A stretch of DNA of 64,000 bases from Dysgonomonas sp. ZJ279. GTDB lineage: Bacteria; Bacteroidota; Bacteroidia; Bacteroidales; Dysgonomonadaceae. The notes below the pieces were generated by a model. That model did not search any database. It saw nothing but the letters and a program-made list of their open reading frames with translations, and was not told where the DNA came from. A program made the translations under genes and the position numbers. Each line of letters opens with the position of its first letter. Position 1 is the stretch's first letter. The stretch lies in the NCBI RefSeq assembly GCF_011039205.1, contig NZ_JAAKEL010000008.1, positions 1 through 64,000 of the forward strand, written 5' to 3'. This document shows positions 1 through 64,000 of this stretch, one piece after another.

Positions 1-162
1 ATTTTACCCTCTGTGTTAGTGTTTCATACACAAAGGAATTTATAATGTTAATATTTGTTAGTAAAATGCAGGGCTTTATTAGAAGCTCTAGCGGATTTTA
101 CTTAACCGGTGGTATACTTTTCAATTATTTTAGTGGACTACTTTTCAATTATATTATACATC
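1..162. mobile_element. End of an insertion sequence (IS21-like) abutting cas9
   Basis: Two near-identical 19-base units (110-128 and 134-152) share the core ACTTTTCAATTAT, spaced 24 bases apart, and lie directly beside the stop codon of cas9. Tandem short repeats just inside the tip are typical of IS21-family termini, which usually start TG and end CA. On the minus strand a TG tip could be placed at about 162, in which case the last cas9 codons and the stop come from the IS. No transposase is visible, because the rest of the element would lie left of base 1. Bases 1-100 hold no convincing gene. The family assignment rests on the repeat pattern only. Confidence 0.5.
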
Positions 163-3100
163 ACTTTCCATAACAACAAACAAATAATTATCCCCTGTAA
201 CAACACTTTTCTTAGTGTTATTATCATATAGTCTTTGCAGAGAACTTTCTTCTTTCCCACTATACCATAGCTTCACTTTATATACGGGTGGCTTTAATTC
301 GGTGTTTTTCTTAGTTTGAAAGCGACTCTCATTGAAAGCGATCAAACCTTCGCCTGTAAAAGCCTCCTTCATCGTTTCGTATTTTTTCCGATGGCAATCT
401 ATTTCCGTTTTTATAACCTCATCTATGATTTGTGAAATATCTTTTACTTTTAAAGACGAAATTGCAACTGTTTTAGTATCCCTCCCCAATGTTTTGCCAT
501 AATAAGTTTCTTGGTGTAGTGCGGCTCGTATTTTTAGTTGCCTGCTGCCTGTTTTATCGTCCACTATCTTAATCCCTAATTTGTCTTTCGGTTTGTGGGA
601 AATAACCATTTTTTCTAAATATTCTTGTGCTTGTTTTAGTAAACTTGGTTTAGAAATAAGACTTTCAAGATATCTCGAACTTTCAATACTTCTTTGAATC
701 TCAATTCTTCTCTTTTCTTCCAAATTGAAAAATGCTTCTAAAATAGTTTCGCCTTCTTGTACCCCTATTTTGAATTCATCTTTTTTATTTAGAAGTTCAT
801 CTTGTAAATATTTGTTTAGATTGTTTAATCTTTGAATATGTTTTGGTTCTGTAAGAGCAACAACTAATGCATCTATAGAGTGATGGCGGTGATCGTATCT
901 TTTACTCCAGTTTTTTATTTGATAGATATGCTTCTCTTTTTCTTGGTCATAATATTTTATTATCCACTCTTCGTTTGGTCGATTCGTTTCATTATTCCAA
1001 TCCCACAATTCCATTTGTTTAAAACGACTTTCCGTAAGTTTCATAAAAAGGTCTTTTAACCCCCAGCGACTTCTTAAAAAACTTGTTACTTCGCCAGTGC
1101 TTGTTTTTATATTGTCGCTCCCTACAATCTTTGCTAATTCATCTTTAACTGCCAAAGAAATATATTGCGTATCTTTTATTTGTCGATCAACCACTCCTGT
1201 TGGTATTTTTTCGAGTAATAAATTTCTTTTCTTCCTACCATGAAAATTATCATTAACAAAGTTAATATACTCCTCAATTGAGCAAATTTTAAATTTGGAG
1301 TTTTGTTGTGACATATACTCCCAAGCTGTTCTATTGCTTTTTTCCTCATTAATATCACTTTCACAAACTATTTTATTCGATATTGAATCATCAAAAAATC
1401 TTGATTTAGGAATGATGTGATCTATATCGTATAATCGCTCCGGTGAAAACAATTTTGATAGCGGAATGGGCTCCTTGGTATAAGGTGAAGTATATTTTTG
1501 ACCTTCCCAAAGTTTATATAATTCAATGTTTCCTTGCGTGGGTTCTTGCTTCAACTCAGCCAGCCGTTTTTTTACGGCTTCATTATTTTTTTGATTGTTT
1601 ATCTGTCCTTTATATATATTTTCTCTTTCTGCTGAACTGTTTTTCAGGTCTCTAGCCAATTCAACACGAATCTCAAGTTCTTTAGGGTCAAATTTATACT
1701 CTTTCCATATAGCTTTCACAACTTGCATCGTTTCATTGATGATTTGCTCAACAATTGGATTTCTTAATTTTCGGTCAACATACTTGATGTCATGATAATC
1801 TAAGATTTGAGCTTTAATAGTCTCTTTGGTATGCTTACCATATACTAATGAACTCGCAAAGGCATACATAATTCCCCCTTTATTAAGCAAGTCCGGATGG
1901 TTTTTTATGAAAGAAATTACATACTCTTCAGAATTCTCTAACAAATTTTCGTCAAGTATTTCTGCTGTTTCGATCAGATGTTGAATATTATTGAATTTAT
2001 CCTTGACATTATCAGAAACATCCATCGGGTTAAGTTGCATCAACGGTAGAATATTTCGAATCGCTTTATCAGAAAGGTTAGCATATTTTCTTGGAAACTT
2101 AATGTTTTGAGCAATATTTAAAGCTAATTCTATTGAGATATGTGGCACTAGATATTTTTTCAACAAATCTGTGATAGAAGAAACCTTGGGGCTTTTGGGA
2201 TCGTATTCGCTTCCATAATTTGAATTATAAAATATTGCTTGCCAGATTTTTTCTACTATTTCATTGTCTTTTTCTACTATGTTTTCGTAATATACGCCTA
2301 ATGTCTTTTTTATTGCAATAGACGTATCACAACCTTTTAGTTTTGCTTTTGCATTCAGTCCGTTTAGATATTCTGTTCCATCTGATTTTAATTTCACAAT
2401 TTTCGCAATCTCCCCAAAGCTAATTTGTTTTTGATATTGGAGTTTTGAATATATTTGTAGTTTCTCTTCCTGATTCAAAAATCTGTCTGTGTATTCAAAA
2501 ACATTTTTCCTCTTCGTTTCACTGAAATTTTCACATTTAGAAGTAATATACAATTTATTTATTTGATCCCAACACCTGAATTCTTGAAATAAAGGATGAG
2601 AATTAGCTATTACCTTTTCTTCTTTCTCAAATCGACATTTACCAATTAATTCTTCTTGCGATTTTAGTGGACGTTGATAATAAATTATCTGATTCTTAAT
2701 AATATACTTTAGTCCGCCCTCAATAGCTTCTTTCCTTAATTGTTTTTGTGTTTCTCTTTCTCCCGGAAATAAATACCATGCGATGTTGTTTAGTTTCTCT
2801 TTAGGGCAATTATCTAGTATTGAATATTTTTTTGATTGTATATCCCATATTGCATCAAACTCTTCTTCGTACCTATTACGCAGAGTTACTCGGTTTCTAA
2901 TTTTAGCCCATTTGTTTTTTTCCAAATCACGCAGTAGAAGCTCACTAATAAATCCTCCATCCCTTTTTAGAGCCGCCTCTGTAGCCTCCATTTGTTTACG
3001 CCAATTGGTCTTTTGGGGTAATGCAACAATAACAGAACTCACTCCTTTTTTAGTTCTCCTAATTCTTATTTCTAGTTCTTCTTCTTTTCCTTCTTTTTCT

Positions 3101-3795
3101 TTTAAGTTTTGAAGCATCGTTGAGCCTTGTATCTCCTCGTCGTTCAAAGAAATAATAACATCAAAATAAAATTGCTCTTCTCCTTTGTTTTTGCCTCCTT
3201 TTATCTTAAATGTTCGATCTGATTTTTCTACACTTAATATCTCTACTTGCCGGGTAAAAACTTCATAAGCTTTTTTTTCCCCATCCTCACTATCATCTTC
3301 TGTTTTCTTTTTACTGTCATCCTCATTATCACCTCCTGAATAACCTCTAAGTTGGTTAAACTGATAAAGAATTTTCCCTAAATCTTTAATATCATCAACA
3401 GGTTTTCTAAGGGAATTAACTTTCAGTTGATAGTACCCAAGTGAGTCTAACTGCATCGTACCTTTTTTGATTGGTAGCAGTTCTAGTTCTTGTATTTTAT
3501 TTGCTTCTGGTATATCATTTTTAAATTGAAATTGTGTTGGTAACATTCCCAGTTCATACAAGACATAAAGTAGTTTATTTCTACGCAATTTATATCTTTT
3601 GTTCATTTTTCGGGCTGTGCGTTTTTCTCTACGAGTTGCATTTTTTGTCACTCCAACACCTTTTTCATAATCTTGCTTATCGGTTCCCATCGGAATTATC
3701 CGACTACCCATACCTTCGATTTTCTTATTTTCAGCATCTACTAACGCCCAACCAATGGAGTTGGTTCCCAAATCTAATCCTAATATCTTTTTCAT
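154..3795 (-). CDS. cas9: CRISPR-associated endonuclease Cas9, type II-C, C-terminally truncated
   Basis: RNA-guided DNA endonuclease of 1213 residues. RuvC-I is GLDLGTNSIGWAL with Asp8, followed by an Arg-rich bridge helix at about 54-75. RuvC-II is VELARD with Glu712. The HNH domain has DIDHIIP with His793, and RuvC-III is HHSIDAL with Asp975. All nuclease residues are therefore present. The protein stops just after a GDNYLFVV motif in the C-terminal PAM-interacting region. Bacteroidota II-C Cas9s are usually about 1400 residues and continue with a segment ending in a NDLVYVPT-like motif, which is missing here. The stop codon sits next to an insertion-sequence end, so I infer IS truncation and probable loss of function. 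cas1, cas2 and the array are not in the window. The ATG at 3793-3795 fits the family start. Confidence 0.9.
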   Translation of the reverse strand: MKKILGLDLGTNSIGWALVDAENKKIEGMGSRIIPMGTDKQDYEKGVGVTKNATRREKRTARKMNKRYKLRRNKLLYVLYELGMLPTQFQFKNDIPEANKIQELELLPIKKGTMQLDSLGYYQLKVNSLRKPVDDIKDLGKILYQFNQLRGYSGGDNEDDSKKKTEDDSEDGEKKAYEVFTRQVEILSVEKSDRTFKIKGGKNKGEEQFYFDVIISLNDEEIQGSTMLQNLKEKEGKEEELEIRIRRTKKGVSSVIVALPQKTNWRKQMEATEAALKRDGGFISELLLRDLEKNKWAKIRNRVTLRNRYEEEFDAIWDIQSKKYSILDNCPKEKLNNIAWYLFPGERETQKQLRKEAIEGGLKYIIKNQIIYYQRPLKSQEELIGKCRFEKEEKVIANSHPLFQEFRCWDQINKLYITSKCENFSETKRKNVFEYTDRFLNQEEKLQIYSKLQYQKQISFGEIAKIVKLKSDGTEYLNGLNAKAKLKGCDTSIAIKKTLGVYYENIVEKDNEIVEKIWQAIFYNSNYGSEYDPKSPKVSSITDLLKKYLVPHISIELALNIAQNIKFPRKYANLSDKAIRNILPLMQLNPMDVSDNVKDKFNNIQHLIETAEILDENLLENSEEYVISFIKNHPDLLNKGGIMYAFASSLVYGKHTKETIKAQILDYHDIKYVDRKLRNPIVEQIINETMQVVKAIWKEYKFDPKELEIRVELARDLKNSSAERENIYKGQINNQKNNEAVKKRLAELKQEPTQGNIELYKLWEGQKYTSPYTKEPIPLSKLFSPERLYDIDHIIPKSRFFDDSISNKIVCESDINEEKSNRTAWEYMSQQNSKFKICSIEEYINFVNDNFHGRKKRNLLLEKIPTGVVDRQIKDTQYISLAVKDELAKIVGSDNIKTSTGEVTSFLRSRWGLKDLFMKLTESRFKQMELWDWNNETNRPNEEWIIKYYDQEKEKHIYQIKNWSKRYDHRHHSIDALVVALTEPKHIQRLNNLNKYLQDELLNKKDEFKIGVQEGETILEAFFNLEEKRRIEIQRSIESSRYLESLISKPSLLKQAQEYLEKMVISHKPKDKLGIKIVDDKTGSRQLKIRAALHQETYYGKTLGRDTKTVAISSLKVKDISQIIDEVIKTEIDCHRKKYETMKEAFTGEGLIAFNESRFQTKKNTELKPPVYKVKLWYSGKEESSLQRLYDNNTKKSVVTGDNYLFVVMESDV

Positions 3796-3871
3796 AGTAT
3801 CCTTTTTATCAAAGCCTTAAAGATAAATAAATAAATTTTAAGAATATTGGTATGGTTATGTGAAATTTTAA

Positions 3872-3879
3872 TATATTTG
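3872..3879 (+). promoter_or_regulatory. -7 promoter box for the tracrRNA
   Basis: TATATTTG matches the Bacteroidota -7 consensus TAnnTTTG. A TTG about 22 bases upstream (3847-3849) can serve as the -33 element. The predicted start near 3885 falls at the beginning of the anti-repeat. Confidence 0.6.
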
Positions 3880-3884
3880 CAAAT

Positions 3885-3960
3885 ACAATTTGAAAGCAAA
3901 TCACAATAAGGATTATTCCGTTGTGAAAACATCAAGAGCGACACTTCGGTGTCGCTTTTT
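3885..3960 (+). ncRNA. tracrRNA of the type II-C CRISPR system
   Basis: The RNA starts with an anti-repeat (about 3885-3906, including GAAAGCAAATCACAA). It is followed by a short nexus-like hairpin around GGATTATTCC, and ends in a perfect GCGACAC-TTCG-GTGTCGC hairpin with a T-run (3938-3960) that serves as terminator. The complement of the anti-repeat reads TTGTGATTTGCTTTCAAATT. This agrees with the start of the 47-base II-C repeat that I recall from Bacteroides fragilis. The gene is divergent from cas9 and has its own promoter. It predicts the repeat of an array located outside this window. Confidence 0.8.
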
Positions 3961-3983
3961 CTATTATTATATTGGGTATATAC

Positions 3984-4009
3984 GAAAAAAGCCGATTAAC
4001 ATCGGCTCT
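3984..4009 (-). terminator. Rho-independent terminator of the NTase-HEPN gene
   Basis: On the minus strand, AGCCGAT-GTTA-ATCGGCT is followed by a T-run. It lies about 85 bases past the stop of the gene at 4093-4971. Confidence 0.6.
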
Positions 4010-4092
4010 AAAATTCTATAATAAAAATATCTATTGCTCTATAGTTTCATTAATCGGGATACTTTATTATATATATATATATAAATATGAGA

Positions 4093-4971
4093 TTACCCCA
4101 TCTCTCCATACTCCCTAATCTTCACTTCACAAATACGTTTAGTAATATCTCGAAGTAACTCCACTTTCGGAATAAGAGCATCAATATCTTCTTTAGTAAC
4201 TATGAATTTCGGATTATACCTCGCCTCAATATAAGCATCCTTAACCAAATTAAAAAGCCGTTTTTCTTCTACCGAATTATTAGGAAAGACATGAGCCAAA
4301 TCTGAAGAATGACCTTTAACAGACGCAGCCAGTTTAGTCAGGTTATGTTGTTTATTACTTCTCAGCGTAAAAGCTAAACGGATAGCATAGTAATAGTTTT
4401 CACAGGCTTGATGAAGAAAAAAAGATGCTTCTTTATAATCAGCTTCACTATTCGCTATTCCTGCATATTTTAAAAAGTTATTTGCTCGATTAAATTTCTC
4501 ATCAAAATATTCCTGTGCCTGTTTCTTTATCTCATCAAACTTTAGTTTGCGTCTTCGGGCTAACTTAAAATTACCGCTATCATAAAGGATAATTCCTTCC
4601 TGTTTGATTTGGGTATGAAAATACCGACCTTCTTCTAATGCTCGGTTGATGGTCTTTATATCGTCGTTGATAAAATTGACAGGAGTTTGATAATCGGGTT
4701 CTTTATAATATAGAGCATCAATGTTATCTAATATGATTCCTGCTTTATTGTCTGATATCTTGCTTGTGATTACATAGATATCATAATCGGAACGGAATGA
4801 GGTAGGTATACCGAATTCTACTCTTTCGTCATAGTCTACATATTCATTTCTGGCATAGCTGCCAAATAAGATAATCATTTCGGCCTCGGGAAGTCGTTTG
4901 TTGATCTCCATAACAAGGCGTATTAAGTCTTCTTGTTTTGGTTTAGGCAGATAGGCTATTGACTTTTTCAT
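4093..4971 (-). CDS. Nucleotidyltransferase-HEPN domain protein
   Basis: This 292-residue protein has an N-terminal minimal nucleotidyltransferase of the DNA polymerase beta superfamily, with GSYAR near residue 42 and the metal-binding DYDIYV near residue 68. The C-terminal half is a HEPN-like helical domain (HQACENYYYAIRLAF, about 190-205). The same two domains as separate genes form MNT-HEPN toxin-antitoxin pairs in which the MNT protein adenylylates the HEPN RNase. Fused forms are common on Bacteroidota mobile elements. The canonical RNase motif (R-x4-6-H) is not obvious, so catalysis by the HEPN part is uncertain. The gene is monocistronic, with its own terminator beside the tracrRNA. Its role as a defence or addiction factor is inferred. 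Confidence 0.75.
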   Translation of the reverse strand: MKKSIAYLPKPKQEDLIRLVMEINKRLPEAEMIILFGSYARNEYVDYDERVEFGIPTSFRSDYDIYVITSKISDNKAGIILDNIDALYYKEPDYQTPVNFINDDIKTINRALEEGRYFHTQIKQEGIILYDSGNFKLARRRKLKFDEIKKQAQEYFDEKFNRANNFLKYAGIANSEADYKEASFFLHQACENYYYAIRLAFTLRSNKQHNLTKLAASVKGHSSDLAHVFPNNSVEEKRLFNLVKDAYIEARYNPKFIVTKEDIDALIPKVELLRDITKRICEVKIREYGEMG

Positions 4972-5094
4972 CGGAATTATTTAGATACTGTAAAATTAAG
5001 TTTACCAAAGATAAGGAAAAAGAAAAATACTTTATTATATAAAATTGTATATTTGTTAACTGGATATTTCGTGCTGCTATTTTTATGAGTCTGA

Positions 5095-5102
5095 TACCTT
5101 TG
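5095..5102 (+). promoter_or_regulatory. -7 promoter box upstream of the small ORF pair
   Basis: TACCTTTG matches TAnnTTTG about 97 bases upstream of the ATG at 5199. No clear -33 box is seen. Confidence 0.45.
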
Positions 5103-5198
5103 CAGTTTCATAAGCCAAGCTTACAGTCGTAAATATATCTGTTTTTTTTAGATTAAATAATCAGTCTGATTTACCATCAGGCTATAAACAGACGTATG

Positions 5199-5340
5199 TA
5201 TGACAATAAAACAAACAAGCTCAACGGAATATTGTGCAATACTGATAAACTGTTCTTCTCTAATATTAAGGCTATCCCATGACCAAATCAAAGAAAGCTA
5301 TTCTGACAATCCTATGTATGTAGCCGAGTATATTGAATGA
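5199..5340 (+). CDS. Small hypothetical protein, probably the 5' part of a split gene
   Basis: A 46-codon ORF opens with an ATG at 5199 and ends YVAEYIE at a TGA at 5338-5340. That stop overlaps the next frame by 8 bases. A promoter box lies upstream, and the sequence reads smoothly into the next ORF if the frame is changed. I therefore think the two were one gene of about 130 codons. The protein family is not recognised. It could also be a genuine overlapping pair with translational coupling. Confidence 0.4.
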
Positions 5341-5596
5341 AGTCAAAGAGAATATCATAGACCTTCTCTTTGAAGACCAGAAAGCAACTCTGTCATGCAC
5401 CTTTGACAAGAACAATAGCTGCAATGCCTCCCATATATTCTTGGATGACTTAGATGAGTTAAGTAACTATATCAGTTATCTGAATAAGACCTATGCTTAT
5501 GATTATATTCAGAACCGTTGGGTATTACCCAATTCTTTCATATCCATAGAAAGGACGAAAGACGATATTTTCTTTAAGTCTTTTTATTCAGTATAA
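5333..5596 (+). CDS. Small hypothetical protein (TTG start or frameshifted 3' part)
   Basis: This 87-residue acidic soluble protein has no recognised domain. The only start in frame is a TTG at 5333, overlapping the preceding ORF, with an in-frame TAG just upstream at 5321. Apparent continuity with the ORF at 5199-5340 suggests one frameshifted gene. The neighbours are mobilization and toxin-like genes of the island. The composition (Asn, Asp, Tyr and Phe rich) suits a real protein. Function unknown. Confidence 0.5.
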   Translation: MNEVKENIIDLLFEDQKATLSCTFDKNNSCNASHIFLDDLDELSNYISYLNKTYAYDYIQNRWVLPNSFISIERTKDDIFFKSFYSV

Positions 5597-5682
5597 GTTT
5601 TCTAATATTGTATTGTAAAATGCGTGCTTTAGTATTAGCACGCATTTTTCTTTTTTATAATCGTCAACAATGGTGTTAAGGT

Positions 5683-6237
5683 TTATTTTTTCTTTGTTTT
5701 ATTTATTGTCGTTCGGTTTGCTTTGAGGCTGTCATTTTCGATTTGTAGTTTATAAATGGTTACATTCTGCCAACTGTACCTGTTTTGCAGAATTGCATAA
5801 TCGGCATGCTGTTTCATACTGAAGGTAATCATCATAAATAAAAATGCGATCAATACTCCTATAATAAATGTGGTTTTACGGATTCTGCCCAATCCGAATG
5901 CCATCGTTTTATCTTTTGACAATATAGATTGTATCGCTTCTAATGTGATATTATTTTCAGGTATTCTTATGGACTCGACCGTTTCTTTTGTCTTTAAAAC
6001 ATTATTATTGAGCCTCTCAATATTTTTGAGATTTGCTGCAAAATGAGAATCTGTATGTTTTCCAAGAATTTTTATGCCATCATCTACCATAGCCTTTATT
6101 TCTTCTTTGGAAACAGTCGGTATAGCTTGTGGTAGTTGTGGTATCTCAATTGACACTTCTTTCTTGGATATCATATCCAGTTTCTCGTCCATTTCGGAGA
6201 GCTTGCCCCAAAGAGCTTCATTTGATACGTTTGACAT
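5683..6237 (-). CDS. Mobilization-associated membrane protein
   Basis: This 184-residue protein has an N-terminal helical and coiled region, one strong transmembrane segment (about 122-140, FIIGVLIAFLFMMITF) and a short basic tail ending in KKK. It lies 46 bases after the relaxase gene on the same strand. Proteins of this layout usually close the mob operons of Bacteroidota mobilizable elements. They may anchor the relaxosome or coupling complex at the inner membrane, but that role is inferred from position. No enzymatic motif is seen. Confidence 0.55.
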   Translation of the reverse strand: MSNVSNEALWGKLSEMDEKLDMISKKEVSIEIPQLPQAIPTVSKEEIKAMVDDGIKILGKHTDSHFAANLKNIERLNNNVLKTKETVESIRIPENNITLEAIQSILSKDKTMAFGLGRIRKTTFIIGVLIAFLFMMITFSMKQHADYAILQNRYSWQNVTIYKLQIENDSLKANRTTINKTKKK

Positions 6238-6283
6238 AATTGTTATTGTTTAAGTTTATAATAATTTTAATTTGTAATGTTTC

Positions 6284-7219
6284 TTATCTTTTAATTCCGC
6301 TTTTCTTGCGGCGTTTCTTCTCTTCGTGCTCCATCCTTTTCTTAAATGCGTCTTCTTCATAATCTTCTCCATGCTGCTGAAAATTAGTCATGCCGCTAAG
6401 CCCATCCAGAACAGATTCCATAATTGAAGCGGATTGAGACTGCTGTTCTTTTGGGTATGGTTGATTTTGGTGTTGCTTATTATTATATTGTTGGTCTTCA
6501 GCATATAGTTGATTATTCAGTTTTAAATAACTGAATTGTCTGTCTATATCAGATCCTTTGAATGAACAGTCTCCTTTTTTGAAAGAAACACCCTGTACCT
6601 CATCGGTTTGACCTTTATACTTGTAAGCAATGGATATGCCTTGCTGTTTCAAGTTTTGTTCGAACTGTTGCCAATCTTTTGATATTTTCAGGGTCGCTTT
6701 AATGGCGTGGTATATTTCGTATTTTATTTTCTCTGCTCCTTTCAGCTTATCGGCGTTAACCTGCTCCTTACCTTTTCCAAAAGTGAGGTTGTATTTCTCT
6801 TTGAGTGCCTTGCATACTTTTACATTTTCATATTTATCATTATTATCTTTGATAGTTTCTCCGTTATTATCAACTCTGTTGAATACGATATGGCAATGTG
6901 GATTATCGGTATTATTATGCCTAACGATAATATACTGGGTATTCTTAATTTTCATGGCTTCCATATATTCTTTTGCGAGTTGAATCATAAACTGATCTGT
7001 CAGCCTCGGTTCGTCTTCTTTGGAATAGCTTAGGGGTATGTGACCGACACATTTCGAGAGATTTGGGTTCATCAAACTTTGCATATAAAAGCTGTTGATA
7101 ATGGATTTTGTATCTGTTAATAATACGCCTTCACTATCGATCAGCTTCACATTTTCTTTATCGAGTACATAGGGAATACAACCTTTAAAGCTTCTTCCTT
7201 TTATTATTTTTCCAATCAT
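6284..7219 (-). CDS. Relaxase / mobilization nuclease (MobB type)
   Basis: This 311-residue relaxase nicks oriT and pilots the DNA strand during conjugative mobilization. The N-terminus MIGKIIKGRSFKGCIPYVL is typical of Bacteroidota relaxases of the MOBP class. The metal-binding motif HNNTDNPHCHIVFNR near residues 101-115 carries the three-His signature (HxxxxxPHxH). A catalytic Tyr is expected in the N-terminal part, with Tyr16 as candidate. The C-terminus is Gln-rich then strongly basic (KKRRKKSGIKR). The start overlaps the end of the MobC-like gene by 35 bases, so the two are probably co-translated. Confidence 0.85.
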   Translation of the reverse strand: MIGKIIKGRSFKGCIPYVLDKENVKLIDSEGVLLTDTKSIINSFYMQSLMNPNLSKCVGHIPLSYSKEDEPRLTDQFMIQLAKEYMEAMKIKNTQYIIVRHNNTDNPHCHIVFNRVDNNGETIKDNNDKYENVKVCKALKEKYNLTFGKGKEQVNADKLKGAEKIKYEIYHAIKATLKISKDWQQFEQNLKQQGISIAYKYKGQTDEVQGVSFKKGDCSFKGSDIDRQFSYLKLNNQLYAEDQQYNNKQHQNQPYPKEQQSQSASIMESVLDGLSGMTNFQQHGEDYEEDAFKKRMEHEEKKRRKKSGIKR

Positions 7220-7574
7220 CTGAGAATTTATTTATTATGTTTTGAATATCATCTAAGACCGATTTTGATTCATTTTCGAGTTGTTCTAGGCTTGTAAAAC
7301 GTGCTGTTTTAACTAATTGGTTCAAATTATTACCCATATTCGACAGGCTTTTGAGTAAGTCTACGTCTTCTTTTTTGAGTGCTTCGACAACCTTAGCATT
7401 TAATACAGCATCGTGACAATAGATACTTAGAGGAAGCCCTGCTTGTTTTGCCCGATGCTTGATTGCATAGAGTTCCGGCTCGGAAAAACAGACTCCTATG
7501 GTCTTGCTTTTTCGGCTTACGGAAGTCTTTGGGGGACGTCCTCCTTTCTTATTATCCGGGCTCTTCTTCTCCAT
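7185..7574 (-). CDS. MobC-like mobilization accessory protein
   Basis: A basic relaxosome accessory protein of about 129 residues. It opens with a disordered Lys/Arg-rich tail (KKGGRPPKTSVSRKSKT). A ribbon-helix-helix-like part follows (TIGVCFSEPELYAIKHRAKQAG), then the LSNMGNNLNQLVK segment characteristic of MobC family proteins. I take the ATG at 7572-7574 as start. A TTG eight codons upstream is possible but would run toward the palindromic candidate oriT. The gene overlaps the relaxase gene. Such proteins bind beside nic and help open oriT. Confidence 0.8.
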   Translation of the reverse strand: MEKKSPDNKKGGRPPKTSVSRKSKTIGVCFSEPELYAIKHRAKQAGLPLSIYCHDAVLNAKVVEALKKEDVDLLKSLSNMGNNLNQLVKTARFTSLEQLENESKSVLDDIQNIINKFSDDWKNNKRKKL

Positions 7575-7604
7575 AAAATTGTCGACCAACGGGAGCAATT
7601 TTTC

Positions 7605-7658
7605 CTTTGGCGGTCAGCCAAAGCGAGGGTTTTCATGCAATGAAAACATAACCTCGCT
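7605..7658. other. Candidate oriT: nested inverted repeats upstream of the mob operon
   Basis: A small palindrome CTTTGGC-ggtca-GCCAAAG (7605-7623) is followed by a longer fold-back. In that fold-back AGCGAGG (7622-7628) pairs with CCTCGCT (7652-7658), and GTTTTCAT (7629-7636) pairs with ATGAAAAC (7640-7647). It lies just upstream of the MobC-like gene, where oriT is normally found in such elements. The nic site cannot be placed from sequence alone. Confidence 0.55.
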
Positions 7659-7719
7659 CCGCTAACATGGCAAAGGGTGGCTTACATCCCAATCGGTATG
7701 CTTACTTTACTTGGTTTGC

Positions 7720-8151
7720 TTACAACTTCTTCCAACTTTCAACATCTTCCTTGTACTCTTCTAAGTGATGGATTACCAGATTCTCGACAAAGCCTGAAAC
7801 GCTTGATTTTTCTGTACCGAGTTTACGTACTATACCGACTATCTTCTCCCGAAGTTCATTGCTGATAAATACGGTTTTGCGATCGGTAATCTTAGGAACT
7901 GAAAGAAAGGTTTGTTGGTATTCGGATAGACCGGCTTTACGTTGTTTAGAGGATACAGCCTTCTTTGTTGACTGAAGGAGCAAACTTTCTTTTTCTGACA
8001 CTATATTATCAGTAGGCTTAGTGTTTACAATTGCCTCACTGGCTAGGGGCTGTTCAATTGGTGCAGTAGAATTATTTAATCCTTTTTGAGGATTGATATA
8101 ATCATTTAGGTTGAAATCCTCTGCTTTTTTATTTTTTGAATTTTGACTCAT
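7720..8151 (-). CDS. DUF3408-like conjugative element protein
   Basis: This 143-residue protein has a long polar, probably disordered N-terminal half. The compact C-terminal part (about 88-140) contains KTVFISNELREKIVGIVRKLG and SVSGFVENLVIHHLEEY. This resembles the ribbon-helix-helix fold at the end of DUF3408 proteins found on Bacteroides conjugative and mobilizable elements. It overlaps the upstream HTH gene by 23 bases. A DNA-binding partition or transfer-regulation role is inferred, not shown. Confidence 0.6.
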   Translation of the reverse strand: MSQNSKNKKAEDFNLNDYINPQKGLNNSTAPIEQPLASEAIVNTKPTDNIVSEKESLLLQSTKKAVSSKQRKAGLSEYQQTFLSVPKITDRKTVFISNELREKIVGIVRKLGTEKSSVSGFVENLVIHHLEEYKEDVESWKKL

Positions 8152-8530
8152 CGTATTGTTTATTTAGTTGTTTTGATGTTTTATTAGTAGATTTCTTTCT
8201 GGCACTTTCAGCTATAGCCAAGAGTGTCTGATCCGAATTTGAGGAGGGGGTTGTCTGCCCATCTATCCATTTGAGTAGTTCACTACGTGAGAATACAATC
8301 CTACGCCCGAAATAACGGAATGGGAGTTGCTTATTCGCTGTCATCTTATAAAGCCTCGATTTGCTAAGCTTATAGCCATTTTCGGAAAGAAAAGCCAATG
8401 CTTGTTCTACACAACAGTTATCGGGAATTTTTTGCGGCTTTGTTTCCTGTTCTGATGGGAAGGCATTCTTTACTGCTTTGTGAACAATCTCTTCTAATTG
8501 TTCGGGGGTTGTTAAAATAAATTCTTTCAT
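8129..8530 (-). CDS. Excisionase-like helix-turn-helix protein
   Basis: This 133-residue protein has a MerR/excisionase-type DNA-binding domain in its middle: ALAFLSENGYKLSKSRLYKM, followed by LPFRYFGRRIVFSRSELLKWI (about 46-95). Bacteroidota mobile elements often carry such proteins as excision or transfer regulators. The tail is basic and Ser/Lys-rich. The gene leads a short operon with the DUF3408-like gene. Excisionase activity is inferred from domain and context. Confidence 0.7.
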   Translation of the reverse strand: MKEFILTTPEQLEEIVHKAVKNAFPSEQETKPQKIPDNCCVEQALAFLSENGYKLSKSRLYKMTANKQLPFRYFGRRIVFSRSELLKWIDGQTTPSSNSDQTLLAIAESARKKSTNKTSKQLNKQYDESKFKK

Positions 8531-8704
8531 ATAGTCCGATTTTAATAATTGATACTTGCAAGCGTCCTTGCTTTACTCGTCCGAGTCTGCAAGCAAAGTT
8601 AAATCGGCTTTATATGAAGAGTTTTATGAATTATCTAACTGGGAGAGGTATTCTTACATTATTTTATTCACACTTTACACTTCTGTTTATCAAAAATATA
8701 CATA

Positions 8705-8736
8705 TAAAAAAGAGCCGAAAGGTATCTTTCGGCTCT
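8705..8736 (-). terminator. Rho-independent terminator of the 489-codon gene
   Basis: The perfect 11-base stem AGAGCCGAAAG/CTTTCGGCTCT (8711-8721 with 8726-8736) is followed by a T-run on the minus strand, about 35 bases past the stop at 8771. Confidence 0.75.
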
Positions 8737-8770
8737 GTGAATCAATATGAATTATCGTTTGTTGATTTTC

Positions 8771-10240
8771 TTATTCGGGGAAGATGTCGGCTACTGCTTT
8801 TATAAATCTGCGGTGATTATATACTCCGTCTTTCTCTATAAATTGATTGGAATAAGAGGAATGCGATAAGCCATAGGCATTAAGAAAGGGAATCAGCCAT
8901 TCTTTTTCATACCTATAGGTCGATAAATCGGTTCTGTTTTTCCATATTCGTTTGAGCAGATAATAGAACTGGGTCTTGTCTTTGATCTCAAATGCTTCTA
9001 CTTTTTGTATTGTGGTTGCAAAAACGTTCAGAAATTCCAACACGGATATGTCTTCCCAAAGGGTATTATTAAATTCTTCGTGTACTTGTATCAGGGTGGA
9101 TAGTTTCGTTATACAATCCGGGCGTAATTTTTCTTTGTATATTATGCCATTCGATTCTACTTCCACTCTGCCGTCAGCCAATTGATTATTTTCAGTCTCT
9201 TTATTTTCTATAGGTTCATCAATTGTGGTTGGCTCAGCTATCTCTTCTTCAATAATAGTTTCTGTTCTTTCTGTTTCTTGTGTATCAGGTTCAGAACTTA
9301 TTTCAGCTTCGGTTTCAACAATTGATCTTTGTTCTTTATCTAATTCCCGAACAAAGAATATGCTGCTTAATAGTAGGATCAAGTGTTCGAATTGAGGTAA
9401 AGCCGTCAGATCGGTATAATCGTTTATTGAATTCTTCTCAAACTTCCAATCGTATGTAGAAGAATATTTGGAGTAATTAAACTCAATATACCGGGCATAG
9501 TCGGATAGATTTAGTTTTTCAAGCATATCTGATAATATATACCCTGTTATGTGTCGTTTGTCGATACTTGGTTTTCCAAGCAGATAATCGGAAACGAAGT
9601 TACGGTCACAAAAGTCAGTGGATAGTTCTATGGCTTTACTTATATATTCAGCCTTATACTGTTGAGTAAGTTTGCTTGTTTCATTTTCTGAAACGATTCG
9701 TTTACGGTTGTTAAAATCTCTGAGTAATTGCTTTGTATAAGGAGTGGTTATGACTGGTATAAAGTGAGAGAGCCTCCAAAGAATATAATTATTGTCTTTG
9801 AAATAGTACTCGGGCAGATTTGTTATTACAGCTTCAAAGCCCTTATACACAATTGGTCTTTCGAACTCATCCCGATGTTTGAAGACTTCATCTCTTATGA
9901 ACTGATAAGTATTGAAAGATAGTTCTTCGAGCTGCTTGGTTATCGGGTATTCGTTGTATAGTTGTTTGATAATGGGGTTATATTCGGCCAACAGGTCGCT
10001 GTTGGCTTCGCTCAGGAATAGCAGACGGTTGATTGAACAGGTAAACTCTTCGGGGTATGCTTCTCTCGAAAGATTTTGTTGGATTTCGGATTTAAGTTGA
10101 TCGAAATCCGTCAGGGTGCTTTCAAGGGATAGGTCTATTTTTCTTTCACCGGCACAGGTTTCTTTATTGGATTTTATCTGATATTTAATCAGGCTATTGT
10201 ATTGCTCTATGTAATAAAGGGTCTCTTTGATAGTGTCCAT
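8771..10240 (-). CDS. Large hypothetical mobile-element protein
   Basis: This soluble 489-residue protein has no signal peptide or membrane segment. The N-terminal two thirds are helical. A strongly acidic Glu/Thr-rich linker (about 308-355) separates them from a C-terminal domain of about 130 residues containing LLKRIWKNRTDLSTYRYEKEWLIPFLNAYG. I do not recognise a named domain. The overall look recalls RteC-type regulators of Bacteroides conjugative transposons, but the resemblance is too weak to assign. It ends in its own terminator and lies between the toxin-antitoxin pair and the excisionase-like gene. Confidence 0.5.
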   Translation of the reverse strand: MDTIKETLYYIEQYNSLIKYQIKSNKETCAGERKIDLSLESTLTDFDQLKSEIQQNLSREAYPEEFTCSINRLLFLSEANSDLLAEYNPIIKQLYNEYPITKQLEELSFNTYQFIRDEVFKHRDEFERPIVYKGFEAVITNLPEYYFKDNNYILWRLSHFIPVITTPYTKQLLRDFNNRKRIVSENETSKLTQQYKAEYISKAIELSTDFCDRNFVSDYLLGKPSIDKRHITGYILSDMLEKLNLSDYARYIEFNYSKYSSTYDWKFEKNSINDYTDLTALPQFEHLILLLSSIFFVRELDKEQRSIVETEAEISSEPDTQETERTETIIEEEIAEPTTIDEPIENKETENNQLADGRVEVESNGIIYKEKLRPDCITKLSTLIQVHEEFNNTLWEDISVLEFLNVFATTIQKVEAFEIKDKTQFYYLLKRIWKNRTDLSTYRYEKEWLIPFLNAYGLSHSSYSNQFIEKDGVYNHRRFIKAVADIFPE

Positions 10241-10251
10241 AATCGTAAGTT

Positions 10252-11262
10252 TTAATCCAAACTAACTTTCCTAAAACTATTGTTCAATTCTTTTATTTTC
10301 TCAATCAGCTTATCAAAAGATAATGAATCTCCATAAATCATAGATGATTGCATTTTATTATAGTCATCTCTCCACTTCGATAACACCTCGCTTGGAGGAA
10401 CAAAAGAAATCGCTTGTGGTAGTAAAGTTTTATAATCAAAGTCTTTCAATCCAATAAACTTCTTGCGATGCTCTATTACAGCCTTATATAATTCCGTATC
10501 ATCTAAAGCCTCTTTCGCTATCTCTGTATCCATCAATTTTCCTAAATCGTAAATATGCCGAGACATCCTATCTACACGAATGTCATCAGATATCTTTTGA
10601 AATTCTTCATGCAACAAACATGCCTTTTCCAAAAATGTACGCTTAGGAGATACTCCTTCTATTTCAAAGTTTTCCTCTGCAAAACTAGCTTGGGGATAGG
10701 TTTGTGATATAATCGAATTTATTCCTATTTTCTCTTTTGGCTCATTCATTGATCTGCCACTAACTTCAACTAATACTTTATTCTGAATATAGTCAGCCTC
10801 AGAAAATACCGACTTGTAGTGGATTTCTATAATTTCAGGATCAGTTGTGGTTACAGTTGTTATATTAACGGTAATTGAAAATAAAGATTGATCTATACCC
10901 AAGTTAGCTAACTGTGTTGACAATTCTGTAGTCAATTTATCTCTAGTGAAAGTACATGATGCTCGTCTAAGTTTATCACTAATTTGAGTTTTTGATAATT
11001 CTCCACCAAAGCCTAAGTATTCTCTATCAACTGCAATGTCTACATCTTCTGAGAATCGTTGTATTAGATTCCAACATTTACTCAATGATGTGCCACCCTT
11101 AAATGATAGGCTACTTGCAAATGGAGTTGAGAACAAGGCTTTCAATACCATAGTTACCCACCAATCTTTTTCGATGGAAGCAGAAGATAAATATGTTTTA
11201 CCTTCTATATCCTTAATTATATTTACTCTTCTTTCTTCTTCGACATTAAGCCAGCGATTCAT
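10252..11262 (-). CDS. AbiEii-type nucleotidyltransferase toxin
   Basis: This 336-residue protein belongs to the AbiEii/AbiGii family, the toxin of type IV toxin-antitoxin and abortive-infection systems. The nucleotidyltransferase core is visible as FKGGTSLSKCWNLI (about 54-67) followed by FSEDVDIAVD (about 70-79), matching the G-S-x10-D-x-D pattern. Family members act as nucleotidyltransferases, several of them on tRNA 3' ends. The gene starts 17 bases inside its partner, so the two are translationally coupled. It follows the antitoxin gene in the usual order. Confidence 0.85.
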   Translation of the reverse strand: MNRWLNVEEERRVNIIKDIEGKTYLSSASIEKDWWVTMVLKALFSTPFASSLSFKGGTSLSKCWNLIQRFSEDVDIAVDREYLGFGGELSKTQISDKLRRASCTFTRDKLTTELSTQLANLGIDQSLFSITVNITTVTTTDPEIIEIHYKSVFSEADYIQNKVLVEVSGRSMNEPKEKIGINSIISQTYPQASFAEENFEIEGVSPKRTFLEKACLLHEEFQKISDDIRVDRMSRHIYDLGKLMDTEIAKEALDDTELYKAVIEHRKKFIGLKDFDYKTLLPQAISFVPPSEVLSKWRDDYNKMQSSMIYGDSLSFDKLIEKIKELNNSFRKVSLD

Positions 11263-11866
11263 TATCTGAGGTGTTTATAAGTGATAAAATAATATTTGTA
11301 ATCCAACGGGGAGCAATGTAGGCATCCGATATTACAATTTCTTTCGATTCTAGTTTCAACATTTTTCTAATCTGCTCCAACTCTTCAGGTCTTACTTTAT
11401 CTTTCCCTATTTCTTTTAATGCAGAAACGACAAGCGGAGTTATTTTTCCTTTAAAGGAAAAATTTACAGGTGCAGTTTGTTTAAATGTAATGGTTTGTTT
11501 TGCAACTTTTATTTTACGAGGAATCCCATCTGTCAGGTAAATAACATTCATCGGTACTTGTGTTGAAAGCCCTAAGCTATTTAATGCAAATAATCCTGTC
11601 GGAATTATTCTTGACTTATCCCTTTTCGAAATAGCCTGAGCTACATTATCTACAGATGGATATAATATGCCTAATTCCTTGTCAATAATAGGATATAAAT
11701 AGACTCCTCTTGATATCCGAATAATAGTCCCCTCTTTGCATATGCGAGAAAGAGCTTTTCGAACAGAATCATTATTTCCTAAATGATCAAACTCTTCAGG
11801 GAAGAAAATACTTCCTCGTTTGAAATTTTGAATTATATCTAATACCTGTTGATGAATTGATTGCAT
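11246..11866 (-). CDS. AbiEi-type antitoxin / transcriptional regulator (DUF6088)
   Basis: This 206-residue protein opens with a winged-helix N-terminal domain (about 1-60; FFPEEFDHLGNNDSVRKAL, then GTIIRISRGVYLYP). An AbiEi antitoxin-like C-terminal domain follows. Type IV antitoxins of this kind neutralise the AbiEii toxin without direct binding and repress their own promoter through inverted repeats. A perfect palindrome lies 16 bases upstream of the start and holds the -7 box, which fits autoregulation. The toxin gene overlaps its 3' end. Confidence 0.8.
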   Translation of the reverse strand: MQSIHQQVLDIIQNFKRGSIFFPEEFDHLGNNDSVRKALSRICKEGTIIRISRGVYLYPIIDKELGILYPSVDNVAQAISKRDKSRIIPTGLFALNSLGLSTQVPMNVIYLTDGIPRKIKVAKQTITFKQTAPVNFSFKGKITPLVVSALKEIGKDKVRPEELEQIRKMLKLESKEIVISDAYIAPRWITNIILSLINTSDNESLA

Positions 11867-11881
11867 TTTTTATCTTTATTA

Positions 11882-11910
11882 TGTCACAAAAGTATAAGAT
11901 TTTTGTGACA
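11882..11910 (-). promoter_or_regulatory. Palindromic operator with embedded -7 box for the AbiE pair
   Basis: TGTCACAAAA (11882-11891) and TTTTGTGACA (11901-11910) are perfect inverted 10-mers with a 9-base centre. Read on the minus strand, TACTTTTG (a TAnnTTTG box) overlaps one arm, so a bound repressor would block the promoter. This is the expected layout for AbiEi autoregulation. Confidence 0.6.
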
Positions 11911-11917
11911 AACTTTA

Positions 11918-13153
11918 TTAATCCTCTCCAAAATTAGTAAGAAATGCAGCATTTTTAATCCTTTCTTCTTTTTCAAATGAAGCAAGATAGGTTTCAGTCG
12001 TCTTTAAATCACTATGTCCCAAACTTTCAGAAATATATGCAATATTAGCTCCACTCCTTTTCAATACACTGGCAAAAGAATGTCTGGCACTATAAGTACT
12101 TAATCCCGATATGCCAATAGCCTCGCCTATTTTCTTCAACCGCTTATTAATGCGGTGAGTCACATCCTGAATTGTTCTTTTCTGCTGTAAAGGTGTTTCA
12201 TCTCCTGTGAGAAAAGGGAATATGTAATTATTAGGACTTTTATCTGAATTTCCCCATTTCTCTATTATTTGTTTCATCTCTGGTGTTAACAAAGCCTCTA
12301 TCTCTTTTTTCTCTTTAGATGTATGAAGTGTCTTAGCACGATAAAAATGAATTTCATCGCCATCTATATTAGAATATTTAAGCTTTAACATATCATTTAC
12401 ATTAATACCATTACACAAATAAGAAAAAAACCATAAATCCCGATAGCGCTCTGTCGCCTCAAAACCGTCTGTGAAAGTTATAATCTGCTTTATCTGCTGT
12501 AAACTTAATGCTAGCTTTCTTCCTTTACCTGAAGGAATTTCATATTTTCCTCTGCCAAAAGGATATTGGACTTCTTTAATTACTCCAATTGTTTTAGCAT
12601 CATTGAATAATGCTCTGATACATCTGATATAGATTGAAATAGTAGTATAACTTTTTCCATCTTCGAGCATTGCTTTTTCGTATCGCTTCAACCAATCGAT
12701 TGTTACGGAGTCAAAGGTCACTTTGCTTCCTGCATATTTTTCTAAATATCTAAATGCAGAAGTATATACATCGGAATTACCTATTGAGCCAGACTCTATC
12801 AATGTATCTATTTTTGCTTTGAATGCCATATTTAGTGTGTCACCTGTACATTTTCCTAAATACATGTTTAAAGCATCGAAAGAAAAACGTCCCTCACTCT
12901 CTAAAGTTTGAACCGCATCCCTAACTTTTTCAAATGAAATTTGTAGGTCTTTTTTTATATTCACTAACTCTGAATTCTTCGTTTTTTCAATTTTCTCCCA
13001 ATCTTGTACACACAAACTCTTCCCGGTCGAATAATATTTCCGATCTCGTTTGTATGTTATTCGAATCTTTACAGGATAGTTCCCTGTCTTGATTTCTCGC
13101 CGATTATCAAGAAATAATGCGATACTAATTCCATTTAAAACATAAGCATCCAT
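11918..13153 (-). CDS. Tyrosine recombinase / integrase of the island
   Basis: This 411-residue site-specific recombinase has an N-terminal arm-binding domain (RITYKRDRKYYSTGKSL, about 28-44), a SAM-like core-binding domain (about 100-205) and a C-terminal catalytic domain. Seen there are ARHSFAS (box II H-x-x-R region), LGHSDLKTT and the final Tyr in TETYLAS. The usual box I Arg is not evident: the segment reads CNGINVNDMLKLKY, with Asn where Arg is expected. That divergence is known in several Bacteroidota integrases, including IntDOT. The gene lies next to the tRNA-Pro scar, as expected for the enzyme that integrated the island. Confidence 0.9.
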   Translation of the reverse strand: MDAYVLNGISIALFLDNRREIKTGNYPVKIRITYKRDRKYYSTGKSLCVQDWEKIEKTKNSELVNIKKDLQISFEKVRDAVQTLESEGRFSFDALNMYLGKCTGDTLNMAFKAKIDTLIESGSIGNSDVYTSAFRYLEKYAGSKVTFDSVTIDWLKRYEKAMLEDGKSYTTISIYIRCIRALFNDAKTIGVIKEVQYPFGRGKYEIPSGKGRKLALSLQQIKQIITFTDGFEATERYRDLWFFSYLCNGINVNDMLKLKYSNIDGDEIHFYRAKTLHTSKEKKEIEALLTPEMKQIIEKWGNSDKSPNNYIFPFLTGDETPLQQKRTIQDVTHRINKRLKKIGEAIGISGLSTYSARHSFASVLKRSGANIAYISESLGHSDLKTTETYLASFEKEERIKNAAFLTNFGED

Positions 13154-13331
13154 AAGCCTTTCAAGTATTCTGTGTGCAAATTTTTATGTGCACACAATTT
13201 GCACACAAGTATACGAAATATTTGAAAATAAACAACTATAAGACAATGTTAAAAATTCACATAATCGCTGTATATCAACACAATATACAACAAATGAAAA
13301 GTATTGAAAATAGAAGAAAGTGAAAAATTAT

Positions 13332-13375
13332 GCTTTGGGAGCAGGGGGTCGTGGGTTCGAATCCCGCTATCCCGA
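13332..13375 (+). other. attR-like site: 3' half of tRNA-Pro(TGG)
   Basis: The sequence contains the anticodon loop TTTGGGA, the T-arm GTGGGTTCGAATCCCGC and the acceptor strand TATCCCG with discriminator A. No 5' half precedes it: upstream lies AT-rich island DNA and the integrase. This is the scar left when an element integrates in a tRNA gene. The complete tRNA-Pro should be at the other end of the island, left of this window. The tRNA identity is inferred from the TGG anticodon and the acceptor sequence. Confidence 0.75.
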
Positions 13376-13388
13376 CAGTTCAGAAGAT

Positions 13389-13420
13389 AAGCACTTAGAG
13401 AAATCTAGGTGCTTTTTCTA
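13389..13420 (+). terminator. Terminator downstream of the tRNA-Pro fragment
   Basis: AAGCACTTAG pairs with CTAGGTGCTT (13389-13398 with 13405-13414, one G-T pair) and is followed by TTTC. It is probably the original terminator of the interrupted tRNA gene. Confidence 0.6.
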
Positions 13421-13660
13421 TATATGTATATGCGAAATTACATGCAACTTTTACAATTAAAAGCAGAGCGTGGTATTTATTATAACTTCGAAGCATATAA
13501 ACATCCCGGTTATTTCATAGATTCTTCCTTTTATATCAGACATACACCCTCTAAGAAAGAATCAACAAAAGAAAACTTTTTCGATAAATACACTTCGAGC
13601 ATTATAAAGCAACAACGAGTTACCTAAGACTCTAGATGACAACTAAGTGAATAGATAAAT

Positions 13661-14872
13661 CTAATCATTCTTCTTACAGCGTACCGAATTTATGTAAGAA
13701 CGACTGGAATTTGCCCTTGTCACCTTATAAGGGGGACTATCTGCGAACGATCCCCGGTCAAAGGACCGGAACCAAGCAATGGCACTGTCATTAACACTAC
13801 TAGACCAGATGGTAGTATAGTTACCATAATTATCAAACGAACCGGCATATGCTCCACCTGCTCTTCCCACAAGCTTAATATCGAAACCACCCTGTGATGC
13901 AGGAAGACTAGTTCCTCCGGTGGTAATACCACCGGTAGCGCCTGGCACGAGGCATGGAGATAGCATGGCATAGCCGTGTCCGTTTCCGTTGGCCGAACCG
14001 CGGGAGTTGTAAGTGGTATTCCATGTATCGTTCCACGTGGTAGGATTGAATTGGTCGGAACTGGTATAGGCGCTGTATTTTTGAGGATTGTTATAGATTT
14101 CCTTTTCCAATTGATTCCATTCACTGTCGCTTGGCAAATGCCAGCCCGCAGGACATACGCCCTGGATAGGAGTTAGAGGTCCTTGATTCGGACGGCCTTC
14201 GCTCTGATCCGTATTTACTGCGTCTTGCGCACCGAGAGTAGCAGCAGCGTACGAATAGATCAATCCCTGATTTTTTCTCCAAGTGGAAGGCGCTATGCCC
14301 GGAGTAGCAACATTAGCATTGGGATAGGCATAAAACCTGTCGGCAGAATTGTTATTCGAATTGCCGGTACTGGCTGTAAAACTGGGGTCGATGTAGCGCA
14401 TGTTTTCGAGCATCCATACACCGGCAGCATCACCGAAAGAGCGGTAAAGGTAGGTTTCGTTGTCGCGCGGATCAGTAAGTGTTTGTACATCGGGCGACAA
14501 TGTGGTCTCCCGCAGGCTCTCCCACTGTGTACCATTCCACACGTAAAGTCCATTATCCATTCCTGTGCCATTTACACATGCATTAGTATTATAAACCAAC
14601 AGTCCCATGTGAGCGACTTCGTCCCATGTATCGGACGATCCGATGGATTGGGCTAGTTGCCCTAAAGCGGGAGTGGTAGTGACCATTGATACCCGGGGCA
14701 TGCCTATACCTTTAGCTGAGTTAGCATTGTTCCCCTGATTTTCTTTAAGCTGAAGCAAAGACCCGTCTAGAGGCGGGTTGTTCGACCCGATGGTAACTTG
14801 CCCACTCAATGTACTTTGAGCAGCTAATGTAATCACCGACAGAAAGATTAATTTCTTATAAAATATATTCAT
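13661..14872 (-). CDS. Secreted FISUMP-domain protein
   Basis: This 403-residue protein has a Sec signal peptide (about 1-24) and the mature start GQVTIGSNNPPLDGSLLQLK, a motif shared with the protein at 39363-40661. The C-terminal two thirds match the Fibrobacter succinogenes major paralogous domain: WMLENMRY, GWHLPSDSEWNQLE, and SVRCKK at the very end. Such proteins are surface or secreted and often occur in many copies per Bacteroidota genome. Their function is unknown. The gene is isolated, directly beside the island boundary. Confidence 0.8.
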   Translation of the reverse strand: MNIFYKKLIFLSVITLAAQSTLSGQVTIGSNNPPLDGSLLQLKENQGNNANSAKGIGMPRVSMVTTTPALGQLAQSIGSSDTWDEVAHMGLLVYNTNACVNGTGMDNGLYVWNGTQWESLRETTLSPDVQTLTDPRDNETYLYRSFGDAAGVWMLENMRYIDPSFTASTGNSNNNSADRFYAYPNANVATPGIAPSTWRKNQGLIYSYAAATLGAQDAVNTDQSEGRPNQGPLTPIQGVCPAGWHLPSDSEWNQLEKEIYNNPQKYSAYTSSDQFNPTTWNDTWNTTYNSRGSANGNGHGYAMLSPCLVPGATGGITTGGTSLPASQGGFDIKLVGRAGGAYAGSFDNYGNYTTIWSSSVNDSAIAWFRSFDRGSFADSPPYKVTRANSSRSYINSVRCKKND

Positions 14873-15125
14873 TTTGTACGTGTTTAATAAAGTTTGTTAT
14901 TATGTCTTCTAGTTATTCTGAGCCTAATTATCTTATCCTAATTAATACATCCTGATACTTTGTAAGGTGTAAATGCAACTATTTGACTGTAAAGATAATG
15001 TAATATATAAAATAAACACATCTAGCATGTTAATAAATATCATGCACACCTCAAAATAAATAAATAAATAAAGATACACAAGTTTTTACATTTTGACTTC
15101 TAGCCATTCGAGGGACAAGAATTAT
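14873..15125. other. Intergenic region, AT-rich
   Basis: It holds the upstream region of the FISUMP gene and the trailer of the urea transporter gene. No ORF or RNA could be supported. The segment at 15054-15072 is a run of AAATA repeats. Confidence 0.5.
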
Positions 15126-15164
15126 AAAAAAATAGGCTACCCCATAGCATTAGGGTAGCCTATT
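15126..15164 (-). terminator. Terminator of the urease operon (after the urea transporter gene)
   Basis: The perfect 12-base stem AATAGGCTACCC/GGGTAGCCTATT (15131-15142 with 15153-15164) is followed on the minus strand by a T-run. It is about 30 bases past the stop at 15195. Confidence 0.8.
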
Positions 15165-15194
15165 AAGAATAATACTAAAAAACACTTGGAAAAA

Positions 15195-16082
15195 TCACTC
15201 AGTAGTGCTAGACGGGATAAGTTTTTTCACCAATACATCTCTTATTATCAATGTTAACCAAGTACCAAATACAAATGGGAAAGTAAGTACAGGTAAGTCG
15301 CATCTCAGCATAATTTCTTCGGTAATACCCGATAGTATAACTGCTATAACGACATACAAGCCATTAATCTTTTTGGGTCCCGAGAATACGATAGAACAAA
15401 GCACGGCGTTGAAGCTGAACATACCCATTTTCACGTCTTCGATACGATCTTTCAGCAATATGGCAACAAGAACACCAAACAGTGCACCGAACAAACCGTA
15501 TAAAGCAGCAGTAGGAGAACTTACATAAACTGCAATGAAGAATATCACTCCGGATAGAAGACTACCTTGGAAGATAACTTCACCGAATCCTAAACCGTAA
15601 TTCATTAATGAGAACGGAGTATATTCGACGATCTCTGTCAAATAATCTGCCGGAGCATCAGGGACAGGTGTAACGCTATGGAAAATGAATAAAGCAATCC
15701 AAGTCAAAATGATAAACGGAAACGTAAATACCGGTATCTTTTTCTGAATAAAGAAATTCATTATTAATGCACTTACTGCCGATAGTACGACAATAGCAAT
15801 CCAAATAAGCAGCGTAGCTTCGAAGAAGACAATCAGTGCAACCCCTACTAGCGTAGCATTAAAGCCATAAAGACCCGAATTGATATTTTCCTCATCGAAC
15901 TTCAGCAATTTAGCTGTTAATGTTCCGACAGTGACGGCAACCAAAGCAGCCAGAGCCATAACCGGAGAGTTGATAAGAATACCGATCAGGAAGAGTAAAC
16001 CCGTGAGCACATTGCTCTGTAACATTATCTGCCCCACACCTTTTAGGTAGGGATCCCAGAAATAAACCTTATCTGTTTTCAT
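15195..16082 (-). CDS. Urea transporter (UT family)
   Basis: This 295-residue inner-membrane protein has about ten hydrophobic segments in two similar halves. Each half carries a GLYGFNATLVG / GMFSFNAVLCS type loop (about 70-80 and 218-228), the internal duplication typical of the urea channel fold. The family moves urea passively down its gradient. It is the last gene of the urease cluster and supplies substrate to cytoplasmic urease. A strong terminator follows. Confidence 0.9.
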   Translation of the reverse strand: MKTDKVYFWDPYLKGVGQIMLQSNVLTGLLFLIGILINSPVMALAALVAVTVGTLTAKLLKFDEENINSGLYGFNATLVGVALIVFFEATLLIWIAIVVLSAVSALIMNFFIQKKIPVFTFPFIILTWIALFIFHSVTPVPDAPADYLTEIVEYTPFSLMNYGLGFGEVIFQGSLLSGVIFFIAVYVSSPTAALYGLFGALFGVLVAILLKDRIEDVKMGMFSFNAVLCSIVFSGPKKINGLYVVIAVILSGITEEIMLRCDLPVLTFPFVFGTWLTLIIRDVLVKKLIPSSTTE

Positions 16083-16122
16083 TGTAACAATTTTTTAAAG
16101 TAAGATTATTATCATTCACTAA

Positions 16123-17307
16123 TTAGAATAAAACTAGCGGGCTTACAATACCGATTAGTATTTGTCCTGTATTGTTATTCGCCATATCAAATTGGCTCTT
16201 AGCGTAATTAGTATAATTATTGTAGCGGCCTACATAAGCAGCAAATACCTTAACATTATAAGGCTTAAATAAATGATATTCTAGCGCTGCCACAAAGCTC
16301 CACTGATCTCTTATATGAGTAGTACGTTCTGCACTTGTGTCAGGATTTCCTCTCCAATAATTAGAATTTACCATACCCATGATTGTTGTACTCCACTTAG
16401 GAGTAAAGAAATATTCGCCACGAACCCAATGCTCTATATATCTTACATCCTGTGCCCTCTCTGCAAAATTATATCCCAGCAAATTACTTAAAACTCCGGT
16501 GTTGTCTAAGTCTTCATTACTGTATTTGAAGTCATATTGTAAAGTCAGATTCGGTACTTTAAGCTGATTACCTAAAGCTACTAAATTCCAGTGTTGATTT
16601 TTTGCTAAGTTATACATACTGTAACTCCACATGGTACTGAATAGTCCATCTGCAAATTCTCCTTTCCAGTTTCCTGTTGCTCCCAACGGTATTTTGGCAG
16701 CCTCTACACCGGGAGTATCACCATAACGCATTTCGAACGAGCGAGTATTAGAGTTTACAACTTGTAGAGTGAGGCTATGATCAGGAGTAGCATACCAACT
16801 ACCTTTTATACCTGACAAGAAGAAGTCTCCATATTGAACCATGTCGTTATATGCATACATGTACACCGGATTCAAGAAAAGCTCATAACTACCCCATTCG
16901 GATAACATTTTACCTGCAGTCACTGAGAAATTAGGGGTCACGTCATAACTTACGTGCGCCAAGTCTATAGAATGCTTCAATCCATCGGTAGTTAATGCAT
17001 CGGGAGAGTTATTTGCAAACCTGTCCCGAAATGTAAAGCTAATTTTATCTGTAACATAACCAGATATTTCCATTCGAAACTCGTTCATCCGAAATGCAGA
17101 ATTCACAAAATTCCCATTCGAAAAATTACTATTCGATGCATATCGAATATTAGCAATCATATTCACATCCTTAAAATACTTACCTTTATCTATACTAATA
17201 AGAGGCTTACTCCGCAGGGAGGTAGAATCATACTGATAATCTGGATCTTGTGCATACATCGATGCGTACAAGAAAACACCAATAATTATTAAAATAACCT
17301 TTTTCAT
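16123..17307 (-). CDS. Outer-membrane porin of the urease cluster
   Basis: This 394-residue protein has a signal peptide ending at about AYA-Q20. The mature part is rich in alternating aromatic strands and ends with the hydrophobic strand IGIVSPLVLF, the usual Phe-terminated sorting signal of a beta-barrel. The layout fits the phosphate-selective porin O/P superfamily (FRDRFANNS, TAGKMLSEWG). Its position between the permease and urea transporter genes suggests that it lets urea, or nickel chelates, across the outer membrane. Substrate is inferred from context only. Confidence 0.75.
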   Translation of the reverse strand: MKKVILIIIGVFLYASMYAQDPDYQYDSTSLRSKPLISIDKGKYFKDVNMIANIRYASNSNFSNGNFVNSAFRMNEFRMEISGYVTDKISFTFRDRFANNSPDALTTDGLKHSIDLAHVSYDVTPNFSVTAGKMLSEWGSYELFLNPVYMYAYNDMVQYGDFFLSGIKGSWYATPDHSLTLQVVNSNTRSFEMRYGDTPGVEAAKIPLGATGNWKGEFADGLFSTMWSYSMYNLAKNQHWNLVALGNQLKVPNLTLQYDFKYSNEDLDNTGVLSNLLGYNFAERAQDVRYIEHWVRGEYFFTPKWSTTIMGMVNSNYWRGNPDTSAERTTHIRDQWSFVAALEYHLFKPYNVKVFAAYVGRYNNYTNYAKSQFDMANNNTGQILIGIVSPLVLF

Positions 17308-17381
17308 AAATTCTATTTTTAATGTTTGTAATCAATCAGAAAAATATATTAATCCTCAAAAAACTTCTTACATATTCTTAA

Positions 17382-18083
17382 TCACCAATTCCAAAAGATC
17401 ATTCCTGCTCCGCAAAGTGTAACTACACCTCCACCAATCGCATACGAATAACGCTCGAGGGCATTTGTTTTCACGAATGAATAGCCGTAATATCCGAGCA
17501 GAACGACACTAAGCATCGTAAAGACAGTAGTTATAGTGAAAACACCTATTATCAGTAATATCTCTGTAACCGAACGTGTAACTCCCGAATAGAAAAGAAG
17601 TGGAATAATAGGCTCGCTAGGCCCCATAACAAAGATGGCCAGTAAAATCCAAGGCGTAACTTTTACTCTGCTTTGCGGGTACGTTGTTTCACCATGCTTA
17701 TGCGAGTACACATAAATATCGTCGCCACTATATACATCAAAATGTTTATGAGGTTTATTGGTATATGCTTTATACAATCCCCATAAGAGATATACTCCGC
17801 CCAAAATAAAAAAGCTCCATGCAGCCAAACTGCCTCTTACGTCCTGAAACCAATCTAGTTTAGATAATTGCCATCCGAGTAATAAACCGATTAATCCGAT
17901 AAGAACCGAACTCAACACATGACCGATACCACAAGCAGCAGTCCACATAGCAGTAGTAAATAGCGACCATTTTTTTGCGCGCGAAAACACTATAAACGGC
18001 AAGTAATGATCGGGACCCGATGCTGTGTGAACAAAGCTGATAGCAACGGTTGTAAATAGTAGAGTTAATATTTCAGCATTCAT
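17382..18083 (-). CDS. ureH: UreH-type nickel permease
   Basis: This 233-residue membrane protein has about six helices. The first helix contains HTASGPDHYLPF (about 19-30), the metal-binding His/Asp signature of the NicO/UreH and HupE/UreJ transporters. A His-rich loop follows (HKHFDVYSGDDIYVYSHKHG). MGPSEPIIPLL (about 153-163) resembles the second conserved motif. It probably imports Ni2+ for urease maturation. It sits 30 bases past ureD in the same orientation. The name ureH follows Bacillus usage and not the Helicobacter ureH, which is ureD. Confidence 0.75.
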   Translation of the reverse strand: MNAEILTLLFTTVAISFVHTASGPDHYLPFIVFSRAKKWSLFTTAMWTAACGIGHVLSSVLIGLIGLLLGWQLSKLDWFQDVRGSLAAWSFFILGGVYLLWGLYKAYTNKPHKHFDVYSGDDIYVYSHKHGETTYPQSRVKVTPWILLAIFVMGPSEPIIPLLFYSGVTRSVTEILLIIGVFTITTVFTMLSVVLLGYYGYSFVKTNALERYSYAIGGGVVTLCGAGMIFWNW

Positions 18084-18113
18084 GATCGTTCAGTTTAAAA
18101 GAATATATTCTAT

Positions 18114-18938
18114 TTATTCTACTGCAATGGCTTTCTCTTTAGTCTGAGGATTGGGCGTATTTAATCCCCATAAATATTTCTCGATCTGTTTGAATGAATC
18201 AAATAGCTGCTCTCCGCCATTTCCAAGAATTCTTATGATTATAGAATTTGGTAAGGGCTGGGATACGCCATAAATAATATCTTCTTCGAGTGATAATAAA
18301 TCATGTATATATTCAGCCTGATCCAATATATTCTCATTGCGAGTATTAACATGCAGAAGTGTAGCTTGATGGGTATACCCTTCGAGCTGACCTATGGAGT
18401 CAATATTCATCAATTCGGGCTCGATAAGAATATTGTCTTTTATTATCATTTTATTATTGTAAAATATTTCCGTCAGGTTCTGAAATTCTTTGAAACGGAA
18501 TACTTCCCCCGAATGCTTCCGTCCACAAGTAATAATTTCTCCATACGTAAATATGGTCTGGTTCTTAAGATGAACGGTATTATGTGCTTTGAATATAGAG
18601 TGTTCGTGAGGTACTATGGGATGTTGAATATAGCTTATCTCGCTTCCTTCATCCAGCTTGATAACCATTTTCTGGCTGGCACCATCCTGCATTCTGAAAA
18701 GCCGCTGATAAGACTGGGTTTGCAGTTGAAGCCTTGTATCCTTTTCTGTCTCGATATCAATATCGTAGCAATCATTATCGAGAATGCCCGGCGACGAACT
18801 CATTATCATCAGATAAAGAGCCGGATCGGGACGGTTTTCGCCAACATTTGCCAATCTGAAAGGACGGGTGAAGTAGGTATCTTTTATATACGACCGGCCG
18901 CCTTTTTGTCCTATTTTTAAATCAAGTTTATTGATCAT
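18114..18938 (-). CDS. ureD: Urease accessory protein UreD
   Basis: This 274-residue protein is a scaffold for the UreD-UreF-UreG complex that delivers nickel to apo-urease. Family features visible are LMIMSSSPGILDNDCYDIDI (about 41-60), QSYQRLFRMQDGASQKM, and EIITCGRKHSGEVF (about 134-147). The length is normal. It is the last urease maturation gene in the operon, 87 bases past ureG. Cytoplasmic. Confidence 0.9.
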   Translation of the reverse strand: MINKLDLKIGQKGGRSYIKDTYFTRPFRLANVGENRPDPALYLMIMSSSPGILDNDCYDIDIETEKDTRLQLQTQSYQRLFRMQDGASQKMVIKLDEGSEISYIQHPIVPHEHSIFKAHNTVHLKNQTIFTYGEIITCGRKHSGEVFRFKEFQNLTEIFYNNKMIIKDNILIEPELMNIDSIGQLEGYTHQATLLHVNTRNENILDQAEYIHDLLSLEEDIIYGVSQPLPNSIIIRILGNGGEQLFDSFKQIEKYLWGLNTPNPQTKEKAIAVE

Positions 18939-19025
18939 AGTTAGCTATTATAAGGAGATTATTATTTTTAGAAAAACAAACCGGACAACACCATTAAGGC
19001 GATTGCCCGGCTGAGTTTATATCAC

Positions 19026-19667
19026 TTATCTAATTAAACCTTTAGGCTCTTCGATATCTTCGAGTAATGCATATTTTTTAAGCCATGCGATTACTGTATC
19101 CAAACCTTCTAAAGTCATAAGGTTGGTAAACACAAAAGGTGCTCCCTTTCTCATTTTTTTAGAATCGCGCTCCATAACGCCAAGATCGGCAAGAACATAA
19201 GGGGCTAAGTCTATTTTATTTATTACAAGAAGATCGGAGCGGGTAATACCGGGACCACCTTTTCTTGGTATTTTATCACCCTCGGCCACGTCTATTACAA
19301 AAATGGTTACATCTGCCAGATCGGGACTGAATGTTGCCGAAAGGTTATCACCACCGCTTTCGATAAAGATGATTTGTATATCGCTGAATCTGTTTGCCAT
19401 TTCATCGACAGCTTCAAGATTCATACTTGCATCTTCGCGTATCGCTGTATGAGGACATCCTCCTGTTTCTACACCGATAATACGGTCTTGAGGTAACTGG
19501 CTGTTTTTTGTTAAAAACTCAGCATCTTCTTTTGTGTAGATGTCGTTTGTGATTACGCCTATGCTATATTCATTCATCAACCTGCGTGAAAGGCGTTCTA
19601 ATAGTGCTGTTTTTCCTGATCCTACAGGACCTGCTACACCAACTTTTACATATTTTCTCTTGCTCAT
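19026..19667 (-). CDS. ureG: Urease accessory GTPase UreG
   Basis: This 213-residue SIMIBI GTPase couples GTP hydrolysis to nickel insertion. The P-loop is [10 protein letters not shown] (about 13-22). [15 protein letters not shown] carries the nickel-binding Cys-Pro-His (about 67-81), FIESGGDNL is the switch region, and NKIDLAP is the base-recognition motif. No N-terminal His-rich extension is present. It lies between ureF and ureD. Confidence 0.95.
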
Positions 19668-19752
19668 TTTCTTTTGTTTTTTAATAATAATATAAAGTAC
19701 TGATAACCCACATAAATGAGTTACTCGTTTATTCTAATAATCTGTTTTTACA

Positions 19753-20439
19753 TTAAGACATATATAAGCGGGAATACAACTTCTCGTGCTCCATACAGCG
19801 TATATCAAAGCCGATATTACAGAACCCGACAAGGCTTCTATCAAGGCTTAAGACTTTGGGTACTACCGATTGGATTACATCTTGCATCCGATATAGAATA
19901 TCCTGCCCCGAAAGTTGACTCAAAGGCACAAGTTTAACAGCATTTGTTACCATACCTACAGCCGAGTTGTAGAAGAAAGCGTAAATTGCTTCACTAATAG
20001 GTATTCCGAACAAAGCGGCATACAACCCGAATGTAACCGAATAATGCCCTTCTGCCTCTTGCGAATTAATAGCTTCCTGGTATTTTTCGATGATAGGAGA
20101 TGTTACTTGTCTGTCGAATATTTTAAATAGTCTTACCCCTAACTTTCGGCTAGCCTGCTTTATTTCGACAGGGGCTTTCAATGCTGCACATTCTTGGTCG
20201 AGAGCTATCAAAGCGGCTATATCATTATTCATAGCAGTCTCATATGCCAGCTTTACAAAGGAAGCATCGTTGTACAACACATTATTTGTAATCATATTGT
20301 GAACAAATGATTCTGTAGTAGCATCATCTTTCACTATTTTATGCTGCACATAAGACTCCAAACCATTCGAATGGGAGTATCCCCCAATTGGCAGAGTCGG
20401 ATCGCATAAGTGCAGTAACTTCCCTATATAAGCATTCAT
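19753..20439 (-). CDS. ureF: Urease accessory protein UreF
   Basis: This 228-residue all-helical protein bridges UreD and UreG and gates GTP hydrolysis. Typical elements are LLHLCDPTLPIGGYSHSNGLE (shown as LPIGGYSHSNGLE, about 16-28) and the C-terminal SFVRL-like LVPLSQLSGQDILYRM segment (about 177-192). The stop codon is about 85 bases before the ureG start. The length is normal for the family. Confidence 0.92.
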   Translation of the reverse strand: MNAYIGKLLHLCDPTLPIGGYSHSNGLESYVQHKIVKDDATTESFVHNMITNNVLYNDASFVKLAYETAMNNDIAALIALDQECAALKAPVEIKQASRKLGVRLFKIFDRQVTSPIIEKYQEAINSQEAEGHYSVTFGLYAALFGIPISEAIYAFFYNSAVGMVTNAVKLVPLSQLSGQDILYRMQDVIQSVVPKVLSLDRSLVGFCNIGFDIRCMEHEKLYSRLYMS

Positions 20440-20453
20440 AAATGTTCTGTTTT

Positions 20454-20957
20454 TTATTTAGCTAATCCCATTATTTTAGAAAAGATGGAGCTTCCTTCTC
20501 CATGCGAATGACTATGTGGCTGCACACTTGCATTTACAATATTGAGAAGTTTTTTATGTACTTTTTCCGTGTGATAGCCACTAGCTTTCAGCCATTTGAA
20601 GATTGGTTCTTCGTAAGGTATGAGAATCAAATCGTCTTGGATAAAAACGGGTAAATGTTTGTTCCCGATCTCGTAAGAGACACTCCCCATTTCCAGCATT
20701 GTGTGGGGTGTAACTTGTATGGCATCGCACGGCAGTATATCTACAGCGATTATTTTATCGTCATCCATATACAGTATATCATCTTGACGGAGACGTTGAC
20801 CTTCTTTCATAAAGCGGATTGCAACATCTGTTCCATCAATTGTTTTGCGTCTTTGTATTCGTTTGTTCGCTTCAAACCACTCCATCTGTATTAATTCGAC
20901 TTTGCGATCTGCAACTTTTACGTCTTTCAGGTTTCCTGCTATTTGTTCTACTACCAT
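20454..20957 (-). CDS. ureE: Urease accessory protein UreE (nickel metallochaperone)
   Basis: This 167-residue protein has the UreE N-terminal substrate-like domain and a C-terminal ferredoxin-like metal-binding domain. The tail QPHSHSHGEGSS is a short His cluster that can bind nickel, much shorter than the His-rich tail of the Klebsiella protein. UreE passes nickel to UreG. The gene follows ureC after a strong intercistronic hairpin and precedes ureF by 14 bases. Confidence 0.9.
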   Translation of the reverse strand: MVVEQIAGNLKDVKVADRKVELIQMEWFEANKRIQRRKTIDGTDVAIRFMKEGQRLRQDDILYMDDDKIIAVDILPCDAIQVTPHTMLEMGSVSYEIGNKHLPVFIQDDLILIPYEEPIFKWLKASGYHTEKVHKKLLNIVNASVQPHSHSHGEGSSIFSKIMGLAK

Positions 20958-20998
20958 GATTTTTTTGCTATTTAGTATTTTTCCTTTTGTTATTTAAC

Positions 20999-21025
20999 AA
21001 CCGGAATGGCCGAACCATTCCGGTT
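20999..21025 (-). other. Intercistronic hairpin between ureC and ureE
   Basis: A perfect 11-base stem, AACCGGAATGG/CCATTCCGGTT, encloses a 5-base loop. No T-run follows on the minus strand, so it looks more like an mRNA-stability or partial-attenuation element than a full terminator. It could let the structural subunits be made in excess over the maturation proteins. Confidence 0.5.
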
Positions 21026-21050
21026 ATTGATATGTTAAGCTTCTTCTGTT

Positions 21051-22772
21051 TTAAAACAAGAAGTAGCGTTGTCCCAATGGAACAGTATCTACCGGTTCGC
21101 AAGTGATCTTAACGCCATCTACTTTCACTTCGTAATTTTCAGGATTTACAGTGATTTCCGGAGTCTTGTCATTGTGAATCAAATCTTTCTTAGATACATT
21201 TCTACATCCCGAAACAGGAAGAAGAAGTTTTTCCAAACCATATCCTTGTACAGTACCGTTGTCGTAAGACACTTTAGATACGAATGTGATACATGTTTTA
21301 GAAAGAGCTTTACCAAATGCACCGAACATATTACGATACATAACAGGTTGAGGAGTTGGGATAGATGCACTAGGGTCACCCATACGTGCAGCGATCATCA
21401 TTCCGCCTTTGATAATAATTTCGGGCTTAACACCGAAGAAAGCCGGTTTCCACAATACGATGTCGGCAAATTTACCCGGCTCGATAGAACCTACATATTG
21501 AGAAATACCTTGTGCTATAGCCGGATTGATAGTGTATTTTGCCACATATCTTTTTGCTCTGAAATTATCATTGTTTTTGCCCTTATCTTCAGCCAAAGCA
21601 CCTCTTTGTCTCTTCATTTTATCAGCCGTTTGCCAAGTACGAATAGTTACTTCGCTAATACGTCCCATAGCTTGAGAGTCGGAACTCATGATACTGAATA
21701 CACCCATATCGTGCAGAATGTCTTCTGCTGCAATAGTTTCAGGTCTGATACGTGAATCGGCAAATGATACATCTTCAGGAATAGTACGTTTCAAATGGTG
21801 ACAAACCATTAACATATCAAGATGCTCATCAATCGTATTTACTGTATAAGGGCGAGTAGGGTTCGTAGATGCAGGTAGTACATTCGGATACATCGCTATT
21901 TTGATGATATCAGGAGCATGTCCGCCACCAGCACCTTCGGTATGGAATGTATGGATCACACGCCCGTTGATTGCATTGATAGTATCTTCCAAGAATCCTG
22001 CTTCGTTCAATGTATCGGTATGGATAGCGATTTGAACATCGTACTTGTCTGCTACAGTTAATGCAGTATCAATAGTAGCGGGAGAAGTACCCCAGTCTTC
22101 ATGTAGTTTCAAACCTAAAGCACCTGCTTCTATTTGTTCTATCAGAGGAGCTTCGGTCGATGAATTTCCTTTTCCGAACAGACCAAAGTTCATAGGCAGA
22201 CCTTCCAATGCTTGTAGCATACGTTCGATGTGCCATGGTCCCGGAGTTACTGTAGTTGCATTTGTACCATCGGCAGGACCTGTACCTCCACCAATCATGG
22301 TTGTGGTACCACTATATAGAGCATGCTCTACCTGTTGCGGACAGATATAGTGAATATGGGTGTCGATAGCACCTGCAGTAGCAATTAAACCCTGTCCACC
22401 ATGTACTTCGGTCGAAGCTCCAATAATCATATTAGGAGCAACTCCGTCCATAGTATCAGGATTACCGGCTTTACCGATGCCCACAATTTTACCATCTTTA
22501 ATACCCAGGTCGGCTTTCACAATACCCGAATGGTCGATAATGACAACATTGGTTATTACCATGTCCAAAACTCCCTGGTCGCGTGTTGCTACACTTGATT
22601 GAGCCATACCGTCACGGATAGTTTTACCTCCTCCGAATTTGTTTTCTTCGCCATATACGGTATAGTCTTTTTCTATTTCAACAATAATCTCTGTATCGCC
22701 TAAGCGCACTTTGTCTCCCTTAGTCGGGCCATACATGCCGACATATTTGGTTCTATCTATTTTTAAACTCAT
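21051..22772 (-). CDS. ureC: Urease alpha subunit UreC (catalytic)
   Basis: This 573-residue amidohydrolase hydrolyses urea to ammonia and carbamate with two nickel ions. Nickel ligands visible are His139 and His141 (DTHIHYICP), carbamylated Lys222 ([10 protein letters not shown]), His251 and His277. Active-site Cys324 and the flanking His lie in MVCHHL on the mobile flap. The length is standard. It is preceded by ureB and ureA as separate genes, the three-subunit organisation. Cytoplasmic. Confidence 0.97.
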
Positions 22773-22775
22773 GGC

Positions 22776-23144
22776 TTATTTATTTTTAAATTTTTTACTC
22801 TTTAACAATTCCAGACTATGTTCCTTATTATACTCAAGTGTAGTATCGCCATTAACTAAATTGTTATTTCCAAATGCACGGTGCAGGCCACCATAAGCTA
22901 CAAGTTCAACCTCTTTTTCTTCTCCCGGCTCAAATCGAACCGCTGTTCCGGCTGCGATATTAAGACGTGATCCAAATGCTTTTGCACGATCGAAACTCAT
23001 TGCACGATTCACTTCAAAAAAATGGTAGTGTGATCCTATTTGTACGGGACGGTCACCAGTATTGGTAACTTTTATTTTTACTGTTTTGCGGCCAACATTG
23101 CATTCAATGTCCCCTTTTGCTATAAAATATTCTCCGGGTATCAT
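22776..23144 (-). CDS. ureB: Urease beta subunit UreB
   Basis: This 122-residue structural subunit starts with [16 protein letters not shown] and contains [17 protein letters not shown] (about 31-47) and [21 protein letters not shown], all diagnostic for the family. It ends three bases before the ureC start. It packs between gamma and alpha subunits in the trimer and does not contribute catalytic residues. Confidence 0.96.
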
Positions 23145-23165
23145 AATTGTTTGAATTTAAATTGT

Positions 23166-23468
23166 TCAACGTATTGGGTTATGTACTGTAACCAGCTTAA
23201 CCCCATCGGGGAAAGTCGCCTCAATCTGAACATCGGGAATCATTTCTGATATTCCTTCCATCACATCTTCTTTCTTGAGCAAGGTTGCTCCATATTGCAT
23301 CAGTTCTGCTACTGATTTTCCATCACGTGCTGCTTCGAGCAAATGAGTGGAAATGTAAGCTACGGATTCAGGATGATTCAATTTCAACCCGCGTTGCTTA
23401 CGTTTAGCTGCTACTTCGCCTGCGACGTGTAGCAACAGTTTTTCCGCTTCTCTTGGTGTTAAATGCAT
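23166..23468 (-). CDS. ureA: Urease gamma subunit UreA
   Basis: This 100-residue structural subunit has [20 protein letters not shown] at the N-terminus and [20 protein letters not shown] and IQVEATFPDGTK-like [20 protein letters not shown]. The length is exactly that of the family. It is the first gene of the urease operon, 21 bases before ureB. The promoter should lie in the AT-rich region to its right. Confidence 0.96.
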
Positions 23469-24010
23469 AATTGGGATTTTTAATTAATTAAATAAATATG
23501 GTAAATAATCAATAACACAAGCTATCTTTCAATTGAGTATTATAACATATTATATATATAATTTGTTTTTAAGGGAAATAGAAAAGTATCATTTTATCAC
23601 AAAAAAGAATGTAAAATTTAACTTAATACAATCCGATTAAATTTAACACATAGCAATACATGAAAGAAATACACAAATCAAACAACTAATTATCAATTAT
23701 ATACATCAAAAAGAAAAGGTGTTACGATTATGATAAACGTGTCTATATGCTTTACAACATGATAGAATATTAGAAAAAATAGATACATTTTACTAAAAAA
23801 GTGAGAAGAACCTCATTTAAACAAATATTTAAACAAAATAAAATTATATGTTATTTATTTTAATAAATAAAACAAATTAACCTAAATTAAATATACGAAA
23901 AGTTATTAAGTAGACTTATTTATAAAAAAGATGATAACGCTAACCCTTAAAACTAAAAACAATGAATTTTATCACCACCCATTCAACATTTAGATAGTAT
24001 CATTATTTTA
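23469..24010. other. AT-rich intergenic region upstream of the urease operon
   Basis: About 540 bases without a supported gene. It separates the TonB-dependent receptor from ureA and must contain the urease promoter (minus strand). Weak -7-like matches (AATATTTG, minus strand, near 23822-23829) lie in a direct repeat ATTTAAACAAA at about 23815-23839. No convincing metal-regulator operator or RNA element is seen. Confidence 0.4.
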
Positions 24011-26233
24011 TCAAAAACTATATGCCACACGTGCTCTGAAAAAGAAGGGTGTTCCGGGTGTAAAATGTATCTCCTCAACACTTTCAGGTTCATTTTGCAA
24101 TCGCGATTCTGTGGCAAACTGGGTCTCTTTCCATTTCGTATTAAAGAGGTTCTCGATACTCGCTCCAACCAGCAATCCCTTGTATTGATAATTGAGGTTG
24201 ACATCGAATACTGTAAATCCATCTGCGACAATCGAATTATCTTCATTTGCAGGACGATTGTTCATAAACCGAAACCTGAAACTACCCGAAAAAGATTTCC
24301 AGTTACTCAAGCTAATCCCTGCTGTACTTGTGAAATCGGGTGCCAAAGGAATATAATTCTCTCCTTTAGGCTCATCGATACTACGGGCAAATGCATAATT
24401 AGCGTCAGCATCTAAAAACAACCAATTATTTAATTGGTAACGAATTCCTAAATCAGCTCCCATCCTCCGACTTTTACCACTCGGCTCTATAATACCTGCA
24501 TCACCTACATAAACGAATTCTTGCTCGGAATACAAATACCATAAGGCACTGTTAACAATAAGGCGGGGAATCGGCTTCCAGATACTACCCAAATCGGAAC
24601 CAAAGACACGGGGAACCGTTTTTTTATCTTTGTCGTAAACCACCACACGGGTATCGTTCGAATGAAATCCCATTCCCGATTTAAGATAAAACTGCAGATT
24701 ATCGTTCTCTGTATATATGAAATTCAGCTTAGGCGAAAGTAAAGTTTTTTGAGCTCCTTTATTCTGAAAAATAGTATCTAGCTTATTTTGGTAGTTGAAC
24801 TGAAATTGATCGATACGCACCCCGGGAGCAACTGTCAGTTTTCCAAATTCGAACTGCGCACCGGCATAGGCAAATATATTGGATTGATCTATATCACCGA
24901 GCATCAAATTCTCGAGTGTAGTATAGCGCTCTTTAGTTCTCGACAATTCAGTATCTTTAGTTGCATCTGAACGAAATCCAACACCACCTTGTATAGCCGT
25001 CTTAACATCTCCTAGATAGAGCGTCTTGCCCCATTCGCTGTTAAGCCCGAAAATATCCCTGTTCTCTTTTTGTCTTATCTGGTCGCCATTGATTGGATCT
25101 TCGAGAAAGAAAGTAAAATTCGAATAGAGCTCAAATTTATATTTGCTATAAAAAGCATTGGCTTTAAAATACGTATTATCATCAATAGCTTTGAAATAAG
25201 CGGCATTGACATTCGTTCTCGATGTATTACCGCCCTCTGTATCATCCACAGCACCAAACCATGAGATAGTACCATCGTCTACCAAGCGCTGAGGTATTTG
25301 CCCAGAAGCATCCCATTTGCTTGTAAAATGAGATACGGTTAAAGAAAACTTGCTGTTATCATTAAATCGTGATGTGTATTTTCCGAAAAGATTTATTCGC
25401 TTGAAATTCTGCGGAGCATCAAAAGGACCGTCGGTAAGCAAATATTCTGTGGCAATATAAGCATCTTGATTAGCTTTATCCTGATCGAGAATATTAAAAA
25501 GACCGATCACCCGCTTTGTGTTGAATTGCCCGAGTTCTACCCCTACAGTACTTTTATCTAATTTTTCTTTCGTCTTGAAAGCTACATATCCGGCTGTTGC
25601 CAAGTCACCTTTATCTGCATAATAAGGGCCTTTGCCAAAATCTATCTTGTCTACTGTTTCGGGAATCAGAAAATGCAGATCGGCATAACCTTGTCCATGG
25701 GCATGCGAAACCATATTAACCGGCATACCATCGACCGAGATGGCAATATCGGTACCATGATCGAGATCGAAGCCACGCAGGAATAACTGTTCTGCCTTGC
25801 CCCCACCTGCATGTTGCCCTATAAATAGCCCGGGCACTTTTCGAAGTATTTCCTGTGATGAGTTTACCGGAGTAACTTTGAGGTCAATGGCTGTGATAAA
25901 ATTTAAACTCGCAAGCTTGGGGCGTATAACAACTTCTTCTAGCCTTAAAATATCTTCATCTAAAACAATCGGATCGGATTCTGACACACTGGCTCTAACA
26001 TCGCGCGTCTTAAAACCCAAAACTCCTACTGACAGAATATCGGTTGAGTTTGTTTTATCTATTGTAAATATGCCAAATTCATTTGTATGGGTGTGTTCAT
26101 TTGTCCTTGTATTGAAAATTTGGACTCCTTCGATAGGTTTACCGTTGTCATTAACTATTTTCCCTTTCACCACTTGCCCAAAAGCCGTGCTAACAATCAC
26201 AAAAGACAAGAATAAGAAAATAATCAGTTTCAT
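24011..26233 (-). CDS. TonB-dependent outer-membrane receptor, candidate nickel/metal receptor
   Basis: This 740-residue protein has a signal peptide (about 1-19) and a carboxypeptidase-regulatory-like domain (VKGKIVNDNGKPIEGVQIFN, about 22-95). The plug domain contains FLRGFDLDHGTDIAISVDGM and the His-containing VSHAHGQGYADLHF (about 176-189). A beta-barrel follows, ending in RARVAYSF. It lies directly upstream of the urease operon on the same strand. The His motif in the plug and the context suggest transport of a metal complex such as nickel, but this is inference. TonB would energise uptake. Confidence 0.85.
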   Translation of the reverse strand: MKLIIFLFLSFVIVSTAFGQVVKGKIVNDNGKPIEGVQIFNTRTNEHTHTNEFGIFTIDKTNSTDILSVGVLGFKTRDVRASVSESDPIVLDEDILRLEEVVIRPKLASLNFITAIDLKVTPVNSSQEILRKVPGLFIGQHAGGGKAEQLFLRGFDLDHGTDIAISVDGMPVNMVSHAHGQGYADLHFLIPETVDKIDFGKGPYYADKGDLATAGYVAFKTKEKLDKSTVGVELGQFNTKRVIGLFNILDQDKANQDAYIATEYLLTDGPFDAPQNFKRINLFGKYTSRFNDNSKFSLTVSHFTSKWDASGQIPQRLVDDGTISWFGAVDDTEGGNTSRTNVNAAYFKAIDDNTYFKANAFYSKYKFELYSNFTFFLEDPINGDQIRQKENRDIFGLNSEWGKTLYLGDVKTAIQGGVGFRSDATKDTELSRTKERYTTLENLMLGDIDQSNIFAYAGAQFEFGKLTVAPGVRIDQFQFNYQNKLDTIFQNKGAQKTLLSPKLNFIYTENDNLQFYLKSGMGFHSNDTRVVVYDKDKKTVPRVFGSDLGSIWKPIPRLIVNSALWYLYSEQEFVYVGDAGIIEPSGKSRRMGADLGIRYQLNNWLFLDADANYAFARSIDEPKGENYIPLAPDFTSTAGISLSNWKSFSGSFRFRFMNNRPANEDNSIVADGFTVFDVNLNYQYKGLLVGASIENLFNTKWKETQFATESRLQNEPESVEEIHFTPGTPFFFRARVAYSF

Positions 26234-26659
26234 ATCGTATCATTTAAAGAATTTACGTATCTGTGACAACATTGATTAACATCAAGATTAGATTTATTGT
26301 TCAACAAGATTTAGCAAAATAATTTTAGGGAATTTTAAGTTAACAGCAAGAGAGATGCTTTAAATGTGTATAGACATTCGCAAACCTTCCACATACAAAA
26401 AAAATGGAATAAAGATAGCAACAACAAAAAGACACTCATATAACACTGAATACACAACAATTAAAACGATACACAATAGAGAAAAACACAGAAATCCATA
26501 TCAAAACTGAGGAATATGTACGAATACGATTTAGCGAAACCACAACAACAAAAGGTGATTAACTGCTCAAAAAATAAACAAAGATTAACTTATATTATAA
26601 TTGGGAGATGTTTAGCTCTGGCCTTTCGCAACACCATTACAAAGCTGTTTTTTAATTCG
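26234..26659. other. Divergent intergenic region
   Basis: This region lies between the leftward TonB receptor gene and the rightward radical SAM gene. An ATG-open frame (26516-26671) is continuous with the radical SAM gene but lacks family similarity and precedes its promoter, so I treat it as noncoding. No RNA element is recognised. Confidence 0.45.
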
Positions 26660-26667
26660 TATATTTG
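26660..26667 (+). promoter_or_regulatory. -7 promoter box for the DUF4080 gene
   Basis: TATATTTG matches TAnnTTTG and lies only four bases before the ATG at 26672. Transcription would start at or near the start codon, implying a leaderless or near-leaderless mRNA. It also decides the start against the upstream ATG at 26516. Confidence 0.55.
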
Positions 26668-26671
26668 TATC

Positions 26672-28351
26672 ATGAAAACAATTCTCACAACGCTAAACGC
26701 TAAATATATACATACATCGCTTGCCTTGCGACTGCTTTATGTTGCCAATAAAGACAGATTCGATCTTTCATTTAGAGAATATGTTATCAAAGAAGATATC
26801 GAAGCTGTTGCTCAAGACCTCCTAAATCAGAATCCCGACATTCTGGGTATGTCTGTTTATATCTGGAATGTAGAGCAAACAAATAAGCTGATTAATATTC
26901 TTAAAGAAAAGAATCCCAATATAATTATCATCTTGGGAGGTCCTGAGGTCACTTACGAACCGCAATTTTTCCTGGATAAATGGGATATCGATTATATTAT
27001 CAGCGGCGAAGGTGAATTTGTATTGGGTGAGCTATTGGAAGCTATACAAAGTGGTGTACAAACCGAAATAAAAGGAGTATCGCACAAAGGATATATCAGT
27101 AAAGAAATAGCCAGAGCCGATCTGAATAAGATCGCAACCCTACCATCTCCTTATACCCTTGAAGAAGACAAGGAGGCTATGAAAAATAAACTTGTTTACT
27201 TCGAATCTTCGCGAGGCTGCCCTTATCAGTGTCAGTATTGCTTGTCTTCTTTAGAAAAAGGGGTGCGTTATTATCCACAGGAATATATTTTCCACAATCT
27301 GAAATACCTGATTGATAACGGTGCAAAACAAATCAAATTCTTAGACCGTACATTTAACCTGAATAAGGATCATACACATGCCATTTTCGATTTCCTGATA
27401 GAGAACTATCGCCCTAATTTAAGTTGCCAGTTCGAAATATATGCAGATCTGCTATCGGATGATATAATAGATTATCTGAACCAAAATCTTAAGCTAAAAC
27501 ATTTCAGATTTGAGATTGGAATTCAATCTACACATGAACCGACTAACATTGCAGTTAAAAGAAAACAAGATTTCGACCTGCTTGCCGGCAATATCAAAAA
27601 GCTAATGGATGGAGGAAAGATAGATTTGCATCTCGACCTCATCGCCGGATTGCCTTACGAAACATTAGAGCGATTCATAAAATCGTTCAATGATGTTTTT
27701 GCGCTGAAAGCAAAAGAGGTGCAACTTGGCTTCCTGAAAATGCTTCGGGGAACAAGCCTGCGAAAAAATGCCGATCTTTTTGGCTACAAATATAACCAAT
27801 CGGCTCCTTACGAAATAGAATATAACAACTGTATTTCGCAAGAAGAACTGGAGCGTATCCACGAAGCCGAACATGCTTTAGAGAAGTACTGGAACAGCGG
27901 CAAATTCACAAGAACACTCAATAGATTGTTTGAATCGCATTACAAAGACAAATACTTTGAATTATTCGACGAAATAGGACAGTTCTACAAAGTACAACAA
28001 TATCCTCATCATGGTTATCGCCTAGAAGATGTGTTCCTCAATTTACACCATTTCCTATTATCTAAAGATATAGATTTACTGGATTTACTTAAGACCGATT
28101 ATTACTGCAACTTCAAGATTCGTCCCCACGGATTCTGGGAAGATAGAATTGAGAAAAAGATAAGAAAGCGATTGCTTTATGACATTGGTCAGGATAAGAA
28201 ATTTTTATCGAAGCACAAACTGAATCGCAGGATTATCGAAAAGCAGGCGGTTATCGATGCTGTGTCTGAAAATGAATATTTACTCACTGTTTTTTTAACA
28301 GAGGGCGAGTTAGTTAAGCATTTATTCCTACCCTATAAAGTAGCGGAATAA
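26672..28351 (+). CDS. B12-binding-domain radical SAM protein (DUF4080)
   Basis: A protein of about 559 residues. It begins with a cobalamin-binding-like Rossmann domain (about 1-130; LGMSVYIWNVEQTN and IIILGGPEVTYEP). A radical SAM core follows with the cluster motif ESSRGCPYQCQYCLS (three Cys, about 175-189). DUF4080 lies at the C-terminus. Family members are presumed B12-dependent radical SAM enzymes of unknown substrate. I chose the ATG at 26672 because conserved sequence begins there (MKTILTTLNAKYIHTSLALR) and a promoter sits just upstream. The gene is monocistronic. Confidence 0.85.
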   Translation: MKTILTTLNAKYIHTSLALRLLYVANKDRFDLSFREYVIKEDIEAVAQDLLNQNPDILGMSVYIWNVEQTNKLINILKEKNPNIIIILGGPEVTYEPQFFLDKWDIDYIISGEGEFVLGELLEAIQSGVQTEIKGVSHKGYISKEIARADLNKIATLPSPYTLEEDKEAMKNKLVYFESSRGCPYQCQYCLSSLEKGVRYYPQEYIFHNLKYLIDNGAKQIKFLDRTFNLNKDHTHAIFDFLIENYRPNLSCQFEIYADLLSDDIIDYLNQNLKLKHFRFEIGIQSTHEPTNIAVKRKQDFDLLAGNIKKLMDGGKIDLHLDLIAGLPYETLERFIKSFNDVFALKAKEVQLGFLKMLRGTSLRKNADLFGYKYNQSAPYEIEYNNCISQEELERIHEAEHALEKYWNSGKFTRTLNRLFESHYKDKYFELFDEIGQFYKVQQYPHHGYRLEDVFLNLHHFLLSKDIDLLDLLKTDYYCNFKIRPHGFWEDRIEKKIRKRLLYDIGQDKKFLSKHKLNRRIIEKQAVIDAVSENEYLLTVFLTEGELVKHLFLPYKVAE

Positions 28352-28359
28352 CACAGAAA

Positions 28360-29838
28360 CTAGAATTTATAGGTCAGCATTAAACGCCCTTCTGATGTTT
28401 TAGAAAATACGTCCTCGAACTTTTTGTAGTTAGTATCACGCGTATAGTTTATAAACATCCCTGTCAGATACCATTGTTTTTTTAGTTTCAGTTCGGCCTG
28501 CAGGCTGGTAACATGAAGCACTGCCTGCGATCTATCGCCTTGCGCATTGAGGGTTTTACTATCAAAATCGTCCCAATTAATATCATCCGGATAACCTTTC
28601 CACGTAAACATGCGGTACATCTCGTAGGTAGATGATACTGAAAAACGATCTGTGTACGCTATATTTATTCCTGTTTTCACGCTAAATCCACTTGCTAGAT
28701 TATAGTTTCGTTCATCCACCTGATAATGGTCGCTAAGCGCCCCTCCCAGAAGAATAGCATTGGCATGTGCAAAAGCATCCATACTCCAGTTACGAAACCT
28801 CTTATTCTGGTAAATCAGACCAACACCAAAAGAAGCAGGGGTACACAATTTATACGGTATTTTTGCCGATACATCCGAGATTGTATCTGAGTCGTAATAA
28901 TCGAAATGCTGATAGACACCGATACTTAAGAAATCCTTCTCTGTCTCCATCAGTTCGGCAAGATAAAGTCGTCCCATTATATTTAACTGACCAAGAAGCG
29001 GCTGAGAACCTTGTCCATTCAGATTGGCTCTGAATGTAAAGAAATCGTAAGGTTTCGCATTATCACCTGCAAAACGATCACCATATTCTACATTCACCTC
29101 CGATGCAAACCCTAGTCCCTGATCGAACACCTCATCTTTAAGTTCCAACGCACGTATCCCGAAAGACACATCGACTTTTACATCGGGCACACCAAATTGT
29201 TTACCGGAAGTAGATCGCTTGCGCCAGGCATCACCATTGATAATACGTGTCAAACCACGTGTAGGCGAAACTAGAAATGCGGCGGCTTCGAGACCAAAAC
29301 GCGAACTACCCGTTCTCCTGTCATCCAGAATTAGATCGGATGTTCGATAAAAAACTTCACCCAAAGCCATACCTCCTATCGGGGTTGCAATTATATCATT
29401 AGTGGACGGGAACTCACATTCCATAAACAGCTCCCACATAGCACTACCAGCCAGAGCAAACCCACCCGATTCCCAATAATTAAATCCATTAGACCGGGCA
29501 GCATTATAATACAAACTACCATGATAGGGGTGTAGAAACATGTTGGTACCCATCTTATCATTATCCCAAATGAATCCATGCTTGAAATTATCTTTTACGG
29601 AATTCATGCTTATGTAAGCAAAATCTCCTTTTTGTATATACCTGTCGAAAGCCCAAATACCCATATTCAGACCAAAAACCTGCGAACCGGCCATCAGCCA
29701 ATTCTTTTTTGAGTAATAATCTATATCGACCTGATTGGGGACTTTAGGCGTTGCAACCTGACGCCGAATGGGTGATTGCGAATATATTGGATAAATTACA
29801 ATATAAGATAAGATGAAGATTAAATATATTCTTTTCAT
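28360..29838 (-). CDS. DUF3943 outer-membrane-associated protein
   Basis: A protein of about 492 residues with a signal peptide (cleavage near YSQ). A hydrophobic GSQVFGLNMGIWAFDRYI segment follows, then the DUF3943 core (HPYHGSLYYNAARSNGFNYWES; FMECEFPSTNDI; GMALGEVFYR). The C-terminal half looks like beta-barrel strands, ending RLMLTYKF. It is probably an outer-membrane protein of unknown function. The ATG at 29836-29838 is preferred over the TTG two codons upstream. It converges with the DUF4080 gene. Confidence 0.75.
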   Translation of the reverse strand: MKRIYLIFILSYIVIYPIYSQSPIRRQVATPKVPNQVDIDYYSKKNWLMAGSQVFGLNMGIWAFDRYIQKGDFAYISMNSVKDNFKHGFIWDNDKMGTNMFLHPYHGSLYYNAARSNGFNYWESGGFALAGSAMWELFMECEFPSTNDIIATPIGGMALGEVFYRTSDLILDDRRTGSSRFGLEAAAFLVSPTRGLTRIINGDAWRKRSTSGKQFGVPDVKVDVSFGIRALELKDEVFDQGLGFASEVNVEYGDRFAGDNAKPYDFFTFRANLNGQGSQPLLGQLNIMGRLYLAELMETEKDFLSIGVYQHFDYYDSDTISDVSAKIPYKLCTPASFGVGLIYQNKRFRNWSMDAFAHANAILLGGALSDHYQVDERNYNLASGFSVKTGINIAYTDRFSVSSTYEMYRMFTWKGYPDDINWDDFDSKTLNAQGDRSQAVLHVTSLQAELKLKKQWYLTGMFINYTRDTNYKKFEDVFSKTSEGRLMLTYKF

Positions 29839-29958
29839 ACTCAAAGAAATAAAGACAAAGACGCCCCTCTACTCGTAAACATTGGGTATCGTAGTCCTGA
29901 TGATTCTAATTTATAGTCTGCAAAACTAATACATTCAATCGAGAAAAGAAACTTTGAA

Positions 29959-31410
29959 TCAGAGTAACTTCAGAATAATAAAGTCGTCATTTTCGACAAA
30001 AAGATTATAATTATTCCTCAGTATCTGGGTAAATTCGGGATTAGCGTATTCTTTTCCTTCGAACAAGCTTTTCCTATCTTTTGGCAGCATAACATACGGA
30101 GGAGGGGTCGATCGCATCATTTCGTTGATTTCATGAAATACACTCTCATCGTGCAATCCATGCCATTCCTGTAAAGCGAAATATTTATGATTAGCACTTA
30201 TATCAGCCAATACATAAAAATTCACATCTACCATATAATAATAAATTTTATCCCTGTCTTCTTCGGGTATTTGATCTATAAGTGCATACACATGCTTTTT
30301 ATAATTAGCGGCTTCCAGTTTAAAGCTCTCCCCTTCTTTTATTATATAATACGCAGAACGAGACAACAATCCGAGAAATGCTATAGCAGCCAATAGCAAC
30401 CCTCCCTTAATCAACTTATCGTTATCAATAGAATTCAAGATAAGTAAACATCCGAAAACAAAAGCTGGACAAATAAGTATGAAGTAATGAGTGAAAGCGT
30501 AACCAATATTTATAGTAATGAAACTAAAAAAGAAAAGAAGAGTAGTGAATATGAAAATTTTATAATCCTTCTCCTTCCGATAATGTAGGATTGAACCAAT
30601 AACGAGCACTATCAATACAACTACATTTACCCAAAATGCTTCACCTTCAAATGACAAGAATGAATTTACGTATCTAAAATTAAATATAAAGTTGGCATAC
30701 ATCAAATCGTACAACGCACCGTGATAACTAAAATAGACGATATAGAGAAGGCTCAGAGGCAATTGCCCTAAACAGAAGAACAAGATTAATTTCTTTAGAG
30801 AAACGTAGTCCCGATCTATGATTGTAGAAATAAATATAAAGACACAGATAGCAACAATAGCTCCTGCATTATTCATGCGCATCCAAAAAAGAAAAGAAAA
30901 GCATATACCCAATAAAAAGCCATCCATCACCGAGATTTCTTTGGTTTTAAAATAGTACTTGCAAACAAGAAATAATGAGATAAAAAGTGGGATTAAGCTA
31001 AATTCTTCTGTTGTGTTCCCTCTGCTTATAATTCGAGATGAAAAAATAAGGAAGATCAAACACAAGAGTATTTTCCGTTTTTTATCGAGCAGTAAACCAG
31101 CAATCTTACTTATAAATACGAGTACAAAAAATAAATTTAGCACTTCGAGAAAAAATATGCCCAGTCTACCGGGAGCTAAAATCTGTCCGAACGCTTCTAG
31201 CAAGATGAAAGAAGGCCCTTTATGATCGAAGAAATCAACATATGGAACTTTCCCTTCTAAAAACATTTTACCCATTGCCATAAATATAGAGCTGTCTCCA
31301 AAATATTTAAATGTTAAGGGAGAAGATACATCGCAGTTGAAAAGAATAAAAACGAACGCCAACAAAAAGAGGAAGGGGATGTAAACTATATATTGCTTTC
31401 TGAGTTCCAT
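29959..31410 (-). CDS. GT-C type membrane glycosyltransferase
   Basis: This 483-residue protein has about ten transmembrane segments and a soluble C-terminal part (about 360-483). The first periplasmic loop has FGDSSIFMAMGKMFLEGKVPYVDFFDHKGP: an early acidic residue followed by the PYVDFFDHKGP motif of the ArnT/PMT-like family. These use polyprenyl-linked sugars to modify lipids, glycans or proteins. The substrate cannot be told. It is a single gene without obvious partners. Confidence 0.7.
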   Translation of the reverse strand: MELRKQYIVYIPFLFLLAFVFILFNCDVSSPLTFKYFGDSSIFMAMGKMFLEGKVPYVDFFDHKGPSFILLEAFGQILAPGRLGIFFLEVLNLFFVLVFISKIAGLLLDKKRKILLCLIFLIFSSRIISRGNTTEEFSLIPLFISLFLVCKYYFKTKEISVMDGFLLGICFSFLFWMRMNNAGAIVAICVFIFISTIIDRDYVSLKKLILFFCLGQLPLSLLYIVYFSYHGALYDLMYANFIFNFRYVNSFLSFEGEAFWVNVVVLIVLVIGSILHYRKEKDYKIFIFTTLLFFFSFITINIGYAFTHYFILICPAFVFGCLLILNSIDNDKLIKGGLLLAAIAFLGLLSRSAYYIIKEGESFKLEAANYKKHVYALIDQIPEEDRDKIYYYMVDVNFYVLADISANHKYFALQEWHGLHDESVFHEINEMMRSTPPPYVMLPKDRKSLFEGKEYANPEFTQILRNNYNLFVENDDFIILKLL

Positions 31411-31826
31411 TGTTTATGTTTTATATTTTGCTGTAGCTTGGTCGTAAAATGGCTGATAACAGGCTAATAAGCCATCCAACAAATCGTGGCACAAATGTAC
31501 ACTTTCGCTGATATATAACAAATTATTTAATTGTAAATCTTTTGGAAACAACATCCTGATGACAATATACTATTTGAGCATTAAACAAAGGTATTGAATC
31601 CGATCAATAATAAATTCGATTCTTCTCATCAGCCCCATTGCGTCCAAAATATGAATTTTACAATATATAGATACTCTTTTTAATATCTAAAAAAACAATA
31701 AAATAGAAACTAACACCCGACAGTGATAAACTTAATCACAATAAAGGTGTTTTTAATTAAGACACTTCAATTATTACAATCACAACATATATATAATTTA
31801 ATATTCACTATTAAACCAAAATTTCC
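31411..31826. other. Intergenic region between divergent genes
   Basis: About 415 bases, AT-rich. It should contain the promoters for the leftward glycosyltransferase and the rightward baeRF gene, but no strong TAnnTTTG box was found close to either start. A small hairpin (ATGGCT...AGCCAT, about 31449-31474) is visible. No gene is supported. Confidence 0.4.
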
Positions 31827-32894
31827 ATGAATAACATTTTAAAAGAAATTAAAGATCTTAGGGGCAAAATGTGTGTCAGTATAATTTTAAATACTCATCA
31901 CACCCATCCGGATAGCCAAAAAGATGCAATTCTGTTGAGTAATTTACAAAAGGAGGCTATTGACAGGCTTTCTCTTGAACCCGACAAAAAAGCAGCAAAA
32001 AAAATTATCGACCAGTTGAAAGAACTGGTAGAGGAAATAGACCATCGTCACAACACGGAGAGTCTGGTATTATTTGTAAATGAAGACATTGCAAAATATA
32101 CTCGTTTGCCTATTGCAGTAAACAACCGGGTGATTATAGATGAGTCTTTTGCTACCAGAGATTTAATAAGGTCACTGCATACACAACAGGCATACTACAC
32201 TTTAGTATTGGGGCAAGACCGTGCCAGACTGATAGAAGCAGCAAACGGAAGAGTAACCGAAGAACTGGGTAGACCATTCCCCATCATCAATTATTCGTTG
32301 TTTACCACAAACGCCACAGCAGGGTCTAACGCAACGAGAGTCGGAAATTATCAGAAAGAATTTTTCAGCAGAGTAGATAAAGCTCTATGGGCAATATGGA
32401 GAGAGAATCCATTACCTATAGTTATATCGGCTGACGAAAAAAACACGGCTTACTTTAAGAACATTTCCGAACATACTGAATTTATTATCGGAACACACAA
32501 TGACAGCTTTGACAAATCGGCCCAGCATATAATAGATGCAAATAAGTATATTGTAGAAGAATATACACATAAAAACAATGAGAAACGATTATCAGAACTT
32601 AAAGAAGCTTTGAATACGGGAAAATTTCTGGTAGATATCAACGATATATGGAGTGCGATAGAACAAGGTAAGGGAAAAACTTTATTTGTTCAGAATGGGT
32701 ATTACCAATCTGCCGAAATAATAGATGGTAAAATACATCCGGTAAGTATTAATGATGCTTCCAATGAAGGTATAATTGATGATATTATTGACGAAATGGT
32801 AGAAATAAATGCCGATTTTGGAGGTGATACTGTATTTATATCCGATGGTGGATTAGAGAAGTTTAAAGGATTAGCTCTTATCACCCGCTATTAA
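31827..32894 (+). CDS. baeRF-family protein (bacterial aeRF1/Pelota-like), candidate ribosome hibernation factor
   Basis: This 355-residue protein resembles the bacterial archaeo-eukaryotic release-factor-like (baeRF) proteins: CVSIILNTHHTHPDSQKDAI (about 16-35), then TESLVLFVNEDIAKYTRLPI, then YYTLVLGQDRARLIEA (about 125-140). Release factors bind the ribosomal A site. The related protein Balon is a hibernation factor, so a ribosome-protecting role is likely but inferred. The catalytic GGQ loop of true release factors is absent. It is monocistronic with its own terminator. Confidence 0.7.
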   Translation: MNNILKEIKDLRGKMCVSIILNTHHTHPDSQKDAILLSNLQKEAIDRLSLEPDKKAAKKIIDQLKELVEEIDHRHNTESLVLFVNEDIAKYTRLPIAVNNRVIIDESFATRDLIRSLHTQQAYYTLVLGQDRARLIEAANGRVTEELGRPFPIINYSLFTTNATAGSNATRVGNYQKEFFSRVDKALWAIWRENPLPIVISADEKNTAYFKNISEHTEFIIGTHNDSFDKSAQHIIDANKYIVEEYTHKNNEKRLSELKEALNTGKFLVDINDIWSAIEQGKGKTLFVQNGYYQSAEIIDGKIHPVSINDASNEGIIDDIIDEMVEINADFGGDTVFISDGGLEKFKGLALITRY

Positions 32895-32927
32895 TGTAGA
32901 TACTCTGAAAGAAATAAAAAAAATTAG

Positions 32928-32958
32928 AGGACTCAGGTATAAAATCTGAGTCCTTTTT
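32928..32958 (+). terminator. Terminator of the baeRF gene
   Basis: AGGACTCAG (32928-32936) pairs with CTGAGTCCT (32945-32953), followed by a T-run, about 33 bases past the stop. Confidence 0.75.
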
Positions 32959-32980
32959 ATAATATATTCCAGTAATATCT

Positions 32981-34279
32981 TCATGTATTTATTCGATTCG
33001 GATCAATTCTCATATGGCGCAAATCTTTACTTGAAGGATTTTGAAAAAGAACAATATCAAATAAGGGAGCACTGGAAATCACATATTCCATTACAGAACG
33101 ATGGATCACATCATAGCCACTAGCCGTTTTTTGACGAGAGAATGCATAAATTTCAATACCAATACCATTAGCTGTAATTTCGTTCATATACCTGACAAAT
33201 AGCATTAGCTCATCATTAATTTGAGGATGCTTACGCAGAAATAACTCGAGATAAGCTCTGAATAAAGCTAAATTAGTCAGGGTTTCTCTCGATGAGCTTT
33301 CCCGAGCTAAAGAAAGAATTGCTTCAAAATTATTTGCCATAGCAGGATTACCCGACAGAATAGCAAGAAAGTCGTCACTTACGAGCTTTACAGACTCGAC
33401 ACTCACATAAAATGAACGGACAAAAAGTCTCCCCGGTCCCAACTCCATACGACGCCAGTTTGTGAATGAATCGGTTACCATCGTGTAAATAGGTATCATA
33501 GTAACCGAGTTATCCCAGTTCTGCACCTTTACCGAACTAAGATTTATATCTACAATAACTCCGTCTGCATTCTTTGATGGCATCTCGATCCAATCTCCGA
33601 GGCGTATCATATCCTGAAACGAAAGCTGTATGGAGGCTACAAAGCCTAAAATTGTATCTCTGAAAATCAATGAAATAAAAGCTGCTGTAGCTCCAAAACC
33701 AACAAATAGATTCGATGGGTTTTTATCTGCAATTATTGAGACAATAAGAATTGCACCTATAATCCCCAATATAATTTTAATAATTTGAATATAACCCTTG
33801 AGTGATGTTTGCTGTGTCTTGGGGTGAATCTTGAAGAATAACTCCCACGCATTCAAAAGTGAAGATAATACTAATAAGACCCAGAATACCACTACAATTT
33901 TAGAAATCGCAAACTCAAACCGCATCCAACTTTCTGAGAATCCCGAAAATAGAACTCCGGAACTAAAAAAGACAACAATAATCGCAGCAAGTACAATCAG
34001 ACGGTTAAAAAATTTCTTCTGAACCAATACATTGTATATTTTGGATCTCATGTTGGACTCCTCTTTCCGTCTAAAAACAGAGGATAGCTTTGAGGTTATA
34101 ATGTTCAATAACCATATAATAACGATTAGGGATATAAATGCAACAGTGAAAACAATAATATTAGACACTTTGATACTGACTCCAATACCTGATAATGCAT
34201 CATGGAGATACTGTAGTATCCAGAATTTAGATGAGCTGGTTACACTCTCTATTGCTATATGAGGAATGATGACAGACAT
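32981..34279 (-). CDS. MscS-family mechanosensitive channel (YbdG-like)
   Basis: A protein of about 432 residues with an N-terminal hydrophobic region of about five membrane segments and the MscS pore and beta domain. Recognisable motifs are FVGFGATAAFISLIFRDTILGF (pore helix) and MIRLGDWIEMPSKNADGVIVDINLSSVKVQNWD. The C-terminal domain contains RLFVRSFYVSVESVK. It probably opens under membrane tension to release solutes. The ATG at 34277-34279 is preferred to the TTG eleven codons upstream. Confidence 0.88.
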   Translation of the reverse strand: MSVIIPHIAIESVTSSSKFWILQYLHDALSGIGVSIKVSNIIVFTVAFISLIVIIWLLNIITSKLSSVFRRKEESNMRSKIYNVLVQKKFFNRLIVLAAIIVVFFSSGVLFSGFSESWMRFEFAISKIVVVFWVLLVLSSLLNAWELFFKIHPKTQQTSLKGYIQIIKIILGIIGAILIVSIIADKNPSNLFVGFGATAAFISLIFRDTILGFVASIQLSFQDMIRLGDWIEMPSKNADGVIVDINLSSVKVQNWDNSVTMIPIYTMVTDSFTNWRRMELGPGRLFVRSFYVSVESVKLVSDDFLAILSGNPAMANNFEAILSLARESSSRETLTNLALFRAYLELFLRKHPQINDELMLFVRYMNEITANGIGIEIYAFSRQKTASGYDVIHRSVMEYVISSAPLFDIVLFQNPSSKDLRHMRIDPNRINT

Positions 34280-34556
34280 AAAATATGGGTTAAATATTAT
34301 AACTTTAAACAACGATTATAAACAAAGCCACCTTTTATATTATGGAATGGCCCTATAAATATCCAGACATCACAAATTCGTAGATTCACTACATATTACA
34401 ACATTTGCTACCTCATATTGTTCTATGAGCAACGCCGTGGGAGATTCTAATACGTTTTCACATAATCTTCTATATATCAAAACGAATCGGGTGTGAGCAG
34501 TAGTAAGCTTCAATGCATTTTTCTTTAAATTACGAAAGCATCTCGATTTAATACCC

Positions 34557-34564
34557 TATCTTTG
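34557..34564 (+). promoter_or_regulatory. -7 promoter box for the B12 riboswitch transcript
   Basis: TATCTTTG matches TAnnTTTG. Transcription would start near 34571, right before the riboswitch. Confidence 0.65.
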
Positions 34565-34569
34565 CACCA

Positions 34570-34760
34570 ACATTTTGGTGTTGCAAATCCGTATTTATCG
34601 GACAAGTAATGAAAAGGGAATCAGGTGAAAATCCTGAACAGACCCGCTGCTGTAAGCTCTACGATGTTTTGAATGGACAAAATCCACTGTCGTAATTAAT
34701 AAGATGGGAAGGATATTCAAAACAGGAGTAAGTCAGAAGACCTGCCAGAATATTTATATT
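34570..34760 (+). promoter_or_regulatory. Cobalamin riboswitch
   Basis: The conserved B12-box elements are present: GGGAATCAGGTGAAAATCC, then GACCCGCTGCTGTAAG (about 34642-34658), and the downstream GTAAGTCAGAAGACCTGCC (about 34728-34746). It lies in the leader of a BtuB-like receptor gene, so the operon should be shut off when adenosylcobalamin or another cobalamin is abundant. The mechanism (translation or transcription) cannot be told, since no clear terminator precedes the ATG at 34902. Confidence 0.92.
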
Positions 34761-34901
34761 TAAAGCTTTCGAGGTATGAGGCTGGAGAATATTATCAGAA
34801 GTAGTAAGATACTTACGATTCTTTTCTGCAAATATTGCATGCGCAATTCTTCCAATCCACATCAAGAGAAAGCTATTTTGATCAATTATTCAAACTAGCG
34901 A

Positions 34902-36947
34902 ATGTTTAAAAACATAATACGACTTCTATCCATCTGTTTACTTTACTGTTGCACAACATCCCTTTATGCACAAGGTCTGTTAGACAGCATACAGCAGATG
35001 AAAGAAGTCATCATCATTGCTAAACCCTTTCAAGAAGTGATTCCGACACAACGATTATCAGGCACCAAGCTACAACAGCTAAGCAACCACACCGTCTCGG
35101 ATGCACTTCGCTATTTTGCAGGTATACAGATAAAAGATTATGGTGGCATAGGTGGTATCAAGACTGTCAATGTACGTAATATGGGTACACACCATGTCGG
35201 CGTATTTTATGATGGAATACAATTGGGCAATGCACAAAACGGAGTAGTCGATTTAGGTCGTTTCTCCCTCGACGATATGGAAGAGTTATCACTGTATAAC
35301 GGACAAAAAAGCGAAACATTTCAGTCGGCAAGAGATTTTGGGTCGGCAGCATCTATCTATCTGCGGACTAAAAAGCCGAAATTTGAAAAAGATAAGAAAA
35401 CAAATCTCCTCGTCAGATACAAAGCCGGATCGATACAACTTATCAATCCCTCTGTTCGTTGGGAACAGAAACTCAGCAATAAATTGAGTATGAACTTAAG
35501 TTCGGAATACATCAAATCGGATGGGAAGTATAAATTCAGATACAAACGGGCGAATACAGACGGGTCTATTGCTTACGACACAACCGCCACCCGTAAGAAT
35601 AGCGACATAGAAGCTCTCCGTATCGAAGGAGGCTTATATGGAGTAGTTGCCGATGGCTATTGGGAATCGAAAATATACTATTATGATTCGGAACGAGGAC
35701 TGCCCGGAGCAATAGTCAACAATGTATTTTATAATGGTGACAGGTTATGGGATAAAAACTTCTTTGCCCAATCGAGTTATAACAAAGATTTCACTCCTAA
35801 ATACAAATTCCAGCTCAAAGGTAAGTTTGCATACGATTATACACATTATCTATCGAACGACACCACTTTGTTTATGGGGGAGGTTGTCAATGACAGAATA
35901 TCGTTCAATAATACGTACTATCAGCAAGAGGTTTACTTGTCGGCTATCAATATGTATTCGCCGACTTCGTGGTGGGATATATCCCTATCTACAGATTTCC
36001 AATGGAACAAACTGAACGCAACGATGAGCAATTACGATAATTTCGCTTACCCGAAACGCACCACAACACTTGTTGCTTTAGCCAGTTCGGTAAAAGTAAA
36101 TAAGGTAAAAGCACAGGCCAGTTTGTTAGGTTCATTTGTGCAAGAATCTGTAAGAAATGGCAAGGCATCTCCCAATAAATCTGAAATAACACCTGCGATA
36201 GTGGTCGGCTACAAGCCTTTCGAAAAGCATGACTTCAATCTACGTGCATTCTACAAACGTGTATTCAGAATGCCGACTTTCAACGATTTATATTATGCAG
36301 AAATCGGTTATAGCGATCTGAAGCCGGAATACACCAATCAATATAATATTGGATTTAGTTACAACAAACAATTTAAAGAAAGTAATCTGGATGCTTTCAC
36401 TTTACAAGTGGACGCCTATTATCTTGATATTGAAAACAAAATCATTGCATCGCCCACAAGCAGCAATTTCAGATGGATGATGACCAATATTGGAAAAGTA
36501 GAAAATAAGGGTCTGGATGTAGTAGCGAATCTACAAGGACACATCGGCAAAGTGAATTTAAGTACTAACCTCACTTACTCATATTCCAAAGCGCAGGATT
36601 TCACAAAAACCGAGCCTCGTCTATCATCGTATGGCGACCAGATTCCTTATACACCATGGCATAGCGGTTCGGCAATTCTTAATGCGGGATATGAATCATG
36701 GAATATGAATTATAGTTTTATATATGTAGGTGAACGTTATGATGGTGGAATAAACAACATTAAACGCAATCATATACAGCCATGGTATACCCACGATATG
36801 TCAGTACAGAAAACATTCAATTTCAAAAATTACAGAGTAAAAAGTTCCGTAGAAGTAAATAATGCATTGAATCAATACTACGACGTAGTATTAAACTTCC
36901 CGATGCCCGGCCGCAATTTCAGATTTATTTTAAGTATCGAAATATGA
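34902..36947 (+). CDS. btuB: TonB-dependent cobalamin receptor (BtuB-like)
   Basis: This 681-residue protein has a signal peptide (about 1-23). A plug domain begins with the TonB-box-like MKEVIIIAKPF and contains VSDALRYFAGIQIKDYGGIGG and VRNMGTHHVGVFYDGIQLG. The barrel ends GRNFRFILSIEI. It lacks the N-terminal carboxypeptidase-like domain of SusC proteins. The cobalamin riboswitch upstream supports corrinoid transport across the outer membrane. Its stop overlaps the next ATG by four bases. Confidence 0.9.
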   Translation: MFKNIIRLLSICLLYCCTTSLYAQGLLDSIQQMKEVIIIAKPFQEVIPTQRLSGTKLQQLSNHTVSDALRYFAGIQIKDYGGIGGIKTVNVRNMGTHHVGVFYDGIQLGNAQNGVVDLGRFSLDDMEELSLYNGQKSETFQSARDFGSAASIYLRTKKPKFEKDKKTNLLVRYKAGSIQLINPSVRWEQKLSNKLSMNLSSEYIKSDGKYKFRYKRANTDGSIAYDTTATRKNSDIEALRIEGGLYGVVADGYWESKIYYYDSERGLPGAIVNNVFYNGDRLWDKNFFAQSSYNKDFTPKYKFQLKGKFAYDYTHYLSNDTTLFMGEVVNDRISFNNTYYQQEVYLSAINMYSPTSWWDISLSTDFQWNKLNATMSNYDNFAYPKRTTTLVALASSVKVNKVKAQASLLGSFVQESVRNGKASPNKSEITPAIVVGYKPFEKHDFNLRAFYKRVFRMPTFNDLYYAEIGYSDLKPEYTNQYNIGFSYNKQFKESNLDAFTLQVDAYYLDIENKIIASPTSSNFRWMMTNIGKVENKGLDVVANLQGHIGKVNLSTNLTYSYSKAQDFTKTEPRLSSYGDQIPYTPWHSGSAILNAGYESWNMNYSFIYVGERYDGGINNIKRNHIQPWYTHDMSVQKTFNFKNYRVKSSVEVNNALNQYYDVVLNFPMPGRNFRFILSIEI

Positions 36948-38086
36948 AACAGCTTTATAATATAGCATATATCTTTTCTTTTATCTGCATCCTGCTATCA
37001 ACTTCGTGCAGAGATGACGAAATGGTTTATCTGTCGGAGCAAGAACAGATAACACCTCCTGCCAGCAACAGTAAAATGATGGGCTTTTACCTTCTCAACG
37101 AAGGGAATATGGGGATGAATAAAGCTACAATCGATTATTTCGAATACCCGACCGGAGTGTATTATCGCGATATATATTCGGAAAACAACCCGGGCGTAGT
37201 AAAAGAATTGGGTGATGTAGGCAACGATCTGCAAGTATATGGCAATAAACTGTATGCAGTAATCAACAATTCGAACAAAATCGAAATAATGGATGTAAGA
37301 TCTGCTAAACGAATCACAGAAATAACTGTTCCCAACTGTCGTTATTTAGCTTTTCACGCAGGGAAAGCCTACGTTAGTTCGTATGCTGCAAATATATCAG
37401 TCGATCCAAATGCCCAAATAGGCTTTGTTGCTGAGATAGACACTACAACACTCACTCTTACACGTAAGGTAAATGTAGGTTATCAACCCGAAGAGATGGT
37501 AGTTCATAATGGTAAACTATATGTAGCGAATTCGGGTGGTTATCGTGCCCCCAACTATGATAGGACTGTATCAGTAATAGATATCAATACCTTTGAAGAG
37601 ATAAAGAAGATAGATGTAGGTATTAATCTCCATCGCATGGTAATAGACAAACGAGGCTATATATATGTAAATTCGCGGGGCAATCTTTCGACTATTCCAT
37701 CCAAACTCTATGTGATAGATAGTAAAACCGATGCTGTTACAGATGAATTGGATATACCAGTCACCAATATGCGTTTATCGGGCGACTCTCTCTATTTCTT
37801 TAATGCTCCGGATAACAAGAATGCGACTTACAGCATTCTGGACACCCGATATAAGAAGATTGTTTCCAACAACTTTATTTCCGATGGCTCTGAAAGACAA
37901 ATTATGCTGCCTTATGGATTAGGCATTAATCCTGACACAAAAGAAATATATCTGACTGATGTACAGAACTTCGTAGTTACAGGATACATATATTGTTTCA
38001 CACCCGAAGGTAAACTAAAGTGGAAAACCCAAGCAGGAAACATACCGGCGCATATTGCATTTGTCCCTAAAAATAGAAATAGATAA
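36944..38086 (+). CDS. BtuG-like beta-propeller surface lipoprotein
   Basis: This 380-residue lipoprotein has the lipobox LSTSC with Cys22, followed by acidic RDDE, a surface-export signal in Bacteroidota. YncE-like repeats follow (GNKLYAVINNSNKIEIMD; GKLYVANSGGY; DKRGYIYVNSRG), indicating a beta-propeller. BtuG proteins of Bacteroides are propeller lipoproteins that bind B12 very tightly and cap BtuB. Position, fold and riboswitch control fit that role. It is translationally coupled to btuB through an ATGA overlap. Confidence 0.8.
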   Translation: MKQLYNIAYIFSFICILLSTSCRDDEMVYLSEQEQITPPASNSKMMGFYLLNEGNMGMNKATIDYFEYPTGVYYRDIYSENNPGVVKELGDVGNDLQVYGNKLYAVINNSNKIEIMDVRSAKRITEITVPNCRYLAFHAGKAYVSSYAANISVDPNAQIGFVAEIDTTTLTLTRKVNVGYQPEEMVVHNGKLYVANSGGYRAPNYDRTVSVIDINTFEEIKKIDVGINLHRMVIDKRGYIYVNSRGNLSTIPSKLYVIDSKTDAVTDELDIPVTNMRLSGDSLYFFNAPDNKNATYSILDTRYKKIVSNNFISDGSERQIMLPYGLGINPDTKEIYLTDVQNFVVTGYIYCFTPEGKLKWKTQAGNIPAHIAFVPKNRNR

Positions 38087-38115
38087 CAATCAAATATAAT
38101 ATTACTAAAATATCC

Positions 38116-39080
38116 ATGATAATGAAAAAGAGAAATTTTCGATTAGCCTTAAAGGCATTTCTAATAACTGGTTTTGTTTTCGGATTTGCAGCATGCTCTT
38201 CCGATGATAATAATGATGGTGAAGAGATCATCACATACAGCCCTTATATAACTAAAGTTTACGATTTTATGCCGGCCATTGGTCAGTTTGTAAATGAAGC
38301 TCCCAGATATGAAAACGGAGATACGAAAGAAAGGATGATAGCTAAAGCAGAAAAAGAAATCATCGGAATTAATGGCGGAATAGTGAGCCTCGGCGGATTT
38401 GGCGGATACATTGTTTTCGGATTCGACCATACAATTCAAAACGTACAAGGGAAAAAAGATTTCAGAGTGAAAGGCAACGCCATTTATTCTGCTACAAACC
38501 CAAACCCTAACGATCAGAGAAAAGGTGGAAGCTGCGAGCCGGGTATAATCATGGTCGCATACGATCTGAATAAAAATGGGAAACCGGATAATAACGAATG
38601 GTATGAAATAGCAGGAAGTGAATATAATAAATCTGCCACCATAAAAGATTATGAAATAACTTACTACAGACCCGAAGAGAATGCACCCAGTAACAAATAT
38701 ATCAGATGGACCGACAATAAAGGTGGTTCGGGTTACAAGACAAAAGACTTGAATCACTCTCAAAGTTATTTCCCTGAATGGATTACCGAAGACAAAATCA
38801 CATTTAAAGGCACCCGTTTAGCAGATAACGCTGTCGACGAAAGTGGAGATGGTACATATTGGGTATCATACGCCTATGAAGGGGTTATGCGGACAATCAT
38901 CCCAACGACAACGATGCTTCTGCTATCGATATAGATTGGGCAGTGAATACAAAAGGCGAAAAGGTAAATCTTCCCGGCATCGATTTCATTAAAGTATATA
39001 CTGCAATCAATCAGGAAGCAGGATGGACAGGAGAAATATCGACAGAAATTACAGGAGCAGAAGATCTACATATAAAATAG
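38116..39080 (+). pseudogene. Surface lipoprotein of the B12 operon, frameshifted
   Basis: The lipoprotein signal is GFAACSSDDNNDGEE, with an acidic export motif after the Cys. The reading frame opened at 38116 stops at 38934 with an unrelated tail (RTIIPTTTMLLLSI). The sequence after a GGGG run at 38881-38884 continues in another frame to a TAG at 39078-39080, with the natural-looking text YADNHPNDNDASAIDIDWAVN. One missing G restores a protein of about 321 residues. The family is a PKD-like/cell-surface type often found in cobalamin loci, and a B12-binding role is possible but not shown. Sequencing error, decay or slippage are all possible. Confidence 0.75.
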
Positions 39081-39153
39081 AAAGAGCTCGATGAGATATC
39101 CTTTCTACAGGTTGGGATGAAAGAGAGAAAAAGTTGTGCCCTCTTATAAAAAT

Positions 39154-39188
39154 GAATGAGGTCAAAAGTCGAACTTTTGGCCTCATTC
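39154..39188 (+). terminator. Hairpin at the end of the cobalamin operon
   Basis: GAATGAGG-t-CAAAAGT pairs with ACTTTTG-g-CCTCATTC around a short loop. It lies about 75 bases past the last stop. The T-run is weak, so termination is probable and not certain. Confidence 0.55.
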
Positions 39189-39362
39189 CAACACAACGTA
39201 GTTTTATAAATTAAGGTCGGCCGATAGTATGAGTATTTTATCTAAAACAATTGGTTTAGCAATAAAAAAGACAGACGACTTTATAGGTAAAAAATAAAAC
39301 TTCAAACTCCGATACATTTCATCTGTACCTATCCGATGATGACACTAACGATATCTGATTTT

Positions 39363-40661
39363 TTAATTAACACCAGCTGGAGGCAGGTCTCCTACTTTGG
39401 TAATTACGAAATGGGTGCTTCTCCCAATTAAAGTGCAACCTGTTCCCGAGCAATTGCCCGACTGTCCTCTACCTAGTTGTATTGGCCAAGTCCTGCCAGT
39501 TGGAATAAAAGCCGTACAAGTTATCGTTCCTCCGTGATTTGATAAAGCTCCTTGAGTAAAAGCTGCCGTTGAGTGGATACGGGTATATTGGATTGGTGCA
39601 TCTCCTCTTGCTCCATTCATGTCGGGAAAATCGACTATATATGAAGCTAGAGTGCATCCAGTGCCGTTGTGTTCGGCTTCGTACACAAGAGTCATTGTAT
39701 ACAGCCCTCCTCTTTTGAAAGTTACAACGTTAGTCCCAGAGTTGAAGGAAATATCGTCCAATAGATTGTTCACTAACATCGACATAGGAACTTTAGCACT
39801 TGCACCGATGGCCACAGTGTTCAAAAAATTTTTTATATTTCCCTGTAGCTGAAACACTGCCGGTCTGGGTACTCCGAGATTATTTAATGAAGATTGCAAC
39901 GTATTGTCAAAAGTGGATTGATTGATTAATTGACTCCATTTTGTCCCGTCCCAAGTATATAAATTATTGGCATATACGGCTGTTGCTCCGCTTGACCCAT
40001 TTGCCGTATTATAAACAATTAATCCGACTGCCGGAGACGTAATTGGCGAAGCACTATTGGTAGCCGTAAGTGCCACTCGGGGCGGAAGAAAACCCTTGTT
40101 GGTTGCATTGATTTCCAATGCTGCACTGGCATCGGGCGTTTCTGTGCCAATACCGATACTACCATTTGTAAAACCTAGTATTTTGCTATTGAGATTGACG
40201 GTCGCATTGACGCTCAAGTCTCCTCCAATATCGACCTTACCACTATTTAAAGTAATCCCATTACCCGAAGAGAGTACTTGTATATCGCTGCTTGTCGTAT
40301 AGTACTTCCACATACTCCCATCCCAAATGTAGATACCTTGTTTAAAAGGAGCTGCTGTATTGAGATTATATACCATTAGACCTGTATGCAATTCTTTCAC
40401 CCTCGATGTAGAAGCATTGATCCATTCAGTATCGCCCGTAGAAATGAATGGTTCGAGCGTGGATGCGTTAAGCAGTTGCACACGAGGCAATACAATCCCT
40501 CCTGTTTGCGAAGTGATGTTATCTGCTTTTGGCTCTTGATCTTTAATTTGCAAAAGAGCAGCTTGCACAGGACCAAATCCGCTACCGATAGTTACTTGTC
40601 CTGAAAGCGTGTAATTAAGTAGAAATACCGCTAATAGGATTAAATATACTTTCTTTTCCAT
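39363..40661 (-). CDS. Secreted tail-repeat surface protein
   Basis: This 432-residue protein has a signal peptide (about 1-21), and the mature protein begins GQVTIGSGFGPVQAALLQIK, the same opening as the FISUMP protein at 13661-14872. The middle has two similar modules (GLMVYNLNTAAPFKQGIYIWDGSMWKY and GLIVYNTANGSSGA...YTWDGTKWSQL). Phage-tail-like text also occurs (GSIGIGTETPDASAALEI). The C-terminal 170 residues form a different domain with several Cys. It is probably exported to the cell surface. Function unknown; it does not have the FISUMP domain itself. Confidence 0.6.
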   Translation of the reverse strand: MEKKVYLILLAVFLLNYTLSGQVTIGSGFGPVQAALLQIKDQEPKADNITSQTGGIVLPRVQLLNASTLEPFISTGDTEWINASTSRVKELHTGLMVYNLNTAAPFKQGIYIWDGSMWKYYTTSSDIQVLSSGNGITLNSGKVDIGGDLSVNATVNLNSKILGFTNGSIGIGTETPDASAALEINATNKGFLPPRVALTATNSASPITSPAVGLIVYNTANGSSGATAVYANNLYTWDGTKWSQLINQSTFDNTLQSSLNNLGVPRPAVFQLQGNIKNFLNTVAIGASAKVPMSMLVNNLLDDISFNSGTNVVTFKRGGLYTMTLVYEAEHNGTGCTLASYIVDFPDMNGARGDAPIQYTRIHSTAAFTQGALSNHGGTITCTAFIPTGRTWPIQLGRGQSGNCSGTGCTLIGRSTHFVITKVGDLPPAGVN

Positions 40662-41036
40662 AGTTTTTGAGTTTTATCGCTATTGAACATCAATAAAGTC
40701 TACACCTTCAAAATATAAATAAAGTGCAATTTTACTTTTTTACAAAGGTATAGGATTAACATATTTGGTTACAAATGGAAATGCATCAAGACCGTAAATG
40801 TATTTTCAGAACCGTAAAAAAGCCACTTCAATATCGTCAATCGAGGTGCATTATCATAAAAAATTATTGATTGCTTTTGTTGGACGAAGTATTTCGATCG
40901 ATTTAAGAAGAGTATTATTGAACGCGAGTTGGATATAAAACTTATTGAATAAAAAGCATGCGCATATCGCTTTTATTTCTTATCACAAAGAACACAAAAT
41001 ATAGAATAGAAAAGGGACGTCTATATTCAAAAATAA
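40662..41036. other. Intergenic region
   Basis: It contains the upstream region of the surface protein gene and the trailer of the OmpA gene. No gene or RNA could be supported. Confidence 0.4.
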
Positions 41037-41073
41037 AAGAGCCCCGATAGAAAATTCTATCGGGGCTCTTCGT
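41037..41073 (-). terminator. Terminator of the OmpA-family gene
   Basis: A perfect 13-base stem, GAGCCCCGATAGA/TCTATCGGGGCTC (41039-41051 with 41056-41068), is followed on the minus strand by TTTTATTTTT. Confidence 0.85.
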
Positions 41074-41094
41074 ATAATCTAAACCAAGGTTGTA

Positions 41095-41769
41095 TTATTT
41101 ACCTTCATGTGCGTCTTGAATCATCTTTTCGTTAGGTAAAATTAAAATTTCCACACGACGATTTTGAGCTCTACCTGTTGTAGTGCTGTTATCAGCAACT
41201 GGTTGAGAAGAACCAAATCCTTGTGATTCCATACGAGCACCGTTTACACCTTTTGATTGCAAAAAGTTATAAACCGATTGCGCACGTTTTTCAGACAATG
41301 GGTTATTTATAGCATCGTTACCGGAGCTATCTGTATGTCCATAAATCTTAACATCTGTATCAGGGTTATTCTTTAACGATGCTGCGAAATTTGTAAGGGC
41401 TGTTTGAGACGATGGGTTCAATGTGCTAGAGTTTGTAGCAAATAGGATACCCGATTCGAATGTAACTTTAATTGCTTGTCCTTCATTGATAGACTCAACC
41501 TGAGCACCTTCTATTTTTTCAAGTTCGGCTTTTTGCTTGTCCATCTTATTTCCGATAACAGCTCCGGCTGCACCACCGGCTATTGCTCCGATACCTGCAC
41601 CCCAGGCAGCACCTTTGCCACCACCAAAAATAGCTCCGATACCTGCTCCAAGAGCGCCACCGGCACCGGCTCCAATTCCTCCGCCTTTCACCGTATTACT
41701 AGCTCCGCAGCTAGAAAATAAAACTGCACAACTAAGTGCTATTGCTGCAAAAAATGAAAATCTTTTCAT
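41095..41769 (-). CDS. OmpA-family lipoprotein with glycine zipper
   Basis: A protein of about 224 residues. The lipobox is VLFSSCG. A long Gly/Ala-rich zipper follows (GGGIGAGAGGALGAGIGA, about 30-75), and the C-terminal OmpA domain contains IYGHTDSSGNDAINNPLSEKRA and GRAQNRRVEI, which bind peptidoglycan. The layout matches YiaD-type proteins that tie the outer membrane to the cell wall. The ATG at 41767-41769 is preferred to the TTG two codons upstream. Confidence 0.88.
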   Translation of the reverse strand: MKRFSFFAAIALSCAVLFSSCGASNTVKGGGIGAGAGGALGAGIGAIFGGGKGAAWGAGIGAIAGGAAGAVIGNKMDKQKAELEKIEGAQVESINEGQAIKVTFESGILFATNSSTLNPSSQTALTNFAASLKNNPDTDVKIYGHTDSSGNDAINNPLSEKRAQSVYNFLQSKGVNGARMESQGFGSSQPVADNSTTTGRAQNRRVEILILPNEKMIQDAHEGK

Positions 41770-41796
41770 AATCAATAATATTTATTATTTATCTCT

Positions 41797-42126
41797 TTAT
41801 TCAAATAATCCGATAGAGTCGCAATAAGCAAGTTCACCTTGTATGATGAAGGCGATCTCTTCAGATTCGAATTTGCTAATTTTGTCTTTCTTTGTATTTT
41901 TCAATACATATTCAACCATCTCATCTTCGTCGATATCTACAATCGAATCTTCGTTTACATTCTCTTTCATAAAACCTTTATCTTCGTAAAAATCGTAGAT
42001 GATGTCGATAATGTAATTGATTTCGTCGCTTGAATATTTACCTTTCATTTCTTGAGGAAGATAGTTCTGTATGAATTTTACAGCCTCGTCTTCATCGTAC
42101 TGGATAAGATCTTTTTCGTTGCTCAT
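41797..42126 (-). CDS. Small acidic hypothetical protein
   Basis: This very acidic 109-residue helical protein has YSSDEINYIIDIIYDFYEDKGF and a related later half (FESEEIAFIIQGELAYCDSIG), suggesting an internal duplication. No known domain is recognised. It lies 27 bases upstream of the OmpA gene, same strand, and may be co-transcribed. Such proteins are common in Bacteroidales without known function. Confidence 0.6.
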   Translation of the reverse strand: MSNEKDLIQYDEDEAVKFIQNYLPQEMKGKYSSDEINYIIDIIYDFYEDKGFMKENVNEDSIVDIDEDEMVEYVLKNTKKDKISKFESEEIAFIIQGELAYCDSIGLFE

Positions 42127-42257
42127 TGTTTAACTGTTGGATTAAATTATTGTAATTATATAACAAAGATACAGATGCTATGTTCAATTAGAACGTTGCT
42201 TTTTCTGCTCTATTTAAGAGATAATATTAACTTTTGTTAAATGCTAAATTTTAGATT

Positions 42258-42905
42258 TTATTTCTTTTTCCAGATGTAATATGCCAGAACGATCAGTGGG
42301 ATAACCATTAAACCAATATATAAGGCATTAACCATTAGAAAGATCGGGGCAAATATAACCGAAAGGATAAGTCCGACAGCGGCTCCACCCAGATGGGCGT
42401 CATGTCCGATATTGCCCGTACGCGAATGCATCCCGTATATCGAGAAAGCCAGATAAGCGATTCCAAATACCCATCCCGGTATAGCGATAGGTATAAAAAG
42501 TATATAGATACCAATATGCGGATCGATAGTAATAGAGGCAAACAATACACCTACTACTCCTCCCGATGCGCCGATAGCACTATAGTAATATTCGCGACGG
42601 TGTATCCATAACGATAACAATCCTCCACCGACAATGGATCCAAAATAAATTGCCAGATAGCGCCATACCCCAAATACACTGACGATAGCATCAGAGAAGA
42701 AGTACAGGGTCAACATATTAAATATGAGGTGCATATAATCACCATGCAGAAATGCCGATGATAAAAGGCGATCCCATTGGCGGGATTTACCCAGAATAGC
42801 TCCTACATTGAGCTTGTACCTATCGAAAAATTCGGCATTATTAAAGCCGAATAAACTGGATATAACTGTGAGTACGATAATTAGAAACGGGATATATTCA
42901 ATCAT
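42258..42905 (-). CDS. Rhomboid-family intramembrane serine protease
   Basis: A protein of about 215 residues with six or seven membrane segments. The catalytic Ser is in IGASGGVVGVL and the catalytic His in HDAHLGGAAVG, and HLIFNMLTLYFF is the conserved His-Asn segment. It cleaves membrane proteins within the bilayer; the substrate is unknown. The ATG at 42903-42905 follows a -7 box at 42932-42939, which excludes the upstream TTG start because that would precede the promoter. Confidence 0.88.
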   Translation of the reverse strand: MIEYIPFLIIVLTVISSLFGFNNAEFFDRYKLNVGAILGKSRQWDRLLSSAFLHGDYMHLIFNMLTLYFFSDAIVSVFGVWRYLAIYFGSIVGGGLLSLWIHRREYYYSAIGASGGVVGVLFASITIDPHIGIYILFIPIAIPGWVFGIAYLAFSIYGMHSRTGNIGHDAHLGGAAVGLILSVIFAPIFLMVNALYIGLMVIPLIVLAYYIWKKK

Positions 42906-42931
42906 ATAATAAAGATGCTTTGTTAATAGCG

Positions 42932-42939
42932 CAAAGGTA
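42932..42939 (-). promoter_or_regulatory. -7 promoter box for the rhomboid gene
   Basis: On the minus strand TACCTTTG matches TAnnTTTG, 26 bases before the ATG at 42905. Confidence 0.6.
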
Positions 42940-43113
42940 TAAAAAAGAGTCAATATTCGGGTTTTCTTTTCGGATAAGTAAAAGAGGGTATTTAGTGTTA
43001 TATTTTAACCTCTCTTCCCCTTTCCCCTTCCAATGAGAGGCTGCTATACTTAGATGTGAACAGCCAAATCTTTATCCTTAATCACAATGGGAACAAAATA
43101 CAGCTTTCAGATG

Positions 43114-43260
43114 TTTTTAATATAGTGTGAATTCGAAATAAGGAAAAGGATAACAAAGTCTTTATTCTCTCTGTCATCCCGAACTGAAAGGACGAAAGAT
43201 CGATGCTAATTCATATTTCATAATTATATAATGCTTATATCAAACTCACGTTATATCAAC
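43114..43260. repeat. Degenerate copy of a MITE-like palindromic repeat
   Basis: GTGAATTCGAAATAAGG, then CTGTCATCCCGA, then CGAAAGAT and CTCACGTT follow the same order as the better preserved copy at 58120-58331. The inner palindrome arm is missing here. The element lies between the rhomboid and YjdI-type genes. Confidence 0.5.
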
Positions 43261-43283
43261 TATCAATCTCTAAAAAAACTACT

Positions 43284-43502
43284 ATGGAAAAGAAAATTGA
43301 ATATTCGAACGGGGAATTGACAATAATCTGGAAACCCGAACTCTGTCAGCATGCAGGTATTTGTGTCAAACTATTACCAATGGTATATAATCCGAAAGAC
43401 AGGCCTTGGATAAAAATAAAGAATGCCACCACCGATCAATTAATTGCACAAATAAACGATTGTCCTTCAGGCGCTTTAACATATAGAATGAATAGCAAAT
43501 AA
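43284..43502 (+). CDS. YjdI-type divergent 4Fe-4S mono-cluster protein
   Basis: This 72-residue protein has CQHAGICVKLLPMVY and the C-terminal CPSGALTYRM, the pattern of the YjdI/Fer4_19 family of small iron-sulfur proteins. It probably carries electrons or reports redox state, but no partner is known. It is a single gene ending in a bidirectional terminator. Confidence 0.85.
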   Translation: MEKKIEYSNGELTIIWKPELCQHAGICVKLLPMVYNPKDRPWIKIKNATTDQLIAQINDCPSGALTYRMNSK

Positions 43503-43526
43503 TCTCGCATAGTTTTTTCATACAAT

Positions 43527-43560
43527 AAGGAAGGCAGCAAAATACTTTGCTGCCTTCCTT
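43527..43560. terminator. Bidirectional terminator between YjdI-type and anSME genes
   Basis: A perfect 15-base stem, AAGGAAGGCAGCAAA/TTTGCTGCCTTCCTT, encloses a 4-base loop and serves both converging genes. Confidence 0.8.
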
Positions 43561-43581
43561 AGTTCTTTTCACTTCGCTTGT

Positions 43582-44778
43582 CTACCTTAGGTGACCTAGC
43601 CTGATAGCTTCCATTACATTGGCAGGTGCTCTCTCGGAGTCATACTCTTTTTTCATAAACTCCATATAAGGAGTAATGTGTTTGAAGAATTTATAATATC
43701 CTTTACATAGATAGTTCAACCCCTGTTCACCATTCGATGTCGTAAGAAAACGGTTCTTCGGGCATTCACCATTGCATGCAAAATTGACATCACATTCTTT
43801 GCATTGAGTCGGCAACTTATCATGCTTATTATATCCAAATTGCAGTTGTTTTTGAGAATACATCATCCCCGTTAATGTATCTGTATGAATATTACCCAAT
43901 TTATATTCGGGATAGACCAGATGATCACAGCTATATACATCACCGTTGAATTCCATTACTCCTGCATGCCCGCATGTTTTAGCGAATATACAGATGCCGG
44001 GATCTTGCCCGACCCAATTAGCCAATGCGGAATCGAAATGCTGCATATAAAATTGTCCGACATCTTTTCTTACCCATTCGTCGAAAATAGCGATCAAGAA
44101 GTCACCCCATTTTTCGGGCGATACACTCCACGGTGCCACTTCGCCATTCTCCAATCGCTCTACAATGGGCGAGAACTGAATATAACGAGAATCTATCTCT
44201 TTGAAGAAGTTATAGAATTCGAGAGGATAATCTACATTGTAGTCGTTTACCACTGCCATTACATTAAATTCTACTTCATGCTTTTTCAAGAGATTAACTC
44301 CCCTCATCACCTGATAGAATGAAGGGCGACCATCTGCCGTTTTGCGGTATTCGTCGTGAAACTCCTGCGGTCCGTCAATAGATATTCCAATCAGGAAGTT
44401 ATTCTCTTTAAAGAATTTACACCATTCATCAGTAAGCAATGTTCCGTTCGTTTGCAAGCAGTTGTCTATTCGTCGTCCTCTTCCGTATTTCCGTTGAAGT
44501 TCAATTGCTTTTTTGTAGAAGCCTATATTACGCATCAATGTTTCGCCTCCATGCCAGGTAAACAAAATTTCCGACATTGTTTGCGAATTTATATATTGCT
44601 CTATAAACCTTTCCAGCAATTCATCACTCATCACGAAGTTTTTAGCCTCGGGATACAGCCCCTTCTTCTCCAAGTAATAGCAATACTTGCATTTTAGATT
44701 GCAGACTGCACCTATTGGCTTCAGCATAACATAGAGTGGCTTTGCAAATGGAGTAAAAGCAGATAGAGATTGAGTCAT
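43582..44778 (-). CDS. Anaerobic sulfatase-maturating enzyme (radical SAM, SPASM)
   Basis: This 398-residue protein has the radical SAM cluster motif CNLKCKYCYYLEK (about 27-39) and the FTWHGGET segment. The C-terminal SPASM-type Cys sets are CDHLVYPEYKLGN and CKECDVNFACNGECPKNRF. It oxidises a Cys or Ser of a sulfatase to formylglycine without oxygen. The adjacent upstream gene is a Ser-type sulfatase, a likely client. Cytoplasmic. Confidence 0.92.
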   Translation of the reverse strand: MTQSLSAFTPFAKPLYVMLKPIGAVCNLKCKYCYYLEKKGLYPEAKNFVMSDELLERFIEQYINSQTMSEILFTWHGGETLMRNIGFYKKAIELQRKYGRGRRIDNCLQTNGTLLTDEWCKFFKENNFLIGISIDGPQEFHDEYRKTADGRPSFYQVMRGVNLLKKHEVEFNVMAVVNDYNVDYPLEFYNFFKEIDSRYIQFSPIVERLENGEVAPWSVSPEKWGDFLIAIFDEWVRKDVGQFYMQHFDSALANWVGQDPGICIFAKTCGHAGVMEFNGDVYSCDHLVYPEYKLGNIHTDTLTGMMYSQKQLQFGYNKHDKLPTQCKECDVNFACNGECPKNRFLTTSNGEQGLNYLCKGYYKFFKHITPYMEFMKKEYDSERAPANVMEAIRLGHLR

Positions 44779-44854
44779 AAATAGTTTTTTATTTTAGTAT
44801 TATTGCCCATAATATTTATCATGAAGATACAGAACACTTCTTAGCTTTATAATC

Positions 44855-46270
44855 TTACTTATAATCTTTAAGTAAACCCGGTTGACGTCTATTCTTTCCT
44901 TGACTGGATGTGAGGTTATCGCCTAAATCTTTACGCATTTTATCTGCAAATTTCATCAATCTGGCTGCAACCTCCGGATATTGCGAAATAACATCATAAC
45001 GTTCTCCCGGATCGCGGCGTAAGTCGTATAGCTCGGCTTTCTGTATTTCCAAATTAGTCAGTTTGCCTGGCATGCCATCGTTTCCCGGTACAAATGCACC
45101 GTAAGTAACATATTTATGAGGGAAAACAAGCTTAAACATGCCATCCGTTACTGCCTCCAAATCGTTCTTATTATAATAGTACGCAAATTCTTTACGTGGG
45201 CTCGCATCTTTTTCGCCTTTTATCAACGGAAGAAGACTTACTCCATCTAGCTTTTTCTTTGGTAGTGGTGCCTGACTTATATCTGCTAATGTCGGGAATA
45301 AATCGATATTTGAAGCTAACTTGTTAGAAGTGGTTCCTGCCATAATCTTTCCTTTCCAATACATAACACATGGTATTCTGTTTCCACCATCGAATGTCGT
45401 AGCCTTTGCCTCTCTCAATCCGGCAGCAGATCCGGCATGATTACCATAATTCGTCCAAGGTCCATTGTCAGAGGTCAGCACTATTAATGTATTTTCTTCA
45501 ATTCCCAGTTCACGTAATGTCTTAAGGATTTCCCCTACACTCCAATCTATTTCCATCATCACATCGCCGAACAATCCCTGCTCACTTTTCCCTTTGAATT
45601 TATCGGAAACAGCGAGGGGAACATGTGGCATAGAATGAGCGAGATATAAGAAAAACGGTTGAGATTTGTTCTTCTTAATGAAGTTTATCGACCGATTGGT
45701 ATAATCTGTCGTAAATTTTGTCTGATCGGTATTATAACCGATTATTTCGTCACCATCGATCGTTGGTAAATCGGGGAACTTAAACATATTGTTTTGCGGA
45801 TGGTATGACCACATATCATTCGAATAAGGCAGTCCATAATATTCGTCAAAACCATTTTGCAATGGCAGGAACGATTTTGCGTCACCTAGATGCCATTTGC
45901 CGAATATAGCAGTATGATAGCCTTTTTGCTTCAACAATTCAGCCATTGTCATTTCATCGGGATGAATACCATATTCTGAATTCGGACCGGGCGCACCGGC
46001 AAAACCGATACGATTTGGATAACATCCTGTCAATAATCCGGCACGCGAAGCTCCACTTATAGGCTGCCCTGCTAAGAAATGAGTCATCCTCATTCCCTCT
46101 GCTGCCATCTTATCTATATTGGGCGTAGTATATCCGTATGCTCCATTGTACGAAAAGTCTCCGTAGCCGACATCGTCCAGATTGATGATAATGAAATTGG
46201 TGTAATCGGCGGCAAGAGAATTATAGGTGATAGGCGCTAAAGCAGCTAGTAATGCTAATTTCTTGTTCAT
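44855..46270 (-). CDS. Secreted sulfatase, serine type
   Basis: This 471-residue member of the S1 sulfatase family has a signal peptide (about 1-21), the metal site IINLDDVGYGD, the modification motif SGASRAGLLTG with Ser72 as future formylglycine, GKWHLG, and SDNGPW. A Ser in place of Cys requires an anSME, which is encoded next door. It removes sulfate esters, probably from host or dietary sulfated glycans in the periplasm. The substrate cannot be told. It lies with the DUF1349 and IclR genes. Confidence 0.92.
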   Translation of the reverse strand: MNKKLALLAALAPITYNSLAADYTNFIIINLDDVGYGDFSYNGAYGYTTPNIDKMAAEGMRMTHFLAGQPISGASRAGLLTGCYPNRIGFAGAPGPNSEYGIHPDEMTMAELLKQKGYHTAIFGKWHLGDAKSFLPLQNGFDEYYGLPYSNDMWSYHPQNNMFKFPDLPTIDGDEIIGYNTDQTKFTTDYTNRSINFIKKNKSQPFFLYLAHSMPHVPLAVSDKFKGKSEQGLFGDVMMEIDWSVGEILKTLRELGIEENTLIVLTSDNGPWTNYGNHAGSAAGLREAKATTFDGGNRIPCVMYWKGKIMAGTTSNKLASNIDLFPTLADISQAPLPKKKLDGVSLLPLIKGEKDASPRKEFAYYYNKNDLEAVTDGMFKLVFPHKYVTYGAFVPGNDGMPGKLTNLEIQKAELYDLRRDPGERYDVISQYPEVAARLMKFADKMRKDLGDNLTSSQGKNRRQPGLLKDYK

Positions 46271-46467
46271 GATGTTTCTTGTTTTTCATTAGTATACAAT
46301 TACAAATTTAAGTTTATATTTAGTAGATAACTATATAAACATTGATTATTTTCGACAATTTAAAGCCTACAGATTCACACAAAACAAAAGGGCAATACAA
46401 AAAATTGCATTACCCCAATCCATTCACAAAACCAATAATTTGTCTCCGGAACTACTTATTATCAACC

Positions 46468-47115
46468 TTATTTATTATTCTCTAACCACTGTAAACGGCG
46501 TTGATCGGGTAGATGAGTCACCTTAAAGTTTTCAAATTTAGCTTCGAAGCCCTGACCGTCAGGACATGCCGCCATTAAACCTATCATAATGGGAACATTA
46601 TCTTGCAGATGTGCATTCCGCATCATTGTATAAGTTTCATCATCATACGAATAAAACAGCTCAACCGCATCTAGTCTGCGTACCGCTTTTACCCAAACAT
46701 AAGGAGGTACTTTATCCAGTTGAATCACACTCCAGTCACTTGTTTTATGTGTTACTACTGCACTGATATTCAATTTACCATCTACAAATTCGACACCGGC
46801 CTTGATCCAATTCTCATGATCGATACGAAGCATCAACCCCATCTGATCGAAACGAACCTTATAGTCTCCCGTAAGTTTTACCTTTACTTCGAACTCTCCA
46901 CCGTAAGTAGAATAATAAAACGGAGCATCATCTACCGTAAATCCGTAATGAGAAATACGCCAGTAGTCCGATTGTGGGGTGACATACATACTTAATGTTT
47001 TATCTTTTACATCCCATTTTTCAGGTTCGTTGAACCATTGCATTTTGTCGAGGCTCTGTGCCATCATTATTGGGGCTGAACAAGCCAAAAGAAGAGAAGC
47101 AATAATTTTTTTCAT
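46468..47115 (-). CDS. Secreted DUF1349 protein
   Basis: This 215-residue protein has a signal peptide (about 1-19). The DUF1349 core of a concanavalin-like fold contains GLMLRIDHENWIKAGVEFVDG (about 88-108) and WVKAVRRLDAVELFYSYDDETY. Family members often accompany glycan-degrading genes. Given the sulfatase and IclR neighbours it may bind or process a carbohydrate, but no catalytic residues are evident. Confidence 0.75.
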   Translation of the reverse strand: MKKIIASLLLACSAPIMMAQSLDKMQWFNEPEKWDVKDKTLSMYVTPQSDYWRISHYGFTVDDAPFYYSTYGGEFEVKVKLTGDYKVRFDQMGLMLRIDHENWIKAGVEFVDGKLNISAVVTHKTSDWSVIQLDKVPPYVWVKAVRRLDAVELFYSYDDETYTMMRNAHLQDNVPIMIGLMAACPDGQGFEAKFENFKVTHLPDQRRLQWLENNK

Positions 47116-47133
47116 GTTGTTGTTTTATAAATA

Positions 47134-47916
47134 TTATTTTGATTTTTTGTAACCTATATTATTCGATATAGCCAATCCTGCATCTATTATCAATTGTGCT
47201 ATTCTTGGTATTTCTGCTTCAGGAAGACGGCCTGCCGGACCCGATGTCCATATACATGCTATTACATTATAAGTTTCGTCAAAAATTGGTGCTGCAATAC
47301 AATGAACTCCCTGCACTGTTTCATTCAAGTCAACAGCATAACCCGCTTTCGCTATCCGAGCCAACTCTCCTTTTAATAAGTCTTTATCTGTGATTGTATA
47401 TTCGTTTATAGCTTCGGGTTGTAATTCCGATATTTTTTCGTTACGCTCTTTAGGCGATAAGAAAGCCAAAAGCACTTTACCCGGTGCAGTAGAATACAGA
47501 TTAAATCGCATCCCTCGTTTAAGGATAAAAACAAAATCGAGAGTACCAGTCACTTGCTCTAATAAAATAACTTCATCATTAAGTAAGGTTCCTATCATAA
47601 CCGATTCTCCGATCTCATCACTTAAGCGTTTCATATATTCCTTAGATCGCTCTATAATGTCGTAGCCACTTATTGCAGCAAGGCCAACTGAAAGAAGTTT
47701 ACGGGATAAAAAATAGCGAAAGCTGTCAGGCTCTTTTCCCAGATAGCCTAATTCCTGCAAATTAGTTGCAATTTTATAAATAGATGATTTAGGATAATGA
47801 AGCAAGTTTACAATTTCTTGCAACGTCAATCCTTTTTCATTTTTCGACAAAAGTTCAAGCAACTCCATCGATTTTGTAATCATCGAAACATTGTTTTTAT
47901 CTTCTTTTTCTTTCAT
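47134..47916 (-). CDS. IclR-family transcriptional regulator
   Basis: This 260-residue protein has an N-terminal winged helix (MELLELLSKNEKGLTLQEIVNLL, about 17-39; KSSIYKIATNLQELGYL) and the IclR effector-binding domain (LLEQVTGTLDF; APGKVLLAFL; ETVQGVHCIAAPIFD). It lies upstream of the DUF1349 and sulfatase genes on the same strand, 18 bases before the former, so it probably regulates this small glycan-desulfation locus. The ligand is unknown. Confidence 0.88.
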   Translation of the reverse strand: MKEKEDKNNVSMITKSMELLELLSKNEKGLTLQEIVNLLHYPKSSIYKIATNLQELGYLGKEPDSFRYFLSRKLLSVGLAAISGYDIIERSKEYMKRLSDEIGESVMIGTLLNDEVILLEQVTGTLDFVFILKRGMRFNLYSTAPGKVLLAFLSPKERNEKISELQPEAINEYTITDKDLLKGELARIAKAGYAVDLNETVQGVHCIAAPIFDETYNVIACIWTSGPAGRLPEAEIPRIAQLIIDAGLAISNNIGYKKSK

Positions 47917-48210
47917 TCTCGATCACATATATAAACAAAAACAGCAAACAGTTTCCATATATAAATATGATTCCTATTTGTGTTTAAAAGTATATTATAT
48001 TATGATAAGATGAAAATATTTTGTTGAAAAATAACAAATTTATAGGGAAGGTGAGGGGAAGATGCAATTTTCAACACATATACTTAAGGTATTACAATAC
48101 ACACTATCTGCAAGGAATAAAATATCCCTAACAACTTACTTTATAATAATATATTCTTGATTAAATATTGAAAATAGACAACCTATCCTACGACACAAGG
48201 CTTATGGGCT

Positions 48211-48633
48211 TCATTCCTCATCTTTAGCTCCATCATGTACATCTGTATAAACAATCAGACCTGTTCTGAATGCATTAATTAAGATTTCTTTATCTTCTAT
48301 ATCTTTTCGGAGTCTTTCATTTTCCTTCTCCAATTGCAGGATGTACTTATCCTTATAATCAGACCCATATTGTGGAGTTTTTGTTTCTGATACAATCCCT
48401 ACTGAACTATTTTTCGTTGATGATTCTTTGTATGCTTTTCCATTACCTGTAAGTAACCATTCTAAGTTAATATCCGGTAAGACTAATAATATATTTTCGA
48501 TTGCATTTGAATTCAAAGGCGTTCCTTTTGCTTTTCCTCTAAAGTTAGCAGAAGTCATACCGATTCTTGCAAAAAACTCCTCTTTAGCAAGACCCTTATC
48601 TTCAATTATTTGTATTATTCTTTCTTTAATCAT
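48211..48633 (-). CDS. Phage-repressor-like HTH protein
   Basis: A protein of about 140 residues. The N-terminal helix-turn-helix (IIQIIEDKGLAKEEFFARIG, about 5-24) is followed by LPDINLEWLLTGNGKAY, a signature of CI-like repressors in Bacteroidota. A C-terminal coiled coil follows (YILQLEKENERLRKDIEDKE). There is no peptidase domain. I use the ATG at 48631-48633. It is divergent from a small HTH gene with two identical operator-like repeats between them. Confidence 0.75.
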   Translation of the reverse strand: MIKERIIQIIEDKGLAKEEFFARIGMTSANFRGKAKGTPLNSNAIENILLVLPDINLEWLLTGNGKAYKESSTKNSSVGIVSETKTPQYGSDYKDKYILQLEKENERLRKDIEDKEILINAFRTGLIVYTDVHDGAKDEE

Positions 48634-48636
48634 AGA

Positions 48637-48684
48637 AAATATATTTTCAATATCGCTTGCATTTAGTAAATATATTTTCAATAT
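48637..48684. promoter_or_regulatory. Two identical 17-base operator-like repeats
   Basis: AAATATATTTTCAATAT occurs at 48637-48653 and again at 48668-48684, 31 bases apart (about three helical turns). Both lie in the intergenic region of the divergent regulator pair. The core is partly palindromic. The second copy overlaps a -7-like box (AATATTTG) for the rightward gene. Confidence 0.6.
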
Positions 48685-48737
48685 TTGTAACTGCAAGAAA
48701 GGCAAATGTAAGAAATCAATCATAAACTGTATGCAAA

Positions 48738-48941
48738 ATGAATACAAAAAAGTTTACAACAGAAGAACTAAGTGAGTTAAAATTATCCTCAATTGCAAAA
48801 AAACATGGTTGCACAACCGGTTATGTACGCCATGTTTTAACAGGTGTGCGCGAACGAAAATCTGTATTAGCACAGAAAATAGTGAAGGATGTAATGGATA
48901 TGGTCGAAATCTTGGAGCGCGAAACAAAAATAATGGTATGA
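48738..48941 (+). CDS. Small helix-turn-helix protein, divergent partner
   Basis: This 67-residue basic protein contains LSSIAKKHGCTTGYVRHVLTGVRER, a helix-turn-helix of Cro or transposon-regulator type. It is divergent from the CI-like repressor at 48211-48633, and the arrangement recalls a phage immunity switch, without other phage genes nearby. Function is inferred from fold and arrangement only. Confidence 0.6.
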   Translation: MNTKKFTTEELSELKLSSIAKKHGCTTGYVRHVLTGVRERKSVLAQKIVKDVMDMVEILERETKIMV

Positions 48942-49050
48942 AAAAGATATGAGCTATGAAAAAACCTTATTAATTTGAAATTAACACCTATACTATCCAA
49001 CTTTTTTTTGAAACTACAAACCTAAAATCAATTTTATGAAATATAAAAAA

Positions 49051-49076
49051 AGACCAATTAATAAATTAACTGGTCT
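49051..49076 (-). terminator. Terminator of clpB
   Basis: AGACCAATTAAT (49051-49062) pairs with ATTAACTGGTCT (49065-49076, one mismatch) and is followed by a T-run on the minus strand (TTTTTTTATATT). Confidence 0.65.
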
Positions 49077-49099
49077 TCATCACTAAAATATAGTTTTAC

Positions 49100-51688
49100 T
49101 TAATTTCGGAATTCTAATTCTCCGTTTTTTTCATCAATAACAATTGGATTCGATTTATCGATGGTTCCGGCAAGTAGTTTCTTCGACAAATTGTCTAATA
49201 CAAGTCGTTGAATAACTCGCTTCACAGGGCGCGCTCCAAATTCAGGATCAAATCCTTCGTGAGCAATCCATGTTATGGCTGCATCTGTAAATTCTAGTTT
49301 CACATTGCTGGTCCGCAACATTTTGACTATGCCATCCAACTGAATGCGTACCACTTGTGCTATTTCACTTTCTTTCAGTGGCTCAAACATAATAATTTCA
49401 TCGATACGATTCAGGAACTCGGGACGAATAGTCGATTTCAACATACTCAACACTTCATTTCTTGTCTTATCCACTACCTCTTCATGATTATCTTTTGTTA
49501 TTGTAGCAAAGTTTTCACGAATGAGAGCCGATCCCATGTTCGATGTCATAATAATTATCGTATTTTTAAAGTTCACAACACGACCTTTATTATCCGTCAA
49601 ACGACCATCATCCAATACTTGCAATAAGATATTGAATACATCGGGATGCGCTTTTTCTATTTCATCGAACAAAACCACCGAATACGGCTTACGTCGAATA
49701 GCCTCCGTCAACTGACCACCTTCGTCATAACCTACATATCCCGGAGGTGCACCGATAAGACGAGTAGCACTGAATTTCTCCTGATACTCACTCATATCTA
49801 TACGGGTCATCATATTCTCATCATCGAACAAGAATTCGGCAAGCGCTTTTGCCAACTCTGTTTTACCGACACCGGTTGTACCTAAGAAAATGAATGAACC
49901 TATCGGGCGTTTCGGATCTTGTAATCCTGCACGGCTACGGCGTATTGCATTCGATATAGCAGAGATAGCCTCCTCTTGACCAACTACACGTCTGTGTAAT
50001 TCATCTTCAAGATTCAGAAGTTTATCTTTCTCGCTTTGCATCATCTTATTCACCGGAATACCAGTCCAGCGAGAAACTACATCAGCAATATCGACAGAAT
50101 CTACTTCTTCTTTTATCATAGCTCTGCCACCTTGCATACTGTGCAATTGAGACTGTAGCTTTTCTATTTCTGTTTCCAGTTCTTTTAGTTTGCCGTAACG
50201 CAACTCGGCTACTTTACCATAGTCACCCTCTCGCTCGGCTTTATCAGCCTGAAATTTAGCATCCTCTATATCAATCTTATTTTGCTGAATCTTATTAATG
50301 ACATCCTTTTCTGATTGCCACTTAGCCTTCAACTCTTTTTCTTCTTCTTTAAGCGAACTTATTTCTTTACTCAATTCCGCTTCCTTATTTTTATCATTCT
50401 CACGCTTGATAGCCTCTCTTTCTATTTCCAATTGTTTGATACGGCGACTCTTTTCATCCAGTTCCTCAGGAACGGAATCCACTTCCATCCTCAATTTGGC
50501 TGCCGCTTCATCCATCAAGTCAATAGCTTTATCGGGCAAGAAACGATCGGTAATATAACGTGATGACAATTGCACAGCAGCAATTATAGCCTCATCTTTA
50601 ATACGCACCTTATGATGATTCTCATACCTTTCTTTCAATCCGCGCAAGATGGATATTGCATCCAACTCGCTCGGCTCATCAACCATCACTATTTGGAAAC
50701 GGCGTTCAAGAGCTTTGTCCTTCTCGAAATACTTTTGGTATTCATCCAAAGTAGTTGCACCTATTGCACGTAATTCTCCACGAGCAAGAGCAGGCTTCAA
50801 TATATTAGCTGCATCCATCGCACCTTCGCCTTTACCTGCACCAACAAGGGTATGTATCTCATCTATAAATAATATAATCTCGCCCTCGGCTTTGATTACT
50901 TCGTTCACAACTGATTTCAGACGTTCTTCGAATTCTCCTTTATACTTAGCCCCTGCAACCAAAGCACCCATATCTAAAGAATAGATTTGCTTGCTTCGCA
51001 AATTATCGGGTACGTCACCACGGATTATACGATGAGCCAGCCCTTCGGCAATAGCTGTTTTACCCGTACCGGGTTCACCTATCAATATAGGATTATTCTT
51101 TGTACGACGACTGAGGATTTGAAGCACACGGCGAATTTCCTCATCACGGCCAATTACCGGATCGAGCTTACCATCACGAGCTTGTTGAGTAAGGTTGATC
51201 GCAAATTTCTCTAGCGACTGATAAGTATCTTCTGCCGACTGGCTAGTTACATTATTACCTTTTCGCAACTCATTAATTGCCAGTTGTAATTCTTTTTCAG
51301 TAATACCTGCATCTTTTAATAGCTGAGAAGCAGAACTCTTTTCAGACAAAAGGCCTAACAACAGATGCTCGATAGAGACATACTGATCGCCCATCTTTTT
51401 AGCATAGTCCACAGCTTTATCAAGCGCAGCATTGCTCTCACGACTCAAATAAGGTTCGCCACCCGAAACTTTCGGATAGAGGTCTATTTCCTTACCAAGC
51501 AATGAGGTTAAATGTCCGGCATTTGTTCCCAACTTTTGAAAAAGGAAATTAACAATATTCTCGCCCGTCATTATCGTAGCCATAAGGATATGAGCAGGTT
51601 CGATAGCTTGTTGATTTTTCTCTTTCACTATCTCAATCGCTTTTTGAATAGATTCTTGAGACTTAATTGTAAAATTGTTGAAATTCAT
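49100..51688 (-). CDS. clpB: ATP-dependent disaggregase ClpB
   Basis: This 862-residue hexameric Hsp100 protein has a Clp N domain (about 1-145). NBD1 follows with [13 protein letters not shown] and [10 protein letters not shown]. The coiled-coil middle domain (about 400-520) is rich in Lys and Glu. NBD2 follows with [14 protein letters not shown] and [13 protein letters not shown]. It rescues aggregated proteins with DnaK. There is no ClpP-binding loop, as expected. Cytoplasmic. Monocistronic, with its own terminator. Confidence 0.97.
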
Positions 51689-51843
51689 ATATTTATTCTC
51701 CTTTCTTATTCTAATTTATATAACAATTATTTGATAATGAACGTTCAAATAATTTGCCAAACAATGTTTTATGACAGATTGTCAGTGAATTTTTAATCTA
51801 AAATATATATTGCCTTGAGAATAATTATTTAATAAGACTTTCT

Positions 51844-51851
51844 TACCTTTG
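51844..51851 (+). promoter_or_regulatory. -7 promoter box for the trans-sulfuration-family gene
   Basis: TACCTTTG matches TAnnTTTG, 27 bases before the ATG at 51879. Confidence 0.65.
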
Positions 51852-51878
51852 ATCTAAAATTAAAAAGGTATAAAGATT

Positions 51879-53141
51879 ATGTCACAGGAAGATTGTAAAA
51901 ATGAGAAATTCTCGACTCGAATCATTAGCGAAAAGTTCAAGAAACCCGATATACATGGAGCAATCGGCATGCCTATATACCGCAATGCTGCCTTCGAATT
52001 TCCCAATTCGGAGAGTATAGCAGCAGCATTTCAGAACAGAGAAGAAATTACATCGCATACATATTCGCGCATAACCAATCCATCGGTAGAAAATCTGGAG
52101 CGAAAAATACAAGCAGCCTCAGGTGCAGAAAGCGTAATGGCTCTGGCTTCGGGAATGGCTGCAATATCGAATACATTCTTCACTCTAGCATATGCAGGAA
52201 GCAATATAGTTACCTCGCCTCACCTGTTCGGAAATACATTTTCGATATTAAAATTTACATTGGCAGAATTTGACGTAGAAGTTCGCTTTGTAAACACCGA
52301 CGACATGGAAGAAATAGCCTCTGCTATCGACCAAAATACATGCGCATTTTTTTGCGAACTGATTACTAACCCACATATGGAAGTTGCCAATCTAACCGAG
52401 ATTTCTAAATTGCTAAGAACCCGCAATATTCCTATGATTGTAGACTCGACCATTATACCTTGGTGTGGCTTCAATGCAAAGGAAGCAGGCGTCGACATAG
52501 AGGTGGTTTCGACGACAAAATACATATCAGGAGGCGCAACCAGTATCGGTGGTGCGATCCTAGACTACGGCACTTTCAACTGGGCACATAACCGAAAATT
52601 GAATAAGGTTGCCAAGAGTAGCGAAATGTCTAAATTTTCATTCAAATTAAAACGCGAAATAGCACGAAACATCGGAGCATGTATGGATCCCGACACTGCA
52701 TACTTACAGGCGCTAGGAATGGAATCTTTACAATTGCGGTTCGAAAGAATGGCCGACTCGGCATACGAATTAGCACAATTTCTTTCGCAGCAAAAAGATA
52801 TTCTGAAAGTAAATTATCCGAAACTGGAAAGTTCAGCTTACAAAGAGGTATCTGACAGCTTGTTTTCGTCTAATCCGGGAGCTATGCTTACTTTCAGCCT
52901 CGAGTCTAAAGACGCTTGCTACAAATTCATGGATCAGCTGCAAACTATCAGACGCGCAACCAATTTGTTCGATAATAAAACGCTTATAATACATCCTGAA
53001 TCTACGATATATGGCACATTCTCATCAGAGATGAAATCCGTTATGGGTATAGAAGATAACCTACTCCGATTGTCAGTGGGCTTAGAAGATGTGAACGATT
53101 TGAAAGGGGATATCATTCAAGCATTGAAATCCTTACATTAA
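51879..53141 (+). CDS. Cys/Met-metabolism PLP-dependent enzyme (OAH sulfhydrylase-like)
   Basis: This 420-residue fold-type I enzyme has the PLP Lys in VVSTTKYISGGATSIGG (about 210-226), SGMAAISN (phosphate site), and YSRITNPSVENLE near the N-terminus. The position corresponding to the methionine gamma-lyase Cys is Asn (HLFGNTFS), so an elimination of the methionine gamma-lyase type is less likely. Sulfhydrylation of O-acetylhomoserine, or a related gamma-replacement, is more likely. Cytoplasmic. Exact substrate uncertain. Confidence 0.82.
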   Translation: MSQEDCKNEKFSTRIISEKFKKPDIHGAIGMPIYRNAAFEFPNSESIAAAFQNREEITSHTYSRITNPSVENLERKIQAASGAESVMALASGMAAISNTFFTLAYAGSNIVTSPHLFGNTFSILKFTLAEFDVEVRFVNTDDMEEIASAIDQNTCAFFCELITNPHMEVANLTEISKLLRTRNIPMIVDSTIIPWCGFNAKEAGVDIEVVSTTKYISGGATSIGGAILDYGTFNWAHNRKLNKVAKSSEMSKFSFKLKREIARNIGACMDPDTAYLQALGMESLQLRFERMADSAYELAQFLSQQKDILKVNYPKLESSAYKEVSDSLFSSNPGAMLTFSLESKDACYKFMDQLQTIRRATNLFDNKTLIIHPESTIYGTFSSEMKSVMGIEDNLLRLSVGLEDVNDLKGDIIQALKSLH

Positions 53142-53188
53142 TTTGTCTTAAATGTAAGGAATGATTACAATACGAACGAAAAAAGTCT

Positions 53189-53196
53189 TACCTTTG
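53189..53196 (+). promoter_or_regulatory. -7 promoter box for aroQ-pyk
   Basis: TACCTTTG matches TAnnTTTG, 51 bases before the aroQ ATG at 53248. Confidence 0.65.
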
Positions 53197-53247
53197 TTCT
53201 CCTAAACTGAACAGGAAAAGGTACTCACTTCTAAGTGATTGATTGAT

Positions 53248-53682
53248 ATGAAAATACAGATAATAAACGGACCCAATCTGAATTTATTAGGCAAAAGAGA
53301 GCCTGATATCTACGGAAACGCTTCTTTTGATACATACTTCACTCAATTACAACAATTATTTGGTTCAGAATGTGAGTTGCATTATTTCCAATCCAATCAC
53401 GAAGGGGCAATAATAGATAAGATACACGATGTCGGGTTTTCGTATGACGGTATAGTTCTTAATGCAGGTGCGTATACACACACGTCTATTGCCATACACG
53501 ACGCGATAAAAGCGGTGACAACTCCAACAATAGAGGTACACATATCAAACATACATACACGCGAAGAATTTCGCCACAAATCGATGATAGCACCGGCCTG
53601 CAAAGGTTCTGTAGTCGGATTAGGCTTATTCTCATACGAACTTGCCGTTCGTTATTTCGCAATAAATACTCTAAGCATTTAA
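53248..53682 (+). CDS. aroQ: 3-dehydroquinate dehydratase, type II
   Basis: This protein of about 144 residues catalyses the third step of the shikimate pathway. The motifs are IINGPNLNLLGKREPDIYG (catalytic Tyr), FQSNHEGAIIDKI, LNAGAYTHTSIAIHDAI and VEVHISN-like IEVHISNIHTREEFRHKS (His and Arg of the active site). I use the ATG at 53248 and not the TTG three codons upstream. It is followed by pyk after 37 bases. Confidence 0.95.
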   Translation: MKIQIINGPNLNLLGKREPDIYGNASFDTYFTQLQQLFGSECELHYFQSNHEGAIIDKIHDVGFSYDGIVLNAGAYTHTSIAIHDAIKAVTTPTIEVHISNIHTREEFRHKSMIAPACKGSVVGLGLFSYELAVRYFAINTLSI

Positions 53683-53719
53683 AATATATAACTATATACA
53701 ATTAAACTATTTTACTTTT

Positions 53720-55186
53720 ATGACTAAGAAAAAGACGAAAATTGTTGCTACAATTTCAGACATGCGTTGCGATGTTGATTTTATTCAGTCGTTGTATAAT
53801 GAAGGAATCAATGTTGTGAGAATGAACTCGGCTCACATGACCGAAGAGGGATTTGTTAAAGTAATAACAAACGTACGTGCGGTATCTAAAACTATTGGTA
53901 TCATGATGGATACTAAAGGTCCTGAAATACGTACAACTGCAACTACTACAGGTGAGAAAATCGTTGTTAAAACAGGTGACAAATTAAGAGTTATCGGCGA
54001 CATCAACGTACTATCTGCCGCTGAACAAATTTCTGTGTCATACCCAAGTATAGTAAAAGATGTTTCTGTAGGAAACCTTCTTCTTATCGACGATGGTGAA
54101 ACAGCACTTAAAGTTATCGAAAAAACTGCTGATGCATTGATCGTTGAAGTACAAAACGATGGTACTATCGGAAGTCGCAAGAGCGTTAACATCCCTGGTG
54201 TTAGCATCAACTTGCCTTCAATCACTGAAAAAGATAAAAAATGTATCGAAATTGCTATCAAATATGGTGCGGACTTTATTGCTCACTCATTTGTTAGACA
54301 TAAAGGTGACGTATTAGATGTTCAAAAAATCCTTGATGCTCACAACAGCGATATCAAAATCATTGCTAAAATTGAAAACCAAGAAGGTGTTGATAACATC
54401 GACGAAATCTACGAATATGCTTATGGCGTAATGGTAGCTCGTGGTGACCTAGGTATTGAAGTTCCACAAGAAAAAATCCCTGGAATCCAACGCTTACTTA
54501 TCCGTAAGGCTATAGAATACAAAAAACCGGTTATCGTTGCTACTCAAATGTTGCATACTATGATCGAAAATCCTCGTCCGACTCGTGCCGAAGTTGCCGA
54601 TATTGCAAATGCAGTATATTACGGAACTGATGCTGTGATGTTGAGCGGAGAAACTGCTTATGGTAAATACCCAATCGAAGCTGTTCGCACAATGGCTCAG
54701 GTAGCTGCTGCTGCAGAAGAATCTAAACTAGAAGAAAAAGTAACTCCGGTTCCTTTCAAAGACGAAGAGTATGACACTACTTCATTCTTAGCTAAACAAG
54801 CTGTAAAAGCTGCCACTCAACTAGGAATTAGCGCTATTATCACTGATAGCTTCACAGGTCGCACTGCTCGTACTCTAGCTGCTTTCCGTAGCAAGAGCCC
54901 AGTATTTGCTATCTGCTGTAAAGAAGAAGTTGCTCGTCAACTATCTGTATGCTATGGTGTACATGCATCTCACCAAGAATCGACAGGTTTCACTACTCAC
55001 AAGCATAAAGAATATTTCTTGAAAGCTCTTAACCACATGTTAGATCTTAAAGCTATCACTAAACAAGATGATGTTGCTTATCTAAGCGGATCATTTGGTG
55101 AAGGTAAAGGAACATCTTTCCTTGAAATCAACAATGTAGGTCGTGTAGTAGATTCTAAAGATGCTTTCGAAGTACCAGTTGATTGA
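53720..55186 (+). CDS. pyk: Pyruvate kinase
   Basis: This 488-residue enzyme makes pyruvate and ATP from phosphoenolpyruvate and ADP. Visible are NVVRMNSAHMT (substrate loop), IMMDTKGPEIRTT, KIENQEGVDNIDE, and VMVARGDLGIEVP, followed by KPVIVATQML and PTRAEVADIANAVYYGTDAVMLSGETA (shown in two parts by family motif). The N-terminal loop reads ISDMRCDVDF in place of the usual GPAS segment, a Bacteroidota trait. A clear terminator follows. Confidence 0.96.
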   Translation: MTKKKTKIVATISDMRCDVDFIQSLYNEGINVVRMNSAHMTEEGFVKVITNVRAVSKTIGIMMDTKGPEIRTTATTTGEKIVVKTGDKLRVIGDINVLSAAEQISVSYPSIVKDVSVGNLLLIDDGETALKVIEKTADALIVEVQNDGTIGSRKSVNIPGVSINLPSITEKDKKCIEIAIKYGADFIAHSFVRHKGDVLDVQKILDAHNSDIKIIAKIENQEGVDNIDEIYEYAYGVMVARGDLGIEVPQEKIPGIQRLLIRKAIEYKKPVIVATQMLHTMIENPRPTRAEVADIANAVYYGTDAVMLSGETAYGKYPIEAVRTMAQVAAAAEESKLEEKVTPVPFKDEEYDTTSFLAKQAVKAATQLGISAIITDSFTGRTARTLAAFRSKSPVFAICCKEEVARQLSVCYGVHASHQESTGFTTHKHKEYFLKALNHMLDLKAITKQDDVAYLSGSFGEGKGTSFLEINNVGRVVDSKDAFEVPVD

Positions 55187-55220
55187 CTGTTAAGAATAGA
55201 AATTAATCTATAATATTAAA

Positions 55221-55260
55221 TGAGATAATAACAGCTTTGTTATTATCTCATTTGTTTTTA
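55221..55260 (+). terminator. Terminator of pyk
   Basis: TGAGATAATAAC (55221-55232) pairs perfectly with GTTATTATCTCA (55239-55250), followed by TTTGTTTTTA. Confidence 0.8.
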
Positions 55261-55280
55261 TGGAGATTTAAATTGAATCA

Positions 55281-55288
55281 TTAGCTTT
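55281..55288 (+). promoter_or_regulatory. -7 promoter box for the O-methyltransferase gene
   Basis: TAGCTTTG matches TAnnTTTG, 20 bases before the ATG at 55309. It gives the gene its own transcript after the pyk terminator. Confidence 0.55.
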
Positions 55289-55308
55289 GTGAAACATTAA
55301 AATGAGTT

Positions 55309-55953
55309 ATGAGTTTAGAACACGATGAGGCAATAGAAAATTACATCCTTTCCCATATAGATGAGGAAGGTGATTTATTGAAACAACTGAACAGAGATGC
55401 CCATGTCAATCTACTTCGCCCACGCATGTTATCAGGGCATCTGCAAGGGCGATTACTAAAAATGTTCTGCCGGCTGATACAACCAAAATACATTCTCGAA
55501 ATAGGTACCTACACTGGCTATGCAACTCTATGTCTAGCAGAAGGAGCTACTGACGATGCCGAAATACATACATTAGAAGTAAATGATGAACTGGAAGATT
55601 TTATTCTGAAATACTTACATCAAACTAAATTAAAAGATAAAATACATCTGCATATAGGTGATGCTATGGAAATAATACCGACCATCGATTGCACTTTCGA
55701 TCTGGTATTTATCGATGCCAATAAGCGTACTTACATCGAATATTACGATCTCATTTTTGACAAAGTTCGCTCGGGAGGCTTGATCATAGCAGATAATACA
55801 CTTTGGGATGGTAAAGTATTGGATACAGCGAAGCCTTCGGATAAGCAGACAATCGGCATTCAAAAATTCAATGACATGATAGCAAAAGATAGTCGTGTAG
55901 AGAAAGTTATTTTACCCATGCGAGACGGATTAACACTGATTTGGAAAAAATAA
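55309..55953 (+). CDS. SAM-dependent O-methyltransferase (class I, COMT-like)
   Basis: This 214-residue protein has the SAM-binding motif ILEIGTYTGYATLCLAEG (about 63-80), HTLEVNDEL (ribose contact), and the metal and catalytic LVFIDANKRTYIEYYD and GGLIIADNTLWDGKV. It belongs to the O-methyltransferase family 3 related to catechol methyltransferases. The substrate is unknown. The gene sits in the conserved Bacteroidales cluster between pyk and rbfA. Confidence 0.9.
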   Translation: MSLEHDEAIENYILSHIDEEGDLLKQLNRDAHVNLLRPRMLSGHLQGRLLKMFCRLIQPKYILEIGTYTGYATLCLAEGATDDAEIHTLEVNDELEDFILKYLHQTKLKDKIHLHIGDAMEIIPTIDCTFDLVFIDANKRTYIEYYDLIFDKVRSGGLIIADNTLWDGKVLDTAKPSDKQTIGIQKFNDMIAKDSRVEKVILPMRDGLTLIWKK

Positions 55954-55977
55954 TTCTTTCAGAAACTATTTACTGCT

Positions 55978-55985
55978 TACCTTTG
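55978..55985 (+). promoter_or_regulatory. -7 promoter box for rbfA
   Basis: TACCTTTG matches TAnnTTTG, 15 bases before the rbfA ATG at 56001, so the leader would be very short. Confidence 0.6.
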
Positions 55986-56000
55986 TAAAAAATAAAAACA

Positions 56001-56354
56001 ATGGAATCAACAAGACAACAAAAAATAAACAGACTCATTCAGAAAGAAATGGGTGAGATATTTCTGAAAGATGCACGCCTGATGCAAGGCATTCTTATAT
56101 CGGTAAGCGAAGTACGCGTAAGTCCAGATTTGGGCTTGGCGAAGGTCTACCTAAGTATTTTCCCTTCTGAAAAAGGCAAGGAATTGGTAGAGAATATAAA
56201 AGCAAATATGAAAGCTGTTCGCTTCGAATTAGGACAACGCCTTGGCAAACAGCTAAGAATAATACCCGAATTGGCTTTCTATCTGGATAATTCGCTTGAC
56301 CATCTTGAAAATATAGATAAATTGTTAGGCACAAATAACAAGCCAGAAGAGTAA
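56001..56354 (+). CDS. rbfA: 30S ribosome-binding factor RbfA
   Basis: This 117-residue KH-fold protein assists late 30S subunit maturation and 16S rRNA 5' end processing. Family motifs are RQQKINRLIQKEMGEIF, ISVSEVRVSPDLGLAKVYLS and the C-terminal LRIIPELAFYLDNSLD. The ABC permease gene starts two bases past its stop. Confidence 0.93.
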   Translation: MESTRQQKINRLIQKEMGEIFLKDARLMQGILISVSEVRVSPDLGLAKVYLSIFPSEKGKELVENIKANMKAVRFELGQRLGKQLRIIPELAFYLDNSLDHLENIDKLLGTNNKPEE

Positions 56355-56356
56355 AT

Positions 56357-57571
56357 TTGAAACTGTCGCTCTACATAGCCAAGCGTTACCTCTTCTCCAA
56401 GAAATCGCATAATGCCATCAATGTCATATCCATGATATCGGTGTGTGGAATTGCTATAGCCACAATGGCACTAGTATGTACACTATCGGTATTTAATGGT
56501 TTCACCAATGTAGTAGCAAAATCATTCAGTTCGTTCGACCCCGAACTACAAATCACTCCTGCACAAGGAAAAGTATTCGATTCCACCGACCCTAAAATAT
56601 TAAAAGTAAAACAACTTGCTGAAATATCTTTGGTGTCGGAATCGCTAGAAGAGAATGCTTTATTGAGATTTGAAGACAGACAAGACCCAATTCTTTTAAA
56701 AGGGGTATCATCCGAATTCGTAAATCTGGCAGATATAAATAAGCTCATAATAGATGGCGAATTTATGTTGCGGGAAGGTGACATCGATTACAGTGTAATA
56801 GGTGCAGGGCTAGCAATGTATATGGGCACACGCGCCGGCTTCCTGTCCCCTCTGGAAATATACATACCAAAGAGAAACGAAAAGATAAATCTGGCAAATC
56901 CATCTACAGCATTTACCCGCTCCGAAGTTTATGTTAGTGGCGTTTTCGCTCTCAATCAGGCAAAGTATGATGATCAGATGCTTATCGTATCTATTGATTT
57001 GATGCGCGAACTACTCCATTACGACACAGAAGTATCGTCGCTTGATATAAAAATAAAAGAAGGTGAATCTTTGGAAAATGTCCGCCACAAGATAGAAGGG
57101 ATATTGGGCAATGATTATTTGGTGAAAGACCGCTTTGAACAACAGGAAGACCTTTTCCGAATGGTGAATGTTGAAAAATGGGTTACTTTCCTCATTCTCG
57201 CCATTATATCTATGATAGCGATATTTAATGTTGTAGGCTCCTTATCTATGTTGATTATAGAAAAAACGGCAGACATCAAGATTCTTCAAAGCATGGGCGC
57301 CAATAACAAACTGATAACAAATATATTTTTATTAGAAGGTTGGCTGATAACCTTTATAGGTGGAATAGCCGGACTTATTATCGGAATCATCATTTGCCTT
57401 CTTCAACAATATTTTGGCATTCTGAAACTAGGCGATGCAGGCACATTTGTAATAGATTCATACCCTGTATCGGTACAAATGCTGGATATCCTTCTGATAT
57501 TCGTAACTGTAAATATTATCGGCTTTCTTGCCGTACTTTATCCGGTGAACAATCTGCGGAAAAATCTGTAA
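56357..57571 (+). CDS. FtsX-like ABC permease (LolC/LolE type)
   Basis: This 404-residue inner-membrane protein has one N-terminal helix (about 22-45), a large periplasmic domain (about 50-270) and three C-terminal helices (about 275-300, 320-345, 370-395), the MacB/LolE topology. The start is a TTG two bases after the rbfA stop. The family N-terminus MKLSLYIAKRYLFSKKSHNAI supports it. It probably works in lipoprotein release to the outer membrane, but the ATPase is not in this locus. Confidence 0.85.
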   Translation: MKLSLYIAKRYLFSKKSHNAINVISMISVCGIAIATMALVCTLSVFNGFTNVVAKSFSSFDPELQITPAQGKVFDSTDPKILKVKQLAEISLVSESLEENALLRFEDRQDPILLKGVSSEFVNLADINKLIIDGEFMLREGDIDYSVIGAGLAMYMGTRAGFLSPLEIYIPKRNEKINLANPSTAFTRSEVYVSGVFALNQAKYDDQMLIVSIDLMRELLHYDTEVSSLDIKIKEGESLENVRHKIEGILGNDYLVKDRFEQQEDLFRMVNVEKWVTFLILAIISMIAIFNVVGSLSMLIIEKTADIKILQSMGANNKLITNIFLLEGWLITFIGGIAGLIIGIIICLLQQYFGILKLGDAGTFVIDSYPVSVQMLDILLIFVTVNIIGFLAVLYPVNNLRKNL

Positions 57572-57580
57572 ACATTCAAA

Positions 57581-58066
57581 TCAAAGTATCAATTGCCAGA
57601 ATTCTACATCAATAAGGCGATTGAATTTCTTTCCTGATTCTTTAAAATTGCCAACCAATCTAAAATTAAACTTTTCATGCAGTCGCTGACTCTCCCTGTT
57701 GGGTAAAGATATCACGCCAATAAGCGAATGTATATTGATTGCTTTCGCTCTCATAATAAGTTCTCTGTATAAAATACTGCCCACACCGCTACCTATCATT
57801 TCATGATCGAGATAAACACTCGTCTCTAATGAAATATCGTAAGCCGAACGCTCCCTCCAATTATTAAGATAAGCATAGCCTATCACCTTACCCTCTTTCT
57901 CATATACAAAATAAGGGAAACCTTTCCCTTGCACTTTCAGTATACGTTGAGCTATATCCTCTTCGCTTACCAACTTTTCTTCGAAGGTGATAATGGTATC
58001 TTTAATATAGTAATTATAGATTTCTGCAATTCTTTTTGCATCGTCAAGTTGTACTTCTCTTATCAT
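57581..58066 (-). CDS. GNAT-family N-acetyltransferase
   Basis: A protein of about 161 residues with the phosphinothricin acetyltransferase-like start MIREVQLDDAKRIAEIYNYYI, central YLNNWRERSAYDISLETSVYLD, the acetyl-CoA loop GSGVGSILYRELI (Q/RxxGxG/A type), and GVISLPNRESQRLHEKFNF. It acetylates an amino group on an unknown substrate. The ATG at 58064-58066 is preferred to the TTG upstream. It converges with the FtsX-type gene. Confidence 0.85.
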   Translation of the reverse strand: MIREVQLDDAKRIAEIYNYYIKDTIITFEEKLVSEEDIAQRILKVQGKGFPYFVYEKEGKVIGYAYLNNWRERSAYDISLETSVYLDHEMIGSGVGSILYRELIMRAKAINIHSLIGVISLPNRESQRLHEKFNFRLVGNFKESGKKFNRLIDVEFWQLIL

Positions 58067-58119
58067 TTTAACCAACCATTATTTTAAGATTTTCGAAGTG
58101 TAAATATATTCAGTTTTTC

Positions 58120-58331
58120 TTTAATTAAACGTGAATTCAACATAAGAAAAAAAGAAATAAAAGCTTCATTCGATTCTGTCATCCCGATACGCAGTGAGGG
58201 ATCTGCTTTTCTATAACAAGGAGCAGTTGAGATCCCTCACTGCGTATCGGGATGACAGAATGAGCGAAAGATAGGTTGAGACTCACAACTCATATTCCAA
58301 TGATTTAATATCTAATTCACGTTTAATTAAA
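58120..58331. repeat. MITE-like element with outer terminal inverted repeats and a long inner palindrome
   Basis: The outer inverted repeats are TTTAATTAAACGTGAATT (58120-58137) and its exact complement (58314-58331). Inside, a perfect 32-base palindrome (58173-58204 with 58230-58261) contains CTGTCATCCCGATACGCAG and GTGAGGGATC, separated by a 25-base loop. It has no coding capacity. A degenerate relative lies at 43114-43260. The inner sequence resembles a GTCATCCCGA-type repeat that I recall as widespread in genomes of this phylum. Confidence 0.75.
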
Positions 58332-58485
58332 TAAAATCTGAATGTAATATCTGTCAATATAGCCGTGATTTAGCGTAACACTCATCAAAAGAAATAGGAA
58401 TCTGCAACCTTAAGATCCATATACGTTACCCAATATTCATAATTTTAGTGTATTTTCGTGTAATCAAATCAATCTCAATCAGAAG

Positions 58486-59091
58486 ATGATAATTAAAGAC
58501 GCTAAATTTCTAATAAGCAATACCGATTATAAACTTTGCCCGCAAGATGGCAGAGCAGAATATGCTTTTATCGGACGTTCCAATGTAGGTAAATCCTCTT
58601 TGATCAATATGATCACCAATCGCAACGGACTGGCTATGACATCGTCGAAGCCCGGAAAAACCCAATTGATAAACCATTTTATCATAAACGATGAATGGTA
58701 TCTGGTCGATCTGCCCGGATATGGATATGCCCAACGAGGAAAAGACGGACGTGAACAGATACGTAAAATCATCGAAAGTTATATATTAAACAGAGAAGAT
58801 CTTACGTGCCTTTTCCTCCTACTCGACTGTAGGCACGAACCTCAAAAAGTAGATATGGATTTCATGAACTGGCTAGGAGAACTAGGTGTGCCATTTTCGA
58901 TCATATTCACTAAGATCGACAAGATCAGCAAAAGCCGCCTAAAAGAAAATATTGCTGCATATACCGACAAACTAAAGGAAACATGGGAAGAACTGCCTCC
59001 TATATTCTACACATCAGCCGAAGCGAGAGTAGGTGCAGATGAAATACTCAACTATATAGATCAGATTAATAAGGATTTACAATCAAAATGA
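58486..59091 (+). CDS. engB: Ribosome biogenesis GTPase EngB (YihA/YsxC)
   Basis: This 201-residue TRAFAC GTPase has the P-loop [12 protein letters not shown], switch [21 protein letters not shown] (G3), FTKIDKI (G4) and TSAEARVG (G5). It is required for 50S subunit assembly. It overlaps the deaminase gene by four bases (ATGA), so the two are coupled. Confidence 0.95.
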
Positions 59092-59570
59092 AAAAACAAG
59101 ACAAAATAAACCCTGAATATATGCTCAAGGCCATAAAATGGGCAGAAAAAAGCGTAACCAAAGGTGGTGGCCCCTTTGGAGCGGTTATCGTAAAAAATGG
59201 TGAGATAGTAGCACAAGGTCACAACTGTGTAACATTACATAACGATCCGACGGCACATGCCGAAGTTACCACAATACGTAAAGCTTGCAAAAAACTGAAT
59301 ACTTTTGATTTAGCTGGCTGCGAAATATATACATCGTGCGAACCATGCCCCATGTGTCTTGCTGCAATTTATTGGGCACGAATAGATAAGATATATTACG
59401 GATGCACAAAAGACGATGCTAAGAATATAGGCTTCGACGACTCGTTTATCTACGAGCAAATAGATTTGAAACCCGAGGACAGGAGCATTCCTGCAAAGCA
59501 AATTCTTCACGATAAAGCAATAGTCGCTTTTCAAAAATGGGAAGAGAAAGAGGATAAAATAGAATATTGA
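59088..59570 (+). CDS. Nucleoside/guanine deaminase, CMP/dCMP family
   Basis: This 160-residue protein has the zinc motif THAEV (about 57-61) and [16 protein letters not shown] (about 86-101), with the catalytic Glu next to the first His. The overall shape ([20 protein letters not shown]) and the C-terminus fit guanine deaminase or related cytosine-type enzymes better than tRNA adenosine deaminase TadA. Substrate uncertain. Cytoplasmic. Confidence 0.85.
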
Positions 59571-59613
59571 AAAATACAACCCTGATATATCATTATACCT
59601 AAATCTGAGTACA

Positions 59614-60258
59614 ATGCTAGTACCAAAAATCAGAATCACAGAGACTAACAATGCAAGCCTGATAACAGAGGCGCTGGATGCAGTATCGTTAAATGCGATA
59701 GGCTCTGTCAATTGGGAAAGTCAATATCCATATAAACCCGATGTTTCGTTTAAGATCGCTCATAATGGAGATTATCTATTCCTTCAATATTTTGTTGAGG
59801 AAAATGAAATATTAGCAAAGACAACCGAAGACAATGGTCCTGTTTGGACAGATTCGTGTGTCGAATTCTTCATTTCCTTCGGAGAGTCTCCCTATTATTA
59901 CAATGCCGAATTTTCGTGTATAGGTAAAGCCTTGCTTGGCTACCGCAAAGACAGAAAAGATTCCGTATATGGTGATTTTGACACTATGTCATCTATAAAA
60001 CGATATCCAAGTCTGGGAACCGACAATTTCGAAAGAAAAGAAGGCGATTTCAAATGGAATCTACTTCTTGTTATGCCCACTTCCGTTTTTTGGAAAGACA
60101 GCATTAAATCGTTTGATGGAGTAAAAGCTCGCGCCAATCTCTACAAATGTGGAGATGATTTGTCTAAACCTCATTTTCTTTCATGGAACCCTATAAATAA
60201 CGAGAATCCTAATTTTCATTTACCTAACTTCTTCGGATTTTTAGACTTTGAAGATTAA
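59614..60258 (+). CDS. CBM9-like carbohydrate-binding protein
   Basis: This 214-residue protein lacks a visible signal peptide. It looks like a family-9-like carbohydrate-binding domain: GSVNWESQYPYKPDVSFKIAH and VWTDSCVEFFISFGESPYYYNAEFS carry the typical aromatic residues. The function is unknown, and binding to a glycan is inferred from the fold only. It follows the deaminase gene after 43 bases, possibly co-transcribed. Confidence 0.7.
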   Translation: MLVPKIRITETNNASLITEALDAVSLNAIGSVNWESQYPYKPDVSFKIAHNGDYLFLQYFVEENEILAKTTEDNGPVWTDSCVEFFISFGESPYYYNAEFSCIGKALLGYRKDRKDSVYGDFDTMSSIKRYPSLGTDNFERKEGDFKWNLLLVMPTSVFWKDSIKSFDGVKARANLYKCGDDLSKPHFLSWNPINNENPNFHLPNFFGFLDFED

Positions 60259-60348
60259 TATAACGAATCCACACAAGTATCAGTAAATCAATACCATATA
60301 TTGAGCCAATTTTGTGTTAAAAAATCTTTCGTTATATGTTTTTTTTCT

Positions 60349-60356
60349 TATCTTTG
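60349..60356 (+). promoter_or_regulatory. -7 promoter box for the DUF47-pit operon
   Basis: TATCTTTG matches TAnnTTTG, 75 bases before the ATG at 60432. Confidence 0.65.
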
Positions 60357-60431
60357 CGCCAATTCAGAGTTTTAAGATAGTATTTAAGATGCTCTTAATT
60401 TTCTGTTAAATATGGATATATTTAATTTTTT

Positions 60432-61082
60432 ATGAAAAATAATCTATTCGATAGGTTTAAACCTAAAGAAACTAAGTTCTTTCCACTTCTTAGTGAGATG
60501 ACGGAAGTTATAAGTGCAGCTTCCGACCTGATCGTTGAATGCGTTCAAACAGCAGCAGACCATAATTCTGCAGTAGAGTACTACAAAAAAATAAAAGAGC
60601 AGGAACGCCGTGGTGATCAAATTCAAAACCAAATTTTTGAAGAGTTGAACAACACATTCATCACTCCATTCGACAGAGAAGACATCAACAACCTCTCCTC
60701 TAAAATGGACGATGTGACCGATCTTATCAATAGCTGTGCCAAACGCATCATGCTATACAGCCCGAAAACAATGCCCGAAAGCGCAGTTCGTTTAGCTTTA
60801 TTGGTTAAAGAATCGGCAGCTTGTCTTAATCTGGCAATCAAAGAGCTGGACGTTCTAAAGAAAAGTCCTGCAAAAATTAAAGAATACTGCGCACAATTAG
60901 ATGTGATAGAAACAAAGGCTGATGACGTATACGAGCATTTCTTAATAGACTTGTTCGAAAACGAAACAAACGCCATAGAAGTTATCAAACTAAAAGATAT
61001 CCTTCACGAATTGGAACGCGCAACCGATGCAGCCGAAACTGTAGGTAAAATAATCAAAACAATTATTGTTAAGTACACATAA
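60432..61082 (+). CDS. DUF47 PhoU-like phosphate transport regulator
   Basis: This 216-residue all-helical protein of the DUF47/TIGR00153 family resembles PhoU: FPLLSEMTEVISAASDLIVEC, then YYKKIKEQERRGDQIQNQIFEELNNTFITPFDREDI and a third helical part. DUF47 proteins sit before Pit-type phosphate transporters and modulate them. The next gene is pit, 12 bases downstream. Confidence 0.9.
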   Translation: MKNNLFDRFKPKETKFFPLLSEMTEVISAASDLIVECVQTAADHNSAVEYYKKIKEQERRGDQIQNQIFEELNNTFITPFDREDINNLSSKMDDVTDLINSCAKRIMLYSPKTMPESAVRLALLVKESAACLNLAIKELDVLKKSPAKIKEYCAQLDVIETKADDVYEHFLIDLFENETNAIEVIKLKDILHELERATDAAETVGKIIKTIIVKYT

Positions 61083-61094
61083 CTAAAAAAAGAA

Positions 61095-62135
61095 ATGACC
61101 CTACTTATAATAATTATTGTATTAGCCATTGTTTTCGACTTTATCAACGGATTCCACGATGCAGCTAACTCAATAGCCACTGTGGTATCCACAAAGGTAC
61201 TGACACCTACACAAGCCGTTATCTGGGCGGCATTTTTCAATTTCGTTGCATTTTTTATCGCTAAATATATTATTGGTGGTTTTGGTATTGCCGATACTGT
61301 ATCCAAAGTGGTAAATATGGGTGTGGTCGCAAACCCTTCTCATGTTATCATAGCCGGACTAGTCGCTGCCATTACATGGAATCTTGTAACCTGGTGGTTA
61401 GGCATCCCTTCCTCATCATCGCACACCCTTATCGGTGGTTTTGCAGGCGCAGGTATTGCAGGTGCAGGCTTTCATGCGGTTCATGCAGGGGTAATCGGTG
61501 TGATAGCACTATTTATCGTTGTAGCACCACTTATCGGTATGGTGGGAGGTAATATCATTACACTCATCACCCTTCATTTTGCCCAAAAGGCAAAACCGGG
61601 AAAAGCCGACCGGTGGTTCAAGAATCTCCAACTCATATCATCCGCATTGCTTAGCATAGGGCATGGACTGAACGACTCACAAAAGGTAATGGGTATCATC
61701 GCCGCCGCCTTGATAGCATTTACACAAACAAATCCGGAGGTTCACGAATGGCTGCGTATGTCATCCATGGACGACATGCACGACTGGGTTCCGATAGCCT
61801 GTTTTACGGCTATTGCAATAGGAACGATGTGTGGTGGATGGAAGATTATGAAAACTATGGGTAACCGTATTACGAAAATCACTCCTATCGAAGGCTTCTG
61901 TGCCCAAACGGCAGGATCATTAACCCTCTTTATTACTGAGATACTACACGTACCGGTAAGTACTACACATGTTATAACAGGTAGTATAATCGGAGTAGGG
62001 TCGGTAAAACGCCTTTCGGCTGTTCGCTGGGGTGTAACAAAAGACCTTTTGATTGCATGGATACTAACAATACCCGTTAGTGCAGTTATGGCAATGCTTT
62101 GCTATTATGCACTAGGAATATTTATTGTAGATTAA
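61095..62135 (+). CDS. pit: Inorganic phosphate transporter (Pit family)
   Basis: This 346-residue membrane protein has about ten helices. The two family signatures are present: FINGFHDAANSIATVVSTKVL in the N-terminal half and the GHGLNDSQKVMG motif in the C-terminal half. It performs low-affinity proton- or sodium-coupled phosphate uptake. The preceding DUF47 gene forms the usual partner. A terminator follows. Confidence 0.92.
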   Translation: MTLLIIIIVLAIVFDFINGFHDAANSIATVVSTKVLTPTQAVIWAAFFNFVAFFIAKYIIGGFGIADTVSKVVNMGVVANPSHVIIAGLVAAITWNLVTWWLGIPSSSSHTLIGGFAGAGIAGAGFHAVHAGVIGVIALFIVVAPLIGMVGGNIITLITLHFAQKAKPGKADRWFKNLQLISSALLSIGHGLNDSQKVMGIIAAALIAFTQTNPEVHEWLRMSSMDDMHDWVPIACFTAIAIGTMCGGWKIMKTMGNRITKITPIEGFCAQTAGSLTLFITEILHVPVSTTHVITGSIIGVGSVKRLSAVRWGVTKDLLIAWILTIPVSAVMAMLCYYALGIFIVD

Positions 62136-62160
62136 AATATTACCAGACAAATAGATACAA

Positions 62161-62195
62161 AAGAGGATAACCTTAAGCGGTTACCCTCTTTTTTC
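62161..62195 (+). terminator. Terminator of the DUF47-pit operon
   Basis: AAGAGGATAACC (62161-62172) pairs with GGTTACCCTCTT (62179-62190), one mismatch, followed by TTTT. Confidence 0.8.
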
Positions 62196-62250
62196 ATTTA
62201 ACACCTAACATTTTCCAGATTAAAATATTGCTTTATTCATTGAAAAACAA

Positions 62251-62258
62251 TATCTTTG
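62251..62258 (+). promoter_or_regulatory. rpsA promoter (-7 box)
   Basis: TATCTTTG matches TAnnTTTG, with a TTG 20 bases upstream (62228-62230) as the -33 element. The leader would be about 68 bases. Confidence 0.7.
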
Positions 62259-62280
62259 CACCGCTTTTAATTAAGCAATT

Positions 62281-62340
62281 ATGTTTAACCCTTTAAAATT
62301 ACTGATCAGATCAGGTATCAGATCCTTATTAGATGATTGA
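62281..62340 (+). CDS. Possible 19-codon leader peptide overlapping rpsA
   Basis: A small ORF (ATG at 62281) ends with TGA at 62338-62340, eight bases inside the rpsA start region. Translation of it would end just at the rpsA ATG, which could couple or tune S1 synthesis. Chance is not excluded. Confidence 0.3.
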   Translation: MFNPLKLLIRSGIRSLLDD

Positions 62341-64000
62341 ATCAGAAATATTGAAACACGTACAACCACTTGCAGATTTTGATTGGGATTCGTACGAAAA
62401 AGGTGACACTTATTCAGATAAGAGTCAAGAAGAATTAGAAAAAACCTACGACCAGTCGTTAAGTAAAATCAACGACAAAGAAGTGGTAATGGGTAAGGTA
62501 ACATCGATGAACAAACGTGAAGTTGTTATCAACATCGGTTACAAATCGGATGGTGTTATTTCACTAAACGAATTCCGTTACAACCCTGATCTTAAAATTG
62601 GTGACGAAGTAGAGGTATACATCGAAAGCCAAGAAGACAAAAAAGGACAACTTGTTCTTTCTCACAAGAAAGCACGCGCTTCTCGTTCTTGGGAACGTGT
62701 TAACGCAGCTCTTGATAATGATGAAATTATTAAAGGTTACATCAAATGCCGTACTAAAGGTGGTATGATTGTTGACGTATTTGGTATCGAGGCGTTCTTG
62801 CCGGGTTCTCAAATCGACGTTAAACCAATCCGCGACTACGACGTATTTGTTGGTAAAACAATGGAATTCAAAGTTGTTAAGATCAATCACGAATTCAAAA
62901 ACGTTGTTGTTTCTCACAAAGCTCTTATCGAAGCTGAACTGGAACAACAAAAGAAAGATATTATTTCGAAATTGGAAAAAGGTCAAGTGCTTGAAGGAAC
63001 TGTTAAAAACATCACATCATATGGTGTATTTATCGACCTTGGTGGCGTAGATGGTCTTATTCATATTACTGACCTATCTTGGGGACGTGTACAACATCCT
63101 GAAGAAGTGGTTAAATTGGATGAGAAAATCAACGTTGTTATCCTTGACTTCGACGATGATAAAAAACGTATCGCTCTCGGCTTAAAACAATTGACTCCAC
63201 ATCCTTGGGATGCACTAGATGCTAACCTTAAGGTGGGTGACAAAGTTAAAGGTAGAGTAGTGGTAATGGCTGACTATGGTGCATTTATCGAAATTGCTAC
63301 CGGAGTAGAAGGTCTTATCCACGTATCTGAAATGAGCTGGGCTCAACATCTACGCAGCGCACAAGACTTTATGAAAGTTGGTGACGAAGTAGAAGCTGTA
63401 GTTCTTACACTCGATCGCGAAGAGCGCAAAATGTCTCTTGGTATCAAACAATTGAAACCAGATCCATGGGAAAATATCGAAGTAAAATATCCGGTTGGAA
63501 GCAAGCATACTGCAAAAGTTCGCAACTTCACTAACTTCGGTGTATTTGCTGAAATAGAAGAAGGTGTTGACGGACTAATCCATATCTCTGACCTTTCTTG
63601 GACTAAGAAAATCAAACACCCTAGCGAGATGACTCAAATAGGTGCTGATATCGATGTTCAAGTACTAGAAATCGACAAAGACAACCGTCGTTTGAGCCTA
63701 GGTCACAAACAACTTGAAGAAAACCCTTGGGATGTATTCGAAACTATCTTTACAGTAGGTTCAGTACACGAAGGAACAGTTGTAGAAATGGTAGACAAAG
63801 GTGCTGTAATCTCTCTTCCATACGGTGTTGAAGGTTTTGCGACTCCAAAACACTTAGTGAAAGAAGACGGATCACAAGCTAAAATCGAAGAAAAACTAGA
63901 TTTCAAAGTAATCGAATTCAACAAAGACTCTAAGAGAATTATCGTTTCTCACAGTCGCGTATTCGAAGACGAAAGACCAGAAGCTAAAGAAGCTGCTGCT
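62333..64000 (+). CDS. rpsA: 30S ribosomal protein S1 (partial, continues past the window)
   Basis: At least 556 residues. I choose the ATG at 62333 (MIESEILKHVQPLADFDWDS), since earlier in-frame starts are absent. Several S1 RNA-binding repeats are visible, with GVFIDLGGVDGLIHITDLSW, GAFIEIATGVEGLIHVSEMSW and FGVFAEIEEGVDGLIHISDL as repeat signatures. S1 binds mRNA on the small subunit. The reading frame has no stop by base 64000. Codon use is noticeably biased toward few codons, as in highly expressed genes. Confidence 0.95.
   Translation, partial: MIESEILKHVQPLADFDWDSYEKGDTYSDKSQEELEKTYDQSLSKINDKEVVMGKVTSMNKREVVINIGYKSDGVISLNEFRYNPDLKIGDEVEVYIESQEDKKGQLVLSHKKARASRSWERVNAALDNDEIIKGYIKCRTKGGMIVDVFGIEAFLPGSQIDVKPIRDYDVFVGKTMEFKVVKINHEFKNVVVSHKALIEAELEQQKKDIISKLEKGQVLEGTVKNITSYGVFIDLGGVDGLIHITDLSWGRVQHPEEVVKLDEKINVVILDFDDDKKRIALGLKQLTPHPWDALDANLKVGDKVKGRVVVMADYGAFIEIATGVEGLIHVSEMSWAQHLRSAQDFMKVGDEVEAVVLTLDREERKMSLGIKQLKPDPWENIEVKYPVGSKHTAKVRNFTNFGVFAEIEEGVDGLIHISDLSWTKKIKHPSEMTQIGADIDVQVLEIDKDNRRLSLGHKQLEENPWDVFETIFTVGSVHEGTVVEMVDKGAVISLPYGVEGFATPKHLVKEDGSQAKIEEKLDFKVIEFNKDSKRIIVSHSRVFEDERPEAKEAAA

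Follow-up and report, generated by a model that had tools for sequence, protein, structure and literature searches.

Why does a Cas9 that keeps its nuclease regions end at residue 1213, directly beside the terminal motifs of an insertion sequence? The gene lies at the left edge of the window (the whole 64,000-nt stretch of DNA analysed here), and base 1 of the window is also the start of its contig, C57, with no sequence further left. An earlier note on this DNA had proposed that the 3' end of a type II-C cas9 was cut off by the insertion sequence. The features on which our answer draws are collected in Table 1, where positions without a prefix are those of the window, G000 is the window's own genome and C29 is another of its contigs. 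By its homologues, the host appears to belong in or near Bacteroidota.

Table 1. Positions of the cas9 fragment, the inserted element and the remaining CRISPR components
Feature	Position	Strand	Remarks
IS21-type element end, 160 bp, cut at contig edge	1..160		Terminal sequence TGTATAATATAATTG... on minus strand
Element terminal motifs, 24 nt each, two in tandem	109..156	+	109-132 and 133-156
9-bp target duplication GGAAAGTGA (cas9 strand)	161..169		Second copy at G000:C29:128-136
cas9 5' part, 1213-codon ORF	154..3795	-	Native up to Ser1211; the element supplies the final codons and the stop
HNH His793 codon	1417..1419	-	Aligns with a residue that is Ala in dead CbCas9 (PDB 8iyq)
RuvC-I Asp8 codon	3772..3774	-	Aligns with a residue that is Ala in dead CbCas9 (PDB 8iyq)
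Probable tracrRNA	3883..3962	+	Anti-repeat followed by two hairpins, the second terminator-like with a T run; upstream of cas9
cas1	C29:774-1709		PADLOC Cas1_II over nearly whole length
cas2	C29:1722-2060		PADLOC Cas2_II over nearly whole length
CRISPR array	C29:2170-4443		30 identical 47-nt repeats, 29 spacers, 28 unique

The open reading frame has no internal stop and encodes a Cas9 (TIGR01865, 431 bits against a cut-off of 100) with the Pfam regions RuvC_III and HNH_4. CbCas9, which we take to originate from Chryseobacterium, is the best-scoring relative of solved structure (PDB 8iyq), and two collinear matches to it cover most of the shortened protein; it has 1442 residues, compared with 1213 here. 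What the earlier note had read from the letters stands up: the protein ends at 1213 residues with a stop codon at 154-156, both nuclease regions are present with Asp8 and His793 aligned to the alanine sites of dead CbCas9, the stop adjoins the tandem terminal motifs, and the 3' end of the gene is cut by the element. The frame is native up to Ser1211 and then passes through a mixed codon (Asp) to a Val codon and a stop supplied by the element, with the insertion point in codon 1212. The final 7 bases of the ORF (154-160) are assigned to the element because same-strand copies of it elsewhere in the genome diverge from the window exactly past base 160. A protein search of the genome for a second Cas9 returned this one match only; the other HNH_4 match in the genome is a 185-aa frame on contig C26 (23.6 bits).

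The element is repeated throughout the assembly. The genome holds the sequence of bases 1-160 in 12 copies at 100% identity (9/12 at base 1 of a contig), the match being exact over 160 bases in all 12 and the flank differing from copy to copy. Base-by-base comparison of eight of the other 11, those on the same strand, showed identity to the window for exactly 160 bases and divergence thereafter. The opposite element end, 127 bp long, is also present in 12 identical copies. The two ends are 94% identical over 51 nt and stand inverted in a complete copy in the sister genome G008, and such inverted ends with repeated terminal motifs are a feature of IS21 elements. Half of the right ends (6/12), including that at the cas9 site, pair with a left end through a target duplication (8, 9, 9, 9, 10 and 10 bp), and by our own calculation, which assumes equal base frequencies, about 0.002 such pairings would be expected by chance among 144. 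The six right ends that have no duplication partner may reflect recombination or rearrangement between copies, or lost duplications. IS21 elements duplicate 4-8 bp of their target; the duplications of 8-10 bp found here, and that of 10 bp in G008, are mostly longer.

Neither the interior of the element nor its transposase genes were found in this assembly: no interior was observed to follow any of the 24 end copies, and of three matches to Pfam IstB in the genome, one over the cut-off (33.6 against 24.1 bits), none lies at an element end. For this reason the IS21 label rests on the complete relative in G008, which measures 2662 bp from terminus to terminus, has both ends and its duplication, is 89% identical to the element end sequence and encodes IstA and IstB (NF033546 and NF038214, above the NCBIfam cut-offs). 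By relationship to this copy, we classify the element as putatively IS21-type. Within the same genus, 11 of 25 genomes, the own genome included, match the element end, and a search of a plasmid collection with this end gave no match.

Homologous loci indicate where such a Cas9 would normally end. Among 24 loci homologous to cas9, 22 are readable past the break, and these extend 185-320 aa beyond the last residue of the window protein, to totals of 1404-1566 from the match start, at 61-69% identity over about 1200 aligned residues. The two others are uninformative on the Cas9 end: L039 runs off its contig, and L033, an Umea MAG, has an in-frame stop after residue 933 past which similarity continues to the end of the query, either a real lesion or a MAG error. 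One readable homologue, L020, carries a C-terminal extension past the others (1566 aa, 320 residues beyond the break), and the remaining 21 continue by 185-242 aa. Within the genus, cas9 is matched in 6 of 25 genomes, again counting the own genome, and the best-scoring other match has 38% identity over 386 residues, with short N-terminal pieces of up to 58%.

The missing segment is present elsewhere in the genome. A profile of the Cas9 tail, built from 10 of the 22 readable homologues, has a single match in the genome, at C29:153-764 (E 1.3e-84). Contig C29 starts with the 127-bp opposite element end; immediately behind it comes an open frame that lacks the cas9 start and holds 210 codons of Cas9 tail, 57% identical over 208 alignment columns to the tail of a Pedobacter homologue. 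The flanks of the window contig and of C29 have the 9-bp GGAAAGTGA in common; the connection between the two contigs is drawn from the common element and this duplication only. The gene is therefore not an uninterrupted frame through the C-terminal PAM-interacting region, as its ORF ends in the element and its tail lies on the other contig. The earlier note had called for an IS21 transposase pair, the missing Cas9 segment and a target duplication to the left of base 1; the segment and the 9-bp duplication were found, on C29, and the transposase pair was not found in the assembly. Its expectation that the family continues by 150-200 residues held as to the continuation and fell somewhat short as to size (210 residues here, 185-320 in the homologues), and the alignment with full-length homologues that it had suggested does reveal the missing part. 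Taken together, these comparisons confirm the disruption as an observation and support its reading as the work of an IS21-type element.

Two other accounts of the break can be weighed at this point. The 1213-aa protein might be a functional short variant, as its intact RuvC and HNH regions and a frame free of internal stops would allow; the frame ends in element sequence, however, the remainder of cas9 is found elsewhere in the genome, and not one of the 22 readable homologues stops at this point with the same length and C-terminus. Homologue lengths and the recovered tail together rule this variant out as far as such evidence can, and we give it almost no weight. It is also conceivable that the insertion is present in part of the culture only, or that an intact cas9 lies elsewhere and the contig ends give a false picture, given that the two contigs were joined without a spanning read and that contigs break at element copies. 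Against this, the tail profile and the N-terminal part each have a single match in the genome, and the 9-bp duplication marks a real insertion; we regard this account as very improbable.

The label PAM-interacting for the missing part derives from the match of the tail profile to CbCas9 and from general knowledge, since a profile built from the last ~400 residues of 21 of the 22 homologues matched no chain of solved structure at E 0.01. With the tail profile, the C29 segment matches CbCas9 residues 1318-1382, with a weaker stretch at 1398-1428, and the deleted region has invariant columns across 21 aligned homologues. PADLOC run on the tail gave one weak match, which was to a different family (PD-Lambda-1, E 4e-4). 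In Cas9 proteins the PAM is read by the C-terminal part, and without this reading double-stranded DNA is not searched.

Between the Cas9 tail and the array, C29 carries cas1 and cas2 only, plus small opposite-strand ORFs overlapping cas1, so this interval has the cas9-cas1-cas2 order without csn2 or cas4. Cas1 was matched once in the genome, and a second Cas1 was considered and rejected on this count. Upstream of cas9, a stretch at 3883-3910 within the tracrRNA candidate is 93% identical to part of the array repeat and would form a duplex with the crRNA-strand repeat of -30.9 kcal/mol, compared with a mean of -10.3 and a best value of -18.7 among 200 shuffles and with -6.9 for the other strand. 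The fold of 3880-3965 has a z score of -5.3, and the Rfam tracrRNA model scores 24 bits at the candidate (E 0.1), below its gathering threshold of 70 and among other chance-level matches. A Cas9 with RuvC and HNH, an array and a predicted tracrRNA with an anti-repeat are together the features of a type II-C system. Because the anti-repeat pairs with the reverse complement of the repeat, the crRNA strand is C29 in reverse complement. At C29:4468-4504, a degenerate copy resembling the repeat (84%) suggests that the far end of the array is its old end, and spacers 1-5 would therefore be newer than spacers 6 and 7. Also upstream of cas9, at window positions 4093-4971 on the minus strand, is a 292-aa ORF that looks nucleotidyltransferase-HEPN-like by eye only, to which PADLOC gave no match.

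The array also matches the cell's own genome. Its sixth and seventh spacers are identical neighbours (G000:C29:2601-2630 and 2678-2707, in L085) and match G000:C10:7739-7768 at 30/30 positions, a site outside the array in the own genome, which makes them self-targeting spacers. By our own calculation, a 30/30 match for one spacer in 4.1 Mb would arise by chance far less than once per billion searches. A BLAST search of the own genome with the array (E up to 1) returned four matches: the array, the degenerate repeat-like copy beside it, the window's anti-repeat and the C10 site. Scanning C8, C10, the window and C29 from position 4601 (about 206 kb) for protospacers with up to 8 mismatches added none to the perfect pair, and a shuffled-spacer control gave one 8-mismatch match; the rest of the 4.1-Mb genome was covered by the BLAST search with the array only, which may miss mismatched sites.

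The protospacer lies within a capsid-like ORF of 307 aa, which matches the major head protein family phrog_267 weakly (E 1.6e-5), matches no Pfam family, and aligns along its full length, at 48.5% identity, with a region of Flavobacterium phage fF4 that carries the annotations putative capsid protein and putative protease. Around it, C10 carries terminase, portal/head, protease, sheath and tape-measure genes. Contig C8 carries a Mu-like transposase, a transposition protein, Gam and a repressor (PHROGs 310, 296, 491 and 4); in Pfam, Phage_Mu_Gam is found there and the transposase has no family. With transposase A, the B protein, Gam and a repressor besides head and tail genes, the two contigs together have the gene content of a Mu-like prophage, their connection being drawn from element ends and an 8-bp duplication only. 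On this gene content, the genome holds a Mu-like prophage that is matched by its own CRISPR memory. The same IS21-type element seems to sit inside this prophage, at G000:C10:1-160 and G000:C8:1-127, with the 8-bp duplication GGAATGCG. The prophage also encodes a reverse transcriptase (L115:1726-2724, on G000:C8; phrog_1423, E 1.6e-134), near which small ORFs at 2932-3327, 3347-3838 and 10020-10403 have by eye an Ala/Ser/Tyr-rich motif in common; together they are perhaps a diversity-generating retroelement.

The 3' flank of the protospacer is TGAAAATGGG, and TGAAAATG adjoins the protospacer. Exact scans of IMG/VR with 8 of the 28 unique spacers gave no match for seven, so no PAM could be read from them. 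The eighth, the prophage spacer, matched an IMG/VR contig that agrees with C10 over 9147 identical bases and probably comes from the same strain; because this sole matching contig is identical to the prophage over that length, it yields no independent PAM. A search of a phage collection with the whole array gave one weak match (E 0.7), which we did not take as a protospacer.

We consider it very probable that an IS21-type element interrupted this type II-C locus within codon 1212 of cas9, and that as a result DNA cutting was lost and the self-matching spacers are tolerated. On this reading, the element would have inserted into a tracrRNA-cas9-cas1-cas2-array locus and left a shortened Cas9 that presumably could neither search nor cut double-stranded DNA, because its PAM-interacting region would be missing. 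Uptake of new spacers is probably off too, since in a type II-A system it needed Cas9 (PMC6990116). Loss of Cas9 would then be the reason why spacers that match the chromosome are tolerated. DNA cutting has most likely been lost, which would remove autoimmunity against the prophage, and the insertion may explain how the cell survives with a dormant virus to which spacers of its own array are a perfect match. The prophage may have favoured the insertion by selection, and either of the two may have come first.

The causal link, as distinct from the disruption, has one substantial competitor. The insertion may have had nothing to do with the prophage match, the prophage being tolerated anyway through a wrong PAM or an anti-CRISPR protein and the element having hopped into cas9 by chance; this is a possibility to be taken seriously, though in our view doubtful. 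The element has at least 12 copies, one of them apparently in the same prophage, and its insertions are therefore frequent; in addition, the PAM of this Cas9 was not readable from the eight spacer scans. On the other side, an active Cas9 with a permitted PAM would be expected to kill a cell that carries a 30/30 self-match, and a broken cas9 beside a self-targeting spacer is reported for Mycoplasma arthritidis (PMC6882279).

A different competitor concerns what is left of the protein. A shortened Cas9 might be made and keep a PAM-free activity, for instance as a guided nuclease acting on single-stranded DNA or RNA, or as a store of guides. The nuclease regions are retained, the tracrRNA and array look intact, and some type II-C Cas9s are reported to cut RNA without a flanking motif (PMC6990116). 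The prophage-matching crRNA would be of the same sense as the capsid-like transcript, however, and the two could not pair, which rules out RNA targeting of that transcript by spacers 6 and 7, and the invariant columns of the deleted region also count against a protein that does without it; we judge such an activity quite improbable. The insertion falls between the nuclease part and the PAM-interacting part, with the stop two codons on, and a more specific version would have the shortened Cas9 blind to the PAM, holding its guide and cutting single-stranded nucleic acid while sparing the chromosome. We think this highly unlikely; if true, a PAM-blind Cas9 would be an immune system moved from killing lysogens to tolerating them.

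On the preferred reading, in which the insertion inactivated cas9, one genome still preserves all three parts: a pair of identical spacers as the memory, a prophage with a perfect protospacer as the target, and the insertion in cas9 as the lesion, which would make the coexistence of spacers and prophage possible. The case adds a type II-C example to the evidence that mobile elements switch off CRISPR immunity, and it warns against listing the cas9 of this window among natural short Cas9s. A limited literature search found no paper on a type II-C cas9 broken by IS21. Inactivation of cas genes by insertion sequences and broken cas9 genes beside self-targeting spacers have both been published already, and what we describe is therefore a well-documented new case, not a new kind.

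The closest precedents share some features with this case and differ in others. Sheng et al. (2023, PMC10359306) report 163 cases of insertion sequences in cas genes, from 20 IS families and 57 genera, among them Erwinia amylovora 7-3, in which a type I-E system broken by IS10 is found together with a plasmid that its own spacers match. As in those cases, an insertion sequence with a target duplication lies in a cas gene and would inactivate the system; unlike in them, the gene here is a type II-C cas9, the element is of IS21 type and the target is a resident Mu-like prophage. The main text of that survey contains none of the terms IS21, self-target and Bacteroid, and its supplementary case lists may include IS21 or cas9. 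One survey traced 83% of self-targeting spacers to (pro)phage sequences, and another assigned 47% of them to mobile elements (both quoted in PMC6990116). In M. arthritidis, one of the Mollicutes, the cas9 beside the self-targeting spacer is reported to be broken by a frameshift instead of an insertion sequence, and the target there is a tRNA-ligase gene (PMC6882279). CbCas9 is reported to work with a factor, PcrIIC1 (PMC13153721). The type II-C system of Bacteroides fragilis (PMC9367070) is alike in its 47-nt repeat, in the same TTTGAAAGCAAATCACAAC end and in its type II-C cas9; the excerpted text of that paper describes no disruption there, unlike the cas9 of this window, which an IS21-type element appears to have cut in two.
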